From Oscillospiraceae bacterium (GTDB lineage: Bacteria > Bacillota > Clostridia > Oscillospirales > Ruminococcaceae): a DNA stretch of 64,000 nt. The position numbers and the translations under genes were made by a program. The notes below the pieces were generated by a model. The model saw nothing but the letters and a program-made list of their open reading frames with translations. It had not been told where the DNA came from and ran no database searches. Shown here piece by piece: positions 1 through 64,000 of this stretch. Every line of letters starts with the position of its first letter. The first letter of the stretch is position 1. The stretch spans positions 62,001 to 126,000 of the forward strand of contig JAFTVU010000011.1 of assembly GCA_017465665.1 (NCBI GenBank). Direction: 5' to 3'.

Positions 1-2
1 TG

Positions 3-683
3 TTCGGCACAGAGCTGCGCCATCCCATCGTAACTCCCGAGGCTCTTGCAATGGGTCTTACAAACGAGGGCGGCTACGGCGGCACTACCACACTGCTCAA
101 AAATATCATGGGCCTGTGGCTCATTCAGGAGACTAAGCGCTACTACGAAAAGCAGGGCGAAAAATACAGCTTTGCTGACCTTGAGCGCATGGCGGAGGAA
201 AGCGAGCCTTTCCAGAGCTTTATCGACCCTAACGATCAGCTTTTTGCCGCTCCCGAGGATATGCCCCTGAAGATACAGGAATACTGCCGCAGAACATCTC
301 AGCCTGTCCCCGAAACAGCAGGACAGATAATGCGGACGATATACCAGAGCCTTGCCTGCGAATTTGCAATGACACTTGATAAGATATCAAAGCTGACAGG
401 CTACAGCTACAGCAAGGTACATATGATAGGCGGCGGCACAAAGGATAAGCTGCTGTGCCGTCTCACCGCAGAGGCAACTGGACTTCCCGCAGTAGCAGGC
501 CCTGTTGAAGCCACCGCGCTCGGAAACGGTATCTGTTCCCTTGTTGCTCTTGGAGAGATAAAGGATATCCGCGCAGCAAGAGAGCTTATAATCAGCTCTG
601 GTCTTACCGTAACCTACGAGCCGACAGAGCATGAAAAATGGCTGCCTGCACTGGAAAAGTACGCGGCTATCATCAATAAATAA
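3..683 (+). CDS. rhaB: Rhamnulokinase, C-terminal part (gene enters from outside the window)
   Basis: The reading frame is open from base 3 to a TAA at 681-683, giving about 226 residues of the C-terminal half of a FGGY-family sugar kinase. The segment with GGYGGTTTLLKNIMGLW, then HMIGGGTKD and VEATALGNG near the end, is typical of rhamnulokinases, which phosphorylate L-rhamnulose at O-1 with ATP in the cytoplasm. The N-terminal ATP-binding half lies upstream and cannot be checked. A rhamnose gene next to a GH127 enzyme fits use of pectin side chains. Other FGGY kinases are less likely because the IMGLW and GGGTKD blocks fit RhaB best. Confidence 0.85.
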   Translation, partial: FGTELRHPIVTPEALAMGLTNEGGYGGTTTLLKNIMGLWLIQETKRYYEKQGEKYSFADLERMAEESEPFQSFIDPNDQLFAAPEDMPLKIQEYCRRTSQPVPETAGQIMRTIYQSLACEFAMTLDKISKLTGYSYSKVHMIGGGTKDKLLCRLTAEATGLPAVAGPVEATALGNGICSLVALGEIKDIRAARELIISSGLTVTYEPTEHEKWLPALEKYAAIINK

Positions 684-688
684 AAACT

Positions 689-715
689 GACCTCCGCTCA
701 TACAGAACGGAGGTC
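689..715. terminator. Bidirectional hairpin terminator between rhaB and the GH127 gene
   Basis: An 8-bp perfect stem (GACCTCCG at 689-696 with CGGAGGTC at 708-715) lies between two convergent genes. It is followed by a short T run on the plus strand. On the minus strand it is followed by a longer one (CAGTTTTTATTT). Confidence 0.75.
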
Positions 716-722
716 TTTCATA

Positions 723-2630
723 TTATCTCACTTCAGTCATCCATACTCTCATCTGGTTTTCGCCACGATTGCCCCATGTATAGTATGGTATCGCCACCGC
801 TTCACAAGGGCATTCAGCAGGTGGTGCAAAGCTGTACAGGCTTCCACTGTGTTCACTGCGGTACGCTTCGGCGGTTATCTTTACAGCTCCGTCAAGCTGC
901 TCAGTGCGCTCATCCGATACGGTCAGCTTACCGCCGCGCTTAAGTGCCAGCGGCAGGATATCGCCGTTATCCGCACCCTCAAAGCAATACACAAGCGGTC
1001 CGCGCTGGATGGCTGTGCAGCCCGTAAGCTCAGGCACATCATTACTTGCATAGACATAGCGTGGTGTATCATCAAGGGTGAGGATAAGCTCATCACCATC
1101 CGAGATATCCACATACACATATCCCTTTTCGGGAGTCACTTCAACCACAATGCCGTTCTTCACGACAGAATATCTGCTGCTCCATGCAGGAACACGCACA
1201 GCCATCCTGCCACTTCCCTGCTCCACACGATATTTTACAGTGAAGCCGTAGGGATACTCAGTCTCACAGCAAAGCTTCACGCCGTTTGCAAAGCTTATCC
1301 CTCCACCCGCATAAAGATGGCAGTAGCAGGTGCTTTCGTTCTCTCCGTAAGCGTACTTGCCTATGGAGGAGATGAGCCTTGCTGCATTTGGCGGACAGCA
1401 TGCACAGGCATGCCATCCCGGACGCTGCGTCTTTGTATGCCAGTGCGTTGAAGCTACCCCCGAAATACCTGGGATCACCTCCAGCGGATTGCAGTAGAAG
1501 AACTTCGTTCCGTCAAGCTGAACTCCCGCAAGCACTGTATTATAGAATGCACGCTCCATCACATCCGCATACTCTCCGTCCACATCCGCTTCCAGCATAC
1601 GCGAAGCAAAGAACATCAGACCGATGGAGGCGCAGGTCTCATTGTATGCGGTATCGTTAGGCAGGTCATGATCAACAGTGAACGCCTCACCGTTAAGCGA
1701 TGAGCCTATACCTCCCGTAACATACATACGGCGTCTTGTTATGCTCTCCCACAGTCTGCGGCAGGCTGCAAGCAGCTCGGTATCACCGTTTTCGGATGCC
1801 ACATCAGCCGCGCCCGTGTAGAGATACACCGCGCGCACAGAATGTCCTACCGCATCGCTCTGCTCTTTCAGAGGAGCGAAATTCTGCTGATAATACTTAT
1901 CCTCCGCATTGTTGCCCCAGACGGTCCAGTCGCGTTGCAGCTTCTCCTTTGCATAATAATCCGTATCCACACCGCGGACGTTCACAAAATGCTCCGCAAG
2001 CTCCAGACAATGCTTGTTTCCTGTCAGACGGTACAGCTTCATCAGCGCAAGCTCTATCTCGGGATGTCCAGGGTAACCCTCATGCTTCTCAATGATAAAC
2101 AGCTTGTAGATATGCTCCGCATTGCGCTCCATTACTTTCAGCAGCTTATCCTTGCCCGTAGCCTCATAATATGCACAGGCGGCCTCTGTCATGTGACCTG
2201 CACAGTAAAGCTCATGCGCCTCCAGCAGATTTGTCCAGCGCTTTTCCCTGTCCTTTATGGTAAAATAAGTATTGAGGTAGCCATCCTCATCCTGAGCCTC
2301 AGCTATGATATCAATAAGCTCATCAACAGTGTTTTCAAGCTCTTTATCAGGATAGGATATCAGCGAGAACGCCGCAGCCTCTATCCATTTTGCAGCGTCG
2401 CTGTCCTGGAACACCATACCGTAAAAGCCATCTCCGATATCCTCGCCGCGCAGAGCCTTTCCTGCATTGATGAAATTCTGCACCACATGGCTTTTTTCCG
2501 CGCCCTCTGCCCTGTCGTTGAGAACTTCGTACTGATAAGGTATTACAGTATCCTTGATAAGTCTCTGCCAGCGGTTGATAAATCCATTTGAAACATATCC
2601 TGCCGAAGCTATCTGCTTTTGCACTTTCAT
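723..2630 (-). CDS. GH127 beta-L-arabinofuranosidase-like glycoside hydrolase
   Basis: 635-residue intracellular enzyme without a signal peptide, of the family that removes beta-L-arabinofuranose from plant glycans and hydroxyproline-linked arabinans. The family (type member HypBA1) uses a zinc-bound cysteine nucleophile. Here the expected residues are present: Glu331 and Cys333 in AYNETCASIG, and Cys411-Cys412 in ACACCPPN, in the same spacing as Glu338, Cys340, Cys417 and Cys418 of HypBA1. I chose the ATG at 2630 because AAAGGA lies just upstream; a further 20 codons are open but lack a ribosome site. It is divergent from an AraC-type regulator that probably controls it. Exact sugar specificity cannot be read from sequence. 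Confidence 0.9.
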   Translation of the reverse strand: MKVQKQIASAGYVSNGFINRWQRLIKDTVIPYQYEVLNDRAEGAEKSHVVQNFINAGKALRGEDIGDGFYGMVFQDSDAAKWIEAAAFSLISYPDKELENTVDELIDIIAEAQDEDGYLNTYFTIKDREKRWTNLLEAHELYCAGHMTEAACAYYEATGKDKLLKVMERNAEHIYKLFIIEKHEGYPGHPEIELALMKLYRLTGNKHCLELAEHFVNVRGVDTDYYAKEKLQRDWTVWGNNAEDKYYQQNFAPLKEQSDAVGHSVRAVYLYTGAADVASENGDTELLAACRRLWESITRRRMYVTGGIGSSLNGEAFTVDHDLPNDTAYNETCASIGLMFFASRMLEADVDGEYADVMERAFYNTVLAGVQLDGTKFFYCNPLEVIPGISGVASTHWHTKTQRPGWHACACCPPNAARLISSIGKYAYGENESTCYCHLYAGGGISFANGVKLCCETEYPYGFTVKYRVEQGSGRMAVRVPAWSSRYSVVKNGIVVEVTPEKGYVYVDISDGDELILTLDDTPRYVYASNDVPELTGCTAIQRGPLVYCFEGADNGDILPLALKRGGKLTVSDERTEQLDGAVKITAEAYRSEHSGSLYSFAPPAECPCEAVAIPYYTWGNRGENQMRVWMTEVR

Positions 2631-2646
2631 AATACATTTTCCTTTC

Positions 2647-2696
2647 TTGACAATAGCCTTTATATGTATTATAATCTTATCAGAAAGCAAATCAAA
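2647..2696. promoter_or_regulatory. Overlapping divergent promoters of the GH127 gene and the AraC-type gene
   Basis: Plus strand: TTGACA at 2647-2652, 17-base spacer, TATAAT at 2670-2675, directing the AraC-type gene. Minus strand: TTTGAT at 2696-2691, 17-base spacer, TATAAT at 2673-2668, directing the GH127 gene. The two -10 boxes share the bases ATTATAAT, so polymerase could occupy only one promoter at a time. Confidence 0.75.
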
Positions 2697-2729
2697 TAGA
2701 TAATATTCCGAATTATATGGAGGATAATC

Positions 2730-3569
2730 TTGAACGAGATACTTTTATCCAGCTCATCGATGCCTGTTCTGTGCGGCTGTGACTTCCTCGCCGCCGCCGA
2801 GCCGTTCTTTCATGCCGACCGTATCGCGGATTTTCATGTACTCATATTCGTCACTGAGGGAACGATATACGTCACCGAGGATGATACCGACTACGCTGTA
2901 GGCGCAGGAGAGCTTCTCTTTCTCCGAAGCGGAGTACACCACTATGGTAAGACTCAGATACCGCGCGGAACAAAATGGTACTATGTCCATTTTCTGTGCG
3001 CGCAGCAGGAGCATCCACGATTTTATCCTGATAGCGCTCCCGCACCCCAGTATACGATGCTTGCAAACTCGCTGTATCTCCCCAAACATATCACAGGCCT
3101 GTCAGTAAGCGATACCGAGCGCGAGATCTCTGAGCTGATACGTTATTTCCACTCGGATGACCCGCTGAAGCAATGGTATCTTAACCAGAGATTGTTTTCA
3201 TTGCTAAGCCGTATCGCTCTTGCGGAGTTTGCTCTCCCTCAGCCGCAAACTCTGTCAGACAGGATATGCACATATCTTACAGAAAATATATGCCGCCCGT
3301 TTTCAGCAGACATGATAAGCAAGGAGTTTTATCTCAGCTACAAGCATCTTGCGGCAGTGTTCAAAAAGGAAAAGGGAATGACTATGCAGCAGTATCACAC
3401 CTCGCTTCGCATGAACGAGGCAAAACGCCTGCTGCGATCAACACTGCTGCCTGTGGGCGAGATAGCCTCACAGCTGGGCTATCAGGATATGCTGTATTTC
3501 AGCCGCTGCTTCAGAAGCACCAACGGCTACAGCCCCAGCGAATATCGCAGATTACCGCCGATGTATTGA
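2730..3569 (+). CDS. AraC-family transcriptional regulator
   Basis: 279 residues. Residues 1 to about 150 look like a cupin-type sugar-sensing domain (YAVGAGELLFLRSGVHHYG). Residues from about 175 to 275 form the paired helix-turn-helix DNA-binding domain ending in the usual signature (IASQLGYQDMLYFSRCF ... NGYSPSEYR). The start is a TTG at 2730 placed 6 bases after GGAGG. It stands divergent from the GH127 gene with 99 bases between, so it most likely activates that gene in response to an arabinose-containing sugar; this is inference from position. The pentapeptide-repeat gene follows 14 bases after its stop. Confidence 0.9.
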   Translation: MNEILLSSSSMPVLCGCDFLAAAEPFFHADRIADFHVLIFVTEGTIYVTEDDTDYAVGAGELLFLRSGVHHYGKTQIPRGTKWYYVHFLCAQQEHPRFYPDSAPAPQYTMLANSLYLPKHITGLSVSDTEREISELIRYFHSDDPLKQWYLNQRLFSLLSRIALAEFALPQPQTLSDRICTYLTENICRPFSADMISKEFYLSYKHLAAVFKKEKGMTMQQYHTSLRMNEAKRLLRSTLLPVGEIASQLGYQDMLYFSRCFRSTNGYSPSEYRRLPPMY

Positions 3570-3583
3570 AAAAGGAGATAAAA

Positions 3584-4189
3584 ATGCTTGAAGATATAAT
3601 TACAAACGCATATAATGATGAGGAGCCTGTTAATGATATACATGCCGAGGATGAGCACGTCATCTATGCTCATGCGGAAAGACTTGACTTCAACCGTGCT
3701 CACCTCACCGACTGCCGCTTTGAGAACTGCGATCTCACAGGCGCATCCTTTCTGAACTGCACTCTCACACGCTGCACATTTGTTGAGTGTAATTTCAGCG
3801 GAGCATATTTCCGTGACACCGTGCTGGAAGATTGCTCTGCAAGCGGCTGCGGCTTCACAAAGGCTCTGTTCAGAAAAACTCAGCTGCGCGGCGGCTTCTA
3901 CCGATACGCCAATTTCAGCGACAGCGTGTTTGAAAGCTCACTGCTTAAGGATGTAAGCCTTGCAGAGAGCGCACTCATACAGGTAAAGCTGAAAAAGACC
4001 GAGCTGATAAGCGCAGATCTCAGCAAATGCGATATACTGGGCACGCCGTTGAAAGGGCTTGACCTTTCAGAATGCAACATCGGCGGTATGCTGCTCTCAG
4101 AGGATCTCCGCGAGCTGAAAGGCTCAAAGATAAGCACCATGCAGGCAGCGGAGCTGATACGGCTGCTGGATATAGAGGTAGTTATTTAA
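3584..4189 (+). CDS. Pentapeptide-repeat protein
   Basis: 201 residues. From about residue 25 to 175 the protein is built of five-residue units with a central F or L and a small residue two before it (LDFNRAHLTDCRFENCDL, then CNFSGAYF and the like). Such proteins fold as a right-handed quadrilateral beta-helix. Some members (Qnr, MfpA) mimic DNA and protect gyrase, but most have no known role, and nothing here selects one. The start at 3584 follows AAAGGAGAT at the ideal distance; an upstream in-frame extension overlaps the AraC gene and is not credible. Cysteines are frequent at the repeat corners. Probably co-transcribed with the regulator. Confidence 0.85.
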   Translation: MLEDIITNAYNDEEPVNDIHAEDEHVIYAHAERLDFNRAHLTDCRFENCDLTGASFLNCTLTRCTFVECNFSGAYFRDTVLEDCSASGCGFTKALFRKTQLRGGFYRYANFSDSVFESSLLKDVSLAESALIQVKLKKTELISADLSKCDILGTPLKGLDLSECNIGGMLLSEDLRELKGSKISTMQAAELIRLLDIEVVI

Positions 4190-4193
4190 ATAG

Positions 4194-4263
4194 TTACAAT
4201 CCGATTACAAACGGTTACAATCCTGTAATAAATATTGCAATGCAAACTTTTTGGATATATAAT
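4194..4263 (+). promoter_or_regulatory. Promoter with three helically phased TTACAA boxes
   Basis: TTGCAA at 4235-4240 and TATAAT at 4258-4263 are separated by 17 bases, about 33 bases before the lipoprotein start. Upstream, TTACAA occurs at 4194, 4205 and 4215, that is every 10 to 11 bases. Two of these are part of a 10-base direct repeat GTTACAATCC (4193 and 4214). This looks like an activator site on one face of the helix. Confidence 0.55.
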
Positions 4264-4296
4264 TTAATCAGAATATTTTTCTGGGGGGAAAGATAT

Positions 4297-7200
4297 ATGA
4301 AAAAAGCGCTTGCAATATTGATAACTGCAATAGCTCTGATAAGCTGTGCAGGCTGTTCAGATCAGAGATACGAGAGCATTTCCGATATAACAGAAGCAAC
4401 AGCGGAAAGTACAGAGCCGCTCGCTTCCGCGGAAACGGAAAGCGCCGATATCACAACAGAGATAAATACTATTGAAAGCTCGGAGCAGTCAGCGGAGACA
4501 TCAGAGCCTGCGGAGGTTGCCCCACCGACTATAACGGAGCAGACCGAATCTGTCACCTATCCCTCACCTGAGGAGGGGCATATATTCATAGATTTCGAGT
4601 ATATCGAAAATGTACAGAGCGTTCCCGAAAGTGAGCTGCATCCGTATGTCTATGAAAATGCGGTGTATGAGCTTAGCAAGCAGGAGGAGTATATCTCGGC
4701 GTGCAAAGATGTGACGGCGCTTGAGGGTGCAGATATCGGTGAATACCTCGACGAGAACGGAACGATAGTCCCGAAGCTGTACAAGGCAGTCCTCGGGGAT
4801 TTCAACGGCGACGGCGGCGACGACTATTTCGTGCTGCTTACCTCGCCCTGTGAAAGCAGCTTTACCGACAGGTTGTCCGAGCTTTACTGGCTGCTGTGGG
4901 TAAGCGACAATGGCGGAGCGTACTATCTGGACGTATTCCGCGATTCGGTAACTGAGATCTCGGTGCTTGACTACGGCATCTGCCAGCAGCTTATCGTCTG
5001 CAACAACGGAACGTTCGGAGCAGGCTGCGCTTCGGGAATATACGGCATCAGTGATGGCAAGGCGGTGTGCCATTACAGCTTCAGGGGAAATTTCACGAAA
5101 GTTGATTGCTTCATCAATGCCTCAGGCTGGCAGGGCAGCGGCGATTTCATGTACTACGATACCGTTGCAGAGGAGTACCGCTGTATCCTCCCAGATAAGG
5201 TCATACCATTTGCAGAGCTGCAGGAAATGGACAAAACAGGCAGCCTTGACGATTATAAGGAAGACTGGGACGGAGCAGCTTCATGGCCTATAGGTCAGCT
5301 TATGTGCGGAAAGTTCTGGTGCATTTCGTTTGGCCCCATGCATCATGGCGGAGAGCCGTATCTGTATGAGAACGGCAGCTTTGTGTACTGCTATGAAAGG
5401 TATCCTGTCCGTGCATCAGAGGAAGAACAATGGGGCGGAAGAAGCTATGTCAGCGGCGGGATAGATTACGATGAGGCTGTGACAACGATGCTCACTCCTG
5501 AGGAGGCAGGCAAACGAGAGATATGGCACGTTGACACCTTTCTGGAGGAGCTGACAGAGATATCCCCCGATAATGTCTTCATCGACTACGAATACATAGA
5601 TGGATATGAGGGGCTCACCGATCCCACGGCTCTTGACGGCGCGGCTGAAGCTGCTCTTGGGGCACTGCTCGCGCATGAAAACTATGCAGCGCTGTCCGCA
5701 CTGACACCTGATATGTCAGAGCAGATAATCACCCATGAAAACGATCCTGCAGCAGAGGAATTCTTTGATGAAAACGGCAAGGTTCAGCCTATCTTTCATG
5801 AGGCTTTCCGCGAGGACTTCAACGGCGACGGAAAAACTGAATGCTTTGTAGCGTACCGTCTGCCGATAGAAAACAGTGGCGGATATCATCTGAGGTATTA
5901 CCTTATATTTGTGAACAGCGACGGAAACGCCGAGGTCGTCAACGATTACTATAACCTTGACCCCGATCTGCTGGATTACGGTGCATTCAAGCACCTTGTA
6001 ATAAACGGCGCTGGCTACTGCGGCGCAGATTCCCACTCCAGCCTTTTCGGCGTTGTCAATAACAGTGCAAGGCTATTCTGTGAGCTGCGCGGCGATTATA
6101 TCAAGTGGAAATGCTTTCTCACCGCAGACGGCTGGCAGGCAAGCGGCGACTTTATGTATTACGATACCATTGCGGAGGAGTACCGTTCCGTTGTGGGGGA
6201 GCTTGTCCCGTTGGATGTTATAAAAGAAATGGACTACACAGGAGCTCTTGTCGATTATACCACAGGTGAGTTCACAGGCTATCCGCCTGAGATATCACTG
6301 ATAGGCGGCAAATATTACGTTGCATGGAGCGGCTGGATGGACAGTGGAAGAGTATTCACCTATGAGAACGGGAAGTTCATATCCGCAGGACAGGATTGCT
6401 ATATCAGGCTTCCCGGCGGTATCACCGAAAAAGGCGTGAAGATAGAAGATATCGACGCGGTAATCGCTTCCATGCTCACTCCTGAGGAGGCTCTGAAGCA
6501 AAAGCAGGCAGAGCGTCTGCCGTCCGAGGGACATATTTTCGTGGATTTCAGCTATATCACTGACTACAAGGGCACTACCGATATCACAGAATGCGGAAAG
6601 TGGTACAGCATGGCGCTGAACTTCCTGAAGCTCGGAGAGGATTATATACGCTTCAACGAGTTATTGAAAAATGAAGACCTCGCAAATATTAAATATTACG
6701 AAACTGCTTTCGCGCCCAATATCACAGATTACCTTGATGAAAACGGCAATATTCAGCCGATACTGAGCGGTGCTTATATCGATGATTACGACCAAAACGG
6801 GCAGGATGAATGCTTTTTGCTTCTGGATATACCGTATTATGTTGAAATCTCTGATTACTGGATAACAAGAAGCTATCTTTACTACGGAAACGGCAAGGGG
6901 ATAAAATATCTCAACGATTTCAGCAATATCTGTGAGATATCAATGCTTGATTACGGCTTATGCAGACAGTTCATCATCCGAGCATACGGAACGATGGGCG
7001 CAGACGAGGGAGCACTGATATACGGCGTTGTTGACGGTGAAGTCGTTAAGCATTACTCATTCCGAGGCGGCTTCACAAAGGTGGATTGTTTTATCAACGC
7101 TTCGGGCTGGATGGGGTTCGGTGACTTCATGTATTATGACACCGTAAGGCAGCAATATCGCGCTGTCGCAAGTGAACATATCCCCACTCCTACAATTCTT

Positions 7201-7473
7201 GAAATGGACAGCACAGGAGCTTTCTCAGAATATTATGACGATTACGAAAATGACCCTGCTTCGCTGCCGTGGTTTATGCTGGTAGGCGGAAAATACTATT
7301 GCCTATGGTTAGGTTCCAGTGACATGGGTACTCCTTATCTCTACAAAAACGGCTGCTTCGTGCCCTGCGAAGATAATGTCAGAGTATCGGCAGGCTTACC
7401 CTATATTGAGCTTGATTACGACTCGGCAATCGCTTCCATGCTCTCCCCCGAACAAGCCGCGCATTGTACATAA
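4297..7473 (+). CDS. Large surface lipoprotein with three tandem repeats and calcium-type loops
   Basis: 1058 residues. The N-terminus is a lipoprotein signal (KK then a hydrophobic stretch with candidate lipid cysteines at 17 and 20), followed by a Ser/Thr/Glu-rich linker to about residue 88. Three homologous units of roughly 315 to 335 residues follow, at about 89-420, 425-740 and 743-1058. Each starts with a (F)IDFEYI-like block. Each holds a loop of the D-x-(D/N)-x-(D/N)-G type (DFNGDGGDD near 168, DFNGDGKTE near 507, DYDQNGQDE near 830), and later the block GWxxxGDFMYYDT (near 275, 610 and 934). The loops resemble those of FG-GAP or EF-hand-like calcium sites. I do not recognise the family and assign no function. 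The start at 4297 follows GGGGGGAAAG. Confidence 0.8.
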   Translation: MKKALAILITAIALISCAGCSDQRYESISDITEATAESTEPLASAETESADITTEINTIESSEQSAETSEPAEVAPPTITEQTESVTYPSPEEGHIFIDFEYIENVQSVPESELHPYVYENAVYELSKQEEYISACKDVTALEGADIGEYLDENGTIVPKLYKAVLGDFNGDGGDDYFVLLTSPCESSFTDRLSELYWLLWVSDNGGAYYLDVFRDSVTEISVLDYGICQQLIVCNNGTFGAGCASGIYGISDGKAVCHYSFRGNFTKVDCFINASGWQGSGDFMYYDTVAEEYRCILPDKVIPFAELQEMDKTGSLDDYKEDWDGAASWPIGQLMCGKFWCISFGPMHHGGEPYLYENGSFVYCYERYPVRASEEEQWGGRSYVSGGIDYDEAVTTMLTPEEAGKREIWHVDTFLEELTEISPDNVFIDYEYIDGYEGLTDPTALDGAAEAALGALLAHENYAALSALTPDMSEQIITHENDPAAEEFFDENGKVQPIFHEAFREDFNGDGKTECFVAYRLPIENSGGYHLRYYLIFVNSDGNAEVVNDYYNLDPDLLDYGAFKHLVINGAGYCGADSHSSLFGVVNNSARLFCELRGDYIKWKCFLTADGWQASGDFMYYDTIAEEYRSVVGELVPLDVIKEMDYTGALVDYTTGEFTGYPPEISLIGGKYYVAWSGWMDSGRVFTYENGKFISAGQDCYIRLPGGITEKGVKIEDIDAVIASMLTPEEALKQKQAERLPSEGHIFVDFSYITDYKGTTDITECGKWYSMALNFLKLGEDYIRFNELLKNEDLANIKYYETAFAPNITDYLDENGNIQPILSGAYIDDYDQNGQDECFLLLDIPYYVEISDYWITRSYLYYGNGKGIKYLNDFSNICEISMLDYGLCRQFIIRAYGTMGADEGALIYGVVDGEVVKHYSFRGGFTKVDCFINASGWMGFGDFMYYDTVRQQYRAVASEHIPTPTILEMDSTGAFSEYYDDYENDPASLPWFMLVGGKYYCLWLGSSDMGTPYLYKNGCFVPCEDNVRVSAGLPYIELDYDSAIASMLSPEQAAHCT

Positions 7474-7536
7474 TATACTATATTTTTTTAGACAAAGGTC
7501 GTTTAACGGTAATTATTACAAAATTGAAAAATGCTA

Positions 7537-7565
7537 TTGACAAAAGTTTAACAATGGTGTAAAAT
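7537..7565 (+). promoter_or_regulatory. adhE promoter overlapped by a Rex-type operator
   Basis: TTGACA at 7537-7542 and TAAAAT at 7560-7565 have a 17-base spacer. The 18 bases 7537-7554 match the clostridial Rex operator TTGTTAA-N4-TTAACAA at 12 of 14 defined positions, with the right half perfect. Rex is the NADH/NAD-sensing repressor known to control adhE in clostridia. The site covers the -35 box and spacer, as expected for repression. No rex gene lies in this window. Confidence 0.65.
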
Positions 7566-7587
7566 ATGCTCATGGGGCGAATAATAA

Positions 7588-7729
7588 TCCTATAATATAT
7601 GTTATGAAAACGAAGTTTTCATAAAGTCTGCGAAAGCAGACCGCCGCAAAGCGGCGAACATATATTTCAGGGTTCACTCAGCCGTCCAAATCTTTGATTT
7701 GGCGAACGGCGTGTGGTTCCTATAATATA
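7588..7729 (+). repeat. 12-base direct repeat bracketing the adhE leader structure
   Basis: TCCTATAATATA occurs at 7588-7599 and again at 7718-7729, with the junction and the fourth hairpin between. This could be the footprint of an inserted small element, or simply two copies of a -10-like sequence (TATAAT at 7591 and 7721). Confidence 0.5.
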
Positions 7730-7754
7730 AGGCATCAAGTGCAGGGCACTGCAC
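7594..7754 (+). ncRNA. Folded adhE leader: four-way junction plus two further hairpins
   Basis: The 308-base gap before adhE holds a promoter and then this element. A 10-bp stem (7594-7603 with 7657-7666) closes three stacked hairpins: 8 bp with loop GAA (7604-7622), 6 bp with a GAAA tetraloop (7626-7641), and 6 bp with loop AAA (7642-7656). Only three bases (7623-7625) are unpaired at the junction. A fourth hairpin (7681-7710) has stems of 5 and 7 bp with a CGA bulge. A fifth (7739-7754) has 6 bp and loop GGCA and lies 10 bases before the ribosome site. None has a T run, so a terminator is not evident. It may be a regulatory RNA or an inserted palindromic repeat; I know no named family that matches. 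Confidence 0.55.
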
Positions 7755-7781
7755 GGTATATATTTTAAGGAGAAGAACATT

Positions 7782-10409
7782 ATGAAGAACTACGAGATCG
7801 TTGACAGCGTTGAAAAGCTGGAAGCCGCTTTCGCTAGGGTGAGAAAGGCTCAGGCAAAATTTGCCGAGTACACACAGGAGCAGGTAGATAAGATATTCCT
7901 CGCTGCTGCGTCCGCTGCAAACAAGCAGCGCATCCCCCTCGCAAAGATGGCTGTCGAGGAGACAGGCATGGGTGTTGTTGAGGACAAGGTCATCAAGAAC
8001 AACTATGCTGCAGAGCACATCTACAACGCATACAGAGATACCAAGACCTGCGGTATCATCGAGCGTGACGAAGCTTACGGCGTGTGCAAGGTAGCAGAGC
8101 CTATCGGTGTTGTGGCTGCTGTTATCCCCACAACCAACCCCACATCCACTGCAATATTCAAGACACTCATCTCTCTCAAGACAAGAAACGGTATCATCAT
8201 CAGCCCCCACCCCAGAGCTAAGAAGTCCACAATCGAGGCTGCCAAGATCGTTCTGGAGGCTGCAGTTGCAGCTGGCGCTCCCGAGGATATCATCGCTTGG
8301 ATAGATATCCCCTCTCTTGAGCTCACAAACACCGTAATGAAAGAGGCTGACATCATCCTCGCAACAGGCGGTCCCGGCATGGTCAAGGCTGCTTACTCCA
8401 GCGGCAAGCCCGCTCTCGGCGTAGGCGCAGGTAATACCCCTGCTATCATCGATGATACTGCAGATGTACTCAAGGCAGTAAGCTCCATCATCCATTCCAA
8501 GACCTTTGATAACGGTATGATATGCGCATCCGAACAGTCCGTTATCGCAGTGGGCAAGATCTATGATAAAGTAAAGAAAGAATTTGAACTGCGTGGCTGC
8601 TACTTCCTCAAGGACAAGGAGATAGACAAGGTACGCAAGACCATCATCATCAACGGCGCACTCAACGCAAAGATCGTTGGTCAGTCCGCATACAGAATTG
8701 CTGAGCTTTCGGGCGTTAAGGTTCCCGAATCCACCAAGATCCTCATCGGCGAGGTGGAGAGCGTGGATATCTCCGAGGAGTTCGCACACGAGAAGCTCTC
8801 CCCTGTTCTTGCTATGTACAAGGCAAAGAACTTTGCAGACGCTCTCGACAAGGCTGACCGCCTCATTCAGGACGGCGGCTTCGGTCATACCGCTTCCCTC
8901 TATATCAATGAGATCACAGAGCGTGAGAAGATCGAGCAGTATGCAGAGCGCATGAAGGCTTGCCGTATGCTCGTGAATACACCTTCCTCCCACGGTGGTA
9001 TCGGTGATCTGTACAACTTCAAGCTGGCTCCCTCCCTCACACTGGGCTGCGGTAGCTGGGGCGGCAACTCCGTTTCCGACAACGTAGGTGTAAAGCACCT
9101 GTTAAATATCAAGACTCTGGCTGAGAGGAGAGAGAATATGCTGTGGTTCAGAGCTCCTGAAAAGGTATACATCAAAAAGGGCTGTCTGCCCGTTGCACTT
9201 ACCGAGCTTAAGCAGGTACTCGGCAAGAAGCGCGTGTTCATCGTAACTGACTCCTTCCTCTTCAAGAACGGCTATACAAAGTGCGTAAGCGACAAGCTGG
9301 ATGAAATGGGCATCACCCATACAACATTCGCTGACGTTGAGCCCGATCCCACCCTTGCATCCGCAAAGGCAGGCGCTGCTGCTATGAGAAGCTTCGAGCC
9401 CGACTGCATCATCGCTATCGGCGGCGGTTCCGCAATGGACGCTGCAAAGATCATGTGGGTACTGTATGAGCACCCCGAGGCTGACTTCATGGATATGGCA
9501 ATGCGCTTCATCGATATCCGCAAGAGAGTATACACATTCCCCAAGATGGGCGAAAAAGCTTACTTCATCGCTATCCCCACATCCGCAGGTACAGGCTCTG
9601 AGGTTACTCCTTTCGCAGTTATCACTGACGAGAAGACAGGCACAAAGTATCCTCTGGCTGACTACGAACTGCTTCCTAAAATGGCTATCGTTGACTGCGA
9701 TCTGATGATGAGCGGCCCCAAGGGTCTGACATCCGCATCCGGTATCGACGCTGTTACACACGATCTGGAAGCACTTGTTTCCGTAATGGCAACAGACTAC
9801 ACAGACGGACTTGCAAAGCAGTCCCTGAAGATGATATTCGATTACCTCCCCAGAGCTTACGAAAGCGCAGCTCCCGATGTTCCCAACGATGTTGAAGCCC
9901 GCGAGAAGATGGCTAATGCCGCTACAATGGCAGGTATGGCTTTCGCGAACGCATTCCTCGGCGTATGCCACTCCATGGCTCATAAGCTGGGTGCGTTCCA
10001 TCACCTGCCTCACGGTGTTGCAAATGCTCTGCTCATAAACGAAGTAATCCGCTTCAACTCCGCAGAGGCTCCCGCAAAAATGGGCACATTCTCCCAGTAC
10101 GATCACCCCAAGACCCTTGCAAAGTATGCAGAGGTTGCTGAGTACCTGGGTGTAAAGGGTAAGAGCGATGCGGATAAGGTCGAGGGTCTCATTGCAAAGA
10201 TAGATGATCTCAAGGAGAAGATCGGCATCAAGGCTACCATCAAGGATTACGGCATCGACGAAAAGGACTTCCTCGACAGACTTGACGACATGGTGGAGCA
10301 GGCATTTGACGACCAGTGTACAGGCGCTAACCCCAGATATCCGCTGATGGCTGAGATCAAGCAGATGTACCTCAACGCATACTACGGCAAGACCACAAAG
10401 CTGAACTGA
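7782..10409 (+). CDS. adhE: Bifunctional aldehyde-alcohol dehydrogenase AdhE
   Basis: 875 residues, the normal length for AdhE. It reduces acetyl-CoA to acetaldehyde and then ethanol, using two NADH, and so disposes of reducing power in fermentation. Residues 1 to about 445 are the CoA-acylating aldehyde dehydrogenase domain with catalytic Cys248 in NGMICASEQS. From about 455 on is the iron-dependent alcohol dehydrogenase, with the nucleotide block GGGSAMDAAK and the metal-binding run CHSMAHKLGAFHHLPHG. AdhE forms long helical filaments (spirosomes) in the cytoplasm. AAGGAG lies 10 bases before the ATG. The kinase-like gene follows after 16 bases and is probably in the same transcript. Confidence 0.97.
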   Translation: MKNYEIVDSVEKLEAAFARVRKAQAKFAEYTQEQVDKIFLAAASAANKQRIPLAKMAVEETGMGVVEDKVIKNNYAAEHIYNAYRDTKTCGIIERDEAYGVCKVAEPIGVVAAVIPTTNPTSTAIFKTLISLKTRNGIIISPHPRAKKSTIEAAKIVLEAAVAAGAPEDIIAWIDIPSLELTNTVMKEADIILATGGPGMVKAAYSSGKPALGVGAGNTPAIIDDTADVLKAVSSIIHSKTFDNGMICASEQSVIAVGKIYDKVKKEFELRGCYFLKDKEIDKVRKTIIINGALNAKIVGQSAYRIAELSGVKVPESTKILIGEVESVDISEEFAHEKLSPVLAMYKAKNFADALDKADRLIQDGGFGHTASLYINEITEREKIEQYAERMKACRMLVNTPSSHGGIGDLYNFKLAPSLTLGCGSWGGNSVSDNVGVKHLLNIKTLAERRENMLWFRAPEKVYIKKGCLPVALTELKQVLGKKRVFIVTDSFLFKNGYTKCVSDKLDEMGITHTTFADVEPDPTLASAKAGAAAMRSFEPDCIIAIGGGSAMDAAKIMWVLYEHPEADFMDMAMRFIDIRKRVYTFPKMGEKAYFIAIPTSAGTGSEVTPFAVITDEKTGTKYPLADYELLPKMAIVDCDLMMSGPKGLTSASGIDAVTHDLEALVSVMATDYTDGLAKQSLKMIFDYLPRAYESAAPDVPNDVEAREKMANAATMAGMAFANAFLGVCHSMAHKLGAFHHLPHGVANALLINEVIRFNSAEAPAKMGTFSQYDHPKTLAKYAEVAEYLGVKGKSDADKVEGLIAKIDDLKEKIGIKATIKDYGIDEKDFLDRLDDMVEQAFDDQCTGANPRYPLMAEIKQMYLNAYYGKTTKLN

Positions 10410-10425
10410 TAAGGAGGAACGGAAA

Positions 10426-11172
10426 ATGTCTGAAAACATCATCGCAGTAAGAAACGGCAAGACCATCTACCGCGAGGGCAACACAGCCGTCAAGGTATTT
10501 GATGAGGGCTACGCAAAGCCTGATGTACTCAACGAAGCGCTCAACCAGTCCCGCGTGGAAAATATCGGCATAAACGTTCCCAAGATACTTGAAGTAAAGA
10601 TGGTAGACGGCAAGTGGGCCATCGTTTCCGAATTCATCGAGGGCAAGACTCTTGCACAGCTCATGCAGGAAAATCCCGATAAGATGAATGATTACCTCAA
10701 TCTTTTCGTAGATCTTCAGATGCAGATACATTCGGCAACCTGTCCCCTGCTTAACAAGCTCAAGGACAAGATGAACAGAAAGATCTCCGAAGCTGATCTG
10801 GATGCTACAACACGCTACGAGCTCCACACACGTCTTGAGAGCATGCCTAAGCACAACAAGGTATGCCACGGTGATTTCAACCCCTCCAACATCATCATGA
10901 CAGCAGATGGCACACCCTATATCCTCGACTGGTCCCACGTTACACAGGGCAACGCCTCCGCTGACGTAGCAAGAACCTATCTGCTCTTTAATCTCGCAGG
11001 TCAGTCCGAGCTTGCCTACGATTACCTCAACCTCTTCAGCAAGAAGAGCGACACTGCAAAGCAGTACATCCAGAAGTGGATGCCTATCGTAGCGGCTTCC
11101 CAGTCCGTAAAGGGCAAGCCTGAGGAGCGCGAGTTCCTGCTCAGCTGGGTAGATGTTGTGGAATACGAATAA
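10426..11172 (+). CDS. Aminoglycoside phosphotransferase-fold kinase-like protein
   Basis: 248 residues with the protein-kinase-like fold of the APH/choline kinase superfamily. The catalytic loop is VCHGDFNPSNIIM (around residues 143-155) with the HGDxxxxN pattern. The metal-binding Asp follows in YILDWSHVTQG. N-terminal residues look like a reduced ATP-binding lobe. The substrate is unknown; relatives act on sugars, amino alcohols or antibiotics, and many are uncharacterised. It has its own AAGGAGG site and lies 16 bases after adhE. The link to ethanol metabolism is only positional. Confidence 0.8.
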   Translation: MSENIIAVRNGKTIYREGNTAVKVFDEGYAKPDVLNEALNQSRVENIGINVPKILEVKMVDGKWAIVSEFIEGKTLAQLMQENPDKMNDYLNLFVDLQMQIHSATCPLLNKLKDKMNRKISEADLDATTRYELHTRLESMPKHNKVCHGDFNPSNIIMTADGTPYILDWSHVTQGNASADVARTYLLFNLAGQSELAYDYLNLFSKKSDTAKQYIQKWMPIVAASQSVKGKPEEREFLLSWVDVVEYE

Positions 11173-11214
11173 TATGCTTCTCCTGCTCCTTCGGAGCAAG
11201 AAAATATATGCCGG

Positions 11215-11245
11215 ATATCCTCCCCTCGGGGAGGATATTTCGGTT
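11215..11245 (+). terminator. Terminator after adhE and the kinase-like gene
   Basis: A 10-bp perfect stem (ATATCCTCCC at 11215-11224 with 11229-11238, loop CTCG) is followed by TTCGGTTTTT. A second perfect 13-bp hairpin at 11267-11299 separates it from the convergent lipoprotein gene. That one lacks a clear T run on either strand. Confidence 0.75.
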
Positions 11246-11327
11246 TTTCAAATAAATACACACAGAAGAATGCGGCGCAGGTACATTGCGCCGCATTCTT
11301 CATGCCTGTTCTATTTAAGGAAGCTCG

Positions 11328-12836
11328 TTATCTGTATTCATCAAGAACTGTCTCAACAAGAGGATATATCTCCTCACACTTCTGGGTCCAGGATTCTGTG
11401 CCGAATGTGCTGTCGTAGAGTGCAGTACAGATGTTTGTCTTGAGCTCCTGATCGAAGCCGAACTTGTACTCTGTAACATATTCAAAACTGTCACTCTCAA
11501 CGCACTCTCTCCAGAGGTCATATACCTCGGCATCCCAGGTGATCTGCCACTTCTGGATGCCCTCGTACTTACCTGTAGTGTAGGTGATTATCTCAGGATT
11601 GATGTGATCCTCACGAACCTGATCGATGATTGCCTGATCGGTCTCAAACAGACGGTTGCAGTAGATAAACTCAACAGCGCCGTCCATGTTCTTTGCACCC
11701 TTGGGGATCATGTAGCCGAATGTACCTGTCTGCGCATAATAAGCGTCAGCCTGAGGATCTCTGGGGAAAGGTACGAAAGCCAGATCGGAGGGAGTATTGA
11801 AGATATCGTTATCAACACCTGTGGGATTCTGGAGCTGCTCAGTAGCTGCGATGTATGTCCACTCAGGCTCCATGCCGAGGAACAGGATCTTATCGGTCAG
11901 ACCCGACCAGATCTGAGGAGATACCCAGTCACCGTGTGGATGATCGGAGGGGTACAGCAGCTCGTTTCTGCCAAGCTCAGCGAAATACTCAACAGCTCTA
12001 GTGATATCGGGATTCTTAAGGTTGTTTGTGATAGTACCATCGGAAGATACATCTATCACAGGAGTACCTGTAGTAGCAATAAAGGAGCTGATGATAGTAT
12101 CTGTGGAGTAGAAGCCTATATGACTGTCATCCTGATTACAGAACTCGATCATCATCTCACGCCATGCATCCCATGTCCACTCGCCTGCTTTGTAAAGCTC
12201 ATAGGGATCCTGCAGACCTGCATTCTCAATGGTGCTGCGGTCATAGTTCAGCGCAAAGCTGGTTACTATTCTGTGAGGGAAATAGTAATGCTTGCCGTTG
12301 AACTCATAGGAATCAATGATTGGCTTCAGATCGGACCAGATAGCGTCATCTGCGTTGAGATGTCCATCCAGAGACTCAAACATATTCTTTGTTACGCCAT
12401 AAGGGAAAGCCATAGGCTCAAATGTCATCAGATCGGGAGAATCATCAGCCGCAATAAGTGTAGCCAGCTTCTCGTAATAAGCGTAGTCACTGGGAGCGCT
12501 TATCCACTCGATAGTGCCGCCATACACATCGGACTGGAATATCATGCACTGCTCCTTGCCTTTCTGATCGCTTGTGATATCATAATAACCAAGGTATTTT
12601 ACGATACCTGCGTTTCCGCTGGGTGTGAATTCACCTGTATTGAGATCCTTCGCCTCATCATCAGTTGCTGCATTCTCATCGGGATCTGTGGTAGTAGCCG
12701 CGGTGGTTGTGTTTGTTCCGCCGGGACCATTGCCGGATGTGGTAGCAGGTACATTGCCGCTCTCATCACACGCTGTAATACCGATCGTCATTGCCAGCGC
12801 CAGCGCGAATGCTGAAAGCTTCTTCATAGTCTTCAT
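11328..12836 (-). CDS. ABC-transporter sugar-binding lipoprotein (family 1 solute-binding protein)
   Basis: 502 residues. The N-terminus is a lipoprotein signal with the lipidated cysteine at position 23 (GITACDES), then a Gly/Thr/Asn-rich tether, then an extracellular solute-binding fold (NPDITRAVEYFAELG, WTWDAWREMMIEF, and Trp/Tyr-rich segments typical of oligosaccharide binders). The ATG at 12836 follows AGGAGG by 7 bases; an upstream in-frame start has no ribosome site. It lies 46 bases after the GH43 gene and is likely co-transcribed. No permease genes adjoin, so it would have to work with a membrane complex encoded elsewhere. Ligand inferred to be a xylan or arabinoxylan fragment. Confidence 0.85.
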   Translation of the reverse strand: MKTMKKLSAFALALAMTIGITACDESGNVPATTSGNGPGGTNTTTAATTTDPDENAATDDEAKDLNTGEFTPSGNAGIVKYLGYYDITSDQKGKEQCMIFQSDVYGGTIEWISAPSDYAYYEKLATLIAADDSPDLMTFEPMAFPYGVTKNMFESLDGHLNADDAIWSDLKPIIDSYEFNGKHYYFPHRIVTSFALNYDRSTIENAGLQDPYELYKAGEWTWDAWREMMIEFCNQDDSHIGFYSTDTIISSFIATTGTPVIDVSSDGTITNNLKNPDITRAVEYFAELGRNELLYPSDHPHGDWVSPQIWSGLTDKILFLGMEPEWTYIAATEQLQNPTGVDNDIFNTPSDLAFVPFPRDPQADAYYAQTGTFGYMIPKGAKNMDGAVEFIYCNRLFETDQAIIDQVREDHINPEIITYTTGKYEGIQKWQITWDAEVYDLWRECVESDSFEYVTEYKFGFDQELKTNICTALYDSTFGTESWTQKCEEIYPLVETVLDEYR

Positions 12837-12882
12837 GGTAATTCCTCCTGTTATATTTATTGCTGTGTGCCGTAGCACTTAA

Positions 12883-14358
12883 TTACTTGTATTCACAGCT
12901 GAAGCCTGTAAATTTCGAAGTTCCGTTGACTGCATACAGACCCATCAGAACTCCTGTAAAGCCCTCGGCTACCTCACTGGAAAGATACTTTGTGAAGCCA
13001 CATCCAAGCTCCGTATACGCTCCGTCCGCCTCAACGCCAAAGCCATACGCATAGTTACTTGCGTGGATCAGCAGCTTTGCCCTGCCGCTGCTTAACGGAA
13101 CAGCTGTCTGTATGTGCCTGATACCGCCGATATTCAGCTTCAGCACAGCCTCAAATCCGTTCCCGCACTTGCGTACCGCTACCTCGTAGTGCTCCTTTTC
13201 AGTCATATACATCGTCAGACCGCCCTCGCCGTCCGTCACATCGATATCGCAGCTTATCTCTGCTACGAAATCACGCTGTCTGAGACCGATGAACGTGGGG
13301 CTGTCCACCTCGTCAAGGGTTATGTCTGTGCCATGCAGTACCGCGTAGTCACTGCCGAACTCGTAATTATCCATATCGGGATGGCGCATGAAGCACCACT
13401 CGATGTTCCAGTCAGTATTCTCAAAGGTGTAGAGCTTCTTCTCGCACTGCTCAGTGCCGTATTTGTTTTCATAGAAATCCGCGGTAGTTCCGTCAGTGCC
13501 TGCTGTAAACCAGCCATCCTCATGGAACTGCACAGGTGTAAGGAACACCTCACGTCCGAGATGGTGGAAAGGCTGCCAGATACCTATCTGACGGAAGCCC
13601 AGACACAGTATGTGCCAGTTGCCCATCTCATCACAGATAAGATCGCCATGACCGATTCCCTGAATGATGTTAGGAGCTTTGTTACGGTTAGTCAGCACGG
13701 GATTTTTTGCGTATCCCTCAAACGGCCCCCACACGCTTTCCGAGCGCGCATAGGTTATCATGTGTCCGTACTCCGTGCCACCCTCTGCCGCCATGAGATA
13801 ATAGCAGCCGTTTATTTTATACATGTGCGGGCTTTCCAGATATCTTCCGCCAGAGCCCTGCCACAGACAGCGTCTGGGAGATAAGCGCTCTCCAGTTTCA
13901 ATGTTTATCTCACACTGGATGACTCCGCCCTTGCCCTCGTCATCAGCACCGTTGCTCATAAAGTATGTATGACCATCCTCAAAATACAGGGATGGATCTA
14001 TTCCGCCCTGATCTACATATATCGGATCAGACCACTCGCCGTAGATATCATCTGTCCACACATAGAAATTCTGGTGCGTGGTATCATTAGTGGTTACCAT
14101 GTAAAATCTACCGTCATTGTATCTGATAGTGGGAGCAAATACTCCGCCTGAGCTGTTTATCTTCTCCAGCATGACCTGATTTTTTCTTGTAAGCACATGG
14201 CCTATCTGCTTCCAGTTCACAAGATCCTCGCTCTCAAACAGAGGAACTCCGGGGAAATATTGGAACGAGCTGCACACAAGATAGTACTTTCCATTTGCAA
14301 AGCACACGCTGGGATCGGGATAAAATCCCTTGACTACAGGATTTGTATATGTCGTCAT
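12883..14358 (-). CDS. GH43 beta-xylosidase / alpha-L-arabinofuranosidase
   Basis: 491 residues without signal peptide, so cytoplasmic. The five-bladed propeller catalytic domain covers about residues 1-300. The three conserved acids are visible: Asp15 in GFYPDPS (base), Asp121 in GGIDPSL (pKa modulator) and Glu175 in YLESPHMY (acid). From about 310 to the end is a beta-sandwich domain like those that close the active site in GH43 xylosidases. Such enzymes split xylo-oligosaccharides or remove arabinose side groups; sequence alone does not decide which. First gene of a two-gene unit with the sugar-binding lipoprotein. GGGGG lies 7 bases before the ATG. Confidence 0.92.
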   Translation of the reverse strand: MTTYTNPVVKGFYPDPSVCFANGKYYLVCSSFQYFPGVPLFESEDLVNWKQIGHVLTRKNQVMLEKINSSGGVFAPTIRYNDGRFYMVTTNDTTHQNFYVWTDDIYGEWSDPIYVDQGGIDPSLYFEDGHTYFMSNGADDEGKGGVIQCEINIETGERLSPRRCLWQGSGGRYLESPHMYKINGCYYLMAAEGGTEYGHMITYARSESVWGPFEGYAKNPVLTNRNKAPNIIQGIGHGDLICDEMGNWHILCLGFRQIGIWQPFHHLGREVFLTPVQFHEDGWFTAGTDGTTADFYENKYGTEQCEKKLYTFENTDWNIEWCFMRHPDMDNYEFGSDYAVLHGTDITLDEVDSPTFIGLRQRDFVAEISCDIDVTDGEGGLTMYMTEKEHYEVAVRKCGNGFEAVLKLNIGGIRHIQTAVPLSSGRAKLLIHASNYAYGFGVEADGAYTELGCGFTKYLSSEVAEGFTGVLMGLYAVNGTSKFTGFSCEYK

Positions 14359-14547
14359 AATAAAGCCCCCATAATATTTTCATACATTAAGTATATCATA
14401 AAAACGATTTCATCGCCTTACATTTCCCGACTGAAACTAGCACTTTTCTGCCATTATTATCAGATGAATGAACCGTTCGGTAATATGTAACGGTACTGCC
14501 GCATAGATTATCTGCAAAGGACAAACTTGTGCACGGAGGTAAAAAAT

Positions 14548-15240
14548 ATGCTGACCGAAGAAAAGACCGCAGAAAGCACACCTCAGCCCGAGCTTTATGC
14601 CGCTGCAGGAAGATACTATATAATGGACAGGCGCACAAAGCCTCAGGACGAGCCACAGGAGCAGGAAAGCACCGAAAGCTCCGAGCCTGAAGCCCCTGTA
14701 TCAAAAACACGAACAGGTCGCACAAAAAGGAACACCGATACAGGTGCTCTCGGATATATCCTGCTGGGACTGCTGGGTGCTGCCGCAGGCGCTGCAACAG
14801 CATTGCTGTATCCCACCGAGAACACAGAGCTGTTTTATCAGCAGGAAGCATTCATTTACGCTCTCACGGACAGACTGATACATTGCGGCATATTTCTTGT
14901 CATAGAATACCTGTTGGGCTATTTCGCCGCAGGAACTGTACTGGTATGGTCAGTACCGCTGATGTACGGTCTGGGCGCGGGACTTTCAGCGGTAAATGCG
15001 GTGATGGCAGGCTCACCTGTTTTGCTGCTGCCGTTTACGGTGTATACTATAGTGATATCCTTTGCCGCTTCGCGCTCGGCAGGATTTTCCTCGCTGCTTC
15101 TGAGCATAGTTTCGGGCAAAAGCTCCAGTATCCTTACCGATGGCAGAACAAGCTCTGACTACACCCTTAAATTCGGAATATATCTCATGCTGATATGCGC
15201 CGCCGCTTTGCTGGAGGCAGGTATCATCGCTGCAAAATAG
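14548..15240 (+). CDS. Multi-pass membrane protein of unknown function
   Basis: 230 residues. Residues 1 to about 65 are polar and rich in Glu, Pro, Thr and Lys, probably cytoplasmic and unstructured. Then come about five hydrophobic segments, beginning with GALGYILLGLLGAAAGAATALL. The spacing and the later glycine-rich stretch (PLMYGLGAGLSAV) are a little like SpoIIM-type proteins, but the match is too weak to name it. The ATG at 14548 follows GGAGG; an earlier in-frame start lacks a site. Divergent from GH43 with 189 bases between. Monocistronic, ending at a shared terminator. Confidence 0.65.
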   Translation: MLTEEKTAESTPQPELYAAAGRYYIMDRRTKPQDEPQEQESTESSEPEAPVSKTRTGRTKRNTDTGALGYILLGLLGAAAGAATALLYPTENTELFYQQEAFIYALTDRLIHCGIFLVIEYLLGYFAAGTVLVWSVPLMYGLGAGLSAVNAVMAGSPVLLLPFTVYTIVISFAASRSAGFSSLLLSIVSGKSSSILTDGRTSSDYTLKFGIYLMLICAAALLEAGIIAAK

Positions 15241-15249
15241 ACAAAACAT

Positions 15250-15275
15250 AAAGCCCGAGAATATTCTCAGGCTTT
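15250..15275. terminator. Bidirectional terminator between convergent genes
   Basis: AAAGCC and GAGA (15250-15260) pair with TCTC and GGCTTT (15265-15275) around one C/A mismatch. Moderately T-rich sequence follows on both strands. Confidence 0.6.
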
Positions 15276-15296
15276 GTGTTATTTGAAAAGTATTTT

Positions 15297-15974
15297 TTAA
15301 TCTGTCGTCAATCCGAAATGTACTGCCAAAGCAGAAAGCATTTCTTCCCTTGTGTCATTATCGAAATCCGTTCTGGTGTATGTAAAGAAGCCCGTATTCT
15401 TCCAGTCGATCTCTATAGGAGGATGATACAGCGCCCATGAGTTGAAATTTTTAAGGGTAGCTTCAGGGTCTTTACATTTTTTGATCTGATCCATCATGAA
15501 CTTTTTATCGGGATCGTCACGGTCAAAAAAGCGTGTTGCACAGATATCAGGCGGATCGCAGAGCATGATCGCAACATGGTGATAATCGGAGATCTCACGC
15601 AATGTATCAGGTGGTATATTAGTATCCACAATGACTTTTTTGCCGCCCGAAGCAAGCTTTATCAGCTCAAGTATCTCTATCTCAATACATTCCTGCGAAA
15701 CACGGGTCGTCCAGTTAAAATGCTCTTCAGGCGTCATATTCAGCCATTCTTCCCAACCGCTCATCGTATCGAAATAGCATAATCCCGGCTGTTCCCAGCG
15801 GGAGAGCTTTTCACGCGGAAATGCATCATGATAATTCTCTCCGCAGAAGATCATATCGTAACGCTCAGCCAGCATCTTCACCATTGTTGATTTTCCTGCA
15901 TAGCTATGACCATTAATGAAATACACATTTTGCAGGTAATGACGTATAAGATTATCACTGATCTGTATTTTCAA
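15297..15974 (-). CDS. P-loop kinase-like protein
   Basis: 225 residues. A Walker A motif GHSYAGKST lies at about residues 22-30. A possible Walker B (KKVIVDTNIPPD) lies near 112-120, then an Arg-containing segment (ICATRFFDRDDPDKKF) that could act as a lid. The layout resembles small nucleoside or shikimate-type kinases, but I do not recognise the substrate. The start is TTG at 15974 after GGGGGTGG. It is the last gene of the long minus-strand run, 37 bases after cca. Confidence 0.7.
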   Translation of the reverse strand: MKIQISDNLIRHYLQNVYFINGHSYAGKSTMVKMLAERYDMIFCGENYHDAFPREKLSRWEQPGLCYFDTMSGWEEWLNMTPEEHFNWTTRVSQECIEIEILELIKLASGGKKVIVDTNIPPDTLREISDYHHVAIMLCDPPDICATRFFDRDDPDKKFMMDQIKKCKDPEATLKNFNSWALYHPPIEIDWKNTGFFTYTRTDFDNDTREEMLSALAVHFGLTTD

Positions 15975-16011
15975 ACGACCACCCCCATATCATAAAATAA
16001 GAACGTATAAA

Positions 16012-17499
16012 CTATATCTTCTTTTTCTTCTTTTTAGAGAACACAGGCTCTTTTAGGCGGCTCTTCTGCGCCTCTTTTTCTCTCAGCGCAGCTTCCCTTG
16101 CCGCTATAAGCTCCTCCGCTTTCTGCTTTGAACGCTCCGCCATATCAAACAGCATCAGCTTTGTGTTGAATGACGGCTTATCCAATACTATCTCAAACAG
16201 CGCGTTTATAAGCTCATCCGCTTCCCTGTCTGTGGTGACGATACGGCGCTCCAGCAGCTCACGCTTGGTTACGGCAAGCTGAGAGATGTCATAACACTCA
16301 CCCGTGGAGATTATCTCATTCAGAGCTGCAAGGCTGTTTCTGAGCCTTGCCACATCCTCTGTTTCTGTGTTCTGCTTTTTTGCGCGGTTATCCGCTATCT
16401 CACAATGCAGCAGATTTTTAAGATCCTCAGGCCCCAGCTTTCGGATAAGCTCCTTTAGAGCCTTTCTGTCCTCAGGTATCTTCACATCGTGATGGTATAT
16501 CAGCCAGCTTATCTCATCCGCAAGAGCACGATCAAACTCCATGCGGCGCATGATGCCCTCCGCAAGCAGCCTGCCACGCTCCCCGTGACCCTTGAAATGC
16601 CCCTGACCCTTGCTGTCGATGTAGCAGCAATCGGGCTTTCCTATATCATGGAAAAACATTGCAAAGCGTATAGCAGGAACAGGCACGGCAAAACCAACCG
16701 AACGCGCGATATGCTCCCAGACAGTAAATTCATGATAGGGTGTGCGCTGCTCAAAGCCGACGCACGGCTCTATCTCAGGAATAACGTGCATCAGTATATC
16801 CGCGTATTCTATAAGCACCTTTGTAGCGTACTTACCCATAACGATACGCTGAAGCTCAGAAAACACCTTTTTCGCTTCGGCGTATTCAAAGCAGCTCACG
16901 TTCTGGCGCATTGCCGCTCTGGTCGCCTCGTCTATCTCGAACTCACGCTCCGCGCAGTAGCGTATCGCACGAAGTATCCTTGACGGCTCGTTCGTGAAGC
17001 TGCGTGACATATCATAGTACGTTTCCGTAACAGGCTTGCCGTTCTCCTTTGAGGTACGGGTGATGTTCTCACCTATAGCAACAACGCGCTTTACATCTCC
17101 CACAAGGCAGCCCTTACCGCCGTAGAGATCTATAAGTCCCTCTTTGGTAGAGTAAGCCATAGCGTCCATCGTAAAGCCACGGCGTGCAAGGTCGATCTCC
17201 AGCTTATCCGCATACATCACGCGGTTGCCGACTACCTCTCTGCGGTAGGGCGATATGCTGATTATCATTCCGACAACAGTAACAAGTATCTCACCGCGCT
17301 GTATACCCTCATCCGAGATACGGTAATCCCTGAACGCAAACAGGATATCATTTATCTCTGCATTAGTCACGATATCAAAATCCTGCGGACTGTTGCCCAT
17401 GAGCAGCTCACGCACGCAGCTACCTACTACATAAGCGTCATAGCCTGCGTTTTCAAGCACATTAACAGCCTCTGTCACCTGCGGTGGCAGTATGATCAT
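16012..17499 (-). CDS. cca: CCA tRNA nucleotidyltransferase with HD domain
   Basis: 495 residues. It adds or repairs the 3' CCA end of tRNA using CTP and ATP. The N-terminal class II nucleotidyltransferase head has GSCVRELLMG (usually GGxVRDLLLG) and the metal-binding DFDIVT. The RGFTMDAMAY and RILRAIRY blocks follow. An HD phosphohydrolase-type domain has FFHDIGKPD and IYHHD. The tail is strongly basic (SKKKKKKI). Between the GDVKRVV block and RILRAIRY there are about 20 more residues than in typical enzymes. AAGGAAGTG precedes the ATG. Only 4 bases separate it from rlmA, so the two are co-transcribed. Confidence 0.93.
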   Translation of the reverse strand: MIILPPQVTEAVNVLENAGYDAYVVGSCVRELLMGNSPQDFDIVTNAEINDILFAFRDYRISDEGIQRGEILVTVVGMIISISPYRREVVGNRVMYADKLEIDLARRGFTMDAMAYSTKEGLIDLYGGKGCLVGDVKRVVAIGENITRTSKENGKPVTETYYDMSRSFTNEPSRILRAIRYCAEREFEIDEATRAAMRQNVSCFEYAEAKKVFSELQRIVMGKYATKVLIEYADILMHVIPEIEPCVGFEQRTPYHEFTVWEHIARSVGFAVPVPAIRFAMFFHDIGKPDCCYIDSKGQGHFKGHGERGRLLAEGIMRRMEFDRALADEISWLIYHHDVKIPEDRKALKELIRKLGPEDLKNLLHCEIADNRAKKQNTETEDVARLRNSLAALNEIISTGECYDISQLAVTKRELLERRIVTTDREADELINALFEIVLDKPSFNTKLMLFDMAERSKQKAEELIAAREAALREKEAQKSRLKEPVFSKKKKKKI

Positions 17500-17503
17500 A
17501 ATA

Positions 17504-18376
17504 TCACTTCCTTACCTTGTATTTCAGTATCTGAAAAGCGCACTCCGTTTCAAACCTATCATGAGTGCCGAAATATGAATATATCCTGTCGCTGTCATGA
17601 GGGGATGTCTTGTAATAATACGGAGTCATCATAAACAGGGCATTCAGGTGCTCCTGTGATGTAATCTCAAGCGTAAAGTTTATATCCTCTTTTCCAAGGA
17701 ATTCAAGCCCATCTATCTCATAAGGCTTGACCTCATTCAGGCGCACCTCGTCATACAGCACGGATTTAAGCCCGAAAAGATGACGTTCAGCAGGTATCGC
17801 AGTAACGATATATCCACCATCGCGCACTATCCTGCGAAGCTCCTCTGTTACAAACGGAGCAAAGATCACCAGCGCCACATCCGCCGAGCCGCTTTTTATC
17901 GGCAGCCTGAATACGCTTGCCACAGCAGTAGATATGCTGCGCTCTCTGAGTCTCGGCTTTGCCGCTGCCAGTGCATTTTTTGAGATATCCACACCAAACA
18001 GCTCCGCATTTTTACCTGCCGCTACAAGAGCGTCATGTATTCCTGCGGTGTACCAGCATTCGCCGCAGCCGCAGTCAGCAATAACAGGCACGGAAATATC
18101 AGTGCACAGCTCCTTAACAGCACCGCACAGCCCGTCCAGCAGCGGCTGATATGCTCCGCTTCCTAAGAAATCACGCCTTGCAGCTACCATCTTCTTGCTG
18201 TCGCCGGGATCTTTTACGTTCTTATGCTGCGACAGAAGCAGATTAAGATAACCCTTTGCCGCAATATCAAAGCTGTGATTCTTGGGGCATTTTGCGCTGT
18301 TTCCCTCAAGATGCAGTAACGGCGCTTTATCAAGTCCCGATTTTTCTCCGCAGACGGGACAGATGTATATATTCAA
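17504..18376 (-). CDS. rlmA: 23S rRNA (guanine-N1)-methyltransferase, RlmA/TlrB type
   Basis: 290 residues. The N-terminal zinc site (Cys6, Cys9, Cys30 and His34) is followed by the family block HSFDIAAKGYLNLLLSQ. The SAM-binding domain starts at about residue 95 (VIADCGCGECWYT). Members methylate N1 of a guanine in helix 35 of 23S rRNA; the Gram-positive type (RlmA-II) acts on G748 and can affect tylosin response. Which guanine applies here is not decided by sequence. Within the minus-strand run: 15 bases after the unknown gene upstream and 4 bases before cca. Confidence 0.9.
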   Translation of the reverse strand: MNIYICPVCGEKSGLDKAPLLHLEGNSAKCPKNHSFDIAAKGYLNLLLSQHKNVKDPGDSKKMVAARRDFLGSGAYQPLLDGLCGAVKELCTDISVPVIADCGCGECWYTAGIHDALVAAGKNAELFGVDISKNALAAAKPRLRERSISTAVASVFRLPIKSGSADVALVIFAPFVTEELRRIVRDGGYIVTAIPAERHLFGLKSVLYDEVRLNEVKPYEIDGLEFLGKEDINFTLEITSQEHLNALFMMTPYYYKTSPHDSDRIYSYFGTHDRFETECAFQILKYKVRK

Positions 18377-18391
18377 ATCAGTTTCTCCTTG

Positions 18392-19006
18392 TTATGTATT
18401 GGTGAAATTCTCCAGCCATGCATTTTTAAAAGCTTTCGTCCAATATCGCTTTGGAAGTATAATTACCCCACGGCATTTATTCGGTGCTGCAATCACAGGC
18501 ACTATATTGCACTTAAGCACACGGTGCGGCAGATGCTTCCTGAACACCATTATGCTGGTAAAGTGCATCTCCTCTCCAAGCTCATCGGAGCAAAGCGGCT
18601 TGAACACAAAGGATGAACGGTCATGTTCATCCCGTATGACATTCAATATTTCCTTGTATTCGCTGTCAGCATGCTCCTGCTCATTCTTGAAATGAAACAG
18701 ATAGCGTCCCATCCGTTGCAGCAGCTTAGGATTTACCGAAACAGCGTCCTCTGTTGAATAAATGATATTCGCAGGGAGGTCATCATGCGGGAAAAAGCTG
18801 AACAGAGCACAATTCGCCTGAACGATATACGCATAATATATCATTCCCTCACGGATAAGCATATCCTTATCGGTATATGTGGAATACAACCCATCCTCAG
18901 GTCTCATCCAAGCAGGCTTTGGAAGCGCTAAATCTTTCAGCGGTCTTTTCGCGTAATTCTCGCGCATTTCTTCAAGTTCTTTGCGAAAGTCCATCGTTTT
19001 ATTCAA
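18392..19006 (-). CDS. Protein of unknown function in methyltransferase/oxidoreductase operon
   Basis: 204 residues, no signal peptide or membrane segment; I do not recognise the family. It is Lys/Glu-rich at the N-terminus, with aromatic blocks in the middle (CALFSFFPHDDLP) and a basic end. The frame starts at TTG 19006, which overlaps the stop of the flavodoxin-like gene by 4 bases; an ATG four codons later (18994) has no ribosome site. The overlap suggests translational coupling and a shared function with the two upstream genes. Confidence 0.65.
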   Translation of the reverse strand: MNKTMDFRKELEEMRENYAKRPLKDLALPKPAWMRPEDGLYSTYTDKDMLIREGMIYYAYIVQANCALFSFFPHDDLPANIIYSTEDAVSVNPKLLQRMGRYLFHFKNEQEHADSEYKEILNVIRDEHDRSSFVFKPLCSDELGEEMHFTSIMVFRKHLPHRVLKCNIVPVIAAPNKCRGVIILPKRYWTKAFKNAWLENFTNT

Positions 19007-19587
19007 AATGTACGCCCCAATTCATACGCCGTTTCAAGATGCTTCGGCTTCATCTGTGCGATAAGCTCCTCGTCATAATGTGAGATACCATCCAGAAACA
19101 CCATCCGCTTTTCCCTTGCACGCTGATTTATGCGATCACCCAGCATTACGGTTTCCATTGCAGCTTTGTTGCCTGTTTCCTCAAGGCTCTGCAGAGTCTT
19201 TCCTGCACAGGCGATAAAAAGCGCCTTGTCAAGTATCCGCATAGTGCAATCCGCGTAAGCATAGCCTGCTGTCCATACTCTGTCGAACCAGCCGACAAGC
19301 TTTGCAGGCGCTTCTGTCCAGAACACAGGATAGATGAATGCGATCCCATCACAGCTCTCTATCTTATCCTGCTCCGCACGTACATCATCGGGAACAGGAA
19401 GATCGCCACGGTAATACGTTTCACGGAGGAATTCCTCCTCTGGCATATCCGTGCGAAAATCCATATCATACAGATCGGACATGACTATCTCATGACCCGC
19501 TGCACGAAGCCCCTCACAGAAACGCTCCTGGACCTCATGGGTGAAGCTGGTCCTGCTTGGGTGACAATATACCACCAGCACACGCAT
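19003..19587 (-). CDS. Flavodoxin-fold NAD(P)H-dependent oxidoreductase
   Basis: About 194 residues of the NQO1/KefF/MdaB class, which binds FMN or FAD and reduces quinones or similar acceptors. Visible features are the N-terminal MRVLVVYCHPSRTSFTH with the phosphate-binding loop, and the central FIYPVFWTEAPAKLVGWFDRV, which is the family hallmark. The ATG at 19587 shares one base with the TGA of the methyltransferase gene (TGATG); a GTG one codon earlier is possible. Its acceptor is unknown. Confidence 0.85.
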   Translation of the reverse strand: MRVLVVYCHPSRTSFTHEVQERFCEGLRAAGHEIVMSDLYDMDFRTDMPEEEFLRETYYRGDLPVPDDVRAEQDKIESCDGIAFIYPVFWTEAPAKLVGWFDRVWTAGYAYADCTMRILDKALFIACAGKTLQSLEETGNKAAMETVMLGDRINQRAREKRMVFLDGISHYDEELIAQMKPKHLETAYELGRTF

Positions 19588-20384
19588 CACTTATTCTCTC
19601 CCTTGATGCGGAAGCCATATATTCTGTAGAAGCTCGAACCGAAGCCGCCCATAAAGGTATAACGTGCTTTCATTGCGCCGCTCAGCTTATCGATATATCG
19701 CTTCTGTATTATGCTCTTGTTGATAACGCACTTTGCATTCTTCACACGATATTCCAGAACCGCAGGATCACTCATAGAAAAATATATCTGAGCATCCATT
19801 TTGTTAACAGGATTTTTCAGCTTGGATAGCCGTGCCGCCGCGTCAGAATATGCGTCAAACAGGAACGCTGTCTTACTGAAGCGTCTGCCGAACTCACTCA
19901 TGAGAGTAGTCATCTCATCCAGTGTGAGGTACATGGAAAGTCCCTCAGCTATGACCAGCACATTTTCGCCATGATAATCTATCTCATCCAGCCAGCTCAG
20001 ATCAGTCACCGAGGAAGATATCATACGATATACGGCATTAGGCTCGAAATACTTACGGCGCAGCTCGATCACCTCAGGGAAATCAATATCATACCACTTC
20101 TTAGCGCCTATCTTCACACGCTTGCAGCGGCTGTCCAGACCGCAGCCCAGATGCAACACGATACAATCGGGACACTTTTCAATGAACTTCTCCGTCATCT
20201 GGTCATACTGCAAGGCTCTCATAGCGAGGAATATAGCCAGCTTACGGGATTTATCCACATCCTCGAAATCATATCCGCAGCTATCGACGATCTCCTCAGC
20301 TGTCCTGTCCTCTAAAAAACCCTCGCGGCTCATCATTGCCTTTGCGTACAGGGGGATATACAGGGTCTTGCTTTCGTTAGTCAT
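19587..20384 (-). CDS. SAM-dependent methyltransferase, leucine carboxyl methyltransferase (LCMT/PPM) family
   Basis: 265 residues. The SAM-binding glycine motif is VLHLGCGLDSRC (near 73-84), followed by an acidic ribose contact in WYDIDFPEVIELR and the conserved VTDLSWLDE and LVIAEGLSMYL blocks. These are the hallmarks of the TcmP/LCMT-like branch, whose bacterial members often act on small molecules. TAGGAGG precedes the ATG. It sits between a small unknown gene and the oxidoreductase, with overlap on the downstream side. The substrate is unknown. Confidence 0.85.
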   Translation of the reverse strand: MTNESKTLYIPLYAKAMMSREGFLEDRTAEEIVDSCGYDFEDVDKSRKLAIFLAMRALQYDQMTEKFIEKCPDCIVLHLGCGLDSRCKRVKIGAKKWYDIDFPEVIELRRKYFEPNAVYRMISSSVTDLSWLDEIDYHGENVLVIAEGLSMYLTLDEMTTLMSEFGRRFSKTAFLFDAYSDAAARLSKLKNPVNKMDAQIYFSMSDPAVLEYRVKNAKCVINKSIIQKRYIDKLSGAMKARYTFMGGFGSSFYRIYGFRIKGENK

Positions 20385-20393
20385 GGCGTCCTC

Positions 20394-20729
20394 CTAAATT
20401 CCGAAATGTATTACATATTTATTCTGAGAAATTGCTGTTTTTAATAATCCTCCCAGCTCAAGAAATGCATCTTCCGCAGGGAGCAGCTCGGCAAGAGCTT
20501 GTGCAGCGTCGGGAGAAATAAGTGTGATGCCGTAAGCTGCAAGTCCTTTTCCGCTGATATCAGTAGTATGCCAGAAAAAATCTATACTGCCGCCGTAGTC
20601 TATGGTAAGCAGATCATCATCGTGGATGGTTATAATGTCGCTGTACTTATGCGGCTCATATTCGTCATATCGCTTTCCCGAAACGGGAGGCTCAGGCATT
20701 ATACAGAACTCATGGTATTGTCCGCTCAT
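20394..20729 (-). CDS. Small protein of unknown function, first gene of the operon
   Basis: 111 residues, acidic, no membrane segment and no motif I recognise. It contains a segment with alternating hydrophobics (DIITIHDDDLLTIDYGG), then IDFFWHTTDISGKGL. AAAGGAGAT sits before the ATG at 20729. It has a promoter directly upstream and its stop is 9 bases before the methyltransferase start, so it leads the minus-strand run down to about 15.3 kb. Confidence 0.65.
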   Translation of the reverse strand: MSGQYHEFCIMPEPPVSGKRYDEYEPHKYSDIITIHDDDLLTIDYGGSIDFFWHTTDISGKGLAAYGITLISPDAAQALAELLPAEDAFLELGGLLKTAISQNKYVIHFGI

Positions 20730-20778
20730 AGTATCTCCTTTACCAATGCTGAATTACTGTTCTTTTTCCCTATTATAT

Positions 20779-20807
20779 ATTATATACTATTATATTACCA
20801 TATTCAA
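20779..20807 (-). promoter_or_regulatory. Promoter of the minus-strand operon
   Basis: Reading the minus strand: TTGAAT (20807-20802), 17 bases, TATAAT (20784-20779), about 50 bases before the ATG. It lies in the 320-base AT-rich gap between divergent genes, which holds only this promoter and that of the EF-G-like gene. Confidence 0.6.
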
Positions 20808-20897
20808 GCGTTTTTCAAAAAATGTTGTTTGTTAAATCTGCACAAAAGCAAGTTCAACATTTGTACATCTAACGTCAAAAAAACTCCACAAAAACAG

Positions 20898-20926
20898 TTG
20901 CAATTTATGTAAATTTACTATATAAT
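20898..20926 (+). promoter_or_regulatory. Promoter of the EF-G-like gene
   Basis: TTGCAA (20898-20903), 17 bases, TATAAT (20921-20926). It leaves a leader of about 115 bases with no clear hairpin. Confidence 0.65.
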
Positions 20927-21049
20927 ATACACAAGACATTTTCCAAAGATATCAGCATTTTAGTTATTATATACAATCTGTTCATTTGGTTAATTCTTAT
21001 GCTGCGCTGTACGGTGCGGCAAAAAAATAAATTGTTCGGAGGTTACCCC

Positions 21050-23074
21050 ATGAAAACATTCAAAGCTGACAGTATCAGAAACGTTGTCCTCGCTGGACAC
21101 GGCGAAAGCGGTAAGACAGCCCTTGCAGAAGCAATGCTGTTCAAGTGCGGTCTGACCGACAGAATGGGCAACACAGCTGACGGTAATACCGTATGCGACT
21201 TTGACGCTGAGGAGATCAAGAGAAAGATATCCATTAATTCCGCTGTTGTAAACGCAGTGTGGAAAGATACAAAGATCAACGTTATAGACGCTCCCGGTCA
21301 GTTTGATTTCGTGGGCGGAATGCACGAGGGCGTTCGTGCCGCTGAATCCGTGATAATCACCGTAAACGGCAAGGACAGCGTTTGCCCCGGTACTATCAAG
21401 GCATACAACCTTGCAGGCAAGCAGAACAAGGCACGAATGATCGCCGTTACCTGCATGGAGGTTGAAAATTCCGATTTCTATAAGGTACATACCGATCTTA
21501 AGATCGCATTCGGACCCTCCATCTGCCCTATCGTTGTTCCTTATGACAAGCACGGCCCTGTTGAAGCATACATGAACCTGCTCACAATGAAAGCATACAA
21601 GTATGATAAGAACGGCGTTCCCACAGAGGTAGAGATCCCCGCGTCCGAAAACCGTATCGCAGGTCTGCGTGCAGCGATGGCTGAGGCTGTTGCAGAGACT
21701 AACGAGGAGTTCATGGAGAAGTTCTTCGAGGGTGAGGACTTCACTCACGAGGAGCTCGTAAAGGGTATCCATGACGGTATCGCAAGCGGCGCTATCACAC
21801 CCGTTGTATGCTGCGCTAATGATACTCTCTCAGGCGTTGATATGCTGCTGGATGCAGTTGTTTCCATGCTGCCCTCCCCCAACGAAAGAAAGCTTGAAGA
21901 AGCTGACGGCGAGCTGCTGGATTACGATGACACCAAGCCTCTCAAGGCATTTGTATTCAAAACTATCGCCGATCCGTTCGTTGGTAAGATCAGCTGCCTT
22001 AAGGTAGTTCAGGGCTCTATCAACGGCAAATCCGAGGTAGTGAACGCTACTACAGGCGAGACTGTTAAGTTCGGTAAGCTGGTATCCCTCTGCGGTAAGA
22101 AGCAGGAAGAGATCACTGAAGCTTATGCAGGCGATATCGTGGCCGTAACAAAGCTTGATGCTAACACCAACGATACACTCTGCGATGCGTCCGATGTACG
22201 CGCACTCGCTCCCATAACATTCCCCAAGCCCTGCTACTACATGGCAGTAAAGCTTGCAGGCAACGGCGACGAGGGCAAGCTCTCCACCGCTATCCGCCGC
22301 CTGCTTGAGGAAGACAAGACTCTTGAATATGTACATAACCACGAAACTCACGAGCGTATCATCGGCGGTCTCGGTGAGCAGCACCTGGATGTAGCGGCTG
22401 CAAAGCTGAAGTCTAAGTTCGGCATGGAGGTCGCTCTCTCCGCTCCCAAGATCGCTTATCGTGAAGCTATCCGCAAGCCTGTTACCATCGAAAGCAAGTA
22501 CAAGAAGCAGTCAGGTGGTCACGGTCAGTACGGCCACGTTAAGATCGAGTTTGCTCCCCACGATGGCGATGAGCTCATCTTTGAGGAGAAGATCTTCGGT
22601 GGTTCTGTTCCTAAGAACTTCCACCCCGCAGTTGAAAAGGGTCTGCAGGAGGCTGCAGAGCACGGCACTATCGGCGGCTTCCCTGTTGTTCGCCTCAAGG
22701 CAACTCTGATCGATGGCTCCTACCACCCCGTAGACAGCTCTGAAATGGCATTCAAGACCGCTGCTTCCATGGCGTTCAAGGATTGCATGAAAGAAGCTCA
22801 GCCCTATCTGCTCGAACCGCTGAACAGCCTTACTATCCTCGTTCCCGATGACAAGCAGGGCGATATCATGAGCGTTCTTTCCAAGCGCCGCGGCAGCGTT
22901 CTGGGCATGAACTCCGTTGGCGATGGCATGACCGAGCTGCTTGCCGAAGCTCCCGAAGCTGAAATGGTAGATTTCGCTCTGGTACTCCGCCAGATCACTC
23001 AGGGTCTCGGTGAATTCACATCTGAATTTGCAAGATATGAGATGCTCCCTGCAGGCACAGAGATCAAGGCTTAA
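21050..23074 (+). CDS. EF-G-like translation factor paralogue with degenerate GTPase motifs
   Basis: 674 residues with the whole EF-G layout: GTPase domain (1 to about 265), domain II, domain III (ERIIGGLGEQHLDV), domain IV (HGQYGHVKIEF) and domain V (PDDKQGDIMSVLSKRRG). It is not the main EF-G. The P-loop is AGHGESGKT (15-23). The G3 block is DAPGQFDF, with Gln84 where EF-G has its catalytic His. The G4 position reads VTCMEVE (133-139) instead of NKMD. Such paralogues (FusA2-like) exist in many bacteria, with roles still poorly known. GGAGG lies 7 bases before the ATG at 21050. Transcribed alone. Confidence 0.9.
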   Translation: MKTFKADSIRNVVLAGHGESGKTALAEAMLFKCGLTDRMGNTADGNTVCDFDAEEIKRKISINSAVVNAVWKDTKINVIDAPGQFDFVGGMHEGVRAAESVIITVNGKDSVCPGTIKAYNLAGKQNKARMIAVTCMEVENSDFYKVHTDLKIAFGPSICPIVVPYDKHGPVEAYMNLLTMKAYKYDKNGVPTEVEIPASENRIAGLRAAMAEAVAETNEEFMEKFFEGEDFTHEELVKGIHDGIASGAITPVVCCANDTLSGVDMLLDAVVSMLPSPNERKLEEADGELLDYDDTKPLKAFVFKTIADPFVGKISCLKVVQGSINGKSEVVNATTGETVKFGKLVSLCGKKQEEITEAYAGDIVAVTKLDANTNDTLCDASDVRALAPITFPKPCYYMAVKLAGNGDEGKLSTAIRRLLEEDKTLEYVHNHETHERIIGGLGEQHLDVAAAKLKSKFGMEVALSAPKIAYREAIRKPVTIESKYKKQSGGHGQYGHVKIEFAPHDGDELIFEEKIFGGSVPKNFHPAVEKGLQEAAEHGTIGGFPVVRLKATLIDGSYHPVDSSEMAFKTAASMAFKDCMKEAQPYLLEPLNSLTILVPDDKQGDIMSVLSKRRGSVLGMNSVGDGMTELLAEAPEAEMVDFALVLRQITQGLGEFTSEFARYEMLPAGTEIKA

Positions 23075-23086
23075 TTGAAATTTCGT

Positions 23087-23110
23087 CATCCCCTCTTCTG
23101 TGAGGGGATG
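23087..23110 (+). terminator. Terminator after the EF-G-like gene
   Basis: A 9-bp perfect stem (CATCCCCTC at 23087-23095 with 23102-23110) lies 12 bases after the stop. Only a weak ATTTAT tail follows. Confidence 0.65.
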
Positions 23111-23177
23111 ATTTATGCAACATGCACATAAAGCCGCGTTTTAGTTGTCTTAATTACACGAATTTGCTCAAAAACTC

Positions 23178-23206
23178 TTGTAATTTATGGTATGATATAG
23201 TATAAT
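23178..23206 (+). promoter_or_regulatory. Promoter of the CheY-like gene
   Basis: TTGTAA (23178-23183), 17 bases, TATAAT (23201-23206). The sequence resembles the EF-G-like promoter in the -35 flank (TTGYAATTTATG). Confidence 0.65.
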
Positions 23207-23262
23207 ATAACTGTACGATTTAAGTGTGGTATAATGCCACAAAACGAAAGGAACTATGTAAA

Positions 23263-23637
23263 ATGAATATTTCAGAGCTTAAAGTATTGATATGTGACGA
23301 CTCAATCCTTGTAAGAAAAAAGCTGACTGATGTGCTCAAAAAGGCAGGTATTACATTGCTTTTTGAAGCAAAGGACGGTGTTCAGGCAGTTGAGACTTAT
23401 AAGACGATCAAGCCCGATCTGGTATTTATGGACATCGTAATGCCCGTCAAGACAGGTCTGGATGCACTTATAGAGATCAGGGATTTTGACGCAGATGCAA
23501 AGGTAGTTATGGCATCCACCATCGGTACTCAGAGCCATCTGGTAAGCGCTATCAAGGCAGGCGCATACGATTTTCTCCAGAAGCCTGTAAAGGACGAGGA
23601 TATCAACAAGATACTCACTAAGATCACCGAGGGCTGA
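23263..23637 (+). CDS. Stand-alone CheY-like receiver protein
   Basis: 124 residues, one receiver domain and no output domain. Acidic pocket Asp12-Asp13 (CDDS), phosphorylation site Asp57 (FMDIVMP), the Ser/Thr switch in VVMASTIG and the conserved Lys in FLQKPVKD are all present. Such proteins carry a phosphate signal from a kinase to a target. AAAGGAAC precedes the ATG at 23263. It lies 27 bases before a CheC/CheX-like gene, so the partner may remove its phosphate. No CheA or flagellar gene is in the window. Confidence 0.92.
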   Translation: MNISELKVLICDDSILVRKKLTDVLKKAGITLLFEAKDGVQAVETYKTIKPDLVFMDIVMPVKTGLDALIEIRDFDADAKVVMASTIGTQSHLVSAIKAGAYDFLQKPVKDEDINKILTKITEG

Positions 23638-23664
23638 GCCCCCGAAAGGAAAGGATCAATTTAA

Positions 23665-24576
23665 ATGTTTACACAGTTATTCGGACATTTTCTTCTTAAC
23701 AAGAACATAATCAACGGCGAGCAGCTTGCAGTAGCACTGGAAGCTAAGAACAGCACCCGTGTAAAGCTCGGTGCACTCGCTATAGACGCTGGCTACATGA
23801 CCGCTGAGCAGGTAGAGGCAGTACATGAGGAGCAGATGCATGTTGATAAGCGTATCGGTGATATCGCTATCGAAATGGGCTTCCTTACAGACGCTCAGGT
23901 CGGCGAGCTGCTCTCCAAGCAGAAGACAGCAAACATCGTGCTTGGACAGGCTCTTATCGATGCAGGATACATCACCAACAAGCAGTTTGAGGACGCTCTC
24001 GCTGAATACAAGGCTTCTGCTGCATTTGCAGGTGATGAGCCCGATGACGAGGCTCTTGCAAAGGATATCGTATCCATCTTCGATCTTGAAGACGATGAAA
24101 ACAAGGACTTCTATGTAGATTACATAATGCTGCTCACAAAGAACGCCATCCGCTTTATCGGCGATGATTTCGTTCTTGCAGGCTACCAGAAGGATATCGA
24201 GATCACCTGCGAGCACCTTAGCTCCCAGGATCTCACAGGCGAAGATATGACATACTACACTGCTATCGGCGGCGGCGATGACGCATTCATCAACATTGCA
24301 TCCCGTTATGCTGTTGATACCAATGAGGATATCGACGATATAACAGAAGCTGGTCTGTTCGAGGAGGTCGATGAGTTCGTTGAAGCTTGCGTAGGCGAGT
24401 TCCTGAACCTGCAGAACGGTCTGTTCGCAGTAAATATGTCCAACAAGAAGAATATCGAGCTGGATCTCACACCTCAGTTTGCTGAGAGCAATGCTACCAT
24501 CACTCTTGCAAAGGGACTTTCTGTATGCTTACAGTACACCTTTGGCAAGGTTGAATTCATTATCCGCAAGAGATAA
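23665..24576 (+). CDS. MshEN-repeat protein with CheC/CheX-type C-terminal domain
   Basis: 303 residues. The first 120 contain three repeats of the type LGALAIDAGYMTAEQVEAV, IGDIAIEMGFLTDAQVGEL and LGQALIDAGYITNKQFEDA. They match the MshEN pattern of type II secretion/pilus ATPases, some of which bind cyclic di-GMP. After an acidic hinge (120-150) comes a domain with Glu245-x2-Asn248-x21-Pro270. This is the active-site spacing of CheC/CheX/FliY phosphatases, although the usual Asp/Ser four residues before the Glu is Ala. I infer that it dephosphorylates the neighbouring receiver, perhaps gated by a nucleotide. Gene pairing supports this; biochemistry is unknown. Confidence 0.75.
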   Translation: MFTQLFGHFLLNKNIINGEQLAVALEAKNSTRVKLGALAIDAGYMTAEQVEAVHEEQMHVDKRIGDIAIEMGFLTDAQVGELLSKQKTANIVLGQALIDAGYITNKQFEDALAEYKASAAFAGDEPDDEALAKDIVSIFDLEDDENKDFYVDYIMLLTKNAIRFIGDDFVLAGYQKDIEITCEHLSSQDLTGEDMTYYTAIGGGDDAFINIASRYAVDTNEDIDDITEAGLFEEVDEFVEACVGEFLNLQNGLFAVNMSNKKNIELDLTPQFAESNATITLAKGLSVCLQYTFGKVEFIIRKR

Positions 24577-24594
24577 TAACAAACTCACAAACAA

Positions 24595-24621
24595 AACCTC
24601 CCCATCAGGGGAGGTTTTTTT
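24595..24621 (+). terminator. Terminator after the receiver/MshEN gene pair
   Basis: AACCTCCCC (24595-24603), loop ATCA, GGGGAGGTT (24608-24616), then a run of T. A textbook intrinsic terminator. Confidence 0.9.
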
Positions 24622-24650
24622 ACTGGAACGATCGGCAACTCATTGTGCAC

Positions 24651-24681
24651 AAAAACAGCCCCCACATCACTGCGGGGGCTG
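24651..24681 (-). terminator. Terminator of the long chemoreceptor gene
   Basis: On the minus strand, an 8-bp stem (24681-24674 with 24663-24656) is followed by TTTTTG at 24655-24650. It lies 15 bases after the chemoreceptor stop. Confidence 0.85.
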
Positions 24682-24695
24682 CGCCTGTATTATAT

Positions 24696-27230
24696 TTATT
24701 CGGTAACGAACTTCTCAACCTCATTGGAGAGAGAGACTGCGAGGAACGAAAGCTGCTCGCTGGAAGCAGCAGACTCTTCGGCAGTAGCCGTAGTGGTATG
24801 CATACCTGCATCGATACGGTTCATACCTGTGGTGATCTGCTCAACAGCAGCGTTCTGCTCATTTGCAGCAACCACGATATCCTCCATGTAGCCTGCAACC
24901 TCGTTAACATCAGCAGCAATGCTTCTGATAGCGTTCTCTGCTCTGTCAGCGATCTCTGTACCCTGCTTAACCGCGTTGATGGTGTCATCGATAAGTGCAG
25001 AGGTCTGCTTTGCAGCGTCAGCAGACATATTAGCAAGATTACCTACCTCTTCAGCAACTACGGAGAAGCCGCGTCCTGCCTCGCCTGCTCTTGCAGCTTC
25101 GATAGAAGCGTTCAGTGCAAGGATATTGGTCTGGAATGCGATGCTGTCGATAGTCTTGATGATAGCACTGATAGCGTCGGAGCGCTCACGGATATTCTCA
25201 ATAGCTGCAAGCAGCTCCTTCATCATGTCTGCGCCGCGCTGTGCATTATCATTTGCTTCATTTGTAAGAGAAAGTACCTTTGTGGATACCTGAGCTGTAG
25301 TGTTAGCCTTTTCGGTGATTCCGCCGATAGTGGAGAGGATCTCATCAACGGCCTCAGCTTCCTTGATAGCGGTATCAGAAAGGTGCTTGGAGCCATCAGC
25401 TACCTGTGCAGCACCGGACTTGAAGCTCTCTACACTGTCCTTTACAGCTACGAAAGACTTGTTCAGCGATGTGGTGATCTCCTCAAGGGATGTACCAAAT
25501 GCGGTAAAGTCACCCTTGTATTCAATGGAGGATTTTGCAGTAAGATTGCCAGAAGCGATCTCAGCAAGAACTCCCTTGATATCGGTTATGTACTTGTTCA
25601 ACTCTGTCAGCGTATCATCCAGAGAATCTGTAAGCACCTTTGTCTCATCCTTAGGAGCCTTGATGTTCATCTCAGTAGAGATATCGCCCTCGGACAGCAG
25701 CTTCAGTCTGCCTGCAACCTGTGTGATAGGCTTAGAGATCTTGTTTGCAATTCCTACAGTGATAACAGCAGAAACAACAATGATAACAATGGAGAGTATG
25801 AATGCCATGATAAGGCTGGTGATGATCTCCTTTTCTACGTTTGCGTAGTTAAGGCTCACTGCGATAGACCAGCCATCTGTCAGCTCGATAGGAGCATAAG
25901 CTGCAAGATACTTAACGCCGTTGCTGTGATATGTTGTAGTACCTGCCTCCAGAGACATCATGTCATTTGCAAGCGATGCAAGGCCCTTGTCCTCGTTGTC
26001 CTTGTAGACCACGCGCTCCTTTACAAGCGTCATATCGGACGCGCCTACTACCATACCATTCTTATCAAGGATAACAACGTTGTTACCTGCGGAGATGCTG
26101 TCAAGACCCTCTGAGAAAGCAGCAGGCTCGATACCGCCGAGGATAACGCCCTCAAATGTTGCAGACTTGAACTTTGCCGCAAGGATCATGATATATTCCT
26201 CAGCAATATCCGTATCGGCATACTTTCTTACCATGGGAGATGTCAGTGTATTCTTACCGCCAAGAGCGCGCTGGAAGTAATCATCGGATGCGATATTCGT
26301 CTCTACAAGAGTATTACCGTCCTTGTCAACGATATCAAGGAACTTGAACATCGTTGTCGTTGCCACCTGCTTCATAGCAGTGTTTCTTGTAGGAACAAGG
26401 ATAGATGTATTAGTTGCATTTGATACCTGAGGATGGCTCTTGAGAGAGTTCAGCTGAGCTGTATAAGCGTCCATCTTGGTATCGATAGTCTGTAAGTAGG
26501 AGGTAACGAGCGACTGCGCCTGCTCCTCATAGGATGTATTGTAGGAATTGATAGTAGTGATGATAGAGAATGCCTGAAGCACTATCACGGAGATAACTAC
26601 AGTAACGATAGTCAGGCGAAGGATTCTGTACTTGATCCTTGTGCTTCCCTTAGAGAGCTTTACTCCGCCGTCATCGCCCATGAGGTTCTTGAAATACTGC
26701 ACCAGCTTATTCGGCTTCTTTTCGCCCTTATCCTTCTTTGGCTTCTTATCCTTCTTGGATTTCTTGCCATCCTCGGCAGCTTCCTCTGTGATGATCTCCT
26801 CTGCTGCTGCAGGTACCTCTGCTGCAGCAGGCACCTCTTCTGCAGCGGCTTCTGCATTTTCTTCTGCAGGAGCTTCAGCCTCGGCAACAGTCTCCTCTGC
26901 AGGAGCAGCCTCAGCAGCCTCTTTCTTCTTGCGGTTTCTGCCGAACTTCTTCGCAGACTTCTCTGCCTTTGCAGGAGCTTCAGCTGTTTCTGCCTCTGCA
27001 ACAACAGCCTCTTCAGCAGCAGGTGCTTCCTCCTTGACTTCAGGAGCGGGAGCCTCTGCTACAGGCTCTTCCTTGACAGCAGGCTTTTCAGCCTTGATAT
27101 GCTTTGATACCTTACGCGGAGCAGCCTTGGGCTCATCATCCATGGGATACTTATCATCAAACGCAGGTGTGAGCTTTACGTCCTTATCTGCGCTGTTCTC
27201 GGATAGATTGATGTTCTTTTTATCTTTCAT
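24696..27230 (-). CDS. Methyl-accepting chemotaxis protein with long Ala/Glu/Pro/Lys N-terminal region
   Basis: 844 residues. Residues 1 to about 200 are low complexity, rich in Ala, Glu, Pro and Lys, and end in a basic run ([18 protein letters not shown]). The first membrane helix is at about 203-223 ([16 protein letters not shown]). An extracellular dCache-like sensor follows ([14 protein letters not shown]). The second helix is at about 473-495, then HAMP and the signalling hairpin with [21 protein letters not shown] near 705-725. It senses an outside ligand and signals to CheA. A cytoplasmic tail of this size before the first membrane helix is unusual. No CheR-docking pentapeptide is at the C-terminus. 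Confidence 0.93.
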
Positions 27231-27265
27231 ATGGGGTCAGACCTCCAAAAATATTATATAGTATT

Positions 27266-27294
27266 ATAATATCATTTTTTATCAAATATTGCAA
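27266..27294 (-). promoter_or_regulatory. Promoter of the chemoreceptor gene
   Basis: Minus strand: TTGCAA (27294-27289), 17 bases, TATTAT (27271-27266), with another TATAAT nearby. It leaves a short leader with GGAGG. The rest of the 236-base gap to the feo genes shows nothing clear. Confidence 0.55.
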
Positions 27295-27466
27295 GTACAT
27301 AAACCAATCTTTGTTTATATCCACCAAAAAACCGCAGCGACAACTGTCTAATAAATCAGCTTAATTAGGTAAATTTTTTGTTTGCAAACCAAAATACCGT
27401 CCCGATATCCTTATAGATCTCGGGACGGCAAATAGTTGATGTCATTGCTACTGCGTATATGCAGGC

Positions 27467-27655
27467 TTACTCATCCTTTTTCTTATCCGCATGGCACAGA
27501 CCAGCATTAGGACAGCTGCCGCAAGAACAGCCACAGGAGGATCTGCCCTGCTTTTTATCCGAAATAACGCGCCAAGCCGCAAATACGATAATTGCCACGA
27601 CTATCACACCGACTATTATCGAGCCTATGTTATCCTGAATAAAACTCAAAAGCAT
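27467..27655 (-). CDS. FeoB-associated Cys-rich membrane protein
   Basis: 62 residues: one membrane helix (IGSIIVGVIVVAIIVFAAW) and a C-terminal cysteine cluster (SSCGCSCGSCPNAGLC). This is the small protein class commonly found after feoB in Firmicutes; the cysteines may bind iron during uptake. It lies 30 bases after the feoB stop, with AGGAGG before the start. Confidence 0.88.
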   Translation of the reverse strand: MLLSFIQDNIGSIIVGVIVVAIIVFAAWRVISDKKQGRSSCGCSCGSCPNAGLCHADKKKDE

Positions 27656-27685
27656 GATATACCTCCTTTTTCAAGCAGAACAAGT

Positions 27686-30091
27686 TTATTTTGCGTCAGC
27701 CTTTGCAGTGAGCTTAGTTGACTGCGTATATGGTCTGAAAAGCTGGAATATGATAGCCGCAAGTACAAGTACTGCAAATACAAGACCGATAGCATTCACA
27801 GCTCCCGTGAACAGCAGACCAAACTGATATACGATAAGGGAGATCGCATACGCAAACACACACTGATATGTAATAGCAAAGGCTATCCACTTTGCACTGT
27901 TCATCTCGCGTCTGATAGCACCCATAGCAGCAAAACAGGGAGCACACAGCAGATTGAAGATGAGGAAAGAATAACCTGCAAGCTTTGTCATACCCATGAA
28001 GTCGGTAACGCCGAACACCGCAACTACCTCTTCCTTTGCAACAAGACCCATGATAGTAGCCACAGCCGCTGTAGGCTCACCGAAGCCGAGAGGAACGAAG
28101 ATCCAGCAGATAGCGCCGCCGATGATATCCAGTATACTTCTGAAGCCCTCATCCTCGCCGAGGAACATACCGAAGCCGCCATCAGGCAGAATACCAAACA
28201 CATTACCTGCCCACAGAATTACTGTAGAAAGCAGGATAACTGTTCCTGCCTTTTTGATGAACGACCAGCCACGCTCCCACATAGAGCTGAGAACAGATTT
28301 CACAGTAGGCATGTGATATGAAGGAAGCTCCATAACGAAAGGTGCTACATCGCCTGCAAACATCTTTGTCTTTTTAAGCATGATGCCCGATATGATAACT
28401 GCTGCACAGCCCACAAAGAACGCGCTTGGTGCGACCCACCATGCGTTGCCGAACAGAGCGCCTGCAATAAGTGCGATAATAGGCATCTTAGCGCCGCAAG
28501 GAATGAATGTTGTAGTCATAATGGTCATACGGCGATCACGCTCGTTCTCGATGGTACGGGACGCCATGATACCCGGAACGCCACAGCCCACTCCGATAAG
28601 CATAGGAATGAAGCTCTTTCCCGAAAGACCGAACTTTCTGAATATCCTGTCCATTACAAATGCAACTCTTGCCATGTAGCCGCAGGACTCCAGGAAGCCA
28701 AGGAATATAAACAGAACAAGTATCTGCGGAACAAAGCCGAGAACGCCGCCCACACCTGCAACGATGCCATCAAGGATAAGGCTCTTGAGCCAGTCAGCAC
28801 AATTAATAGCATCCAGACCGCTTTCGATCAGTACAGGAACACCGGGTACCCATACGCCGTACTCAGCAGGATCGGGAGTTCCCTCCATAGGATCGTCAAC
28901 AAGAGTACCCATATCGTAGCCTGCCTCTGCAAGAGCAGCACCGTAGGAACCATAAGCCTCCTCAAATGCGCCAAAATCAGCCTCTTCAACAGCGCAGAGG
29001 ATCTCCTCTGCACCAACTACCTCAGCGTCAGCAGCAGCCTGAGCCATTACTGTAAGCTCATCGGTAAAGATGTTCTCAGCAGCGTAAGCTTCAAGCTCCT
29101 CATCATATTCTCCCGAAATACCGAACAGATGGAAGCCGTCACCAAACAGACCATCATTGGTCCAGTCAGTCACCCATGTTCCTACAGTAGTAACAGAAAT
29201 GTAGAAAACAAGGAACATTACAGCCGCAAATATAGGAAGTGCAAGAATACGGTTCGTAACTATCCTGTCTATCTTATCAGACGTCGTCAGACCGCCCTTG
29301 TTCTTTTTCTTGTAACAGCCATCCAGTACCTTTGCTATGTAATTATAACGCTCGTTTGTGATGATGCTCTCCGCATCATCATCCATCTCTGCCTCCGCAA
29401 GCTGGATATCATGCTCGATATGCTCTCTCTTTGCGGTTGGGATGTTCAGCAGCTCCAGCACCTTTTCATCGCGCTCGAATATCTTGATGGCATACCATCT
29501 CTGCTGCTCCTCGGGGATATCGTGCAGGAAAGCCTCCTCGATATGAGCGATAGCATGCTCAACGCATCCGCAGAAGCTGTGGCGCACGATGACAGGCTCA
29601 TCGCTTCTTGCCGCGCTTATAGCGAGCTGTGCAGCCTCCTGTATACCATCGCCCTTAAGCGCGGATATCTCGCACACCTTGCAGCCGAGCCTTTTTCCAA
29701 GTGCCTCAATATCTATCTTATCGCCATTCTTTCTTACGACATCCATCATATTGATAGCTACCACAACAGGCAGACCTATCTCCAGCATCTGCGTGGTGAG
29801 GTACAGGTTTCTTTCCAGATTCGTACCATCTACTATATTCAGTATAGCGTCGGGACGCTCACCGATAAGGTAATTTCTCGCTACTACCTCCTCAGGAGTA
29901 TAAGGCGAAAGCGAATATATACCCGGAAGATCAGTGATGATAACATCACTTTCACCCTTCATCTTGCCTTCCTTCTTCTCTACAGTAACGCCCGGCCAGT
30001 TACCCACATACTGATTTGAACCTGTCAGCGCATTGTAAAGTGTCGTCTTACCACTGTTGGGATTACCCGCCAGCGCAATTCTGATATCCAT
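27686..30091 (-). CDS. feoB: Ferrous iron transport protein B
   Basis: 801 residues. The N-terminal G domain has GNPNSGKTT (8-16), DLPGIYSL and the NMMD recognition block. A helical spacer follows, then the membrane part with two Gate domains (GVLGFVPQILVLFIFLGFLE and a later FGEPTAAVATIMG). It imports Fe2+ under anaerobic conditions. Between the first membrane helix and the conserved PVLIESGLD block there is an acidic insert of about 85 residues (roughly 325-410), larger than in well-known FeoB proteins. AAAGGAG precedes the ATG. It follows feoA by 73 bases with an operator-like palindrome between, and is followed by the Cys-rich protein. Confidence 0.96.
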   Translation of the reverse strand: MDIRIALAGNPNSGKTTLYNALTGSNQYVGNWPGVTVEKKEGKMKGESDVIITDLPGIYSLSPYTPEEVVARNYLIGERPDAILNIVDGTNLERNLYLTTQMLEIGLPVVVAINMMDVVRKNGDKIDIEALGKRLGCKVCEISALKGDGIQEAAQLAISAARSDEPVIVRHSFCGCVEHAIAHIEEAFLHDIPEEQQRWYAIKIFERDEKVLELLNIPTAKREHIEHDIQLAEAEMDDDAESIITNERYNYIAKVLDGCYKKKNKGGLTTSDKIDRIVTNRILALPIFAAVMFLVFYISVTTVGTWVTDWTNDGLFGDGFHLFGISGEYDEELEAYAAENIFTDELTVMAQAAADAEVVGAEEILCAVEEADFGAFEEAYGSYGAALAEAGYDMGTLVDDPMEGTPDPAEYGVWVPGVPVLIESGLDAINCADWLKSLILDGIVAGVGGVLGFVPQILVLFIFLGFLESCGYMARVAFVMDRIFRKFGLSGKSFIPMLIGVGCGVPGIMASRTIENERDRRMTIMTTTFIPCGAKMPIIALIAGALFGNAWWVAPSAFFVGCAAVIISGIMLKKTKMFAGDVAPFVMELPSYHMPTVKSVLSSMWERGWSFIKKAGTVILLSTVILWAGNVFGILPDGGFGMFLGEDEGFRSILDIIGGAICWIFVPLGFGEPTAAVATIMGLVAKEEVVAVFGVTDFMGMTKLAGYSFLIFNLLCAPCFAAMGAIRREMNSAKWIAFAITYQCVFAYAISLIVYQFGLLFTGAVNAIGLVFAVLVLAAIIFQLFRPYTQSTKLTAKADAK

Positions 30092-30107
30092 GTGTCGTCT
30101 CCTTTGT

Positions 30108-30123
30108 GTTAGTTTATTCTAAC
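30108..30123. promoter_or_regulatory. Operator-like palindrome between feoA and feoB
   Basis: GTTAG-TTTATT-CTAAC at 30108-30123 matches the TTAG-N6-CTAA pattern seen three times upstream of feoA. It lies 17 bases before the feoB start. Confidence 0.6.
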
Positions 30124-30164
30124 CCGTTGTCATTTAAATTCCGTCCGTTACAGGACGGAAGCGA

Positions 30165-30386
30165 TCATTCTACATCTATCAGCTCAGCATCGGATTTACG
30201 CAGAGAAAGCTCATAACCGCGTACAGTTATCTCAATAGGGTCACCAAGCGGTGCTACCTTACGCACTGTTACCTGAGTGCCTCTTGTCATACCCATATCC
30301 ATGATCCTGCGCTTTGTTGCACCCTCGCCGTTCAGCTTCTTTATCACAGCGCTTTTGCCTATCTTAACATCCTTTAAGGTTGCCAT
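30165..30386 (-). CDS. feoA: Ferrous iron transport protein A
   Basis: 73 residues forming an SH3-like domain; it contains GDPIEITVRGYELSLR, the FeoA hallmark. FeoA supports FeoB function in iron uptake. The ATG at 30386 follows GGGGGTG by 6 bases; a start three codons earlier is not supported. First gene of feoA-feoB-(Cys-rich), with an operator-covered promoter. Confidence 0.93.
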   Translation of the reverse strand: MATLKDVKIGKSAVIKKLNGEGATKRRIMDMGMTRGTQVTVRKVAPLGDPIEITVRGYELSLRKSDAELIDVE

Positions 30387-30410
30387 GAATATCACCCCCG
30401 AATATATTGT

Positions 30411-30499
30411 GTTAGGCTACGCTAACTTGTTTTCTGTTTTTTAAAGTTAGAACTCGCTAACTTCATATATATGATACCTTATTTTCATGTAAAAGTCAA
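30411..30499 (-). promoter_or_regulatory. feoA promoter with two TTAG-N6-CTAA operators
   Basis: Minus strand: TTGACT (30499-30494), 17 bases, TATCAT (30476-30471). Just downstream, over the expected start of transcription, is AGTTAG-N6-CTAACT (30445-30462). A second copy, GTTAG-N6-CTAAC, is at 30411-30426. Placement is as for a repressor. The pattern recalls DtxR/IdeR-type iron-box half sites (TTAGG..CTAA), so an iron-loaded DtxR-family repressor is my best guess; Fur boxes look different. Confidence 0.65.
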
Positions 30500-30576
30500 G
30501 TATCTGCATAACTTTTTTCGTGTTTTCAAAGTTTTTCTACGATTTGAGTTAGTTATGACTATTTCAAGAAAATATT

Positions 30577-30629
30577 TTGGTTAGTTTTCACAAACCGATA
30601 TAATATCATATTTCCTTAGCAGACGCTAA
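30577..30629 (+). promoter_or_regulatory. Promoter of the small divergent gene with a third operator
   Basis: TTGGTT (30577-30582), 16 bases, TATAAT (30599-30604). The palindrome TTAG-CAGACG-CTAA lies at 30616-30629, just after the predicted start of transcription. Confidence 0.55.
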
Positions 30630-30652
30630 TACTAATGCCGAGGTGAAATAAA

Positions 30653-30916
30653 ATGGCAAAACAAGGTATGAAACGACCTGATTACACCCACACGCAGCCT
30701 AAAAATGATATTGCTCCCGTTCCAGAGATACAGGGCAAGGCAAAACATACAAAGCAGCGTGCAAACCCAATAATTGCAGGTACAAACCCTCCTGCGCAGA
30801 AAGTCTGGCACACAGAACGACCAATATCCGAGAACATCTACCCTGCGATAGATACAGACCTCGCACGGGATAATATAGAGAACGACTTGACAGCCGCAGA
30901 CGCGCAGGATCTATAA
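30653..30916 (+). CDS. Small soluble protein of unknown function, divergent from feoA
   Basis: 87 residues, rich in Pro, Asn, Thr and Lys, with no hydrophobic segment and no cysteine; probably mostly disordered. It contains two similar Pro-rich stretches (DYTHTQPKNDIAPVPEIQG and NPIIAGTNPPAQKVW). GAGGTG lies 7 bases before the ATG, and a strong terminator follows the stop, so it is a real gene. The shared operator with feo suggests that it is made when iron is scarce. I do not recognise a family. Confidence 0.75.
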   Translation: MAKQGMKRPDYTHTQPKNDIAPVPEIQGKAKHTKQRANPIIAGTNPPAQKVWHTERPISENIYPAIDTDLARDNIENDLTAADAQDL

Positions 30917-30922
30917 GCATCA

Positions 30923-30958
30923 AAAACGCGCTGACGTTGATTCGCCAGCGCGTTTTAT
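30923..30958. terminator. Bidirectional terminator between the small gene and hisC
   Basis: A perfect 11-bp stem AAAACGCGCTG (30923-30933) with CAGCGCGTTTT (30946-30956), giving T runs on both strands between convergent genes. Confidence 0.9.
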
Positions 30959-32011
30959 TTACTTGATATAGTCTTTTAATGCCGCAATAAGCGCGTCTAT
31001 CTCCTCATCCGTACCCACAGTGATACGCAGGCGGTTATCTATCCTCGGCTTGGAGAAGTATCGTACATAGATATCGCGCATCTTGAGATATTCACAGATA
31101 TCCTTTGCACGATAATCCTTATGCTCAGCAAAAACGAAGTTCGCGCAGCTATCGGGAAGCTCAAAACCCATTGCTCTCAGCTCTTTCGTGAGCCTGTCAC
31201 GGGTAGCGATCACCTTTGCAAGCGTTGCACGGAAATACTCCTCATTTTTTACTGAAGCTACACCTGCTTCGATAGCAACCATGTCCATAGGATAGGAATT
31301 GTAGCTGTCCTTGGCTGCATAAAGGGCGGAGATTATCTCCTTGTTACCGAATGCACAGCCTATTCTCATGCCAGCCATGGAGCGGCTCTTGGAGAAAGTC
31401 TGAGTAACTACAAGGTTTTCGTACTCGGAAAGAAGCGGAACAGCGCTCTCGCCGCCGAAATCCACATACGCCTCATCAACTATTACAACGCTGTCCTGAT
31501 TAGCGTCCAGTATCTCGCGGATGAAATCAAGTCCGCGCGCAATACTTGTAGGCGCATTGGGATTTGCTATTACAACACCGCCATTAGGACGCTTGTAGTC
31601 AGCCGCATTTATATTGAAGCTTTCATCCACAGGGATAGTCTCAAACGGGATACGCAGCATATCGCACCATACAGGATAGAACGAATATGTTATATCAGGA
31701 TAGATAACAGGCTTATCCGAATTGAAAAACGCGCGGAAGCACAGCGCCAGAACATCATCCGAGCCGTTTCCCACGAACACGTTCTCTCGTGTAAGCCCCA
31801 CACGCTCAGCAATAGCCGAAGCAAGAGGCTTTGCATCCGCATCGGGGTACTTTTTCAGCGCCCCGCCGTTGAACTTAGATATTACATCCAGCACCTCAGG
31901 CGCAGGAGGATAGGGATTTTCGTTGGCGTTCAGCTTGATAAAATCAGTTTTATTGGGCTGTTCACCTGCCACATAAGGCTCTATCTTGATCAGATTGTCT
32001 CTCCAGCTCAT
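30959..32011 (-). CDS. hisC: Histidinol-phosphate aminotransferase
   Basis: 350 residues, a PLP-dependent aminotransferase of class I/II. It contains the family start LNANENPYPP, DEAYVDFGG, and the PLP lysine Lys208 in TFSKSRSMAGMRIG, ending in a segment that binds substrate phosphate (RITVG). It makes histidinol phosphate in histidine synthesis. No other his genes adjoin; it follows the CPBP membrane protein by 19 bases. Some relatives act on aromatic amino acids, so HisC is the likely but not the only role. Confidence 0.9.
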   Translation of the reverse strand: MSWRDNLIKIEPYVAGEQPNKTDFIKLNANENPYPPAPEVLDVISKFNGGALKKYPDADAKPLASAIAERVGLTRENVFVGNGSDDVLALCFRAFFNSDKPVIYPDITYSFYPVWCDMLRIPFETIPVDESFNINAADYKRPNGGVVIANPNAPTSIARGLDFIREILDANQDSVVIVDEAYVDFGGESAVPLLSEYENLVVTQTFSKSRSMAGMRIGCAFGNKEIISALYAAKDSYNSYPMDMVAIEAGVASVKNEEYFRATLAKVIATRDRLTKELRAMGFELPDSCANFVFAEHKDYRAKDICEYLKMRDIYVRYFSKPRIDNRLRITVGTDEEIDALIAALKDYIK

Positions 32012-32030
32012 TTTGTTCTCCTTTGATATG

Positions 32031-32729
32031 TCATATAATTCCGAACAAAGTCATTGCAATGCCGTTTATCGCAAAATTAGCTCCCATGTGTATCAGCCAT
32101 GAGATATACAGATTACCATAGCGCTCGTTGAAGAAATTGAAAATACATCCGCCAACCACAAGACCCACCAGCGCCACAGCAACTAATGGCGGCTCAAAAG
32201 CCACCCACATCATAGCCACATGATACAGCGCAAAGGTCAGCGAGCTGAAGATGTACGCTCCCTTTCGGGATATGTACTGCTGTAATTTCAGACAAGCAAA
32301 GCCACGGAAAAAGAACTCCTCCAAGAAAGAATTGAAGAAAGATATGTACAGCGCCACTGCTACGAAATTATCCTTATCGATACCCATGGACTCCTCAAGA
32401 TTTCCCGTTATCTGAGAAAAATCAAAGAAGCGTCCAATCAACAGATACGCGCCAACTATCACCGCAAACACTCCGAAGCCCCACAGAAGAGCCTCTATGA
32501 TACCCTTTGCTCCGCCGCTTATACGGAACAGGCTCTTCAGCTCCAGTTCCTTGTTGACAAACAGTCCATACAGCACGGGCATACCTGCAAACAACGTCAC
32601 CTTTACCGCGGATTTAACTATGTAAGGCGGCTGGATGATAAGATCTATCACCGTTATCGCAATAACGCCAATAATGACAATTATCATCATTATGAGCGCT
32701 TGCCTCCTGCCGAGAGATTTCTTCTCCAT
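32031..32729 (-). CDS. CPBP-family intramembrane metalloprotease
   Basis: 232 residues with about six to eight membrane helices. The CAAX/ABI motifs are visible: EEFFFRG (glutamates and arginine), then FALYHVAMM with the metal-binding His, and a third His/Asn region in WLIHMGANFAIN. Members cleave membrane substrates or process peptides; the substrate here is unknown. AGGAG is near the start. Located between a terminator and hisC. Confidence 0.85.
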   Translation of the reverse strand: MEKKSLGRRQALIMMIIVIIGVIAITVIDLIIQPPYIVKSAVKVTLFAGMPVLYGLFVNKELELKSLFRISGGAKGIIEALLWGFGVFAVIVGAYLLIGRFFDFSQITGNLEESMGIDKDNFVAVALYISFFNSFLEEFFFRGFACLKLQQYISRKGAYIFSSLTFALYHVAMMWVAFEPPLVAVALVGLVVGGCIFNFFNERYGNLYISWLIHMGANFAINGIAMTLFGII

Positions 32730-32750
32730 AACAGCTCCTTTTGCATAAAC

Positions 32751-32780
32751 AAAAAGACGGACAGCATGGCGCCGTCCGTC
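32751..32780 (-). terminator. Terminator ending the efp/zinc-ribbon unit
   Basis: On the minus strand, GACGGAC (32780-32774) pairs with GTCCGTC (32762-32756) and is followed by TTTTTG. Confidence 0.8.
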
Positions 32781-32801
32781 CGTTCTGGTTAAATTACGGA
32801 A

Positions 32802-33218
32802 TTACTCTGCGTCGCCCTCATCATCAAGCTCAAACTCGAGATGCTGACCGCAGTTGGGGCAATCCATAGAGCCGGCAGCAGCCTGCTCGTAATCGAAGCG
32901 GATGGTGTTGCTGCAAGCAGGGCAGGTGGTCTCGTACAGCTCGTCGAGATCATCTGCAAATTCGTCCTCATCGTCGTAATCATCATCGTCATCATCGATA
33001 TCGTATACGATGTCCTCAAGGTCAGCAACGCTCTCCTCCATATCGGTCATAACGTCTGCGATATCATTGAGCTCATCATCAACCTCACTGAGGTTTTCTG
33101 CGATGTCGGAAAGGACATCAAGCATTGCGGCAATGATCTTGCCCTCTTTTGTGGAATCGTCAAGGGAAAGACCCTCTGCGAGACCCTTGATGTAGGAAAC
33201 CTTTTCACCGATAGTCAT
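32802..33218 (-). CDS. Zinc-ribbon protein with acidic middle, CD1247-N-terminal type
   Basis: 138 residues. The N-terminal 80 residues form a predicted helical region (EKVSYIKGLAEGLSLDDST) like that of small clostridial proteins annotated by a CD1247-type N-terminal domain. A run of Asp follows (DIDDDDDDYDDEDE). The C-terminal zinc ribbon is CPAC with CPNC, separated by 17 residues. The role is unknown; adaptor or regulatory binding is likely. It follows efp by 36 bases. Confidence 0.75.
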   Translation of the reverse strand: MTIGEKVSYIKGLAEGLSLDDSTKEGKIIAAMLDVLSDIAENLSEVDDELNDIADVMTDMEESVADLEDIVYDIDDDDDDYDDEDEFADDLDELYETTCPACSNTIRFDYEQAAAGSMDCPNCGQHLEFELDDEGDAE

Positions 33219-33254
33219 AATTTATCGTTCCTTTCCAAGATTGATCAAACGGAA

Positions 33255-33815
33255 TTACTTTACACGCTCCATGTATTCGCCAGTTCTGGTATCGATACGG
33301 ATGATCTCACCGTTGTCGATGAACAGAGGAACACGGATCTCTGCGCCTGTCTCAAGAGTAGCGGGCTTTGTAGCGTTTGTAGCTGTGTTGCCAGCGAAGC
33401 CGGGATCTGTCTGTGTGATCTGCAGCTCAACGAAGTTGGGGGGCTCTACGCCGAAAACGTTGCCCTTGTAGGAAAGAACCTTACATACCATGTTCTCCTT
33501 AACGAACTTGAAAGCATCGCCCAGATCAGCCTTGTTAACGGGGATCTGCTCATAGGTCTCGGGATCCATGAAGTAGTAGAGATCGCCATCGGAATATGTG
33601 TACTCCATATCCTTTCTCTCAACGTAAGCTGTGGGGAACTTTGCGGAAGGGTTGTATGTCTTTTCTACAACGGAGCCTGTAATAACGTTTCTTACCTTAG
33701 TTCTAACGAACGCTGCACCTTTACCGGGCTTAACGTGCTGGAACTCGATGATCTGCATTACATTGCCCTCTTCTTCAAAGGTCATGCCATTTCTGAAATC
33801 TCCTGCTGTTACCAT
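33255..33815 (-). CDS. efp: Translation elongation factor P
   Basis: 186 residues in three OB-like domains. It helps the ribosome through polyproline. The tip lysine is Lys32 in the loop KPGKGAAF. The EF-P signature lies near [21 protein letters not shown] chose the ATG at 33815, which follows GGAGG; an upstream start five codons earlier would overlap the ribosome site. It follows the M24 peptidase gene after a 139-base gap. Confidence 0.96.
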
Positions 33816-33954
33816 AGTAGGAACCTCCAAATTTTTTTGTTATTAATACGAACAGCGGCACAAGACCGCTATTCTATACATCCTTTATATTTTACCCTAT
33901 ATTGCAGAATTTTTCAAGCCCTTTTTATAAAAAAACATAAAAATTCTGCATATT

Positions 33955-35025
33955 TTATATTCTTATAAGCTTTTTAGTGGTGATCGTAAGGTTTTCGCAG
34001 CCATTTTCAGTGACAAGCACCATATCCTCAATACGAACACCGTACTTTCCTGAGATATATGCACCGGGCTCCACTGTAACTATCATGCCCTCGTGCAGCA
34101 TTGATGTGCTCTTGCGTGAGAGCGTAGGCGCTTCGTGTATCTCCAGACCAACACCGTGTCCCAGCCCGTGGCCGAAATACTTATCGTATCCGCCCCATCC
34201 CTGAAGCGTGCTTCTTGCAACACTGTCCACGACCTTGCCGCCGATATCCGCACGGATAGCCTTTAATCCGTCCAGATTTGCATAGAACACCGCGTTATAC
34301 AGCTCCTCCATCTCGGGGGTAGGCTCACCGATAACAAGAGTTCTCGTCATATCCGAGTGGTATCCATCAACCACTGCACCGAAATCCAGTGTCAGGAACT
34401 CGCCATCCTGCAGCGGTTTATCTGTAGGCACTGCATGGGGAGAAGCGGAATTGATTCCCGAAGCAGCTATAGTTTCAAACGAAAGATCATCAGCACCGCA
34501 ATCCATCATGTAATAGTTCAGCAGTGCCGCCACCTGCTTTTCTGTCATGCCCTTGCGCATACGCTCAAGCAAACGCTCAAAAGCAGCCTCCGCAATACGC
34601 TGAGCCTTGATGATGAGCTCCACCTCATCCCTGCTCTTTATCACACGCATACCGCTGATCTTGTCAGAGAGCCACGAACTGTTGTCAAGCTCCGCATAGA
34701 ACAGCTTTTCCTTGTACTCCTCAAACTCACGCAGGGTCATGTAGGCATTCTCCACCGAAAGCTTACGGATGTTATGCTTTATCATCAGATCCATAAGCTG
34801 GGAGCGCATATCCTCCATAAGGATGACAGCGCAATCCGTAACACGCTCACACGCCTTATCATAGTAGCGGGAATCTATGATAAGATAGGACTGCTCCTTA
34901 GTGACAAGAATAACACCTGCCGAGCTCTTGAAGCCGCAGAAATAACGGCGGCTTACATCGGATGTTATCAGCGCACCGTGGTTTTCATCAGAAAGCAGCT
35001 CTGAAAGCCTCGCAATATTATTCAT
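33955..35025 (-). CDS. Xaa-Pro aminopeptidase-like M24 metallopeptidase
   Basis: 356 residues: a creatinase-type N-terminal domain (1-125) and the pita-bread catalytic domain. The metal ligands are Asp in [10 protein letters not shown], Asp in SDMTRT, His in HGVGLEIHE, and Glu in TVEPGAY and VRIEDM. It removes N-terminal residues before proline. The ATG at 35025 overlaps the aroQ stop by 8 bases; a GTG at 35034 is an alternative. The aroQ, peptidase and efp order is common in clostridia. Confidence 0.92.
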
Positions 35026-35461
35026 GAGCCGCACCGAGCTTATTGTTCAGCGCATACAGACCAAGAATGTAGCTGTACTTGCCAAAGCCTGCAATGCTGC
35101 CGCAGCAAACAGGAGCAATAACCGAATTCTTTCTGAACTCATCGCGGCTGTTCACATTGGAAAGGTGCACCTCCACAACAGGTATCTTAATTGCGGAGAT
35201 AGCGTCGCGGATAGCATAGCTGTAATGAGTATACGCACCTGCGTTGAGTACAACACCTACGCAGTCAACACGTGCTTCATGCAGGCGATCTATAATGCCG
35301 CCCTCAGAATTGCTCTGGAAGAATGTAACATCATAGCCGAGCTCTCTTGCCGCTTCATATATCTCATCGTTGATGGATTTTAAGGTATCGCAGCCGTAAA
35401 TACCAGGCTCGCGCTCTCCCAGCAGATTGAGATTAGGTCCGTTAAGAACAAGTATCTTCAT
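35018..35461 (-). CDS. aroQ: Type II 3-dehydroquinate dehydratase
   Basis: 147 residues, the normal length. The start ILVLNGPNLNLLGEREPGIY holds the catalytic Arg and Tyr22. The catalytic His lies in VVEVHLSNV, and the glycine-rich GSIAGFGKYSY is near the end. It makes 3-dehydroshikimate in the shikimate pathway; it forms dodecamers. It overlaps the next gene by 8 bases, suggesting coupling. Confidence 0.95.
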   Translation of the reverse strand: MKILVLNGPNLNLLGEREPGIYGCDTLKSINDEIYEAARELGYDVTFFQSNSEGGIIDRLHEARVDCVGVVLNAGAYTHYSYAIRDAISAIKIPVVEVHLSNVNSRDEFRKNSVIAPVCCGSIAGFGKYSYILGLYALNNKLGAAHE

Positions 35462-35479
35462 ATATACCTCCCAAATTTA

Positions 35480-36322
35480 TCACAAGGATTCATAATAGCG
35501 TTTCATTTCAGCTGCATCCTCGGCCTGTGTACCGTCAGATTCGCAGATTATCGACGGAGCAAGCTTTCTTGCATACAGCTCCTCCATAAGCGGTCTGTAA
35601 TCAGGACCCCATGTGGTGTCCGCAAAGGTCACATGCCGCTTTTCTCCGCCTGTTGTAAATTCAATACGGCTGAAATGGATGTGCATATTTGAAAGACGCT
35701 CATGTCCCAGCTTGTGCTCGATATAATCAAGTATCCGTGCGTAGTCCTCACGATTCTGTATGCCGCCGAGCGTTCTCGCATTGAGATGTCCGAAATCCAC
35801 ACAGGGCAGGAAGCGTTCATCCACGCCGCACAGCTCCACGACTTCCTCGAGAGTACCAAGCTGATTTATCTTGCCCATCGTTTCGGGGCAGATAATGATA
35901 TCGGAAAGTCCCGCTTCATCCAGTGCCACCTGAGCTCTTTTCAGTGTATCGAACGCAAGGGCGGTAGCTTCTTCTCTGCTCATCTTAGAACAAGAGCCCG
36001 AGTGCACCACTATCTTTCTTGCGCCGACTGTTGCAGCCGCATGCGCTGACTGCAGGATATAATCCACGCTCTTCAGCCGAGTTTCCTCCTCCACAGAAGA
36101 AAGAGAAATGAAATACGGCGCGTGAAGAGTAACGTTGATAGAATTCTCCGTTGCCAGATCTTTCATCATCGAAACTGTATTTGCACTGAGCCTTACTCCT
36201 CTGCCGCACTCTATCTCATAGCCGTTAAGACCCATGCCGCTGAGATATTCAGGCAGATCCTGCGGAAACTTGCGCTTGCCCCAGCTGAGCGAATTGCCGC
36301 CGGGTCCGAATGTAATACCCAT
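35480..36322 (-). CDS. TIM-barrel endonuclease IV-like protein
   Basis: 280 residues of the AP endonuclease family 2 / xylose isomerase-like TIM barrel. Metal-binding blocks typical of endonuclease IV are present: LHAPYFISL, KIVVHSGSC, ICPETMGK, CVDFGHLNA and HIHFSRIE. Endonuclease IV cuts DNA at abasic sites using three zinc ions. Identity to true Nfo is plausible but not certain, since sugar-acting relatives share these motifs. The ATG at 36322 shares one base with the yqeG stop (TGATG). Confidence 0.8.
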   Translation of the reverse strand: MGITFGPGGNSLSWGKRKFPQDLPEYLSGMGLNGYEIECGRGVRLSANTVSMMKDLATENSINVTLHAPYFISLSSVEEETRLKSVDYILQSAHAAATVGARKIVVHSGSCSKMSREEATALAFDTLKRAQVALDEAGLSDIIICPETMGKINQLGTLEEVVELCGVDERFLPCVDFGHLNARTLGGIQNREDYARILDYIEHKLGHERLSNMHIHFSRIEFTTGGEKRHVTFADTTWGPDYRPLMEELYARKLAPSIICESDGTQAEDAAEMKRYYESL

Positions 36323-36822
36323 CACTTTACCTCCAGCTTGGAATAATCACGATGAAACACCATAGCCTCTATCTTGCGCTTAAGGCGGAAAGTCCATGTC
36401 TTTTCAAGGTGGAACGGCTCTACAAGTATAGTCCGAACTCCCGAAAACTTGCCTGCCAGCACATCAGTGAATATCTGATCGCCGATGACAACACAGTCAC
36501 GGCGTTTTACTCCCATAGCTTTCACCGCACGCCAAATTCCGAATGGCAGCGGCTTTGCTCCGTTAGCGGTAAACGGAAGCCCCAGCTTTGCCGCCAGAGG
36601 CGCTACGCGCTTATTTGTATTGTTGGATACCACGCGCATTCTGATCCCTGCGGCGCGCATCTTGTCCAGCCACTCGGTCACACCCTCCTCGGGGATAGGG
36701 TTTCCGTGCATGGAAAGGGTATTGTCAAGATCCAGCACCATTGCGGTGATGTTGTTTTCTCTGAGGAAATCCTCATCAATGGCAAGAACATTTTTCAACC
36801 AGAATCTGGGCTTAAACAGCAT
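36322..36822 (-). CDS. yqeG: YqeG-family HAD phosphatase
   Basis: 166 residues, HAD IIIA type. Motif I is VLDLDNTL, motif II VVSNNTNKR, motif III the Lys in KPLPFG, and motif IV VIGDQIFTD. It is the Firmicutes YqeG type, related to mitochondrial PGP phosphatase; in B. subtilis its role is still unsettled. It is coupled to the endonuclease-like gene. Confidence 0.92.
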   Translation of the reverse strand: MLFKPRFWLKNVLAIDEDFLRENNITAMVLDLDNTLSMHGNPIPEEGVTEWLDKMRAAGIRMRVVSNNTNKRVAPLAAKLGLPFTANGAKPLPFGIWRAVKAMGVKRRDCVVIGDQIFTDVLAGKFSGVRTILVEPFHLEKTWTFRLKRKIEAMVFHRDYSKLEVK

Positions 36823-36832
36823 AAGTCCTCCA

Positions 36833-37192
36833 TCATGTATATTTATTGATCCTGTAAAGCAGCTTTTTCTTTGCTTTCACTTCATTCTTATTATTCTTAT
36901 CAGTGAGTATCTTTATATCAATTCTGATGATATCATCAGAGCATTGTTCAGCATAAACATAATTTGCCGCTGTTGCGTACTTCGGTTTAAGCGCTTCGGG
37001 ACGGAATTTATCCCTTATCGTTTCGTAGAATTCCGCGCCTACCTCGCTTGCCGTATTTATCTCTATCCGTATATGATTTACGATGAGCACATCGCTTTCG
37101 AGCGTTTCATTCTCCAGCTTATAGCCCTTGACCATACCTATATCACGGTAGACATAATGCTTTGTTACTTCTTCCCGTTCCTTTTTCTTCAT
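36833..37192 (-). CDS. Protein of unknown function beside yqeG
   Basis: 119 residues from the ATG at 37192, which follows GGAGG by 5 bases; the open frame extends further but without a ribosome site. The ends are very basic (KKKEREE; KAKKKLLYRINK), with an alternating beta-like centre (DVLIVNHIRIEINTAS). No membrane segment. I do not recognise it. It lies between rpsU and yqeG. Confidence 0.6.
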   Translation of the reverse strand: MKKKEREEVTKHYVYRDIGMVKGYKLENETLESDVLIVNHIRIEINTASEVGAEFYETIRDKFRPEALKPKYATAANYVYAEQCSDDIIRIDIKILTDKNNKNEVKAKKKLLYRINKYT

Positions 37193-37287
37193 GAACGCCT
37201 CCGCATTGCGACAGATATGAATTAAAGCGGACAGATACCTGCCCGCTTCAACCATTTGTTTTTAAGTAGCAATTGCCGATTCTAAAA

Positions 37288-37461
37288 TCAGAACTTGCGC
37301 TTGCGAGCAGCCTCAGACTTCTTCTTACGCTTTACCGAAGGCTTCTCGTAATGCTCTCTCTTACGAACCTCAGCGAGAACGCCGTCTCTAGCGCAAGAAC
37401 GCTTGAAACGCTTCAGAGCAGTATCAAGAGACTCATTTTTGTTCAGACGAACTTCTGCCAT
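37288..37461 (-). CDS. rpsU: 30S ribosomal protein S21
   Basis: 57 residues, full length for S21: it starts [20 protein letters not shown] and ends in a Lys/Arg-rich helix ([14 protein letters not shown]). S21 binds the platform of the small subunit near the anti-Shine-Dalgarno sequence. GGGAGGG lies 7 bases before the ATG. It has its own consensus promoter, so it can be made apart from the genes around it. Confidence 0.96.
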
Positions 37462-37532
37462 CTATATCCCTCCCTTTGCCACAAGGCATAGGTTATCTAC
37501 AAAAAAGTAGTTATACAAAAAGTATATGTTTT

Positions 37533-37561
37533 ATTATACATCACATACACAAATTTGTCAA
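37533..37561 (-). promoter_or_regulatory. rpsU promoter
   Basis: Minus strand: TTGACA (37561-37556), 17 bases, TATAAT (37538-37533). A perfect consensus, about 70 bases before the rpsU start, in the gap after rsfS. Confidence 0.85.
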
Positions 37562-37603
37562 GTGGTTATCACGATTTTTATAGAAAATTTTTCTTGTTTT
37601 CTA

Positions 37604-37960
37604 TCAGTCGATCACAAGATCGCTGATATCAACAGGTGTTCCGTCAGCCCAGAGATGCTCCAGCTGATAGAAATCACGCTCGGATTCAAGGAACACATGA
37701 ACGATAACATCGATATAATCAAGGCATATCCAAGTCTTGCTCTGGTAGCCCTCGATGCTCTTGGGCTTAACGCCTCTCTCGCCGAGCTGGTACTCCACCT
37801 CATCCGCAAGTGCCTTTACCTGTGTGGTACTGGTTGCGGAAGCGATAACAAAGTAATTCGCAAGGATTGTGAGATCGTCTACCTTGAGAACCTTTATATC
37901 CTTAGCTTTCTTGGAATCCAGCGCCTTAACGGCTACTTCATATTCTTCTCTGTCTGTCAT
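37604..37960 (-). CDS. rsfS: Ribosome silencing factor
   Basis: 118 residues of the RsfS/Iojap family. It contains ADEVEYQLGERG and WICLDYIDVIVHVF, the conserved core. It binds L14 and blocks subunit joining when nutrients run low. The start overlaps the yqeK stop by 4 bases. The nadD-yqeK-rsfS order is standard in Firmicutes. Confidence 0.95.
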   Translation of the reverse strand: MTDREEYEVAVKALDSKKAKDIKVLKVDDLTILANYFVIASATSTTQVKALADEVEYQLGERGVKPKSIEGYQSKTWICLDYIDVIVHVFLESERDFYQLEHLWADGTPVDISDLVID

Positions 37961-38550
37961 AAGCTTAGTTTCTCCTTATTGAACTGCATATAGTAATTGT
38001 ATGCCTCAGTGGTGTAGCGCGGAAGCATTCCGCACTTTTTGCACACGCTCTCTATGTTGTATATAAGTGCTACGGACATCGCAATATTTATATCATCATA
38101 GCATATCTTTCTGAATTTGTCAACGTCCTTGTAGTCCCTGTCCTCGGATATCATATCACCCAGATACACTATCTTCTGGAGCAGAGTAAGGCCTGCATTT
38201 CCTATCGTATGGAAGCGTATCGCACCGATGATCTCCTCATCCTCCAGCTTCAGCTCGTCACGCACATAAGCCGCACCTGCTACCGCATGCCATAGAGCAG
38301 GCGTGTCACACTCGGCAGCATCAGGAGCTAAGCCGCTGTTCACTGTCATCTCACGCTGAAGCTCCTTGCTCTCCTCTTTCATGACATCATGCAGAAGCCC
38401 CGCAAGATAGCAGCGCTTCTTATCCGCGCCGTTGCGCTCCGCCAGATCATAGCAAGCCTCTGCCACATTCATGCTGTGATTGAAGCGCTTTTTTGAAAGC
38501 CGTTCCTTTATGAGCTTTTCGTATGCGTCAAATTCCTCGTATCTGCTCAA
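37957..38550 (-). CDS. yqeK: HD-domain hydrolase YqeK
   Basis: 197 residues. HD-domain metal ligands are seen in RFNHSMNVAEA, AGLLHDVMKEE and LWHAVAGAAY. YqeK proteins split Ap4A symmetrically into two ADP. It lies 3 bases after nadD and overlaps rsfS by 4 bases. Confidence 0.93.
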   Translation of the reverse strand: MSRYEEFDAYEKLIKERLSKKRFNHSMNVAEACYDLAERNGADKKRCYLAGLLHDVMKEESKELQREMTVNSGLAPDAAECDTPALWHAVAGAAYVRDELKLEDEEIIGAIRFHTIGNAGLTLLQKIVYLGDMISEDRDYKDVDKFRKICYDDINIAMSVALIYNIESVCKKCGMLPRYTTEAYNYYMQFNKEKLSL

Positions 38551-38553
38551 AGA

Positions 38554-39144
38554 TCAGCCCTCCCGATAAAGTCCGCTCTGCGCGATGTACTCAGCGACGC
38601 CGTCCGGCACAAGATCTGATATATCCCCGCCCCTTGCCGCTTTTTCGCGTATCTCGGTAGAGGATATCTCGATAGCCTGAGTCGGCAGCACTTTTATACG
38701 TCCCATCTCATTGGCAAACTCCATCATATCCACAAGGCTGTCATTGTCGCGTGCCACTGCACACACCTTGGTCTCCTTGAGGATGGACTCATACTTATAC
38801 CACTTATCAAAACTGAACAGCATATCTCCGCCGATGAGCAGGAAGAACTGATCCTCAGGATACAGCGACTTCAGCTCACGGATGGTGTTGATAGTAAAGC
38901 TCTTTCCGCCGAGCTTCACCTCGATATCGCTTATCTCCGCACCCTCTATATGGCCAAAGGCGCGGCGGCACATTTCAGCTCTGTCCTCAAACGGAGCCAG
39001 CTTTGTTTTCTTATGGGGCGAATCATATGTGGGGATTATCAGCAGTCTTTTCAGCTTGAGCTGCTTCACCGCTTCCTCTGCGAGCCTTACATGGCCTTTA
39101 TGCACAGGGTTGAAAGCTCCACCGAATATACCTGTCTTAATCAA
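38554..39144 (-). CDS. nadD: Nicotinate-nucleotide adenylyltransferase
   Basis: 196 residues. The nucleotidyltransferase start is IFGGAFNPVHKGH, and the second signature ISSTEIREKAARG lies near the C-terminus. It makes deamido-NAD from nicotinate mononucleotide and ATP. It overlaps yhbY by 8 bases. Confidence 0.95.
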   Translation of the reverse strand: MIKTGIFGGAFNPVHKGHVRLAEEAVKQLKLKRLLIIPTYDSPHKKTKLAPFEDRAEMCRRAFGHIEGAEISDIEVKLGGKSFTINTIRELKSLYPEDQFFLLIGGDMLFSFDKWYKYESILKETKVCAVARDNDSLVDMMEFANEMGRIKVLPTQAIEISSTEIREKAARGGDISDLVPDGVAEYIAQSGLYREG

Positions 39145-39433
39145 GCTCTATCACCCTCTTCTTCGGGTCCTTGCTTCTTCTCCAAAGCACGAACTTACGT
39201 CCGATGACCTGTACCACATCAGCGTTAAGCTGCTGTGCTATCTCGTCCGCTGCCTCTCTTGCGGTGTATTCGCAGTTCTCCTGCACGCCCACCTTGATAA
39301 GCTCGCGGCTCTCCAGAACATCGTCAAGCTGCTTTACCAGCTCCTCTCCGATACCGTTCTTTCCTACGAAAAATATTGCATTGTAGCCCTGCGCGATAGA
39401 GCGCAGATGTGCTCTCTGTTTACTTGTAAGCAT
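39137..39433 (-). CDS. yhbY: YhbY-type RNA-binding protein
   Basis: 98 residues, a single CRM domain. The start LTSKQRAHLRSIA and the GxxG loop in VGKNGIGEEL are diagnostic. It is linked to ribosome assembly. Overlaps on both sides (1 base with rdgB, 8 with nadD). Confidence 0.93.
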   Translation of the reverse strand: MLTSKQRAHLRSIAQGYNAIFFVGKNGIGEELVKQLDDVLESRELIKVGVQENCEYTAREAADEIAQQLNADVVQVIGRKFVLWRRSKDPKKRVIELD

Positions 39434-40149
39434 CAGTTAAATTTCTCCTTAAGTATATCGCTAAGCTGTTCGAAAGCTCTGGCACGGTGACTGATCCTGT
39501 TCTTCTCATCCTCACCGATGGTAGCCATGCTCTCATCCTCATTCAGCATAAATATAGGATCGTAGCCAAAGCCGTTGTCACCTATCATTTCATCGCCTAT
39601 GTAGCCCTCTACCGTACCATTCACGTTGAATTCCTCTTCCTCGTTGTAAATGAAGTAGATGGAGCACACAAAACGTGCCTCCCTGAGTGAACGGTCAACG
39701 CCGTGCATCTCATCAAGCACTTTCTGACAACGCTCCTTGTCGGTAGCGTTCTCTCCCGCATAGCGCGCGGAATAGATACCGGGTGCACCATTGAGAAAGT
39801 CTATCTCAAGACCGCTGTCGTCAGCGATGGTAGGAAGTCCCGTAGCCTCGAAGACTGCGCGTGCCTTGATGTGCGCGTTCTCCTGGAACGTCTCGCCGTC
39901 CTCGATTATCTCATCTGTAAAGCCTGCCTGACGCATGGATATCACATCAAATCCAAAAGGCTCAAGCAGCTTTCCGAATTCACGGAGCTTGCCCTGGTTA
40001 TTTGTTGCGATTATCAGCTGCTGTCGCATGTCGCCCTCTGTTACGGCACATCCGTGTGCCGCTTTGGGGCGACCGCTACAGCATCCGTGCTGTCGGTCAG
40101 GCATACTCGCGGCAGGTTTGTCTTCGGCAGAAATATTATGCTGTATCAT
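39433..40149 (-). CDS. rdgB: XTP/dITP diphosphatase with extra N-terminal segment
   Basis: 238 residues from the ATG at 40149, which follows AAAGGA at good spacing. The RdgB/HAM1 core starts only near residue 41 (LIIATNNQGKLREF), with later ADDSGLEID, FGYDPIF and ISHRARAFEQL. It hydrolyses non-canonical purine triphosphates such as dITP and XTP. The first 40 residues have no counterpart in the family and are encoded largely by two palindromes. A second possible start, ATG at 40029 with GAGGG upstream, would give the normal length. Confidence 0.92.
   Translation of the reverse strand: MIQHNISAEDKPAASMPDRQHGCCSGRPKAAHGCAVTEGDMRQQLIIATNNQGKLREFGKLLEPFGFDVISMRQAGFTDEIIEDGETFQENAHIKARAVFEATGLPTIADDSGLEIDFLNGAPGIYSARYAGENATDKERCQKVLDEMHGVDRSLREARFVCSIYFIYNEEEEFNVNGTVEGYIGDEMIGDNGFGYDPIFMLNEDESMATIGEDEKNRISHRARAFEQLSDILKEKFN
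40044..40098. repeat. Two palindromes with the same TCCG loop inside the rdgB 5' end
   Basis: CGGCACA-TCCG-TGTGCCG at 40044-40061 (7 bp) and ACAGCA-TCCG-TGCTGT at 40078-40093. The second is extended by GACCG/CGGTC (40071-40075 with 40094-40098) around a two-base bulge. They may be a small inserted repeat, or hairpins that act on translation of rdgB. Confidence 0.5.
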
Positions 40150-40191
40150 ATTATATCCTTTCACAAATATATTATCTGTTTTCTCAAACTC

Positions 40192-41349
40192 TTATTCAAA
40201 GAGTGCGTTTACATAATCCTCGGGAATAAAGGGCTGAAGATCATCGATCTTCTCTCCCACACCAACGAGCTTAACGGGAATACCCAGCTCATTCTTTATC
40301 GGGATGATGATACCGCCCTTTGCAGTACCGTCAAGCTTCGTAAGCGCAATACCCGTGATCTCCGCTGTTTCACTGAACAGCTTAGCCTGATTAACGGCGT
40401 TCTGTCCTGTGGTGGCGTCAAGTACGAGCAGGGTCTCTATCTTCGCATCAGGCAGCTCTCTTGTGATAACTCTCGCTATCTTTTTAAGCTCCTCCATAAG
40501 GTGCTTTTTATTGTGCAGACGTCCTGCCGTATCACACAGCACCACATCCGCATTTCTTGCCTTGGCTGCACATATAGCGTCAAATACGACTGCCGCAGGA
40601 TCGCTGCCCTCGGAGTGCTTTACTATATCCACTCCCGCACGGTCCGTCCAGACATTTAGCTGATCTATCGCCGCCGCACGGAACGTATCCGCTGCCGCCA
40701 CTATTACTTTCTTTCCCTGTGCTTTCAGGTTAGCGGAAAGCTTGCCGATAGTGGTCGTCTTGCCTGCGCCGTTTACGCCTATCACCATGATAACAGAGGG
40801 TCTGGACGAAAGATCCAGCTCATTACCGCCTGTCAGCATTTCTGCGATTATATCCTTCAGCAGCTGCTTCACATCATTCGGATCTGTTGCACCTGTACGC
40901 TTTACAGCGGCTCTAAGCTGATCGCAGATATCCATAGATGTCTCCGCTCCGATATCGGAAAGGATGAGCATCTCCTCAAGCTCCTCGAAAAAGTCCTCGT
41001 CTATCTTCGTGAAGCTGTTCATCAGCAGCTCTATCCTGCCAAGGAAACCATCCTTGGTCTTTTTCAGACCATTCTTCAGCTTTTCAAAAAAGCCTATCTT
41101 TCGTTCAGGCTGTTCCTCGTCCGCTTCCTGCTCTGCAGCTTCTTCGGTCTCCTCTGCCGTATCATCGGCAGGCTCGTCCTCAGGAAGCGCTTCTTCCTCA
41201 ACGGTCGCATTCTCCTCTGTTATGGGAGCGTCCTCAACCTCAGGAGCATCCTCATCGGCAAGCTCCTCGGCGGTCATTTCCTCGGGAAGCTGTTCCAGCT
41301 CCTCGGTATCTTCCTGCTTTTTCTTCTTGAATCTATCAAAAAGCCCCAT
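40192..41349 (-). CDS. ftsY: Signal recognition particle receptor FtsY
   Basis: 385 residues. After a basic start (FDRFKKKKQ) comes a strongly acidic region to about residue 85, as in other FtsY proteins that touch membranes. The N domain and SRP GTPase follow: GVNGAGKTTTIGKL, DTAGRLHNK, and TKLDGTAKGG. It receives ribosome-SRP complexes at the membrane. It lies 12 bases after smc. Confidence 0.97.
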   Translation of the reverse strand: MGLFDRFKKKKQEDTEELEQLPEEMTAEELADEDAPEVEDAPITEENATVEEEALPEDEPADDTAEETEEAAEQEADEEQPERKIGFFEKLKNGLKKTKDGFLGRIELLMNSFTKIDEDFFEELEEMLILSDIGAETSMDICDQLRAAVKRTGATDPNDVKQLLKDIIAEMLTGGNELDLSSRPSVIMVIGVNGAGKTTTIGKLSANLKAQGKKVIVAAADTFRAAAIDQLNVWTDRAGVDIVKHSEGSDPAAVVFDAICAAKARNADVVLCDTAGRLHNKKHLMEELKKIARVITRELPDAKIETLLVLDATTGQNAVNQAKLFSETAEITGIALTKLDGTAKGGIIIPIKNELGIPVKLVGVGEKIDDLQPFIPEDYVNALFE

Positions 41350-41361
41350 ATTACCTCCATG

Positions 41362-44300
41362 TTACTTGAGTTCTACATCCAGCTCGTCGGTGAGCTCACG
41401 GCGCAGAAGTCTGGAAACACCCTTCTCCTGCATAAATACACCGTAAAGCACGTCACAGCCCTCGATAGTACCTCTTCTGTGGGTAATGACCATAAGCTGT
41501 GTCTGCTTTGCAAACTGGTTCAGATATGTAATGTACTTGTCAACATTAACATCGTCAAGCGCCGCGTCCACCTCGTCCAGCATACAGAAAGGTGTGGGAC
41601 GATGCTTGAGTATCGCAAGATAAATTGTGATGGCCACCATCGTCTGCTCGCCGCCCGAAAGAGATATCAGGTTCTTTATTACCTTACCGGGAGGTGCAGC
41701 GTTTATCTCGATTCCCGAATTAAGCACATCCTCAGGATCTGTAAGCTCCAGCTCCGCCTTTGCACCGTCACCGAAGATGGTAACGAATATCTCCTTGAAG
41801 TGCTTGTTGATATCCTCAAAGCTGTGCAGGAAACGCGTCTTGATATCCGCTGTCAGCTGCTCTATCAGTTTTTCAAGCTCTGCCTTGGATCTTTCGATAT
41901 CCGCAAGCTGTGCGGTCTGGAATTCATATCTCTCGGAGACTGTGCGGTATTCCTCGATAGAATCCATATTTACGCTTCCGAGAGCGCTTATGCGCTTATT
42001 GAGCTCGGTGAGATCATTCTCAGCCGCCATCAGGTTTTCAAGCGGCTTTGCCTGCTCAACAGCCATGGAAACGGTCAGCTCATAGCGGTCATACAACAGC
42101 TTTACGATACTGTCGTAATCTCTCTGAACGCCTGCACGGCGCTCTTCAAGTCTTGCCACCTCACGGTTGAACTTTTCCTTGTTATCGGTAGCCTCACGCA
42201 CATCCCTGTGCATGCTCTCAATGCTCTTTTCAAGCTGTGTAACTTCCTCAGTACAACGTGCGATATCATCCTCGTTCTCAGTGAGATCCTCTGTCTGCTG
42301 CTGGATGCTGAGCTTCACGCGCTCTATCTCAAGGCGGATGTCATTATCCTGACTATCCAGCTTCTCCATTGCCTCTCTGAAGCCACCGCTGTTCTCAAAC
42401 AGCATTCTGCGGTTATTCTCAACAGCACGTATCTCTCCGCGGAAAGCGTCTATATCCTTTCCTGCAGTTATCTCATCGATATTTATCTGAGATATCTCAT
42501 CAGAAAGCGCCCTGATGCTCTGTGCAGCGGTGTCACGCTCCGTTCCCGAAGCGGATAACTGCTCTTCAAGCAGTGCTATCTTATTATCTGTTTCAACAAC
42601 AACAGCATCGTTTTCGGATACTATCTTCTTCTGCTGCTCTATCTGCATATCGAAACGCTGTACAGTGAGCTTTGCGGTCTCTCCCTGCTGCGAAAGCTGT
42701 GAGATAAGGCTGTCCAGACGTGAGATATCCGCGTTGATACGGATCTCCTCATTGTCAAGATCACGCAGCTCGTCCTGCATACCCTCCATCTCGATGGTGA
42801 ACTTCGCACTCTCTGCCTGATACTGACGGAACGCCTCGCTCTTTTCGTTCTGGGACTGGCGCAGCTTTGTTATCTCGCTGTAAAGGGTCTCTATCTCCTG
42901 CTTACGGGAGATGATACCTCCTGCGCTTACCTTACTACCACCCGTAAACGAACCGCCTGCATTTACCACCTGACCATCAAGTGTTACTATACGGAACTTG
43001 TTGCCGTAGCGCTTTCCGATATAAGCGGCAGTATCGATATCGTCAACTACTGCGGTCGTTCCGAGAAGATACTTCACTATCTCGCTGTATTCATCATCAT
43101 ACTGTACAAGCTCGCTTGCAATGCCCTCAAAGCCATCCTCCATATCAAGACGCGGCTCGTTGAGGGAACGACCCTTTATACTCGTAAGCGGAAGCATGGT
43201 AGCACGGCCCGCATTGGTCTCCTTGAGGAAACGGATACAGCGCTTTGCTGTTTCCTCGTTATCTACGATTATATGCTGCATAACAGGCTGGAGCACCGTT
43301 TCAATAGCTGTAACGTAACGCTCCTCCACACCGATTATATATGCAACTATGCCGTGGATACCTCCGATACGTCCCGATTTGGACGCTCTCAGGATATCCT
43401 TTACGCTGCGGTAGTAGCCCTCCATGCTGTTTTCCACATCACGGAGGACGTTATATCTCTGCTGCTTGCTGCCAAGCTCACGCTCGACCTCTTCAAGAGC
43501 TTCCTTAGCTTCGTTCATGCGGCGCTTCTTGCCATCATAAAGTCGCTCATAGCCTGCCAGCTTATTCTTGGTATCCGCGCGCTTTGCAGTCACCTCGGCA
43601 AGCTGCTTTGCTGCCGCTTCCTTACCCTCGGTATACTCTTTCAGCTTCGTTTCGCTGTCATTGAGTCCCTCAAGAAAGATGCGTTTCTGCTCGCCTGCTT
43701 CATCCGCGGCACGTTCAGCCTGCGCAGAACGCACACTTGCTTCGCCTCTGTCACGGTAGCACTGAGCCAGTGCAGATTCCAGCTCGGAATAAGCCTTATC
43801 CGCCTCTGCACTCTGTCCTGCTATCTCATCCAGCTTCGACTGTACCTCACTGCGCTTTATTCCGAGTGCAGCGATCTCCTGCTCCTTTGCAGATATCTTC
43901 TGCTCTATCGCTTTAATATCATCATCGTAGCTTCGGCTGCTCTTTTCAGCGTCTGCAAGCTGCTGAGCAAGCTCTGTACGGCGCTGCTCGTTATGGCGCA
44001 GATCATTTTCAAGCACCTGAACGCTTGCACGCTTTTCAGCTATCTCATCATTTACGAACTGCTTGTTCCTGCGGAAGCGCTCCAGCTCCGCCTGTATCTT
44101 CATGCGCTTTTCAGAGGATGCCTCGATGCTGTCCTCCAGCTTCTGGATATCACGCTCGTAATGCTCGCTCTCTGCACGGTTCAGCAGCAGATCGTCATCC
44201 AGTTTTTTCAGATCATCACGGCGATTCGAGAGCCTTGCAGTGCTTACGGAGATCTCCAGCTCCTTCTTCTCTGCATAGAGCTCCGCTGCAAGAGCTGCCT

Positions 44301-44931
44301 TTTCAGACTGTCTTTTCAGTACAGGCAGACGCTCCTCGTCCACACGGATGATATCCTTCTGACGCGTGATGTTCTCCTCGGCATTGGCAAGCTGCTTTTC
44401 CGCTTCCTGCTTCTTATGCAGGAACAGCGATACGCCTGCCGCCTCCTCGAATATCTCACGGCGCTGTGAGCCGCGCGCATTTACTATCTCCGCCACACGA
44501 CCCTGACCTACGATGGAATATCCGTCACGGCCAAGTCCTGTACCCATCAGCATCTCCTGAATATCTCTCAGACGGGACTTCTGGCCGTTGATAAGATACT
44601 CACTCTCGCCTGAACGGTACAGCTTACGGGAAATAACTACCTCATCAGCATCTATACCGAGAGTGCGGTCACAGTTATCAATGGTGAGCGCTACCTTTGC
44701 AAAGCCCATAGGCTTACGCTCCACCGTACCATGGAAGATAACATCCTCCATCTTCTCTCCGCGCAGAGTTTTAGCGCCCTGCTCTCCCATTACCCATCGC
44801 AGCGCGTCACTTATATTACTTTTTCCGTTACCGTTGCTTCCGACAACGGCAGTGGTCTTAGTGTCGAAATTCAGCACGGTCTTGTCCGCAAAGGACTTAA
44901 AGCCGTGGATCTCCAGTGACTTAAAAAACAT
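41362..44931 (-). CDS. smc: Chromosome segregation protein SMC
   Basis: 1189 residues, normal length. N-terminal Walker A GSNGNGKSN (about 32-40), first coiled coil to about 500, hinge near 510-640 (with GGSFTGGSKVSAGG just after it), second coiled coil, then the ABC signature LSGGEQTMVAI and Walker B CMLDEVDAALDD. It forms the condensin-like ring that organises sister chromosomes with ScpA and ScpB, which are not in this window. Confidence 0.97.
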   Translation of the reverse strand: MFFKSLEIHGFKSFADKTVLNFDTKTTAVVGSNGNGKSNISDALRWVMGEQGAKTLRGEKMEDVIFHGTVERKPMGFAKVALTIDNCDRTLGIDADEVVISRKLYRSGESEYLINGQKSRLRDIQEMLMGTGLGRDGYSIVGQGRVAEIVNARGSQRREIFEEAAGVSLFLHKKQEAEKQLANAEENITRQKDIIRVDEERLPVLKRQSEKAALAAELYAEKKELEISVSTARLSNRRDDLKKLDDDLLLNRAESEHYERDIQKLEDSIEASSEKRMKIQAELERFRRNKQFVNDEIAEKRASVQVLENDLRHNEQRRTELAQQLADAEKSSRSYDDDIKAIEQKISAKEQEIAALGIKRSEVQSKLDEIAGQSAEADKAYSELESALAQCYRDRGEASVRSAQAERAADEAGEQKRIFLEGLNDSETKLKEYTEGKEAAAKQLAEVTAKRADTKNKLAGYERLYDGKKRRMNEAKEALEEVERELGSKQQRYNVLRDVENSMEGYYRSVKDILRASKSGRIGGIHGIVAYIIGVEERYVTAIETVLQPVMQHIIVDNEETAKRCIRFLKETNAGRATMLPLTSIKGRSLNEPRLDMEDGFEGIASELVQYDDEYSEIVKYLLGTTAVVDDIDTAAYIGKRYGNKFRIVTLDGQVVNAGGSFTGGSKVSAGGIISRKQEIETLYSEITKLRQSQNEKSEAFRQYQAESAKFTIEMEGMQDELRDLDNEEIRINADISRLDSLISQLSQQGETAKLTVQRFDMQIEQQKKIVSENDAVVVETDNKIALLEEQLSASGTERDTAAQSIRALSDEISQINIDEITAGKDIDAFRGEIRAVENNRRMLFENSGGFREAMEKLDSQDNDIRLEIERVKLSIQQQTEDLTENEDDIARCTEEVTQLEKSIESMHRDVREATDNKEKFNREVARLEERRAGVQRDYDSIVKLLYDRYELTVSMAVEQAKPLENLMAAENDLTELNKRISALGSVNMDSIEEYRTVSERYEFQTAQLADIERSKAELEKLIEQLTADIKTRFLHSFEDINKHFKEIFVTIFGDGAKAELELTDPEDVLNSGIEINAAPPGKVIKNLISLSGGEQTMVAITIYLAILKHRPTPFCMLDEVDAALDDVNVDKYITYLNQFAKQTQLMVITHRRGTIEGCDVLYGVFMQEKGVSRLLRRELTDELDVELK

Positions 44932-44969
44932 TCGTACCTCTTACTTTTGTCAGCCTTACGGCGTGACCG

Positions 44970-45965
44970 TTACTTCGCACAGAGTCTGATATATTCCCCT
45001 GTGCAGGGCTTCACCGATACATTGTAGCCAAGCGCCGAAAGCTCCGCGATATTGCACCGCTTCTGCCCCGTTGCACGGCTGATATTCTTAGCATCGGTAT
45101 AAACTATATAATCTCCCCTATCCATATCGGAAAGGGCTTTTTTCATATCCTCGAGAAAGATGCGGCTTTCGCATATCTCTCTGAATGCGGGATGATAAAC
45201 ACCGCCAAGCATGGCATGCTCCACATCCTCGCTTGCGTGCAGTCCCATGCGTATCACCGCGATGCCTGCCGCTGTGAACTCTCTCAGCAGCCTTGCACAC
45301 AGCGTTACCGTCTGCTCAAAGCTGAATGTGCGGTATTCGCCGCTCTTAAACAGCTCACCAAGATGCGTGCCGTCCAGTATCACTGTCGGATAGATACGCA
45401 CCGTTGCAGGCTTAAGTGCAATAAACTGCTCCATTGTAGCAATAACTGCCTGCTCGCTGTCGCCGTAAAGGCCCGTCATCATCTGCAGACCAAGCTCGAT
45501 ACCGCTGCTTTTTATCAGCTCAGCGGCTGTGCGTACGTCCTCAGCGGTATGACCTCTGCGGTTGAGCGTAAGCACCTCGTCCGACATAGACTGAGCGCCC
45601 AGCTCTATCGCGGTCATGCCGTATCCTTTCAGAAGCAGCAGTATTTCCTCGGAAATACGATCAGGTCTTGTTGAGCAGCGTATTCCCGTATACACATCGG
45701 GATAGCGCTTCATCGCTGCATTTGCCACTGTCAGAAGCTCTTCCATATACGTCCTAGGGATAGCTGTAAAGCTGCCGCCGAAAAACGCTATTTCTGCTTT
45801 CATGGCACGATTTCTGAGATGCTCTGCTTGCTCGTCCAGCAGTGCAGCAACATCCTCGCAGCGCGGCGCTTTCTGCTCGCCCGAAATGCTTTTCTGATCG
45901 CAGAAGCTGCATTTATGCGGACATCCTATATGCGGAATAAATATAGAAATATTAGTCTGTTTCAT
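44970..45965 (-). CDS. Radical SAM protein, Elp3-like N-terminal type
   Basis: 331 residues. The [4Fe-4S] cluster motif CPHKCSFC is at about residues 15-22. Further blocks are FFGGSFTAIP, GIRCSTRPD and ELGAQSMSDEVL, as in the Elp3/HemN-like radical SAM branch, but no acetyltransferase domain follows. Genes of this kind often sit between rnc and smc in clostridia. Substrate unknown, with RNA or protein modification possible. It overlaps the end of rnc by 14 bases. Confidence 0.85.
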   Translation of the reverse strand: MKQTNISIFIPHIGCPHKCSFCDQKSISGEQKAPRCEDVAALLDEQAEHLRNRAMKAEIAFFGGSFTAIPRTYMEELLTVANAAMKRYPDVYTGIRCSTRPDRISEEILLLLKGYGMTAIELGAQSMSDEVLTLNRRGHTAEDVRTAAELIKSSGIELGLQMMTGLYGDSEQAVIATMEQFIALKPATVRIYPTVILDGTHLGELFKSGEYRTFSFEQTVTLCARLLREFTAAGIAVIRMGLHASEDVEHAMLGGVYHPAFREICESRIFLEDMKKALSDMDRGDYIVYTDAKNISRATGQKRCNIAELSALGYNVSVKPCTGEYIRLCAK

Positions 45966-46641
45966 AACCCATAAGACTGATGGCTTCCTTTGCGGCAGCC
46001 TGCTCAGCCTCCTTCTTGCTGTGACCGCTTCCCTTGCCTATGCCCTGACCATTCAGCAGCACCGTAGCATGAAAGATCTTGTGATGATTCTCTCCATCCT
46101 CCTCGGTCACCTCATACGAGATATGCTCCTCGGGATTCTGCTGGATTATCTCCTGCAGGATGGTCTTGTAATCTCCCAGCTTCACCTTGCCGCTCTTCAG
46201 AGCCTCAATGGACGGTACGAAGCGCAGAATAAAATCTCTCGCTTCCTCCATGCCGCCATCAAGATAGATAGCCGCTATAAGAGCTTCAAAAGCATCCGCT
46301 AATATCGAGCGGCGGTCACGGCCGCCTGTCATCTCCTCGCCCTTACCCAGCAGCAGATACTGACCCAGCCCGATCTTTTTTGCGAAGCTGTACAGAGAGT
46401 TCTCACATACGATGGAAGCTCGCAGCTTTGTCATGCCGCCCTCAGGCTCAGTGGTCATATTGGAGAAAAGATACTGCGAAACAGTAAGCTGCAGAACGCT
46501 GTCTCCAAGGAACTCAAGGCGCTCGTTACTGCCGTTGTTCTTTCCACCCGAATAGCTGGAGTGAGTCATAGCCTGCTCCAGCAGGGAAATATCCTTAAAT
46601 TCATAGCCTATAACAGGCTGAAATTCTCTGAATTCAGGCAT
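45952..46641 (-). CDS. rnc: Ribonuclease III
   Basis: 229 residues. The catalytic signature NERLEFLGDSVLQL lies near 39-52, with a second acidic pair in ILADAFEALIAAIYLD. The double-stranded RNA-binding domain is at about 155-225 (GSGHSKKEAEQAAAKEAI). It matures rRNA and cuts structured RNA. The ATG at 46641 lies one base after the plsX stop, with AGAGG upstream; a longer frame from 46677 lies inside plsX and is not supported. Confidence 0.95.
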   Translation of the reverse strand: MPEFREFQPVIGYEFKDISLLEQAMTHSSYSGGKNNGSNERLEFLGDSVLQLTVSQYLFSNMTTEPEGGMTKLRASIVCENSLYSFAKKIGLGQYLLLGKGEEMTGGRDRRSILADAFEALIAAIYLDGGMEEARDFILRFVPSIEALKSGKVKLGDYKTILQEIIQQNPEEHISYEVTEEDGENHHKIFHATVLLNGQGIGKGSGHSKKEAEQAAAKEAISLMGYETD

Positions 46642-46642
46642 G

Positions 46643-47662
46643 TCACGCCTCTTCCTGCTCAATTTTGAGCTGTGCAATTGCCGCTGTCATCTCCTCGATA
46701 GCATTGTTCTCGACGAACATCTTAGCCTGTCTGAACGCGCCAAAGAACGCCACCGCATCCGAGCTGCCATGCGCCTTGAAAACAGGCTTTGCAGTGCCGA
46801 GCAGCGGAGAGCCGCCAATAGTCTTGTAGTCCATCTGCTTCATGAACACTCCAAGCTGCTTCTTTACGCACAGTGCGCCTATCTTTGTAAGGAGATTCGC
46901 AAAGAAGATGTTCTTCAGCGCATCCTTTACAAGAGCGCCCATGCCCTCGCACGCCTTAAGATATACGTTGCCTGTGAAGCCATCTGTTATCAGCACATCT
47001 ACCGCTCCCAGCGGAACATCTCTTGCCTCAACAAAGCCTACAAAATTTATATTCGGGGTCTTTCTGAGCAGTGCCAGCGTCTGCTGTTCAAGCTCTCTGC
47101 CCTTTTCCTCCTCGGTGCCGATGTTCAGCAGACCTACACGCGGATTTGCAACGCCCATGGTCTTCTGCATGAACAGGCTGCCCATGATAGCAAACTGCTG
47201 GAGCATCTCAGGTCTTACCTCGATGTTAGCGCCGCCGTCCAGAACACAGTACTTCGCCCCGCCCTTTGCAGGCATGGGCGGAACCAAGGCTGCACGCTTT
47301 ACGCCCTTTATGCGCTTGCATATCATTGTACCGCCAAGTACGATAGCTGCTGTGCTTCCTGCACTGATGACCGCATCAGCCTTGCCGTCAGCCAGATATC
47401 TGAACGCAACGCCCATGGAGGTATCAGCCTTTTCCTTGAGGATAGCACGAGGATTATCCTCCACAGATATAACTCCGCCTGCAGCGTGGACAAGCTCGAT
47501 ACCCTCAGGTGATATCTTCAGCTCCTCCATACGCTTTTTCAGTATCTCCTCATCGCCCGTTACAGCGACCTCGATACCCAGCTCCTTAACAGCACGAGCC
47601 GCACCCTTGAGCACCTCGTCAGGAGCGTTATCGCCGCCGAAACCGTCAATTACAATCTTCAT
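46643..47662 (-). CDS. plsX: Phosphate acyltransferase PlsX
   Basis: 339 residues. It starts with KIVIDGFGGDNAP (usually DAMGGDxAP) and carries ISAGSTAAIV, LDGGANIEVRP and ITDGFTGNVYLK. It makes acyl phosphate from acyl-ACP for phospholipid synthesis. In many bacteria acpP lies between plsX and rnc; here rnc follows directly. Confidence 0.95.
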   Translation of the reverse strand: MKIVIDGFGGDNAPDEVLKGAARAVKELGIEVAVTGDEEILKKRMEELKISPEGIELVHAAGGVISVEDNPRAILKEKADTSMGVAFRYLADGKADAVISAGSTAAIVLGGTMICKRIKGVKRAALVPPMPAKGGAKYCVLDGGANIEVRPEMLQQFAIMGSLFMQKTMGVANPRVGLLNIGTEEEKGRELEQQTLALLRKTPNINFVGFVEARDVPLGAVDVLITDGFTGNVYLKACEGMGALVKDALKNIFFANLLTKIGALCVKKQLGVFMKQMDYKTIGGSPLLGTAKPVFKAHGSSDAVAFFGAFRQAKMFVENNAIEEMTAAIAQLKIEQEEA

Positions 47663-47695
47663 ATAAAACTCCGTTCTGCCGCACAGCGGCGACCG

Positions 47696-49009
47696 TCATC
47701 CGTTCAATGTCTTATCAAGATCGGCAAGCGCCCTTTCGGCGTATACCGCATATTTTTCATGCTTTTTGAGCTTTATCCCCTCTGGGAGTCTCGGAAGTAT
47801 TCCCATATTGCTGCCCATCGGCTGGAAATCCGTTACACTCTCATCGCTGATATAGGCGGAAAGCGCACCCAGCATAGTGGTCACGGGGAATACCGTTGGC
47901 GTTTTGCCCTCAAGGATATCCGCCAGAGCCCTGCCTGCCACGATACCGCTTGCAGCACTCTCCACATACCCCTCAACACCCGTTATCTGTCCGCCGAAAA
48001 ACACATTCTTTGAGCCTTTCAGCATGAAGTGTCTGTCCAGCAGTCTGGGGCTGTCTATAAACGTATTGCGGTGCATTACACCGTATCTCACGAACTCCGC
48101 ATTTTCAAGTCCGGGGATCATAGAGAATACGCGCTTCTGCTCGCCGAATTTCAGGTTTGTCTGAAAGCCAACAAGATTGTACAACGTACCCTCTTTGTTC
48201 TCCTTGCGGAGCTGCACTGCCGCCCATGGACGTCTGCCTGTTCTGGGATCGGTAAGACCAACAGGCTTCATACAGCCGTACCGCACGCTTTCAATGCCGC
48301 GCTTTGCAAGCACCTCAACAGGCATACAGCCCTCGTATACGGTGAGCCCCGAGCTCTCTTCGGGACGGTCAAAATCCTTCAGAGGAGCTGATTCGGCAGC
48401 TACTAGCGCCTCATAAAAGGCTTCATATTCCTCTTTGTTCATCGGGCAGTTGATATAATCCGCATCGCCCTTGTCATATCTTGTCTGGAAGAAAGCCTTG
48501 CTGAAATCGATGCTCTCCGCTGTTACTATCGGGGCAGCCGCATCAAAGAAGCTCAGACCCTTTCCGCAGACCTGCTGTATCTTAGCGGCAAGCGCATCCG
48601 ATGTCAGCGGACCTGTGCATATCACCGCGTTTTCCGTGGGAAATTCAGTAACCTCGCCCTCGATAACGGTGATGTTCGGATATGCTCTCACAAGCCTTGT
48701 GACCTCGTCCGAAAACTCTGTTCTGTTGACTGCAAGCGCACCGCCTGCAGGAACAGCGGTCTTTTCAGCGGCCTCAAGTATCACCGAGCCAAGCCTGCGC
48801 ATCTCCTCTTTCAGAAGTCCGCAGGCGCTGTCTACTCTCGCAGCCTTCAGGGAATTGGAGCAGACAAGCTCCGCAAAACCCTGATATTTATGCGCGGGAG
48901 AATATTTCTGCGGCTTCATTTCGTAAAGCTCTACATCGAAACCGCGCTTTGCGAGCTGCACAGCCGCCTCGCAGCCTGCAAGACCCGCGCCTATAACCTT
49001 AACCGTCAT
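47696..49009 (-). CDS. trmFO: Folate/FAD-dependent tRNA (uracil-54-C5)-methyltransferase
   Basis: 437 residues. The FAD-binding start is VIGAGLAGCEAAVQLAKRG. Family blocks such as YINCPMNKEEYEAFY and a C-terminal FAD segment (GRALADILEGK) are present. It makes 5-methyluridine 54 in tRNA with methylene-tetrahydrofolate. It overlaps topA by 4 bases; topA-trmFO is a frequent Firmicutes pair. Confidence 0.97.
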   Translation of the reverse strand: MTVKVIGAGLAGCEAAVQLAKRGFDVELYEMKPQKYSPAHKYQGFAELVCSNSLKAARVDSACGLLKEEMRRLGSVILEAAEKTAVPAGGALAVNRTEFSDEVTRLVRAYPNITVIEGEVTEFPTENAVICTGPLTSDALAAKIQQVCGKGLSFFDAAAPIVTAESIDFSKAFFQTRYDKGDADYINCPMNKEEYEAFYEALVAAESAPLKDFDRPEESSGLTVYEGCMPVEVLAKRGIESVRYGCMKPVGLTDPRTGRRPWAAVQLRKENKEGTLYNLVGFQTNLKFGEQKRVFSMIPGLENAEFVRYGVMHRNTFIDSPRLLDRHFMLKGSKNVFFGGQITGVEGYVESAASGIVAGRALADILEGKTPTVFPVTTMLGALSAYISDESVTDFQPMGSNMGILPRLPEGIKLKKHEKYAVYAERALADLDKTLNG

Positions 49010-51105
49010 GTCTTGTCCTTTGTATTATCCAGAGGACGCTCATAGGAGCAGCCCTCCTTTGCACAGTATATCTTGCCTAGCTTGCCCGTCTTCTTGAACA
49101 GTGTTCTGCCACATTCGGGGCATTTCTCTGTGATGGGCAGATCCCATGTCATGAAATTGCAGTTCTGATAATCCTCACATCCGTAGAAAGGCTTGCCCTT
49201 CTTGGATTTCTTCGCAAGCATCTTCTTGCCGCAGTTGGGGCAGCTACCGCCTGTTTCGTTCACTATCTTCTTGGTGAACTTGCACTCGGGGAAGCCTGAA
49301 CATCCTAAAAACTTTCCGAACGGTCCTATCTTGATGACCATGTTCTTGCCGCATTCCTCGCAAACGATATCCGTAGGCTCATCGGGCACCTTTACACGCT
49401 TGCCCTCCATATCGGCCTCTGCCTTTTCAAGAGTCTTTGCAAATCTGCCGTAGAAGTTCTTCAGCACCTGCACCCAGTTCACGTCGCCCTTTTCTATGTT
49501 ATCAAGCTCTGTTTCCATCTTTGCCGTGAACTTCACATCAACGATATTGTCAAAGTGATCCTTCAGCAGCTCGGTGATCACCTCACCGAGAGATGTGGGC
49601 TTTAACTGATTACCGCTCTCACGCTCAACGTAATGTCTGTCCAGAATGGTAGAGATAGTGGGCGCATAGGTTGAAGGACGTCCAATACCGTTCTCCTCCA
49701 GCTCCTTAATGAGCGATGCTTCGTTATATCTTGCAGGAGGCTGTGTAAAATGCTGATTGCCTGCTACTTCCTTAGCCTTCAGCTTTTCGCCCTTTGTAAT
49801 AACAGGCAGTGCGCCGCCCTGCTCGCTCTCGCCGTCCTTGCTCTCCTCATACAGCTTTGTAAAGCCGTCGAACTTCACGGAATATCCGCTTGCCTTGAAC
49901 AGGCAGTCGCCTGCTGTGATATCAACGGAAACCGTATCCAGCACAGCATTCTGCATCTGGCTTGCCATAAAGCGCTCCCAGATCAGCTTATACAGCTTAT
50001 ACTGATCGTTTGTCAGCGCAGACTTCACCTTATCGGGAGTAAGAGTAACCGTTGTGGGACGGATAGCCTCATGCGCATCCTGTGCATTGTTCTTGGAGCG
50101 ATATGTTCTTGGCTTTTCGGGGAGATACTCCGCACCGAACATATCCTTTATAAGCTCTGCCGCAGCAGCCTTTGCCTCATCAGAAATACGCAGCGAGTCT
50201 GTTCTCATGTATGTGATAAGACCCACAGCGCCCATACCCGGAACTTCGATACCTTCATACAGCTCCTGTGCTGCTTTCATCGTCCTGCGCGCCTGGAAAG
50301 AGAGCTTTCTGGAAGCCTCCTGCTGCAGCGTAGATGTTGTAAAGGGAGGTGCAGGCTGCTTCTTACGCTGGGACTTCTTCAGACCCGTAACGATATAATC
50401 AACGCCCTTAAGACGTGCAAGTATATCGTTAGCCTGTGCCTCGTTGGTAAGCTCTGCCTTCTCGCCATTCACCTCTGCGAGCTTGGCAGCAAACGCTCTT
50501 TTGGATGAGGCAGCGACGAACTTCGCGTCTATGCTCCAGTATTCCTGAGATACAAAGCTGCGTATCTCGTTCTCTCTGTCAACTATAAGACGTACCGCAA
50601 CAGACTGCACACGTCCTGCAGAAAGACCGCGGCGCACCTTTTTCCACAGGAACGGAGAAAGCTTATAGCCCACGATACGGTCAAGGATACGTCTTGCCTG
50701 CTGAGCATCCACCACATCATTGTCGATGCAGCGAGGATTACTCATACCGCTCTGGATACCGCTCTTGGTTATCTCGTTGAAAGTAACACGGACAGGAGCG
50801 TTCTCATCGATATTCAGCAGATGAGAAAGATGCCACGCGATAGCTTCACCCTCTCTATCAGGGTCAGTTGCGAGATATATGGTATCGCTGTTCTTTGCAC
50901 GCTTTTTAAGCTCCTTGATTATCTCGGATTTATCCTTCATGTTTACATACTGCGGTGCAAAATCATTCTCGATATCAACGCCCATCTTGGACTTTGGCAG
51001 ATCGATTATATGACCTGTGGATGCAATAACATCGTATCCGTCACCGAGATATTTCTTTACTGTTTTTGCCTTGGAAGGCGACTCTAATATTACAAGATCA
51101 GCCAC
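49006..51105 (-). CDS. topA: DNA topoisomerase I
   Basis: 699 residues, type IA. The Toprim domain starts ILESPSKAKTVKKYLG. The active-site Tyr is in GLITYMRTDSLR near residue 300, and GIGRPSTYAPTIS follows. Three C-terminal zinc ribbons (CxxC pairs, starting CEECGKNM) span about 575-690. It relaxes negative supercoils. The start is GTG at 51105 after GGGGGAT. Confidence 0.97.
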   Translation of the reverse strand: MADLVILESPSKAKTVKKYLGDGYDVIASTGHIIDLPKSKMGVDIENDFAPQYVNMKDKSEIIKELKKRAKNSDTIYLATDPDREGEAIAWHLSHLLNIDENAPVRVTFNEITKSGIQSGMSNPRCIDNDVVDAQQARRILDRIVGYKLSPFLWKKVRRGLSAGRVQSVAVRLIVDRENEIRSFVSQEYWSIDAKFVAASSKRAFAAKLAEVNGEKAELTNEAQANDILARLKGVDYIVTGLKKSQRKKQPAPPFTTSTLQQEASRKLSFQARRTMKAAQELYEGIEVPGMGAVGLITYMRTDSLRISDEAKAAAAELIKDMFGAEYLPEKPRTYRSKNNAQDAHEAIRPTTVTLTPDKVKSALTNDQYKLYKLIWERFMASQMQNAVLDTVSVDITAGDCLFKASGYSVKFDGFTKLYEESKDGESEQGGALPVITKGEKLKAKEVAGNQHFTQPPARYNEASLIKELEENGIGRPSTYAPTISTILDRHYVERESGNQLKPTSLGEVITELLKDHFDNIVDVKFTAKMETELDNIEKGDVNWVQVLKNFYGRFAKTLEKAEADMEGKRVKVPDEPTDIVCEECGKNMVIKIGPFGKFLGCSGFPECKFTKKIVNETGGSCPNCGKKMLAKKSKKGKPFYGCEDYQNCNFMTWDLPITEKCPECGRTLFKKTGKLGKIYCAKEGCSYERPLDNTKDKT

Positions 51106-51156
51106 TTGTTATCCCCCAGATTTCTTATTTTTTGCCTTTATACCTATCCATTGGTA

Positions 51157-51200
51157 AGCATCGCAAAGCCGAAAGTGTCGGCTTCGGGTTTTGCGATGCT
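51157..51200. other. Branched hairpin between trmH-like gene and topA
   Basis: An 11-bp stem (AGCATCGCAAA at 51157-51167 with 51190-51200) encloses a 5-bp inner stem (51168-51172 with 51178-51182). It could be a terminator or attenuator; no clear T run follows on the minus strand until 51135. Confidence 0.45.
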
Positions 51201-51232
51201 TTCTGCTTCCCTGCAGAAAGTCATTCTTGCTG

Positions 51233-52000
51233 TCAAGCCTTTGACAGCTCCCATATCATCACAGTTGCAGCTGCTGCCGCATTGAGTGATTCAGCTCCCG
51301 TTATCGGAATATACAGACCGCCTGTGCAGGCTGTCTTGGTTTCCTCCGTGATACCGCTGCCTTCGCTTCCGATGGCAACAGCCGCCTTTTCTCCGAAACG
51401 GATATCACCCAGCTTCTGAGCGCTTTCATCCAGCATAGAGCCATACACATCATATCCGTTTTCTCTGAGCGAGCGTATCATATCAGGCACGCTGCCTATC
51501 ACACACGGAAGTCTGAAAACGCTGCCCATCGAAGCTCTCAACACCTTTGGCGAAAAAACATCCGCGCACTTCGGTGAAAGTATCACACCTTTGATGCCAA
51601 ACGCCTCCGCCGTGCGGATTATAGTACCCACATTGCCGGGATCCTGTACTCCGTCAAGGATCACAAGCCTGCCATCAGGCAGCTCTGTGCAGGCCTTTCG
51701 GCGCACCTCAGCAAACAGCCCCTGCGGCGCCTTTGTATCGGAAATATATTCCGCTATATCCTGAGATATTACAGCCGAGCTTTCAGCCGCGGCAACCAGC
51801 TTTTCTACTGCCTGAGGATATTTTTCCCGCGCTTTTTCTGTAAAAAGCACTGTTATTATCTCCAGACCGCAGCCGACTGCCTCACCGCAGAGATGATCGC
51901 CCTCTATAACGAAAACACCCTGTTCATCTCTCAGCTTCTTGTCTTTTGCAAGCTCTCTGAAACGTCGGACAGTGTCATTTTTTCTGGATGTAAGCTCCAT
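51233..52000 (-). CDS. TrmH/SpoU-family RNA 2'-O-methyltransferase
   Basis: 255 residues. A small substrate-binding N-terminal domain is followed by the knotted SPOUT domain. Motif 1 is LDGVQDPGNVGTIIRTA, motif 2 AVAIGSEGSGIT and motif 3 YIPITGAESLNAAAAA. It methylates a ribose in rRNA or tRNA; the site is not evident. Follows rplT after a terminator. Confidence 0.92.
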   Translation of the reverse strand: MELTSRKNDTVRRFRELAKDKKLRDEQGVFVIEGDHLCGEAVGCGLEIITVLFTEKAREKYPQAVEKLVAAAESSAVISQDIAEYISDTKAPQGLFAEVRRKACTELPDGRLVILDGVQDPGNVGTIIRTAEAFGIKGVILSPKCADVFSPKVLRASMGSVFRLPCVIGSVPDMIRSLRENGYDVYGSMLDESAQKLGDIRFGEKAAVAIGSEGSGITEETKTACTGGLYIPITGAESLNAAAAATVMIWELSKA

Positions 52001-52027
52001 CCGAATATACCCCCTACATAGCGAAAA

Positions 52028-52057
52028 ATCTCACGCCCTGAATTCAAGACGTGAGAT
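52028..52057 (-). terminator. Terminator of infC-rpmI-rplT
   Basis: On the minus strand, ATCTCACG (52057-52050) pairs with CGTGAGAT (52035-52028) and is followed by TTTTTCG. Confidence 0.85.
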
Positions 52058-52066
52058 ATATCACGA

Positions 52067-52420
52067 TTAAAGTGCAGCCTTAGCCTTCTCAGTCAGTGCT
52101 GTGAAGCCTGCAGCGTCATTGATTGCGATCTCGGAGAGCATCTTTCTGTTCAGAGTGATGCCTGCCTTCTTCAGACCGTTCATAAATGTAGAGTAGTTCA
52201 TGCCGTTAGCCTTGCAGCCTGCGGAGATTCTGGTGATCCAGAGTCTTCTGAAATCTCTCTTCTTCAGCTTTCTGCCAACGTATGCATACTGACCGGACTT
52301 CATTACAGCTTCCTTAGCAGTCTTGAACAGTCTGCTCTTACCGCCCCAGTAGCCCTTTGCCAGCTTTAATGTCTTATTTCTTCTCTTACGAGTAGCGAGT
52401 GCGCCCTTAATGCGTGCCAT
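52067..52420 (-). CDS. rplT: 50S ribosomal protein L20
   Basis: 117 residues, full length. Basic N-terminal extension ([21 protein letters not shown]) and the conserved [17 protein letters not shown]. An early assembly protein of the large subunit. In Firmicutes L20 represses its own operon through the leader RNA. Confidence 0.97.
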
Positions 52421-52484
52421 GTTACATTACCTCCTAGTTTTTTCTGCGGAAACGCTTATTCCGCGTCGTTCTTACGCGTTATTC

Positions 52485-52682
52485 TTATTTGTACGGAATA
52501 AGGCTCTTTACTGCAGCTACGTTGGTAACGTCTGCATATGCGCCTGCTCTTAATCCTCTTTTACGCTTTGTGGTCTTCTTGGTAAGGATGTGGCGCTTAC
52601 CGCAGTGTGCCATCTTAACCTTACCTGTCTTTGTCAGCTTGAAACGCTTCTTAGCTCCGCTGTGTGTCTTGATCTTAGGCAT
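52485..52682 (-). CDS. rpmI: 50S ribosomal protein L35
   Basis: 65 residues. Starts [20 protein letters not shown], with the conserved [22 protein letters not shown] lies before the ATG. Confidence 0.97.
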
Positions 52683-52730
52683 TTTTGTATCCTCCTTGAG
52701 ATTTTCTTTTAAAGTGCGCCTTGGCGCTTA

Positions 52731-53246
52731 TCACTTCTTGGGGCTGAGCACTACTGCGTAGTTCTTGCCCTCAAGCTTTGACGGCTTTTCGGAACCGCCG
52801 TACTCCGACACGGCATCCATGAATCTCTTCATCAATTCTTCGCTGAGGTTCATGTGAGACATTTCTCTCGCACGTCTGAAGCGGATGGTGACCTTAACCT
52901 TGTCACCGTTCTGAAGAAACTTGATGCAGTTCTTAACCTTGATGTTGAAATCATTGGTATCGATGTTAAGGGACATCTTGATCTCCTTGACCTCAGCCTG
53001 CTTCTGATTCTTCTTGGCTTCCTTTTCCCTCTTTGTCTGCTCGAAACGGTATTTGCCGTAATCCATTATGCGGCATACCGGAGGATTTGCTGTAGGAGCG
53101 ATGAGCACCAGATCGAGATCAGCCTCGATAGCCTTTTCAAGCGCGTCAGCCGTAGCCATAATGCCAAGCTGCTCGCCGTCCTCTCCGATAACTCTTACTT
53201 CCTTTTCACGGATCTCCTCATTGATGAGCTGTTCTTTCGTGCCGAT
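52731..53246 (-). CDS. infC: Translation initiation factor IF-3, probably with a rare AUC start
   Basis: About 171 residues: N-domain (LINEEIREKEVRVIGEDGEQLG), Lys-rich linker and C-domain (FRRAREMSHMNLSEELMKRF). It keeps ribosomal subunits apart and proofreads the start codon. I placed the start at the ATC of 53246-53244: GGCGGTG sits 7 bases before it, while the ATG seven codons upstream (53267) has no ribosome site. Rare AUU/AUC starts are known for infC and allow IF-3 to repress itself. If the ATG is used the protein is 178 residues. Confidence 0.93.
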   Translation of the reverse strand: MGTKEQLINEEIREKEVRVIGEDGEQLGIMATADALEKAIEADLDLVLIAPTANPPVCRIMDYGKYRFEQTKREKEAKKNQKQAEVKEIKMSLNIDTNDFNIKVKNCIKFLQNGDKVKVTIRFRRAREMSHMNLSEELMKRFMDAVSEYGGSEKPSKLEGKNYAVVLSPKK

Positions 53247-53299
53247 TGTGAAGCACCGCCTTTCCATTTAAAATCATCATTGCTTTCAGGAAATAAAAT

Positions 53300-53326
53300 A
53301 AGCGCGAGTACACACTACTCACGCTT
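53300..53326 (-). promoter_or_regulatory. Hairpin in the infC leader, possible attenuator
   Basis: Minus strand: AAGCG and GAGTA arms form an 11-position stem with one mismatch (53326-53316 with 53310-53300), followed by ATTTTATTT. It lies in a leader of about 175 bases, as in L20-controlled infC operons of Firmicutes. Whether the leader contains an L20-binding fold was not worked out. Confidence 0.5.
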
Positions 53327-53427
53327 AACAGAAATGCCCTGAGGCTGTATTCACATTAAGATTACCGCGCCTGACGAAATAAATGTCGGCGGGTGAGAGT
53401 GTGGTGGCTCTTCTTTATTACTCGATA

Positions 53428-53456
53428 ATTATACAACATCCAAAACGATTTGTCAA
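53428..53456 (-). promoter_or_regulatory. Promoter of infC-rpmI-rplT
   Basis: Minus strand: TTGACA (53456-53451), 17 bases, TATAAT (53433-53428). A perfect consensus. Confidence 0.88.
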
Positions 53457-53541
53457 GGGTTTTTGAAAATATTTTTCAATTATCTGTACAATTGCGTAAA
53501 AATATGCTAAAATATGCTTGATATCAAAGAAAGGAGATGAT

Positions 53542-56103
53542 ATGATGGCACGATCAGGCCCCTTTTATATTCCGCGAAGAGTATATGAATTACTGAAATG
53601 CATATACAAGGAACGCATCACCGTCATATCAGCCCCCGACGGCTACGGAAAGAGCGGCACGACAAAGGAATTTGTGCGGCGCTCAAGGAAAGAGGGCTTC
53701 TCCTGCCGCTTCGTGACAGACGCCGAAAACGCCAACGATTGCTTCAACAGGGTCAGCAGCATGATCCTCGGACACGAGGAGCCTATCCCCACCACCGCTT
53801 CGGATTTTAACCGTATACAGCGCCTTTTCAGTCTAGCAAAGCAGGATAAGGAGCTTGTGATCATACTGGATTGTGCAGGAGGCACGGATATGCTTCTGGG
53901 CAATCTTTACTGTACATGGCTCTTTCTGCGGCATTCTCCTGCTCATATCGTACTTGTAGCACCCGAGCTCTCCTACTTCCACAAAATGCTCACGGACAGC
54001 AGCTTTATCACTTCAATCACCGAAAAGGAGCTTGCACTGAACGCCAACGAGATAGGAGAGATGTTCGATCTTTTCAGCGTCAGCTGCAGCGATCCCGCAG
54101 AGATGCGCCGCCGCACCAACGGCGAGATAGTCAAGCTCAGGCTATGTATACTGCTTATGCAGCAGGGCATTGAAATAAGCTCCTACGATCTGTGCGACCT
54201 GATGAGATCAGCCATCGTTGACCGTCTCGACAGAGAGCAGCTGTTTGCGGCAATGTGCGCCGCAGCCATCAACAGCATCGACACTGTAACACTGAATATG
54301 CTTCGCGCCGAGCCTGCCCTGTGCAGCTATTTCGGTGAGAATGCTATAACAGAGCACAATATTTTCAGCTCCATACGTTATATAGCCTCTGCGATACCTA
54401 TGATCCGCCTCAACGAGCGCACCCACAGCTGGACTGCCCACACCAGCTTCAAACGCGCCGTATACCAACACTTCAACGAGCTGCCGGAGGATATCCGTTC
54501 CGCTATACACCGCTGCTCTGCCAAGGAGCAGCTGCGAAACAAGAGAAACTTCCATGCATTCTGTCAGTTTTACCTTTCGGGCGATGTCAGCGCTGCTGCA
54601 AAGCCCGTACATGACGTAACACTGTCATTCGATCTGCTTATGAAAAGCAAGGATTTCCTGCTGGATTTTGCGGAAAAATGTCCCCTTGACTGCAAGCCGA
54701 TCATCCCCCGACTGCTCAGAGCGCTCTCTCTGCTGATGCTTACTCCGTACCGCGACAGGATAAGCTACCGCTTTGACGATGTTATAGAATATGTATCACG
54801 CTCAAAGAAATACAGCGCTGCCGAACGCAGAAATACTCTGTGCTATGCCAATGTACTGAGGACCTACGAAGATTTTTACCTGATCGAAAAGATGGGCAAC
54901 CACATCAAGCGTGCGTACGATCTGTTTACAGGCGTTTCGATCGGAACACCGCCGTTCTATACCTGGAGTCTGTACGCGCCGTCAATATTCTGCCTTATAC
55001 ATCACTATCATCTTCCTATCAGGACTGAAGCCGAGCAGTTTGCGAGATATCACAGCATGTATACGGAAATGATACATCACGGCGAGCATATTCTGAGCCT
55101 GTACAATGCCGAGATATACTATTTCATCGGAGATCCCGAAAACGCGCTGCCAAGAGCTCAGGAGGTAGTTGCGTGCTGCAGTAAAGATATCCTGCTCCCC
55201 ACAAGGATAGCCGCGCTCAATACTGTCGGAAAAAGTGCGCTCATGCTGGGCGAATACGAGATCTTCACAGAATGCACACAGCAGCTTGCGGATATCTGCC
55301 GAAAATACTCCTCCACAGAGCTTGCGGATATGGCATCTCTATGCATAGCACTGTTATGCTGCCTGAGAAACGGCACGGATGAAGATATCTGGAGCGTTAC
55401 CTCCACCCGCGATGACGAGGTGCTGCTGAACAGATACACTGCTCCGTTCTATTTCAAGACGCGCTGCTACGCGATGCTCTCTCACCATGAATACCGTATG
55501 CTGCTGAATAAAAGAGACTACTATCTTCAGGCGTGCGAGGATGTCCGCAGCGAGACCATTGCTCTATCCATAAAGCTTTCCGCCGCAATAGCGCATCTGG
55601 AGCTTGGTGAGAGCACTCAGGCGATCTCGATCATAATAGATGTTCTGGAAACGATGGACAGTTCTGATGTTATCATGCCTGCCATTGAGCAATGTATGCT
55701 GTATCCGCTGCTGTTTGAGCTTGCACTTGAAGAGCTTCCGCGCAAATATCAGACTCTGCTTCAGCGTATACTTAATCAAAGCACACAATACCGCCGCAAT
55801 ATGATAGCAATAAGGACTCAGGAGCTTACAGAGCTCAACAAGCAGCGCTCCGAAACAGATATCATCTCAGCCGCACTGAACACCTCACTCGCTGCGCTGG
55901 AGCCGTACCGCAAAGAATACGAGCTTTCGGAGCAGGCGCTCACATACGCTCTTTATGCCGCAAGACGATTCACCAATGAACAGATAGCGGAAATATGCCA
56001 CACCTCTGTAAACAGCGTAAAAAGCAGCCTGAAACGCACCTATGCAAAGCTTGGCATACGCTCGCGAGGACAGCTTAAGTACATCTTCCAGATACGAGAA
56101 TAA
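53542..56103 (+). CDS. MalT-like LuxR-family regulator
   Basis: About 853 residues. The N-terminal STAND-type ATPase has the P-loop SAPDGYGKSGTTKEF and a Walker B in LVIILDCAG. A long helical middle (about 400-770) looks like TPR-type repeats. The last 65 residues are a LuxR helix-turn-helix (FTNEQIAEICHTSVNSVKSSLKRTYAKLGI). Such proteins are usually activated by a small ligand, as MalT is by maltotriose. GGAG lies 5 bases before the ATG (a second ATG follows directly). It is monocistronic, so its target is not evident. Confidence 0.88.
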   Translation: MMARSGPFYIPRRVYELLKCIYKERITVISAPDGYGKSGTTKEFVRRSRKEGFSCRFVTDAENANDCFNRVSSMILGHEEPIPTTASDFNRIQRLFSLAKQDKELVIILDCAGGTDMLLGNLYCTWLFLRHSPAHIVLVAPELSYFHKMLTDSSFITSITEKELALNANEIGEMFDLFSVSCSDPAEMRRRTNGEIVKLRLCILLMQQGIEISSYDLCDLMRSAIVDRLDREQLFAAMCAAAINSIDTVTLNMLRAEPALCSYFGENAITEHNIFSSIRYIASAIPMIRLNERTHSWTAHTSFKRAVYQHFNELPEDIRSAIHRCSAKEQLRNKRNFHAFCQFYLSGDVSAAAKPVHDVTLSFDLLMKSKDFLLDFAEKCPLDCKPIIPRLLRALSLLMLTPYRDRISYRFDDVIEYVSRSKKYSAAERRNTLCYANVLRTYEDFYLIEKMGNHIKRAYDLFTGVSIGTPPFYTWSLYAPSIFCLIHHYHLPIRTEAEQFARYHSMYTEMIHHGEHILSLYNAEIYYFIGDPENALPRAQEVVACCSKDILLPTRIAALNTVGKSALMLGEYEIFTECTQQLADICRKYSSTELADMASLCIALLCCLRNGTDEDIWSVTSTRDDEVLLNRYTAPFYFKTRCYAMLSHHEYRMLLNKRDYYLQACEDVRSETIALSIKLSAAIAHLELGESTQAISIIIDVLETMDSSDVIMPAIEQCMLYPLLFELALEELPRKYQTLLQRILNQSTQYRRNMIAIRTQELTELNKQRSETDIISAALNTSLAALEPYRKEYELSEQALTYALYAARRFTNEQIAEICHTSVNSVKSSLKRTYAKLGIRSRGQLKYIFQIRE

Positions 56104-56142
56104 AAAATATCCCCGCTGATAATGTGGATAGAAATATAGAAG

Positions 56143-56176
56143 AATAACCCGTGAATTTGCTCCTTCACGGGTTATT
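56143..56176. terminator. Bidirectional terminator between the MalT-like and XRE genes
   Basis: A perfect 13-bp stem AATAACCCGTGAA (56143-56155) with 56164-56176, between convergent genes. Confidence 0.75.
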
Positions 56177-56216
56177 GTAGTCTTTATGTTCTTCGGATTT
56201 ATATAAAAATTCATTT

Positions 56217-57350
56217 TTAGTCTGAATATTCTATATAAACACCATCTTCGTAATAACGCGAATAGATAGAAAATCGATTCAACGAATCATCTATCTTGTA
56301 TTCATCCACATCCAGCTTCAGGTATTCCTCATATTCACGCAAGTCAACATATTCAGGATAACTAAGAAGAATATATGTTATTGTATGGTTTTTCTCATCA
56401 AGCAACGCATATTCATACTCATAATCAAAACCATCGATTGCAACATACGCCGGCAATGCATAACTTTCCTCATCGTATTTAATATCTTTCGTTATACCCT
56501 CTACCGTACATTCTATTGAAGAAATTCTCTGTACTTCAGCATCGTAATCTTCTTCATTATATGTTCCTCGTAAAATCATATATCCGTCTGTATCAAAAAA
56601 TCCCGTTTTTAAACTGGATACAAATGTCGGCTCAAGCATATTGGTCGTTTCGTCAGGAAATACGAATAATTCACTGATATCACCACCATATTGTTCCAAT
56701 AGCTTAGATTTATCATAATTTTCTATACCGGCTTGATTTTTAAATGGCGCACTTTCCATAACCATAACCATCCCAAGAGCCAACATAACCTTCATTATAA
56801 ATGATAGTACGCATACTCCAACAATCAGTCCGACAATCAGTACAAATATCTTACATCCTTTTACGAATTTCTTTCGTTTCGCATTTTCTTCAAGTAACCC
56901 ATTGGTATAAAGCGACAATATTACCATTACAACAAATGCCAGAACAGAGAATACATAACATAAAAATGTTCCGATTCCGGATTCGTAATCAAAACTTTGC
57001 AACCCCAGAACAATGGCCATCAGAACCACACCTACAAGACTGATCCGTCTGACCCAGATTAATAGCTTGCTCTTTTGTTCGACAGCATAGTCTGCCATCT
57101 TAACAGCAACCTCTTTCACTTCTTCGTTCATCATCTCGCTTTTCCTCGCTCCATCAATAATTTCTTTGATATCAACATCATAAAATTCTGCCAACTCAAC
57201 AAGAATACTCAAATCAGGCATATTGCTTCCGGTTTCCCACCTGGATACCGAACGTCGGGATACATTATACTGTTCTGCCAGTTGTTCTTGAGTAAGCCCT
57301 TTTTCCTTCCGGAGATTTTTCAGAAATTCTCCGATTTTAACTTGATCCAT
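56217..57350 (-). CDS. XRE-type DNA-binding protein with membrane helices
   Basis: 377 residues. The N-terminal helix-turn-helix (IGEFLKNLRKEKGLTQEQLA ... VSRRSVSRWE) covers about 1-65. Three membrane helices lie at about 98-190. The C-terminal half is a likely outside domain rich in Tyr, Asp and Glu. It may be a membrane-tied regulator that reads an envelope signal. GGAGGT precedes the ATG at 57350; a longer frame lacks a site. Its DNA is clearly more AT-rich than its neighbours, suggesting transfer. Confidence 0.85.
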   Translation of the reverse strand: MDQVKIGEFLKNLRKEKGLTQEQLAEQYNVSRRSVSRWETGSNMPDLSILVELAEFYDVDIKEIIDGARKSEMMNEEVKEVAVKMADYAVEQKSKLLIWVRRISLVGVVLMAIVLGLQSFDYESGIGTFLCYVFSVLAFVVMVILSLYTNGLLEENAKRKKFVKGCKIFVLIVGLIVGVCVLSFIMKVMLALGMVMVMESAPFKNQAGIENYDKSKLLEQYGGDISELFVFPDETTNMLEPTFVSSLKTGFFDTDGYMILRGTYNEEDYDAEVQRISSIECTVEGITKDIKYDEESYALPAYVAIDGFDYEYEYALLDEKNHTITYILLSYPEYVDLREYEEYLKLDVDEYKIDDSLNRFSIYSRYYEDGVYIEYSD

Positions 57351-57541
57351 ATTTTTCTGACCTCCTTGAAAAATATTGTATCTTAAACCCATTCAAAAGT
57401 ACAGGACACAAAGCGAGCAATGCCCGGTTTTATTAAATGGGACACTTAATGTCTCAATTTGTATCTATTAAGAAACCTCTTATTTATCATTAAGTTGATT
57501 ATAACAAAACGTTCTGATAAAGTCAACGACACAAGTAACAC

Positions 57542-57576
57542 AAAGCCACTTCTGATACAATATCAAAAGTGGCTTT
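57542..57576. terminator. Terminator downstream of the yfhO-like gene
   Basis: A 10-bp stem (57542-57551 with 57567-57576) continues into a 5-bp inner stem. The T run is best on the plus strand, but the gene that ends nearby is on the minus strand, so it may work both ways. A 7-bp hairpin (TCTCCGA/TCGGAGA) lies just before it, near 57591. Confidence 0.6.
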
Positions 57577-57620
57577 TTCTTCTTTATGACTCTCCGACAT
57601 ATTATCGGAGATGGTTTGAT

Positions 57621-60395
57621 TTATACCTGAGTATCACATTGTGAATGAAGCTTATCCATTCTTCTGATGATTCTCAGCGCGACAAACATCAACGCAAATA
57701 TCAAAGCGCCGCATGCGGTCAGGACAAGACCTGTTTTCATACCTGCTGGGAAGAAATCCAGCACTATTTCATGCTCTCCCATCGGCACATTCACAGCAAT
57801 AAGGGCACCATCCATAGTCGTGATGATCGGAGCTTCTTCCCCATCGATCAGCACTGTCCAGCCATCCTCCATCGGGATAGTTGTGAACAGCACACTATCC
57901 TCGGCGGCATTTACAGAAAGCTCGAGACGGTCGCCGCCTGTTCGCTCAAGAGTGGTGGCGGAGTTCTTCTCAGCCATAGCTGCGGAGAACTGCTCCATTG
58001 CCGCACTATCAACATAGTAGAACTGAGCCTCCTTGAAATAAAGAGCGCTGTCCAGCAGCTCCAGCTTTACCTCAAAGCTCTCGCCTGCACTGTAGGTGCC
58101 GAGATATTCAATGCTGTAATTCTCATACAGATAGTAGTTTCCGCGATATTCTCCGTTGATGAACAGCTTGCTCTCGCGCTCGTACACCGTCGGGAGATAC
58201 ATATATATCGGACCGTCTGCCTGAGCAGTCACTTCCCAGCTTATCCATGCCTCATCAGCCTCATCTTTTTTACGGTGGCTGTGATGAGCGTCAGTAGTAG
58301 TTCCGAGACGGATATTCTCGCTGTCAAATTCAAGGTCTGTAACAGGAACGAACACATCCGCCTGCTCCTCGCCCGCAAGAGCCCTTGCAAGCTCGTTCTG
58401 AAGCAGGAACGGCTGCTCCACAGGGAAATATGTCGTTTCTCCGTCATTCTCCTTTTCTGTACGGATAAGCTCCTCTTCTGAGGGCGTAATCACAAAAGGA
58501 TCGATATCAAGCTCAGCCACTGCACTGTCTGCAAGATACGCAAAGCCCAGAGCATCCTCGTTTATATACGCCGAGATGCCCTGATCGCTCTCAACAGGCA
58601 GCGTATTAGTATATGGCAGTGTTTTTTCATCCTTTGCAAGAATGTACTTCACGCCGAAGATATCATCTGTCAGCACTGTTGCTCCGTCATAACGGCTGTA
58701 ATGCTCACGCGATGTAAAGCCGAGATATTTCAGCAGCCTTATAGCTGTAGAGTTCAGCGTACTGGAGCTGTGGCTCATGCCATACATCTGCAGCGCTATC
58801 GGATCGTTGACGCAGCGGTGATAGGTCTTTTCCATGCGGTAGAAGCCATCATCCTGCTCGTGCACCTGCTCAGTGACCTCACGGGTATACGGAATATCCC
58901 ATCTGTAGGTCTCGCGATTTGAGAATACGATATCCTCGTGCATCTGATACAGCGACATTGCGGTATTCAGCAGACACTCCAGACAAATTACGGCGCATAC
59001 CGTTATCTTCATACCGCGGCTGTCAGCATACTTTCTGAACACATACGCAAGTATGCATATCACAGCCAGAACCACAAGCGGTATTGCGATAGTCAGCACT
59101 GCATCGTAAGAATAGCTGTCATTGCCGATATCCGCATACAGCAACATGGCTAGAAGTATTCCGAATGCTGCTCCGAAGCTCCTGCCGCGAACGGACTTTA
59201 TACGCTCGAAAGCCTGCGCTCCGAACAGCACCAGTAAAAAGCTCACAAGGAATGAATATCTGTAAGGAAGCCAGTTCGGCATCTGACCGCCGTGCCACAT
59301 CATATCCACAGGGCGGATATACATACACAGCAGCAGGAAGCCTATCAGCACACCGCCCGAGATACGCTCGCGCGCTGAAAACTTTCTGGTGAGGAAGTAC
59401 AACACGGTAAAAACCAGCGCCAGAGTTCCTGCGTATAATATCGGCATACCCTCCATGCGGACGGTATCGTATGTGGTCGGAAACAGGCGGATGAATATAT
59501 CCGCAATATCAAAGTTCTCATAAAGAGAATAATCAGGCTCAGTAAATTCAAATTTGCCGTTTGAAAGTGATTTGTAGACAGGAAGTATCATGAAGCAGCT
59601 CATAAGTATAGCGCTGACCGAAGCTGCGCCGTACATCAGAGTTGCACCGCAATACTGTCCGAAATACCTATTCTCACTCTTTCCCGAAGCAAGATAGTAC
59701 AGAAAATACAGCGCCGAGAATATTCCTACCATGTAACCAATGTAGAAATTTGCAACAAAGATATACACAAGCGATAAAATATACAGCACGAACCTGCGCT
59801 TATCGCATATACGCTCCACACCCATAGCAACCAGCGGCAGAGCGACCAGACCATCCAGCCACATCGGGTCCATTGTCTGTACTACAAAAAAGCCGCACAG
59901 CGCATACATCACAGAGAAAAGAAGCGCCGTGATATCGGAATAACCGCGGTGCTTTTTCAGCAGGAAGCACATGGTAAGACCCGAAGCTGCAGCCTTTGCA
60001 AGCATCATCGTCATCAGGCCCTCGGTTATCCAGTTCCTGTTCCATATCCATACAAGCAGATTAAACGGGCTTGCAAGATAATAGCCTATTATTCCCGCAA
60101 ATTCGCCCGAAAGATTTCTGCTCCAGCTGTAAAAGAGACTTTCCTCGCCTGCAAAAACATCGTACATATAATCGAAGTAATATACATACTGTGCGTTGAG
60201 GTCAAGCGATAATACAGAGCGATCTCCGAATGGCCATACGCCGAATATGATATATGCCACAAACAAAATAAGCGCAGGCAAAAGGAACGAAAGGAAATAT
60301 GCGTAATTCCTTATCACGAACCTGTATACACTCAGCAGTATGCCGTGTATCCTCTGCGCCGCTCCGCGCTTTTCTACGACTGCCTCGCCATTCAT
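57621..60395 (-). CDS. YfhO-family membrane glycosyltransferase-like protein
   Basis: 924 residues. About a dozen membrane helices occupy residues 25 to 490, with the GT-C-like first loop SLDLNAQYVYYFDYMYDVF. A large extracellular part follows, with a final helix near the C-terminus. In B. subtilis YfhO acts with the lipid-linked glycosyltransferase CsbB to add sugar to lipoteichoic acid outside the cell. Here the partner gene overlaps it by 4 bases (ATGA), which supports the same paired action; the target polymer is unknown. Confidence 0.88.
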   Translation of the reverse strand: MNGEAVVEKRGAAQRIHGILLSVYRFVIRNYAYFLSFLLPALILFVAYIIFGVWPFGDRSVLSLDLNAQYVYYFDYMYDVFAGEESLFYSWSRNLSGEFAGIIGYYLASPFNLLVWIWNRNWITEGLMTMMLAKAAASGLTMCFLLKKHRGYSDITALLFSVMYALCGFFVVQTMDPMWLDGLVALPLVAMGVERICDKRRFVLYILSLVYIFVANFYIGYMVGIFSALYFLYYLASGKSENRYFGQYCGATLMYGAASVSAILMSCFMILPVYKSLSNGKFEFTEPDYSLYENFDIADIFIRLFPTTYDTVRMEGMPILYAGTLALVFTVLYFLTRKFSARERISGGVLIGFLLLCMYIRPVDMMWHGGQMPNWLPYRYSFLVSFLLVLFGAQAFERIKSVRGRSFGAAFGILLAMLLYADIGNDSYSYDAVLTIAIPLVVLAVICILAYVFRKYADSRGMKITVCAVICLECLLNTAMSLYQMHEDIVFSNRETYRWDIPYTREVTEQVHEQDDGFYRMEKTYHRCVNDPIALQMYGMSHSSSTLNSTAIRLLKYLGFTSREHYSRYDGATVLTDDIFGVKYILAKDEKTLPYTNTLPVESDQGISAYINEDALGFAYLADSAVAELDIDPFVITPSEEELIRTEKENDGETTYFPVEQPFLLQNELARALAGEEQADVFVPVTDLEFDSENIRLGTTTDAHHSHRKKDEADEAWISWEVTAQADGPIYMYLPTVYERESKLFINGEYRGNYYLYENYSIEYLGTYSAGESFEVKLELLDSALYFKEAQFYYVDSAAMEQFSAAMAEKNSATTLERTGGDRLELSVNAAEDSVLFTTIPMEDGWTVLIDGEEAPIITTMDGALIAVNVPMGEHEIVLDFFPAGMKTGLVLTACGALIFALMFVALRIIRRMDKLHSQCDTQV

Positions 60396-61333
60396 TTATC
60401 GCAGCCACCCTTTCTGTTTTCAAGACCCACGCGCTCCGCAACGATGTAACGCGGACGTTGTTTGATCTCTTCGTATATCTTAGACATATAGAAGCCTATC
60501 ACACCAATGCCGATAAGCACACATGCTCCTACGATAAGTATCAGCAGTATGACAGTGGAAAAGCCCTCCTGCGCGTTGCCGCAGAAGTAATTTATCAGCG
60601 TCTGTATACCGAGTATCACCGCAAATATGCCGAATACCACACCCACACCCGTGATAAGGTGTAGAGGAATATCAGTGAACGATGTAATGGAATTAAGCGC
60701 AAATCTGAAAAGCTTTCTGAAATTCCACTTTGTCTTGCCTGCGGCACGGGGCTTTACGTCAAACTCTATTTTTTCCGTGCTGAAGCCGACCCAGCTTGAA
60801 AGAGCGCGGAAGAATGTAAGTCGCTCGGGCATTTCATTCAGTGCGTCAATAGCCTTGCGATCAAGCAGTCTGAAATCGCTTGCGCCGTCAAGATCAATGC
60901 CCGATGAGCTCTTCATTATCTTATAAAAGCTCTTTGCAAACAGCTTATACAGCAGACCCTCTCTGCCACGGGAGGCTTTCACCGCCTCCACTACCTCCGC
61001 GCCGCTCTCCCACATACGATACATCTTTGGGATGAGCTCAGGCGGATGCTGAAGATCACAGTCGATAAGCACGGTGCAATCTCCTGTCACTGCACGAAGT
61101 CCTGCAAATATTGCGCCCTCTTTTCCGAAATTGCGCGAAAAGCGGACGCCGCGCACCCTGTGATCCACCTTTGCTACAGAGCATATCTCCGTCCATGTGT
61201 TATCCTTGGAGCCGTCGTCCACAAATACTATTTCAAATTCTATCGCAGCCTCATCCAGTATTCCCGATATCACCTGCGAGGTATTGCTGATGTTCTCCTG
61301 CTCGTTATAAGCAGGTATGATGACAGAAAGCAT
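60392..61333 (-). CDS. Polyprenyl-phosphate glycosyltransferase, GT2 (CsbB/GtrB-like)
   Basis: 313 residues. The GT2 domain has VIPAYNEQENIS, FVDDGSKDNTW and the metal-binding DCDLQHPPELI. Two C-terminal membrane helices follow (GVVFGIFAVILGIQTLINYF and VILLILIVGACVLIGIG). It loads a sugar from a nucleotide donor onto undecaprenyl phosphate at the inner face. It is translationally coupled to the YfhO-like gene. Confidence 0.93.
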   Translation of the reverse strand: MLSVIIPAYNEQENISNTSQVISGILDEAAIEFEIVFVDDGSKDNTWTEICSVAKVDHRVRGVRFSRNFGKEGAIFAGLRAVTGDCTVLIDCDLQHPPELIPKMYRMWESGAEVVEAVKASRGREGLLYKLFAKSFYKIMKSSSGIDLDGASDFRLLDRKAIDALNEMPERLTFFRALSSWVGFSTEKIEFDVKPRAAGKTKWNFRKLFRFALNSITSFTDIPLHLITGVGVVFGIFAVILGIQTLINYFCGNAQEGFSTVILLILIVGACVLIGIGVIGFYMSKIYEEIKQRPRYIVAERVGLENRKGGCDK

Positions 61334-61337
61334 CCGA

Positions 61338-61745
61338 TCATTCTCCTATTATCTTTACGATTACATCCTTTTCGCGGCAGCCGTCAAAATCGCCGTACAT
61401 TATGTACTGACGCGGACCGAGCTCCAGCTTACCATCGGATATCGGGATGGTGACAGAAGCTCCCAGAAGCATCTGCTTCATGTGTGCTGCGCCTGCGGAA
61501 GTATAATCCACCTTGTATTCGGTATCCTCATGCACCACCGATTTCAGCAGCCTGCTCCAGTCAGTATAGAGATCCTCTTTATCATGCTCAAGGAAAACCG
61601 CAGAAGTGGTATGCTGTGCAATAACGATACACAGACCATCGCTTATCATACTGCGCCTAACGCACTCTTCGACTTCATAAGAAAGATTGAAAAACTGCTG
61701 TGGCTCATCCGATGTTATTGTAAGCACCTGTCTGTAATTCTTCAT
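61338..61745 (-). CDS. YjbQ/UPF0047 family protein
   Basis: 135 residues. The family hallmarks QHTTSAVFLEHDKEDLYTD and GPRQYIMYGDFDG are present. E. coli YjbQ has weak thiamine phosphate synthase activity, but the real role is unsettled. It lies 4 bases upstream of the glycosyltransferase start, so it is likely in the same transcript. Confidence 0.92.
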   Translation of the reverse strand: MKNYRQVLTITSDEPQQFFNLSYEVEECVRRSMISDGLCIVIAQHTTSAVFLEHDKEDLYTDWSRLLKSVVHEDTEYKVDYTSAGAAHMKQMLLGASVTIPISDGKLELGPRQYIMYGDFDGCREKDVIVKIIGE

Positions 61746-61763
61746 ACTGACCTCCTGAGTCCG

Positions 61764-62501
61764 TTATTTTTCTTTTACTGTAAGGATACCCGTTTCCACA
61801 TCCGCGCGGATAAGATTATTGCCGCCGCGGAAGCTGTACATATAGCTGCCCTCGATACTACCGCTGAGCATTGTACACTCAAAGCTGCCCGATACTGTTT
61901 CGTAGCTAAGCGCTACCGAGCTGCCCGCAGGGAATAATATCTCAGCATTGCCATAGCGAGTGGAAATACTGCTGTCCGCGACCACGCTCTCAAAATCAAG
62001 CAATATATCGCCCGAGCCGCTGGTGAGCTTCATCAATGAACGTGTATCTGTTGCAAATATCTCACCGCTCTTCGTGACAGCCGTCACAAGATCGGAATCT
62101 ATACGTCCGATATAGACATCGCCTGATGAATTATATATCGTAATGCTCTTATATATCTGCCGTGGCAGATACAGCTTAAAGCCGAACTGCGATTCATCGC
62201 CTGTGAAGAATGACAGCAGAAATTCATCGCTCTCCTTTACTACAAGACGATTATCGCCTTTTAGCACAGATATCGGAACAGTGCTCTTGTATTCAAACAA
62301 AAGCTCCTCTCCGTCATACGGAATAAGCTCCACATCCGTTTTTATCATGTCAAGCTCTATGTTATCACACAGCTCGACGGTATTTCTTCCCTCATGATAC
62401 TGAGCCGTACCCTTGCTGTCACGGAAGCACCACAGGCAGCCACCGAAGATCAACGAAAGCACAGCTGTTACTATCAGCCAGATATTCACAGCCCTGTTCA
62501 T
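61764..62501 (-). CDS. DUF4097-like membrane-anchored beta-solenoid protein
   Basis: 245 residues. One N-terminal membrane anchor (IWLIVTAVLSLIFGGCLWCF), then repeated beta strands of the form ITIYNSSGDVYIGRIDSD, VTKSGEIFATDT and LTSGSGDILLDF, typical of DUF4097 proteins. These are often found with small membrane proteins and envelope-stress regulators. The ATG at 62501 overlaps the upstream stop by 4 bases (ATGA) and has GAGAGG upstream. Confidence 0.8.
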   Translation of the reverse strand: MNRAVNIWLIVTAVLSLIFGGCLWCFRDSKGTAQYHEGRNTVELCDNIELDMIKTDVELIPYDGEELLFEYKSTVPISVLKGDNRLVVKESDEFLLSFFTGDESQFGFKLYLPRQIYKSITIYNSSGDVYIGRIDSDLVTAVTKSGEIFATDTRSLMKLTSGSGDILLDFESVVADSSISTRYGNAEILFPAGSSVALSYETVSGSFECTMLSGSIEGSYMYSFRGGNNLIRADVETGILTVKEK

Positions 62502-62827
62502 GCACACCATCCTCTCAGACGATCGCACACGCGCCGCACTTTAAGAAAAAGCCGTGCAATGAATATTCCCAGCTTCACTGAGCAAAGCCCCAGAAAAGCC
62601 GAAAAGCTCGCTGCAAAAAGACCGCCGAACAGCATTATGAGAGGTGAAAGCTCCGTCAGGATAAATTCGGTATCGAATACCAGCATCGCCGCTCCCAAAA
62701 CAGCAAACAGCAGCCCCGAGGGTATCAGCAGCACAGCCGCTGTCAGCACCGCCAGCATCACCGCAAAAACAACAATGAACAGCAGCGCATAAGCAAGATA
62801 CAGACCGCGCACCTTCAGCCTTGTCAC
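62498..62827 (-). CDS. Small membrane protein coupled to the DUF4097-like gene
   Basis: About 109 residues with two or three membrane helices (YLAYALLFIVVFAVMLAVLT and following) and a basic end. I chose the GTG at 62827 because AGGAGG is 7 bases before it; the ATG two codons earlier touches the ribosome site. Function unknown. Its place resembles the DUF1700-type partner of DUF4097 proteins, but the sequence does not show that domain. Confidence 0.7.
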   Translation of the reverse strand: MTRLKVRGLYLAYALLFIVVFAVMLAVLTAAVLLIPSGLLFAVLGAAMLVFDTEFILTELSPLIMLFGGLFAASFSAFLGLCSVKLGIFIARLFLKVRRVCDRLRGWCA

Positions 62828-62888
62828 TGCCATCCCTCCTGACCTTATCACATACCGCCGAAGCAGACACTTCGGCGGCAGATATTTC

Positions 62889-64000
62889 TTACTTTACCTT
62901 TGTATTCTCAACTACCTTGCCGATGCTCTCGCGGTAGTCATCCATAGCTACTACGATGGCAGCCACGTTGGACTTGTTCTCGGCAGAGCTGAACTTCATC
63001 GTCTGCACGTCAGACTTAAGCTGTGTGAAGATATCATCCACCTGCTTAACGCAGCTTGTCTGCTCCTCAATGTTATCGTACAGCTTCTCAAAGCGCTTTG
63101 TAAGATGGCTGAAGCTGTCCTGAAGCTCTGTCATGGTCTGCTCGGAGCGCTGAAGCTCTCTTGCAGAGCCTGCAAACTGCTCGGAGATGGTCTCCACCTG
63201 CTGAAGAAGCTGGCTTACCACCTCAGATACTCGGTCAGAGAAGCGGTCGGAGTTCTCGGAAAGGTTCTTCATCTCACCTGCTACTACAGCAAAGCCTGCT
63301 CCTGCGCTGCCCGCATGGGAAGCCTCTACAGAAGCGTTCAGCGAAAGCAGAGTGGTTCTGAAAGATATATCACCCAGCTGTACTGCGATGTTTGCTACCT
63401 CGTTCATCTGCTCCTTCATATCGCTCACAGCCTGACTTGTCGCCTCTATCATCTCGCTCACGTTCTTGAGCTGGCTCTGCATAGCCTCCATGTTAGTGCC
63501 GTTCTCGTTGAGGGATTCCTCGAACTTTCTCACCTGTCTGTTGAGCTCCACGATATGCTCGTTTGTGGTACGGATCTTGTCCTGAACATCGCCGCAGCTG
63601 TCTGCTACGATACCTGCGCCGCGGATGATATCCGCAGAGCCCTGTTCAAGTCCCTTTGTGCTTTCTGCGATAAGGTGAGAGGAGGAGCTGAAATCATTCT
63701 CCAGCTTCTCGCCCATCTCCTGAATGGAATCAAGAAGTCTTTCGGACTCGGCAGCCTGCTCACGCGCCATATCAATGAACGCACGACCACGCTTGATAGC
63801 AAGGAAGAACAGTATAGCAGCCAGAGTGAATATCACCAGACAAAGCAGGAACTGTGTAAGACCGCCTGCCTTTTCGGGATGGATGAGCAGCATGATGACC
63901 AGCAGCACATCAGCGGCAACGATCTGCACCTTGGTGAACTTAGGCTCCATGTACATACCCGACATACCTATAACAGCAAGGAACATGGGGAAATCATCAC
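62889..64000 (-). CDS. Methyl-accepting chemotaxis-type signalling protein (N-terminus beyond window)
   Basis: The open frame runs through the window end; 370 residues are visible. Two membrane helices lie at the visible start (VQIVAADVLLVIMLLI and FLLCLVIFTLAAILFFLAI). There is no obvious HAMP domain. The coiled-coil signalling region has the variant tip TTLLSLNASVEASHAGSAGA. The usual tip is [15 protein letters not shown], so some CheA contacts differ. It ends in a basic VVENTKVK. It may signal from the membrane without a large outside sensor, unless that lies upstream. Confidence 0.85.
   Translation of the reverse strand, partial: DDFPMFLAVIGMSGMYMEPKFTKVQIVAADVLLVIMLLIHPEKAGGLTQFLLCLVIFTLAAILFFLAIKRGRAFIDMAREQAAESERLLDSIQEMGEKLENDFSSSSHLIAESTKGLEQGSADIIRGAGIVADSCGDVQDKIRTTNEHIVELNRQVRKFEESLNENGTNMEAMQSQLKNVSEMIEATSQAVSDMKEQMNEVANIAVQLGDISFRTTLLSLNASVEASHAGSAGAGFAVVAGEMKNLSENSDRFSDRVSEVVSQLLQQVETISEQFAGSARELQRSEQTMTELQDSFSHLTKRFEKLYDNIEEQTSCVKQVDDIFTQLKSDVQTMKFSSAENKSNVAAIVVAMDDYRESIGKVVENTKVK

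Follow-up and report, generated by a model that had tools for sequence, protein, structure and literature searches.

The window, that is, the whole stretch of 64,000 nucleotides analysed here, carries adhE with its promoter P1 and a highly folded leader between them, and most of this leader belongs to a small repeat (Table 1). The insert length of the window copy, counted from the start of one terminal octamer to the start of the other, is 130 bp. A long ORF is located directly upstream of adhE (window 4072-7473, +); by eye, it comprises three related tandem domains of about 300 amino acids, with a lipoprotein-like start inside.

Table 1. Features of the adhE leader and of the repeat within it (window positions).
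Feature	Positions	Strand	Basis
adhE promoter P1: TTGACA, 17 nt, TAAAAT	7537..7565	+	conserved in the two nearest adhE orthologues
Whole repeat unit, TATAATAT at each end	7591..7728	+	other copies; empty-site boundaries
Left TATAATAT (putative target copy)	7591..7598	+	left ends of other copies have this octamer or a close variant
Four-way junction (predicted)	7594..7666	+	fold of the window copy alone
Bulged hairpin, most conserved part of the repeat	7669..7721	+	comparison of copies and fold
Right TATAATAT	7721..7728	+	outward promoter-like site with TTGGCG at 7699, 10/12
Host-leader hairpin, outside the repeat (predicted)	7739..7754	+	fold
adhE Shine-Dalgarno sequence AAGGAG	7767-7772	+	
adhE, bifunctional acetaldehyde-CoA/alcohol dehydrogenase	7782..10409	+	NF010378, 1377.8 bits, cut-off 951

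The leader from 7560 to 7780 (221 nt) has a minimum free energy (MFE) of −77.6 kcal/mol, compared with −47.65 ± 3.99 kcal/mol in 200 shuffled sequences, none of which (0/200) folded as well (z = −7.51). When the window copy is folded alone, a closing stem of 9 bp (7594-7602/7658-7666) encloses hairpins 7603-7623 (GAA loop), 7626-7641 (GAAA loop) and 7642-7656 (AAA loop), with three unpaired junction bases (7624, 7625 and 7657). A reading made earlier from the sequence only had described a closing stem of 10 bp, one pair too long, whereas its three enclosed hairpins, three unpaired bases and single GAAA tetraloop agree with this fold. It had further placed two hairpins before the ribosome site; both are found, the second of them outside the repeated unit. 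Its account of all arms as perfectly paired apart from one bulge is correct for the small hairpins but not for the large one, which contains a 3-nt bulge as well as G.U and U.U positions. In the MFE structure of the longer leader, a strand of the closing stem pairs with an AT-rich stretch near the ribosome site; this alternative has an ensemble frequency of 0.0036 and is missing from the centroid. The same low-frequency structure includes a predicted long-range pairing of UCCU (7588-7591) with AGGA (7768-7771), which would cover the adhE Shine-Dalgarno sequence.

The common layout of the repeat is TATAATATATG, three hairpins, then CATATATTTCAAGGTTCNC..AGCCGTCCAAATCTTTGATTTGG..AACGGCGTGNGGTTCTTATAATA, so that each unit comprises three small hairpins and one bulged hairpin. 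The small hairpins vary in sequence among the copies and keep their pairing; in the bulged hairpin, two N positions covary (G-C in 16, U-A in 6 and A-U in 2 of 24 rows). The MFE structures of the 27 unique full-length copies contain the three small hairpins in 26 cases and the local closing stem in 14, because a strand of this stem can pair with the right end instead. The anatomy given here was taken from single-copy folds and not from the consensus fold. MAFFT misplaces hairpins 1 and 2 when the copies are aligned, and the consensus fold and the covariance model (built from 24 copies) therefore hold only 28 pairs; for 10 of these pairs, both partners are substituted in one copy or more. No terminal inverted repeat of at least 12 nt links the ends of the repeat; the sole inverted pair found at this minimum length, 7586-7603 with 7657-7674, does not involve the right end.

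The repeat is dispersed. BLAST with positions 7585-7782 detects it at seven places of its own genome at E ≤ 1e-5, the window copy included, and at two further places weakly; two of these arrays reach contig ends. Carriers number 11 of 61 genomes by BLAST (the own genome included, all within the genus) and 13 of 43 genus genomes by the covariance model (own genome included), with 21 matches in one genus genome and 13 in another. Outside the genus but within its family, one genome (recorded as Roseburia sp.) gave nine covariance-model matches. Records with the repeat are mostly metagenome assemblies assigned to Clostridia or Oscillospiraceae, many of them from rumen or gut. Tandem arrays are common, with copies 127 bp apart and a unit of about 127-130 bp; in the L029 array (G008:C257), another hairpin-bearing stretch is nested within one tandem unit. 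Matches were found neither in phage and plasmid records (blastn) nor in viral contigs (exact pattern). A search of Rfam 15 gave no meaningful match at gathering or permissive thresholds; the sequence-only reading, too, had named no riboswitch class for the structure.

Genes downstream of the copies are unrelated to each other (adhE, spoVG, rpmF, malQ, hprK, leuS and others). Curated NCBIfam cut-offs are exceeded by the products of adhE, spoVG, rpmF, malQ, hprK (two species) and a P-type ATPase gene, while two names come from best matches below the cut-off: leuS, which is truncated by a contig end, and an rlmA-type rRNA methyltransferase. The protein downstream of L026 has no NCBIfam match, and "VWA-like" is the analyst's own label for it. 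Among the fetched loci of each gene, the element is present at 2/30 for hprK, 1/30 for malQ and 1/30 for spoVG; at hprK, it occupies the promoters of two diverged species, at L192 (G015) and L198 (G031). Many copies beside unrelated genes, here recovered by BLAST and by the covariance model, were what the sequence-only reading expected of a repeat.

Folding is more stable for the sense strand than for the complement in all 27 copies (mean −56.1 versus −51.8 kcal/mol; the narrowest difference, in one copy, is 0.2 kcal/mol), since conserved G.U and U.U positions (GGTTC opposite GGTTC) correspond to A.C and A.A in the complement; as the copies are related, 27/27 does not amount to 27 independent tests. 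This result fits a function of the sense RNA as well as recognition of a single top DNA strand by an enzyme. Orientation relative to genes was estimated by a crude gene test, a ribosome binding site plus ORF within 250 nt, for the 30 arrays with the right end GGTTC(T/C)TA, six of which lack one flank at a contig end. Such a gene lies on the sense side in 20/30 arrays, on the antisense side in 8/30 and on both sides in 4/30.

An adhE match is present in 37 of the 43 genus genomes, and 30 of 40 listed matches were fetched as loci (two of these with less than 220 nt upstream of the gene). The repeat profile (nhmmer, E ≤ 1e-3) matches the window locus only, so that 29/30 fetched adhE loci, the two closest relatives included, do not have the stems upstream of adhE. 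These two closest orthologues (G061 and G017) share TTGACA-17-TAAAAT and carry a second promoter-like pair (TTAACA-16-TATAAA and TTGACA-17-TAAAAT), with its −10 placed 26 and 27 nt past the first −10. The left octamer of the window repeat is located 25 nt past the −10 of P1, with no second −35 there; the repeat sits at about the place where the two nearest orthologues have their second promoter. In comparison with the G061 leader, the window leader scores 102 with the repeat removed and 76 with it kept, and in comparison with G017 both forms score equally (89.0 for the filled and 89.5 for the emptied form); these relatives are too diverged to place the insertion junction to the base. The predicted structure likely forms part of the transcribed sense leader. 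The leader structure is real, yet it is not an adhE-specific regulator: the earlier proposal of a leader RNA controlling adhE is made very unlikely by the lack of the element at 29/30 fetched adhE loci and its presence before unrelated genes. A second adhE, 89% identical to that of the window, is found at G000:C25:5624-8230, with the same query range as that of G028; it may come from another species, since the assembly is rated 8.79% contaminated.

Clean pairs of filled and empty orthologous sites were obtained three times, twice at hprK and once at malQ; in a single pair of genomes, such a difference is compatible with insertion and also with precise loss. At hprK, G031 has the filled form TTGTATAATAATAT, insert, TAACTACAGC, and G016 the empty form TTGTATAATAATATTAACTACAGC. 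The insert is 128 bp long. The last 46 nt before the left junction do not differ between the two genomes, nor do the 43 nt that begin with ATAATAT on the right; further left, identity is 63/80 nt before TTGTATAATAATAT. The second hprK pair consists of G015 (filled; GGTGTATAATATA, insert ending in TATAATATA, TTGTGAAGTG) and G004 (empty; GGTGTATAATATAGTTTGAGGTG). At malQ the roles are reversed: G004 is filled with two units (AATATAATAT, insert ending in TTATAATAT, TCATATA) and G015 is empty (AATATAATATTCATATA); this junction was read directly from the sequences and not from the automatic alignment. In all three pairs, both alleles possess a −35 sequence (TTGACA, TTGAAA or TTGCAA) 17 nt before the −10 box; since the empty alleles have both boxes, the promoter exists without the repeat. 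The repeat lies directly 3' of the −10 box, or, in the G031 case, 5 nt further on. The two ends of the insert have 7-9 nt in common, and, because the end sequence is nearly the same at every site, a duplicated target and a fixed end of the element look alike here. The rlmA locus in G067 and G074 (65% protein identity) has a similar appearance and is too diverged for an exact junction; no clear empty junction was seen among the spoVG orthologues compared.

For the left ends, 35 unique cases were collected, from which 8 inside tandem arrays were set aside and 27 used. Exact TATAATAT is present at 17/27 of them, and near forms (e.g., GATAATAT and CATAATAA) at the other 10. TTGACA occurs with 6/6 identity at exactly 17 nt upstream in 9/27 (eight of these being independent, since L087 and L153 share their upstream sequence), and at least 4/6 positions agree in 12/27, while at spacers of 15, 16, 18 and 19 nt a −35 of even 4/6 was found in 0/27. 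Copies just downstream of a complete promoter are represented by the window, L019 and L033; at most 3/6 of a −35 at spacers of 15-19 nt is seen for copies such as L016, L018, L022, L040 and that of spoVG in G000. The 107 other TATAATAT sites in the DNA analysed served as a control set, in which fetched promoters are over-represented. With a spacer of 17 nt, a −35 matching in at least 5/6 positions occurs at 16/107 of them, versus 9/27 at the repeat (one-sided Fisher p 0.032), and one matching in at least 4/6 at 22/107 versus 12/27 (p 0.013). By these counts, the octamer alone explains most of the location in promoters, and active choice of promoters beyond the octamer is only weakly supported. 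As judged from the junctions, the best reading of the insertion target is a promoter −10 box, (T)ATAATAT, which would be kept at both ends.

Very probably, the repeat is a non-autonomous mobile element, about 127-130 bp long, whose insertion point is immediately 3' of (T)ATAATAT and which leaves the octamer at both ends. A mobile palindromic repeat was among the possibilities of the sequence-only reading, and this one gains support from the dispersion, the unrelated gene neighbours and the empty sites. Most likely, a trans-acting enzyme would recognise the folded top strand, in which the bulged hairpin is the most conserved part, and join it 3' of the octamer. Insertions would land in promoters and in the sense direction because (T)ATAATAT is often a sigma70 −10 box, and, with the octamer left at both ends, the promoter should still fire. 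The transcript would then start in or just before the first stem, so that the gene would acquire from the inserted repeat a highly folded 5' leader of about 130 bases, which could affect mRNA stability or translation. The right-hand octamer could serve as the next target, further insertion giving the 127-bp tandem arrays.

More tentatively, the repeat may represent a class of elements for which the sigma70 −10 box is itself the site of attachment, with entry perhaps into the non-template strand while this is melted in an open promoter complex; insertion would rebuild the box and install a structured 5' RNA, and sister families would use other targets with the same bulged-hairpin mark. If this is true, such an element could therefore spread as a ready-made leader without breaking genes. 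Promoter insertions normally harm, whereas here the −10 box is kept and the gene would gain a folded sense leader. Coupling of insertion to transcription, if it takes place, would be a new mode of target choice and a natural route to new leader RNAs. Strongly folded leaders in gut Clostridia are also not necessarily riboswitches: the same fold precedes adhE, hprK, malQ, spoVG, rpmF and leuS.

The enzyme search covered the Y1_Tnp and TnpB families in draft genomes, which break at such repeats. RAYTs would also fall under Y1_Tnp (PF01797). This family is present in 9/43 genus genomes (4/13 with the element and 5/30 without it), which gives no association; element ends were found at 0/16 Y1 loci (nhmmer E ≤ 10), and no autonomous copy with the same ends was seen among these 16 loci. 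TnpB (PF07282) exceeded its cut-off in 0/10 genomes. Y1 and TnpB transposases were rejected as partners, as neither association nor shared ends could be detected. As to the class, the repeat resembles MITEs in being short, non-coding and dispersed, with clean empty sites in relatives; terminal inverted repeats (at least 12 nt) and an autonomous relative (at the 16 Y1_Tnp loci) were not found. Elements of the IS200/IS605 type have subterminal structure that is read as a single strand, and insert 3' of a short fixed sequence. The repeat has insertion 3' of a fixed short sequence and hairpins near both ends, and the carrier genomes searched yielded no Y1 (HUH) TnpA or TnpB partner.

Several other explanations have to be weighed against a mobile repeat. 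A leader RNA that evolved to regulate adhE in cis, in the manner of a riboswitch or by binding a protein, could account for the stable fold, the conserved upstream promoter, the paired changes among the copies (10/28 predicted pairs) and the predicted pairing of UCCU with AGGA of the Shine-Dalgarno sequence. It is made highly improbable by the 29/30 fetched adhE loci that lack the element, by the failure to match Rfam, by the copies before unrelated genes and by the empty alleles at hprK and malQ. Equally hard to credit is the duplication of a native transcription unit (a small RNA, or a leader with its own −10 box) together with its promoter: the left octamer is indeed correctly placed as a −10 box in 12/27 copies, but, L087/L153 excepted, no relationship is seen between the −35 flanks and spacers of different copies, and the empty alleles have the promoter without the repeat.

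A repeat that is mobile by origin could also have become a shared leader element, stabilising or tuning several mRNAs. The sense bias (20/30 versus 8/30), the better folding of the sense strand (27/27) and the hprK promoters with the repeat in two diverged species (G015 and G031) are consistent with this role, which is possible though on balance not probable: a mobile DNA recognised in single-stranded form would be expected to conserve its hairpins just as well, and the element is missing from 28/30 hprK and 29/30 malQ loci. By analogy, a derivative of the IS200/IS605 type (HUH, single-strand), similar to palindrome-associated elements and moved by a TnpA-like enzyme, may be considered as well. 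Insertion 3' of a short fixed sequence, ends without an inverted repeat between them, hairpins near both ends and one better-folding strand would suit such a derivative; it appears rather unlikely, given the lack of association with Y1_Tnp, of element ends at the Y1 loci and of TnpB (0/10 genomes), and the same octamer at both ends is also expected of a target duplication.

By analogy with described families, the mobile repeat is a small interspersed repeat of the kind of BOX, RUP and Correia elements, set apart by its putative −10-box target and its predicted sense leader. A literature search gave no description of the repeat or of an element targeting the −10 box; most subscription papers lay outside its scope, which makes it weak evidence. 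The BOX and RUP repeats of pneumococcus are described as short, highly folded and dispersed, frequently in clusters in which one has inserted into another; they are regarded as probable parasites, may be co-transcribed with adjacent genes, are over-represented between convergent genes and have terminal inverted repeats resembling those of an IS (PMC3049150). Compared by description, the present repeat is likewise short, highly folded, dispersed and often clustered, but it favours sense 5' leaders, has the fixed target (T)ATAATAT and has ends without a linking inverted repeat. Correia elements and other MITEs are described as non-autonomous and located upstream of genes with promoter-like sequence inside, one Correia element lying just downstream of the mtrCDE promoter (PMC10969869). 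Thus described, Correia brings a promoter, whereas the present repeat would enter an existing −10 box and leave it in place. Intergenic palindromic units in composite arrays are shared with REP/BIME (RAYT transposases), whose palindromes typically bear a GTAG or CGTC tag. REPs are reported to measure 20-40 bp (PMC2817692, PMC3733652), in contrast to the unit of about 127 bp with four hairpins and no Y1 transposase association found here. The likeness to IS200/IS605 concerns target and structure, as generally known for that group, and comes with no TnpA/TnpB partner found.

In the wider order, the same covariance model (E ≤ 0.001) gave matches in 21/394 genomes and 13/168 genera; in most of the distant matches examined, the bulged hairpin recurs with different ends. 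A sister family (L023, L037, L041, L047, L051, L282, L284, L290 and others; 18 model matches in one genome, G068) has direct ATTATACCAT-like copies at both ends; it shares the bulged hairpin and arranges its small hairpins in a comparable way. The ATTATACCAT-like end is the reverse complement of the extended −10 ATGGTATAAT; when such ends are read as a −10 of the opposite strand, at least 4/6 of a −35 at a spacer of 17 nt is found for 3/21 non-tandem ends, and 1-2 are found at several other spacers. In other Clostridia, a third group (L042, L045, L046, L048, L056, L064, L068, L071, L078 and L086) retains the bulged hairpin core, to which a second hairpin is added in some cases; it ends in GCGATCGCA and is often preceded by GTTGAG.
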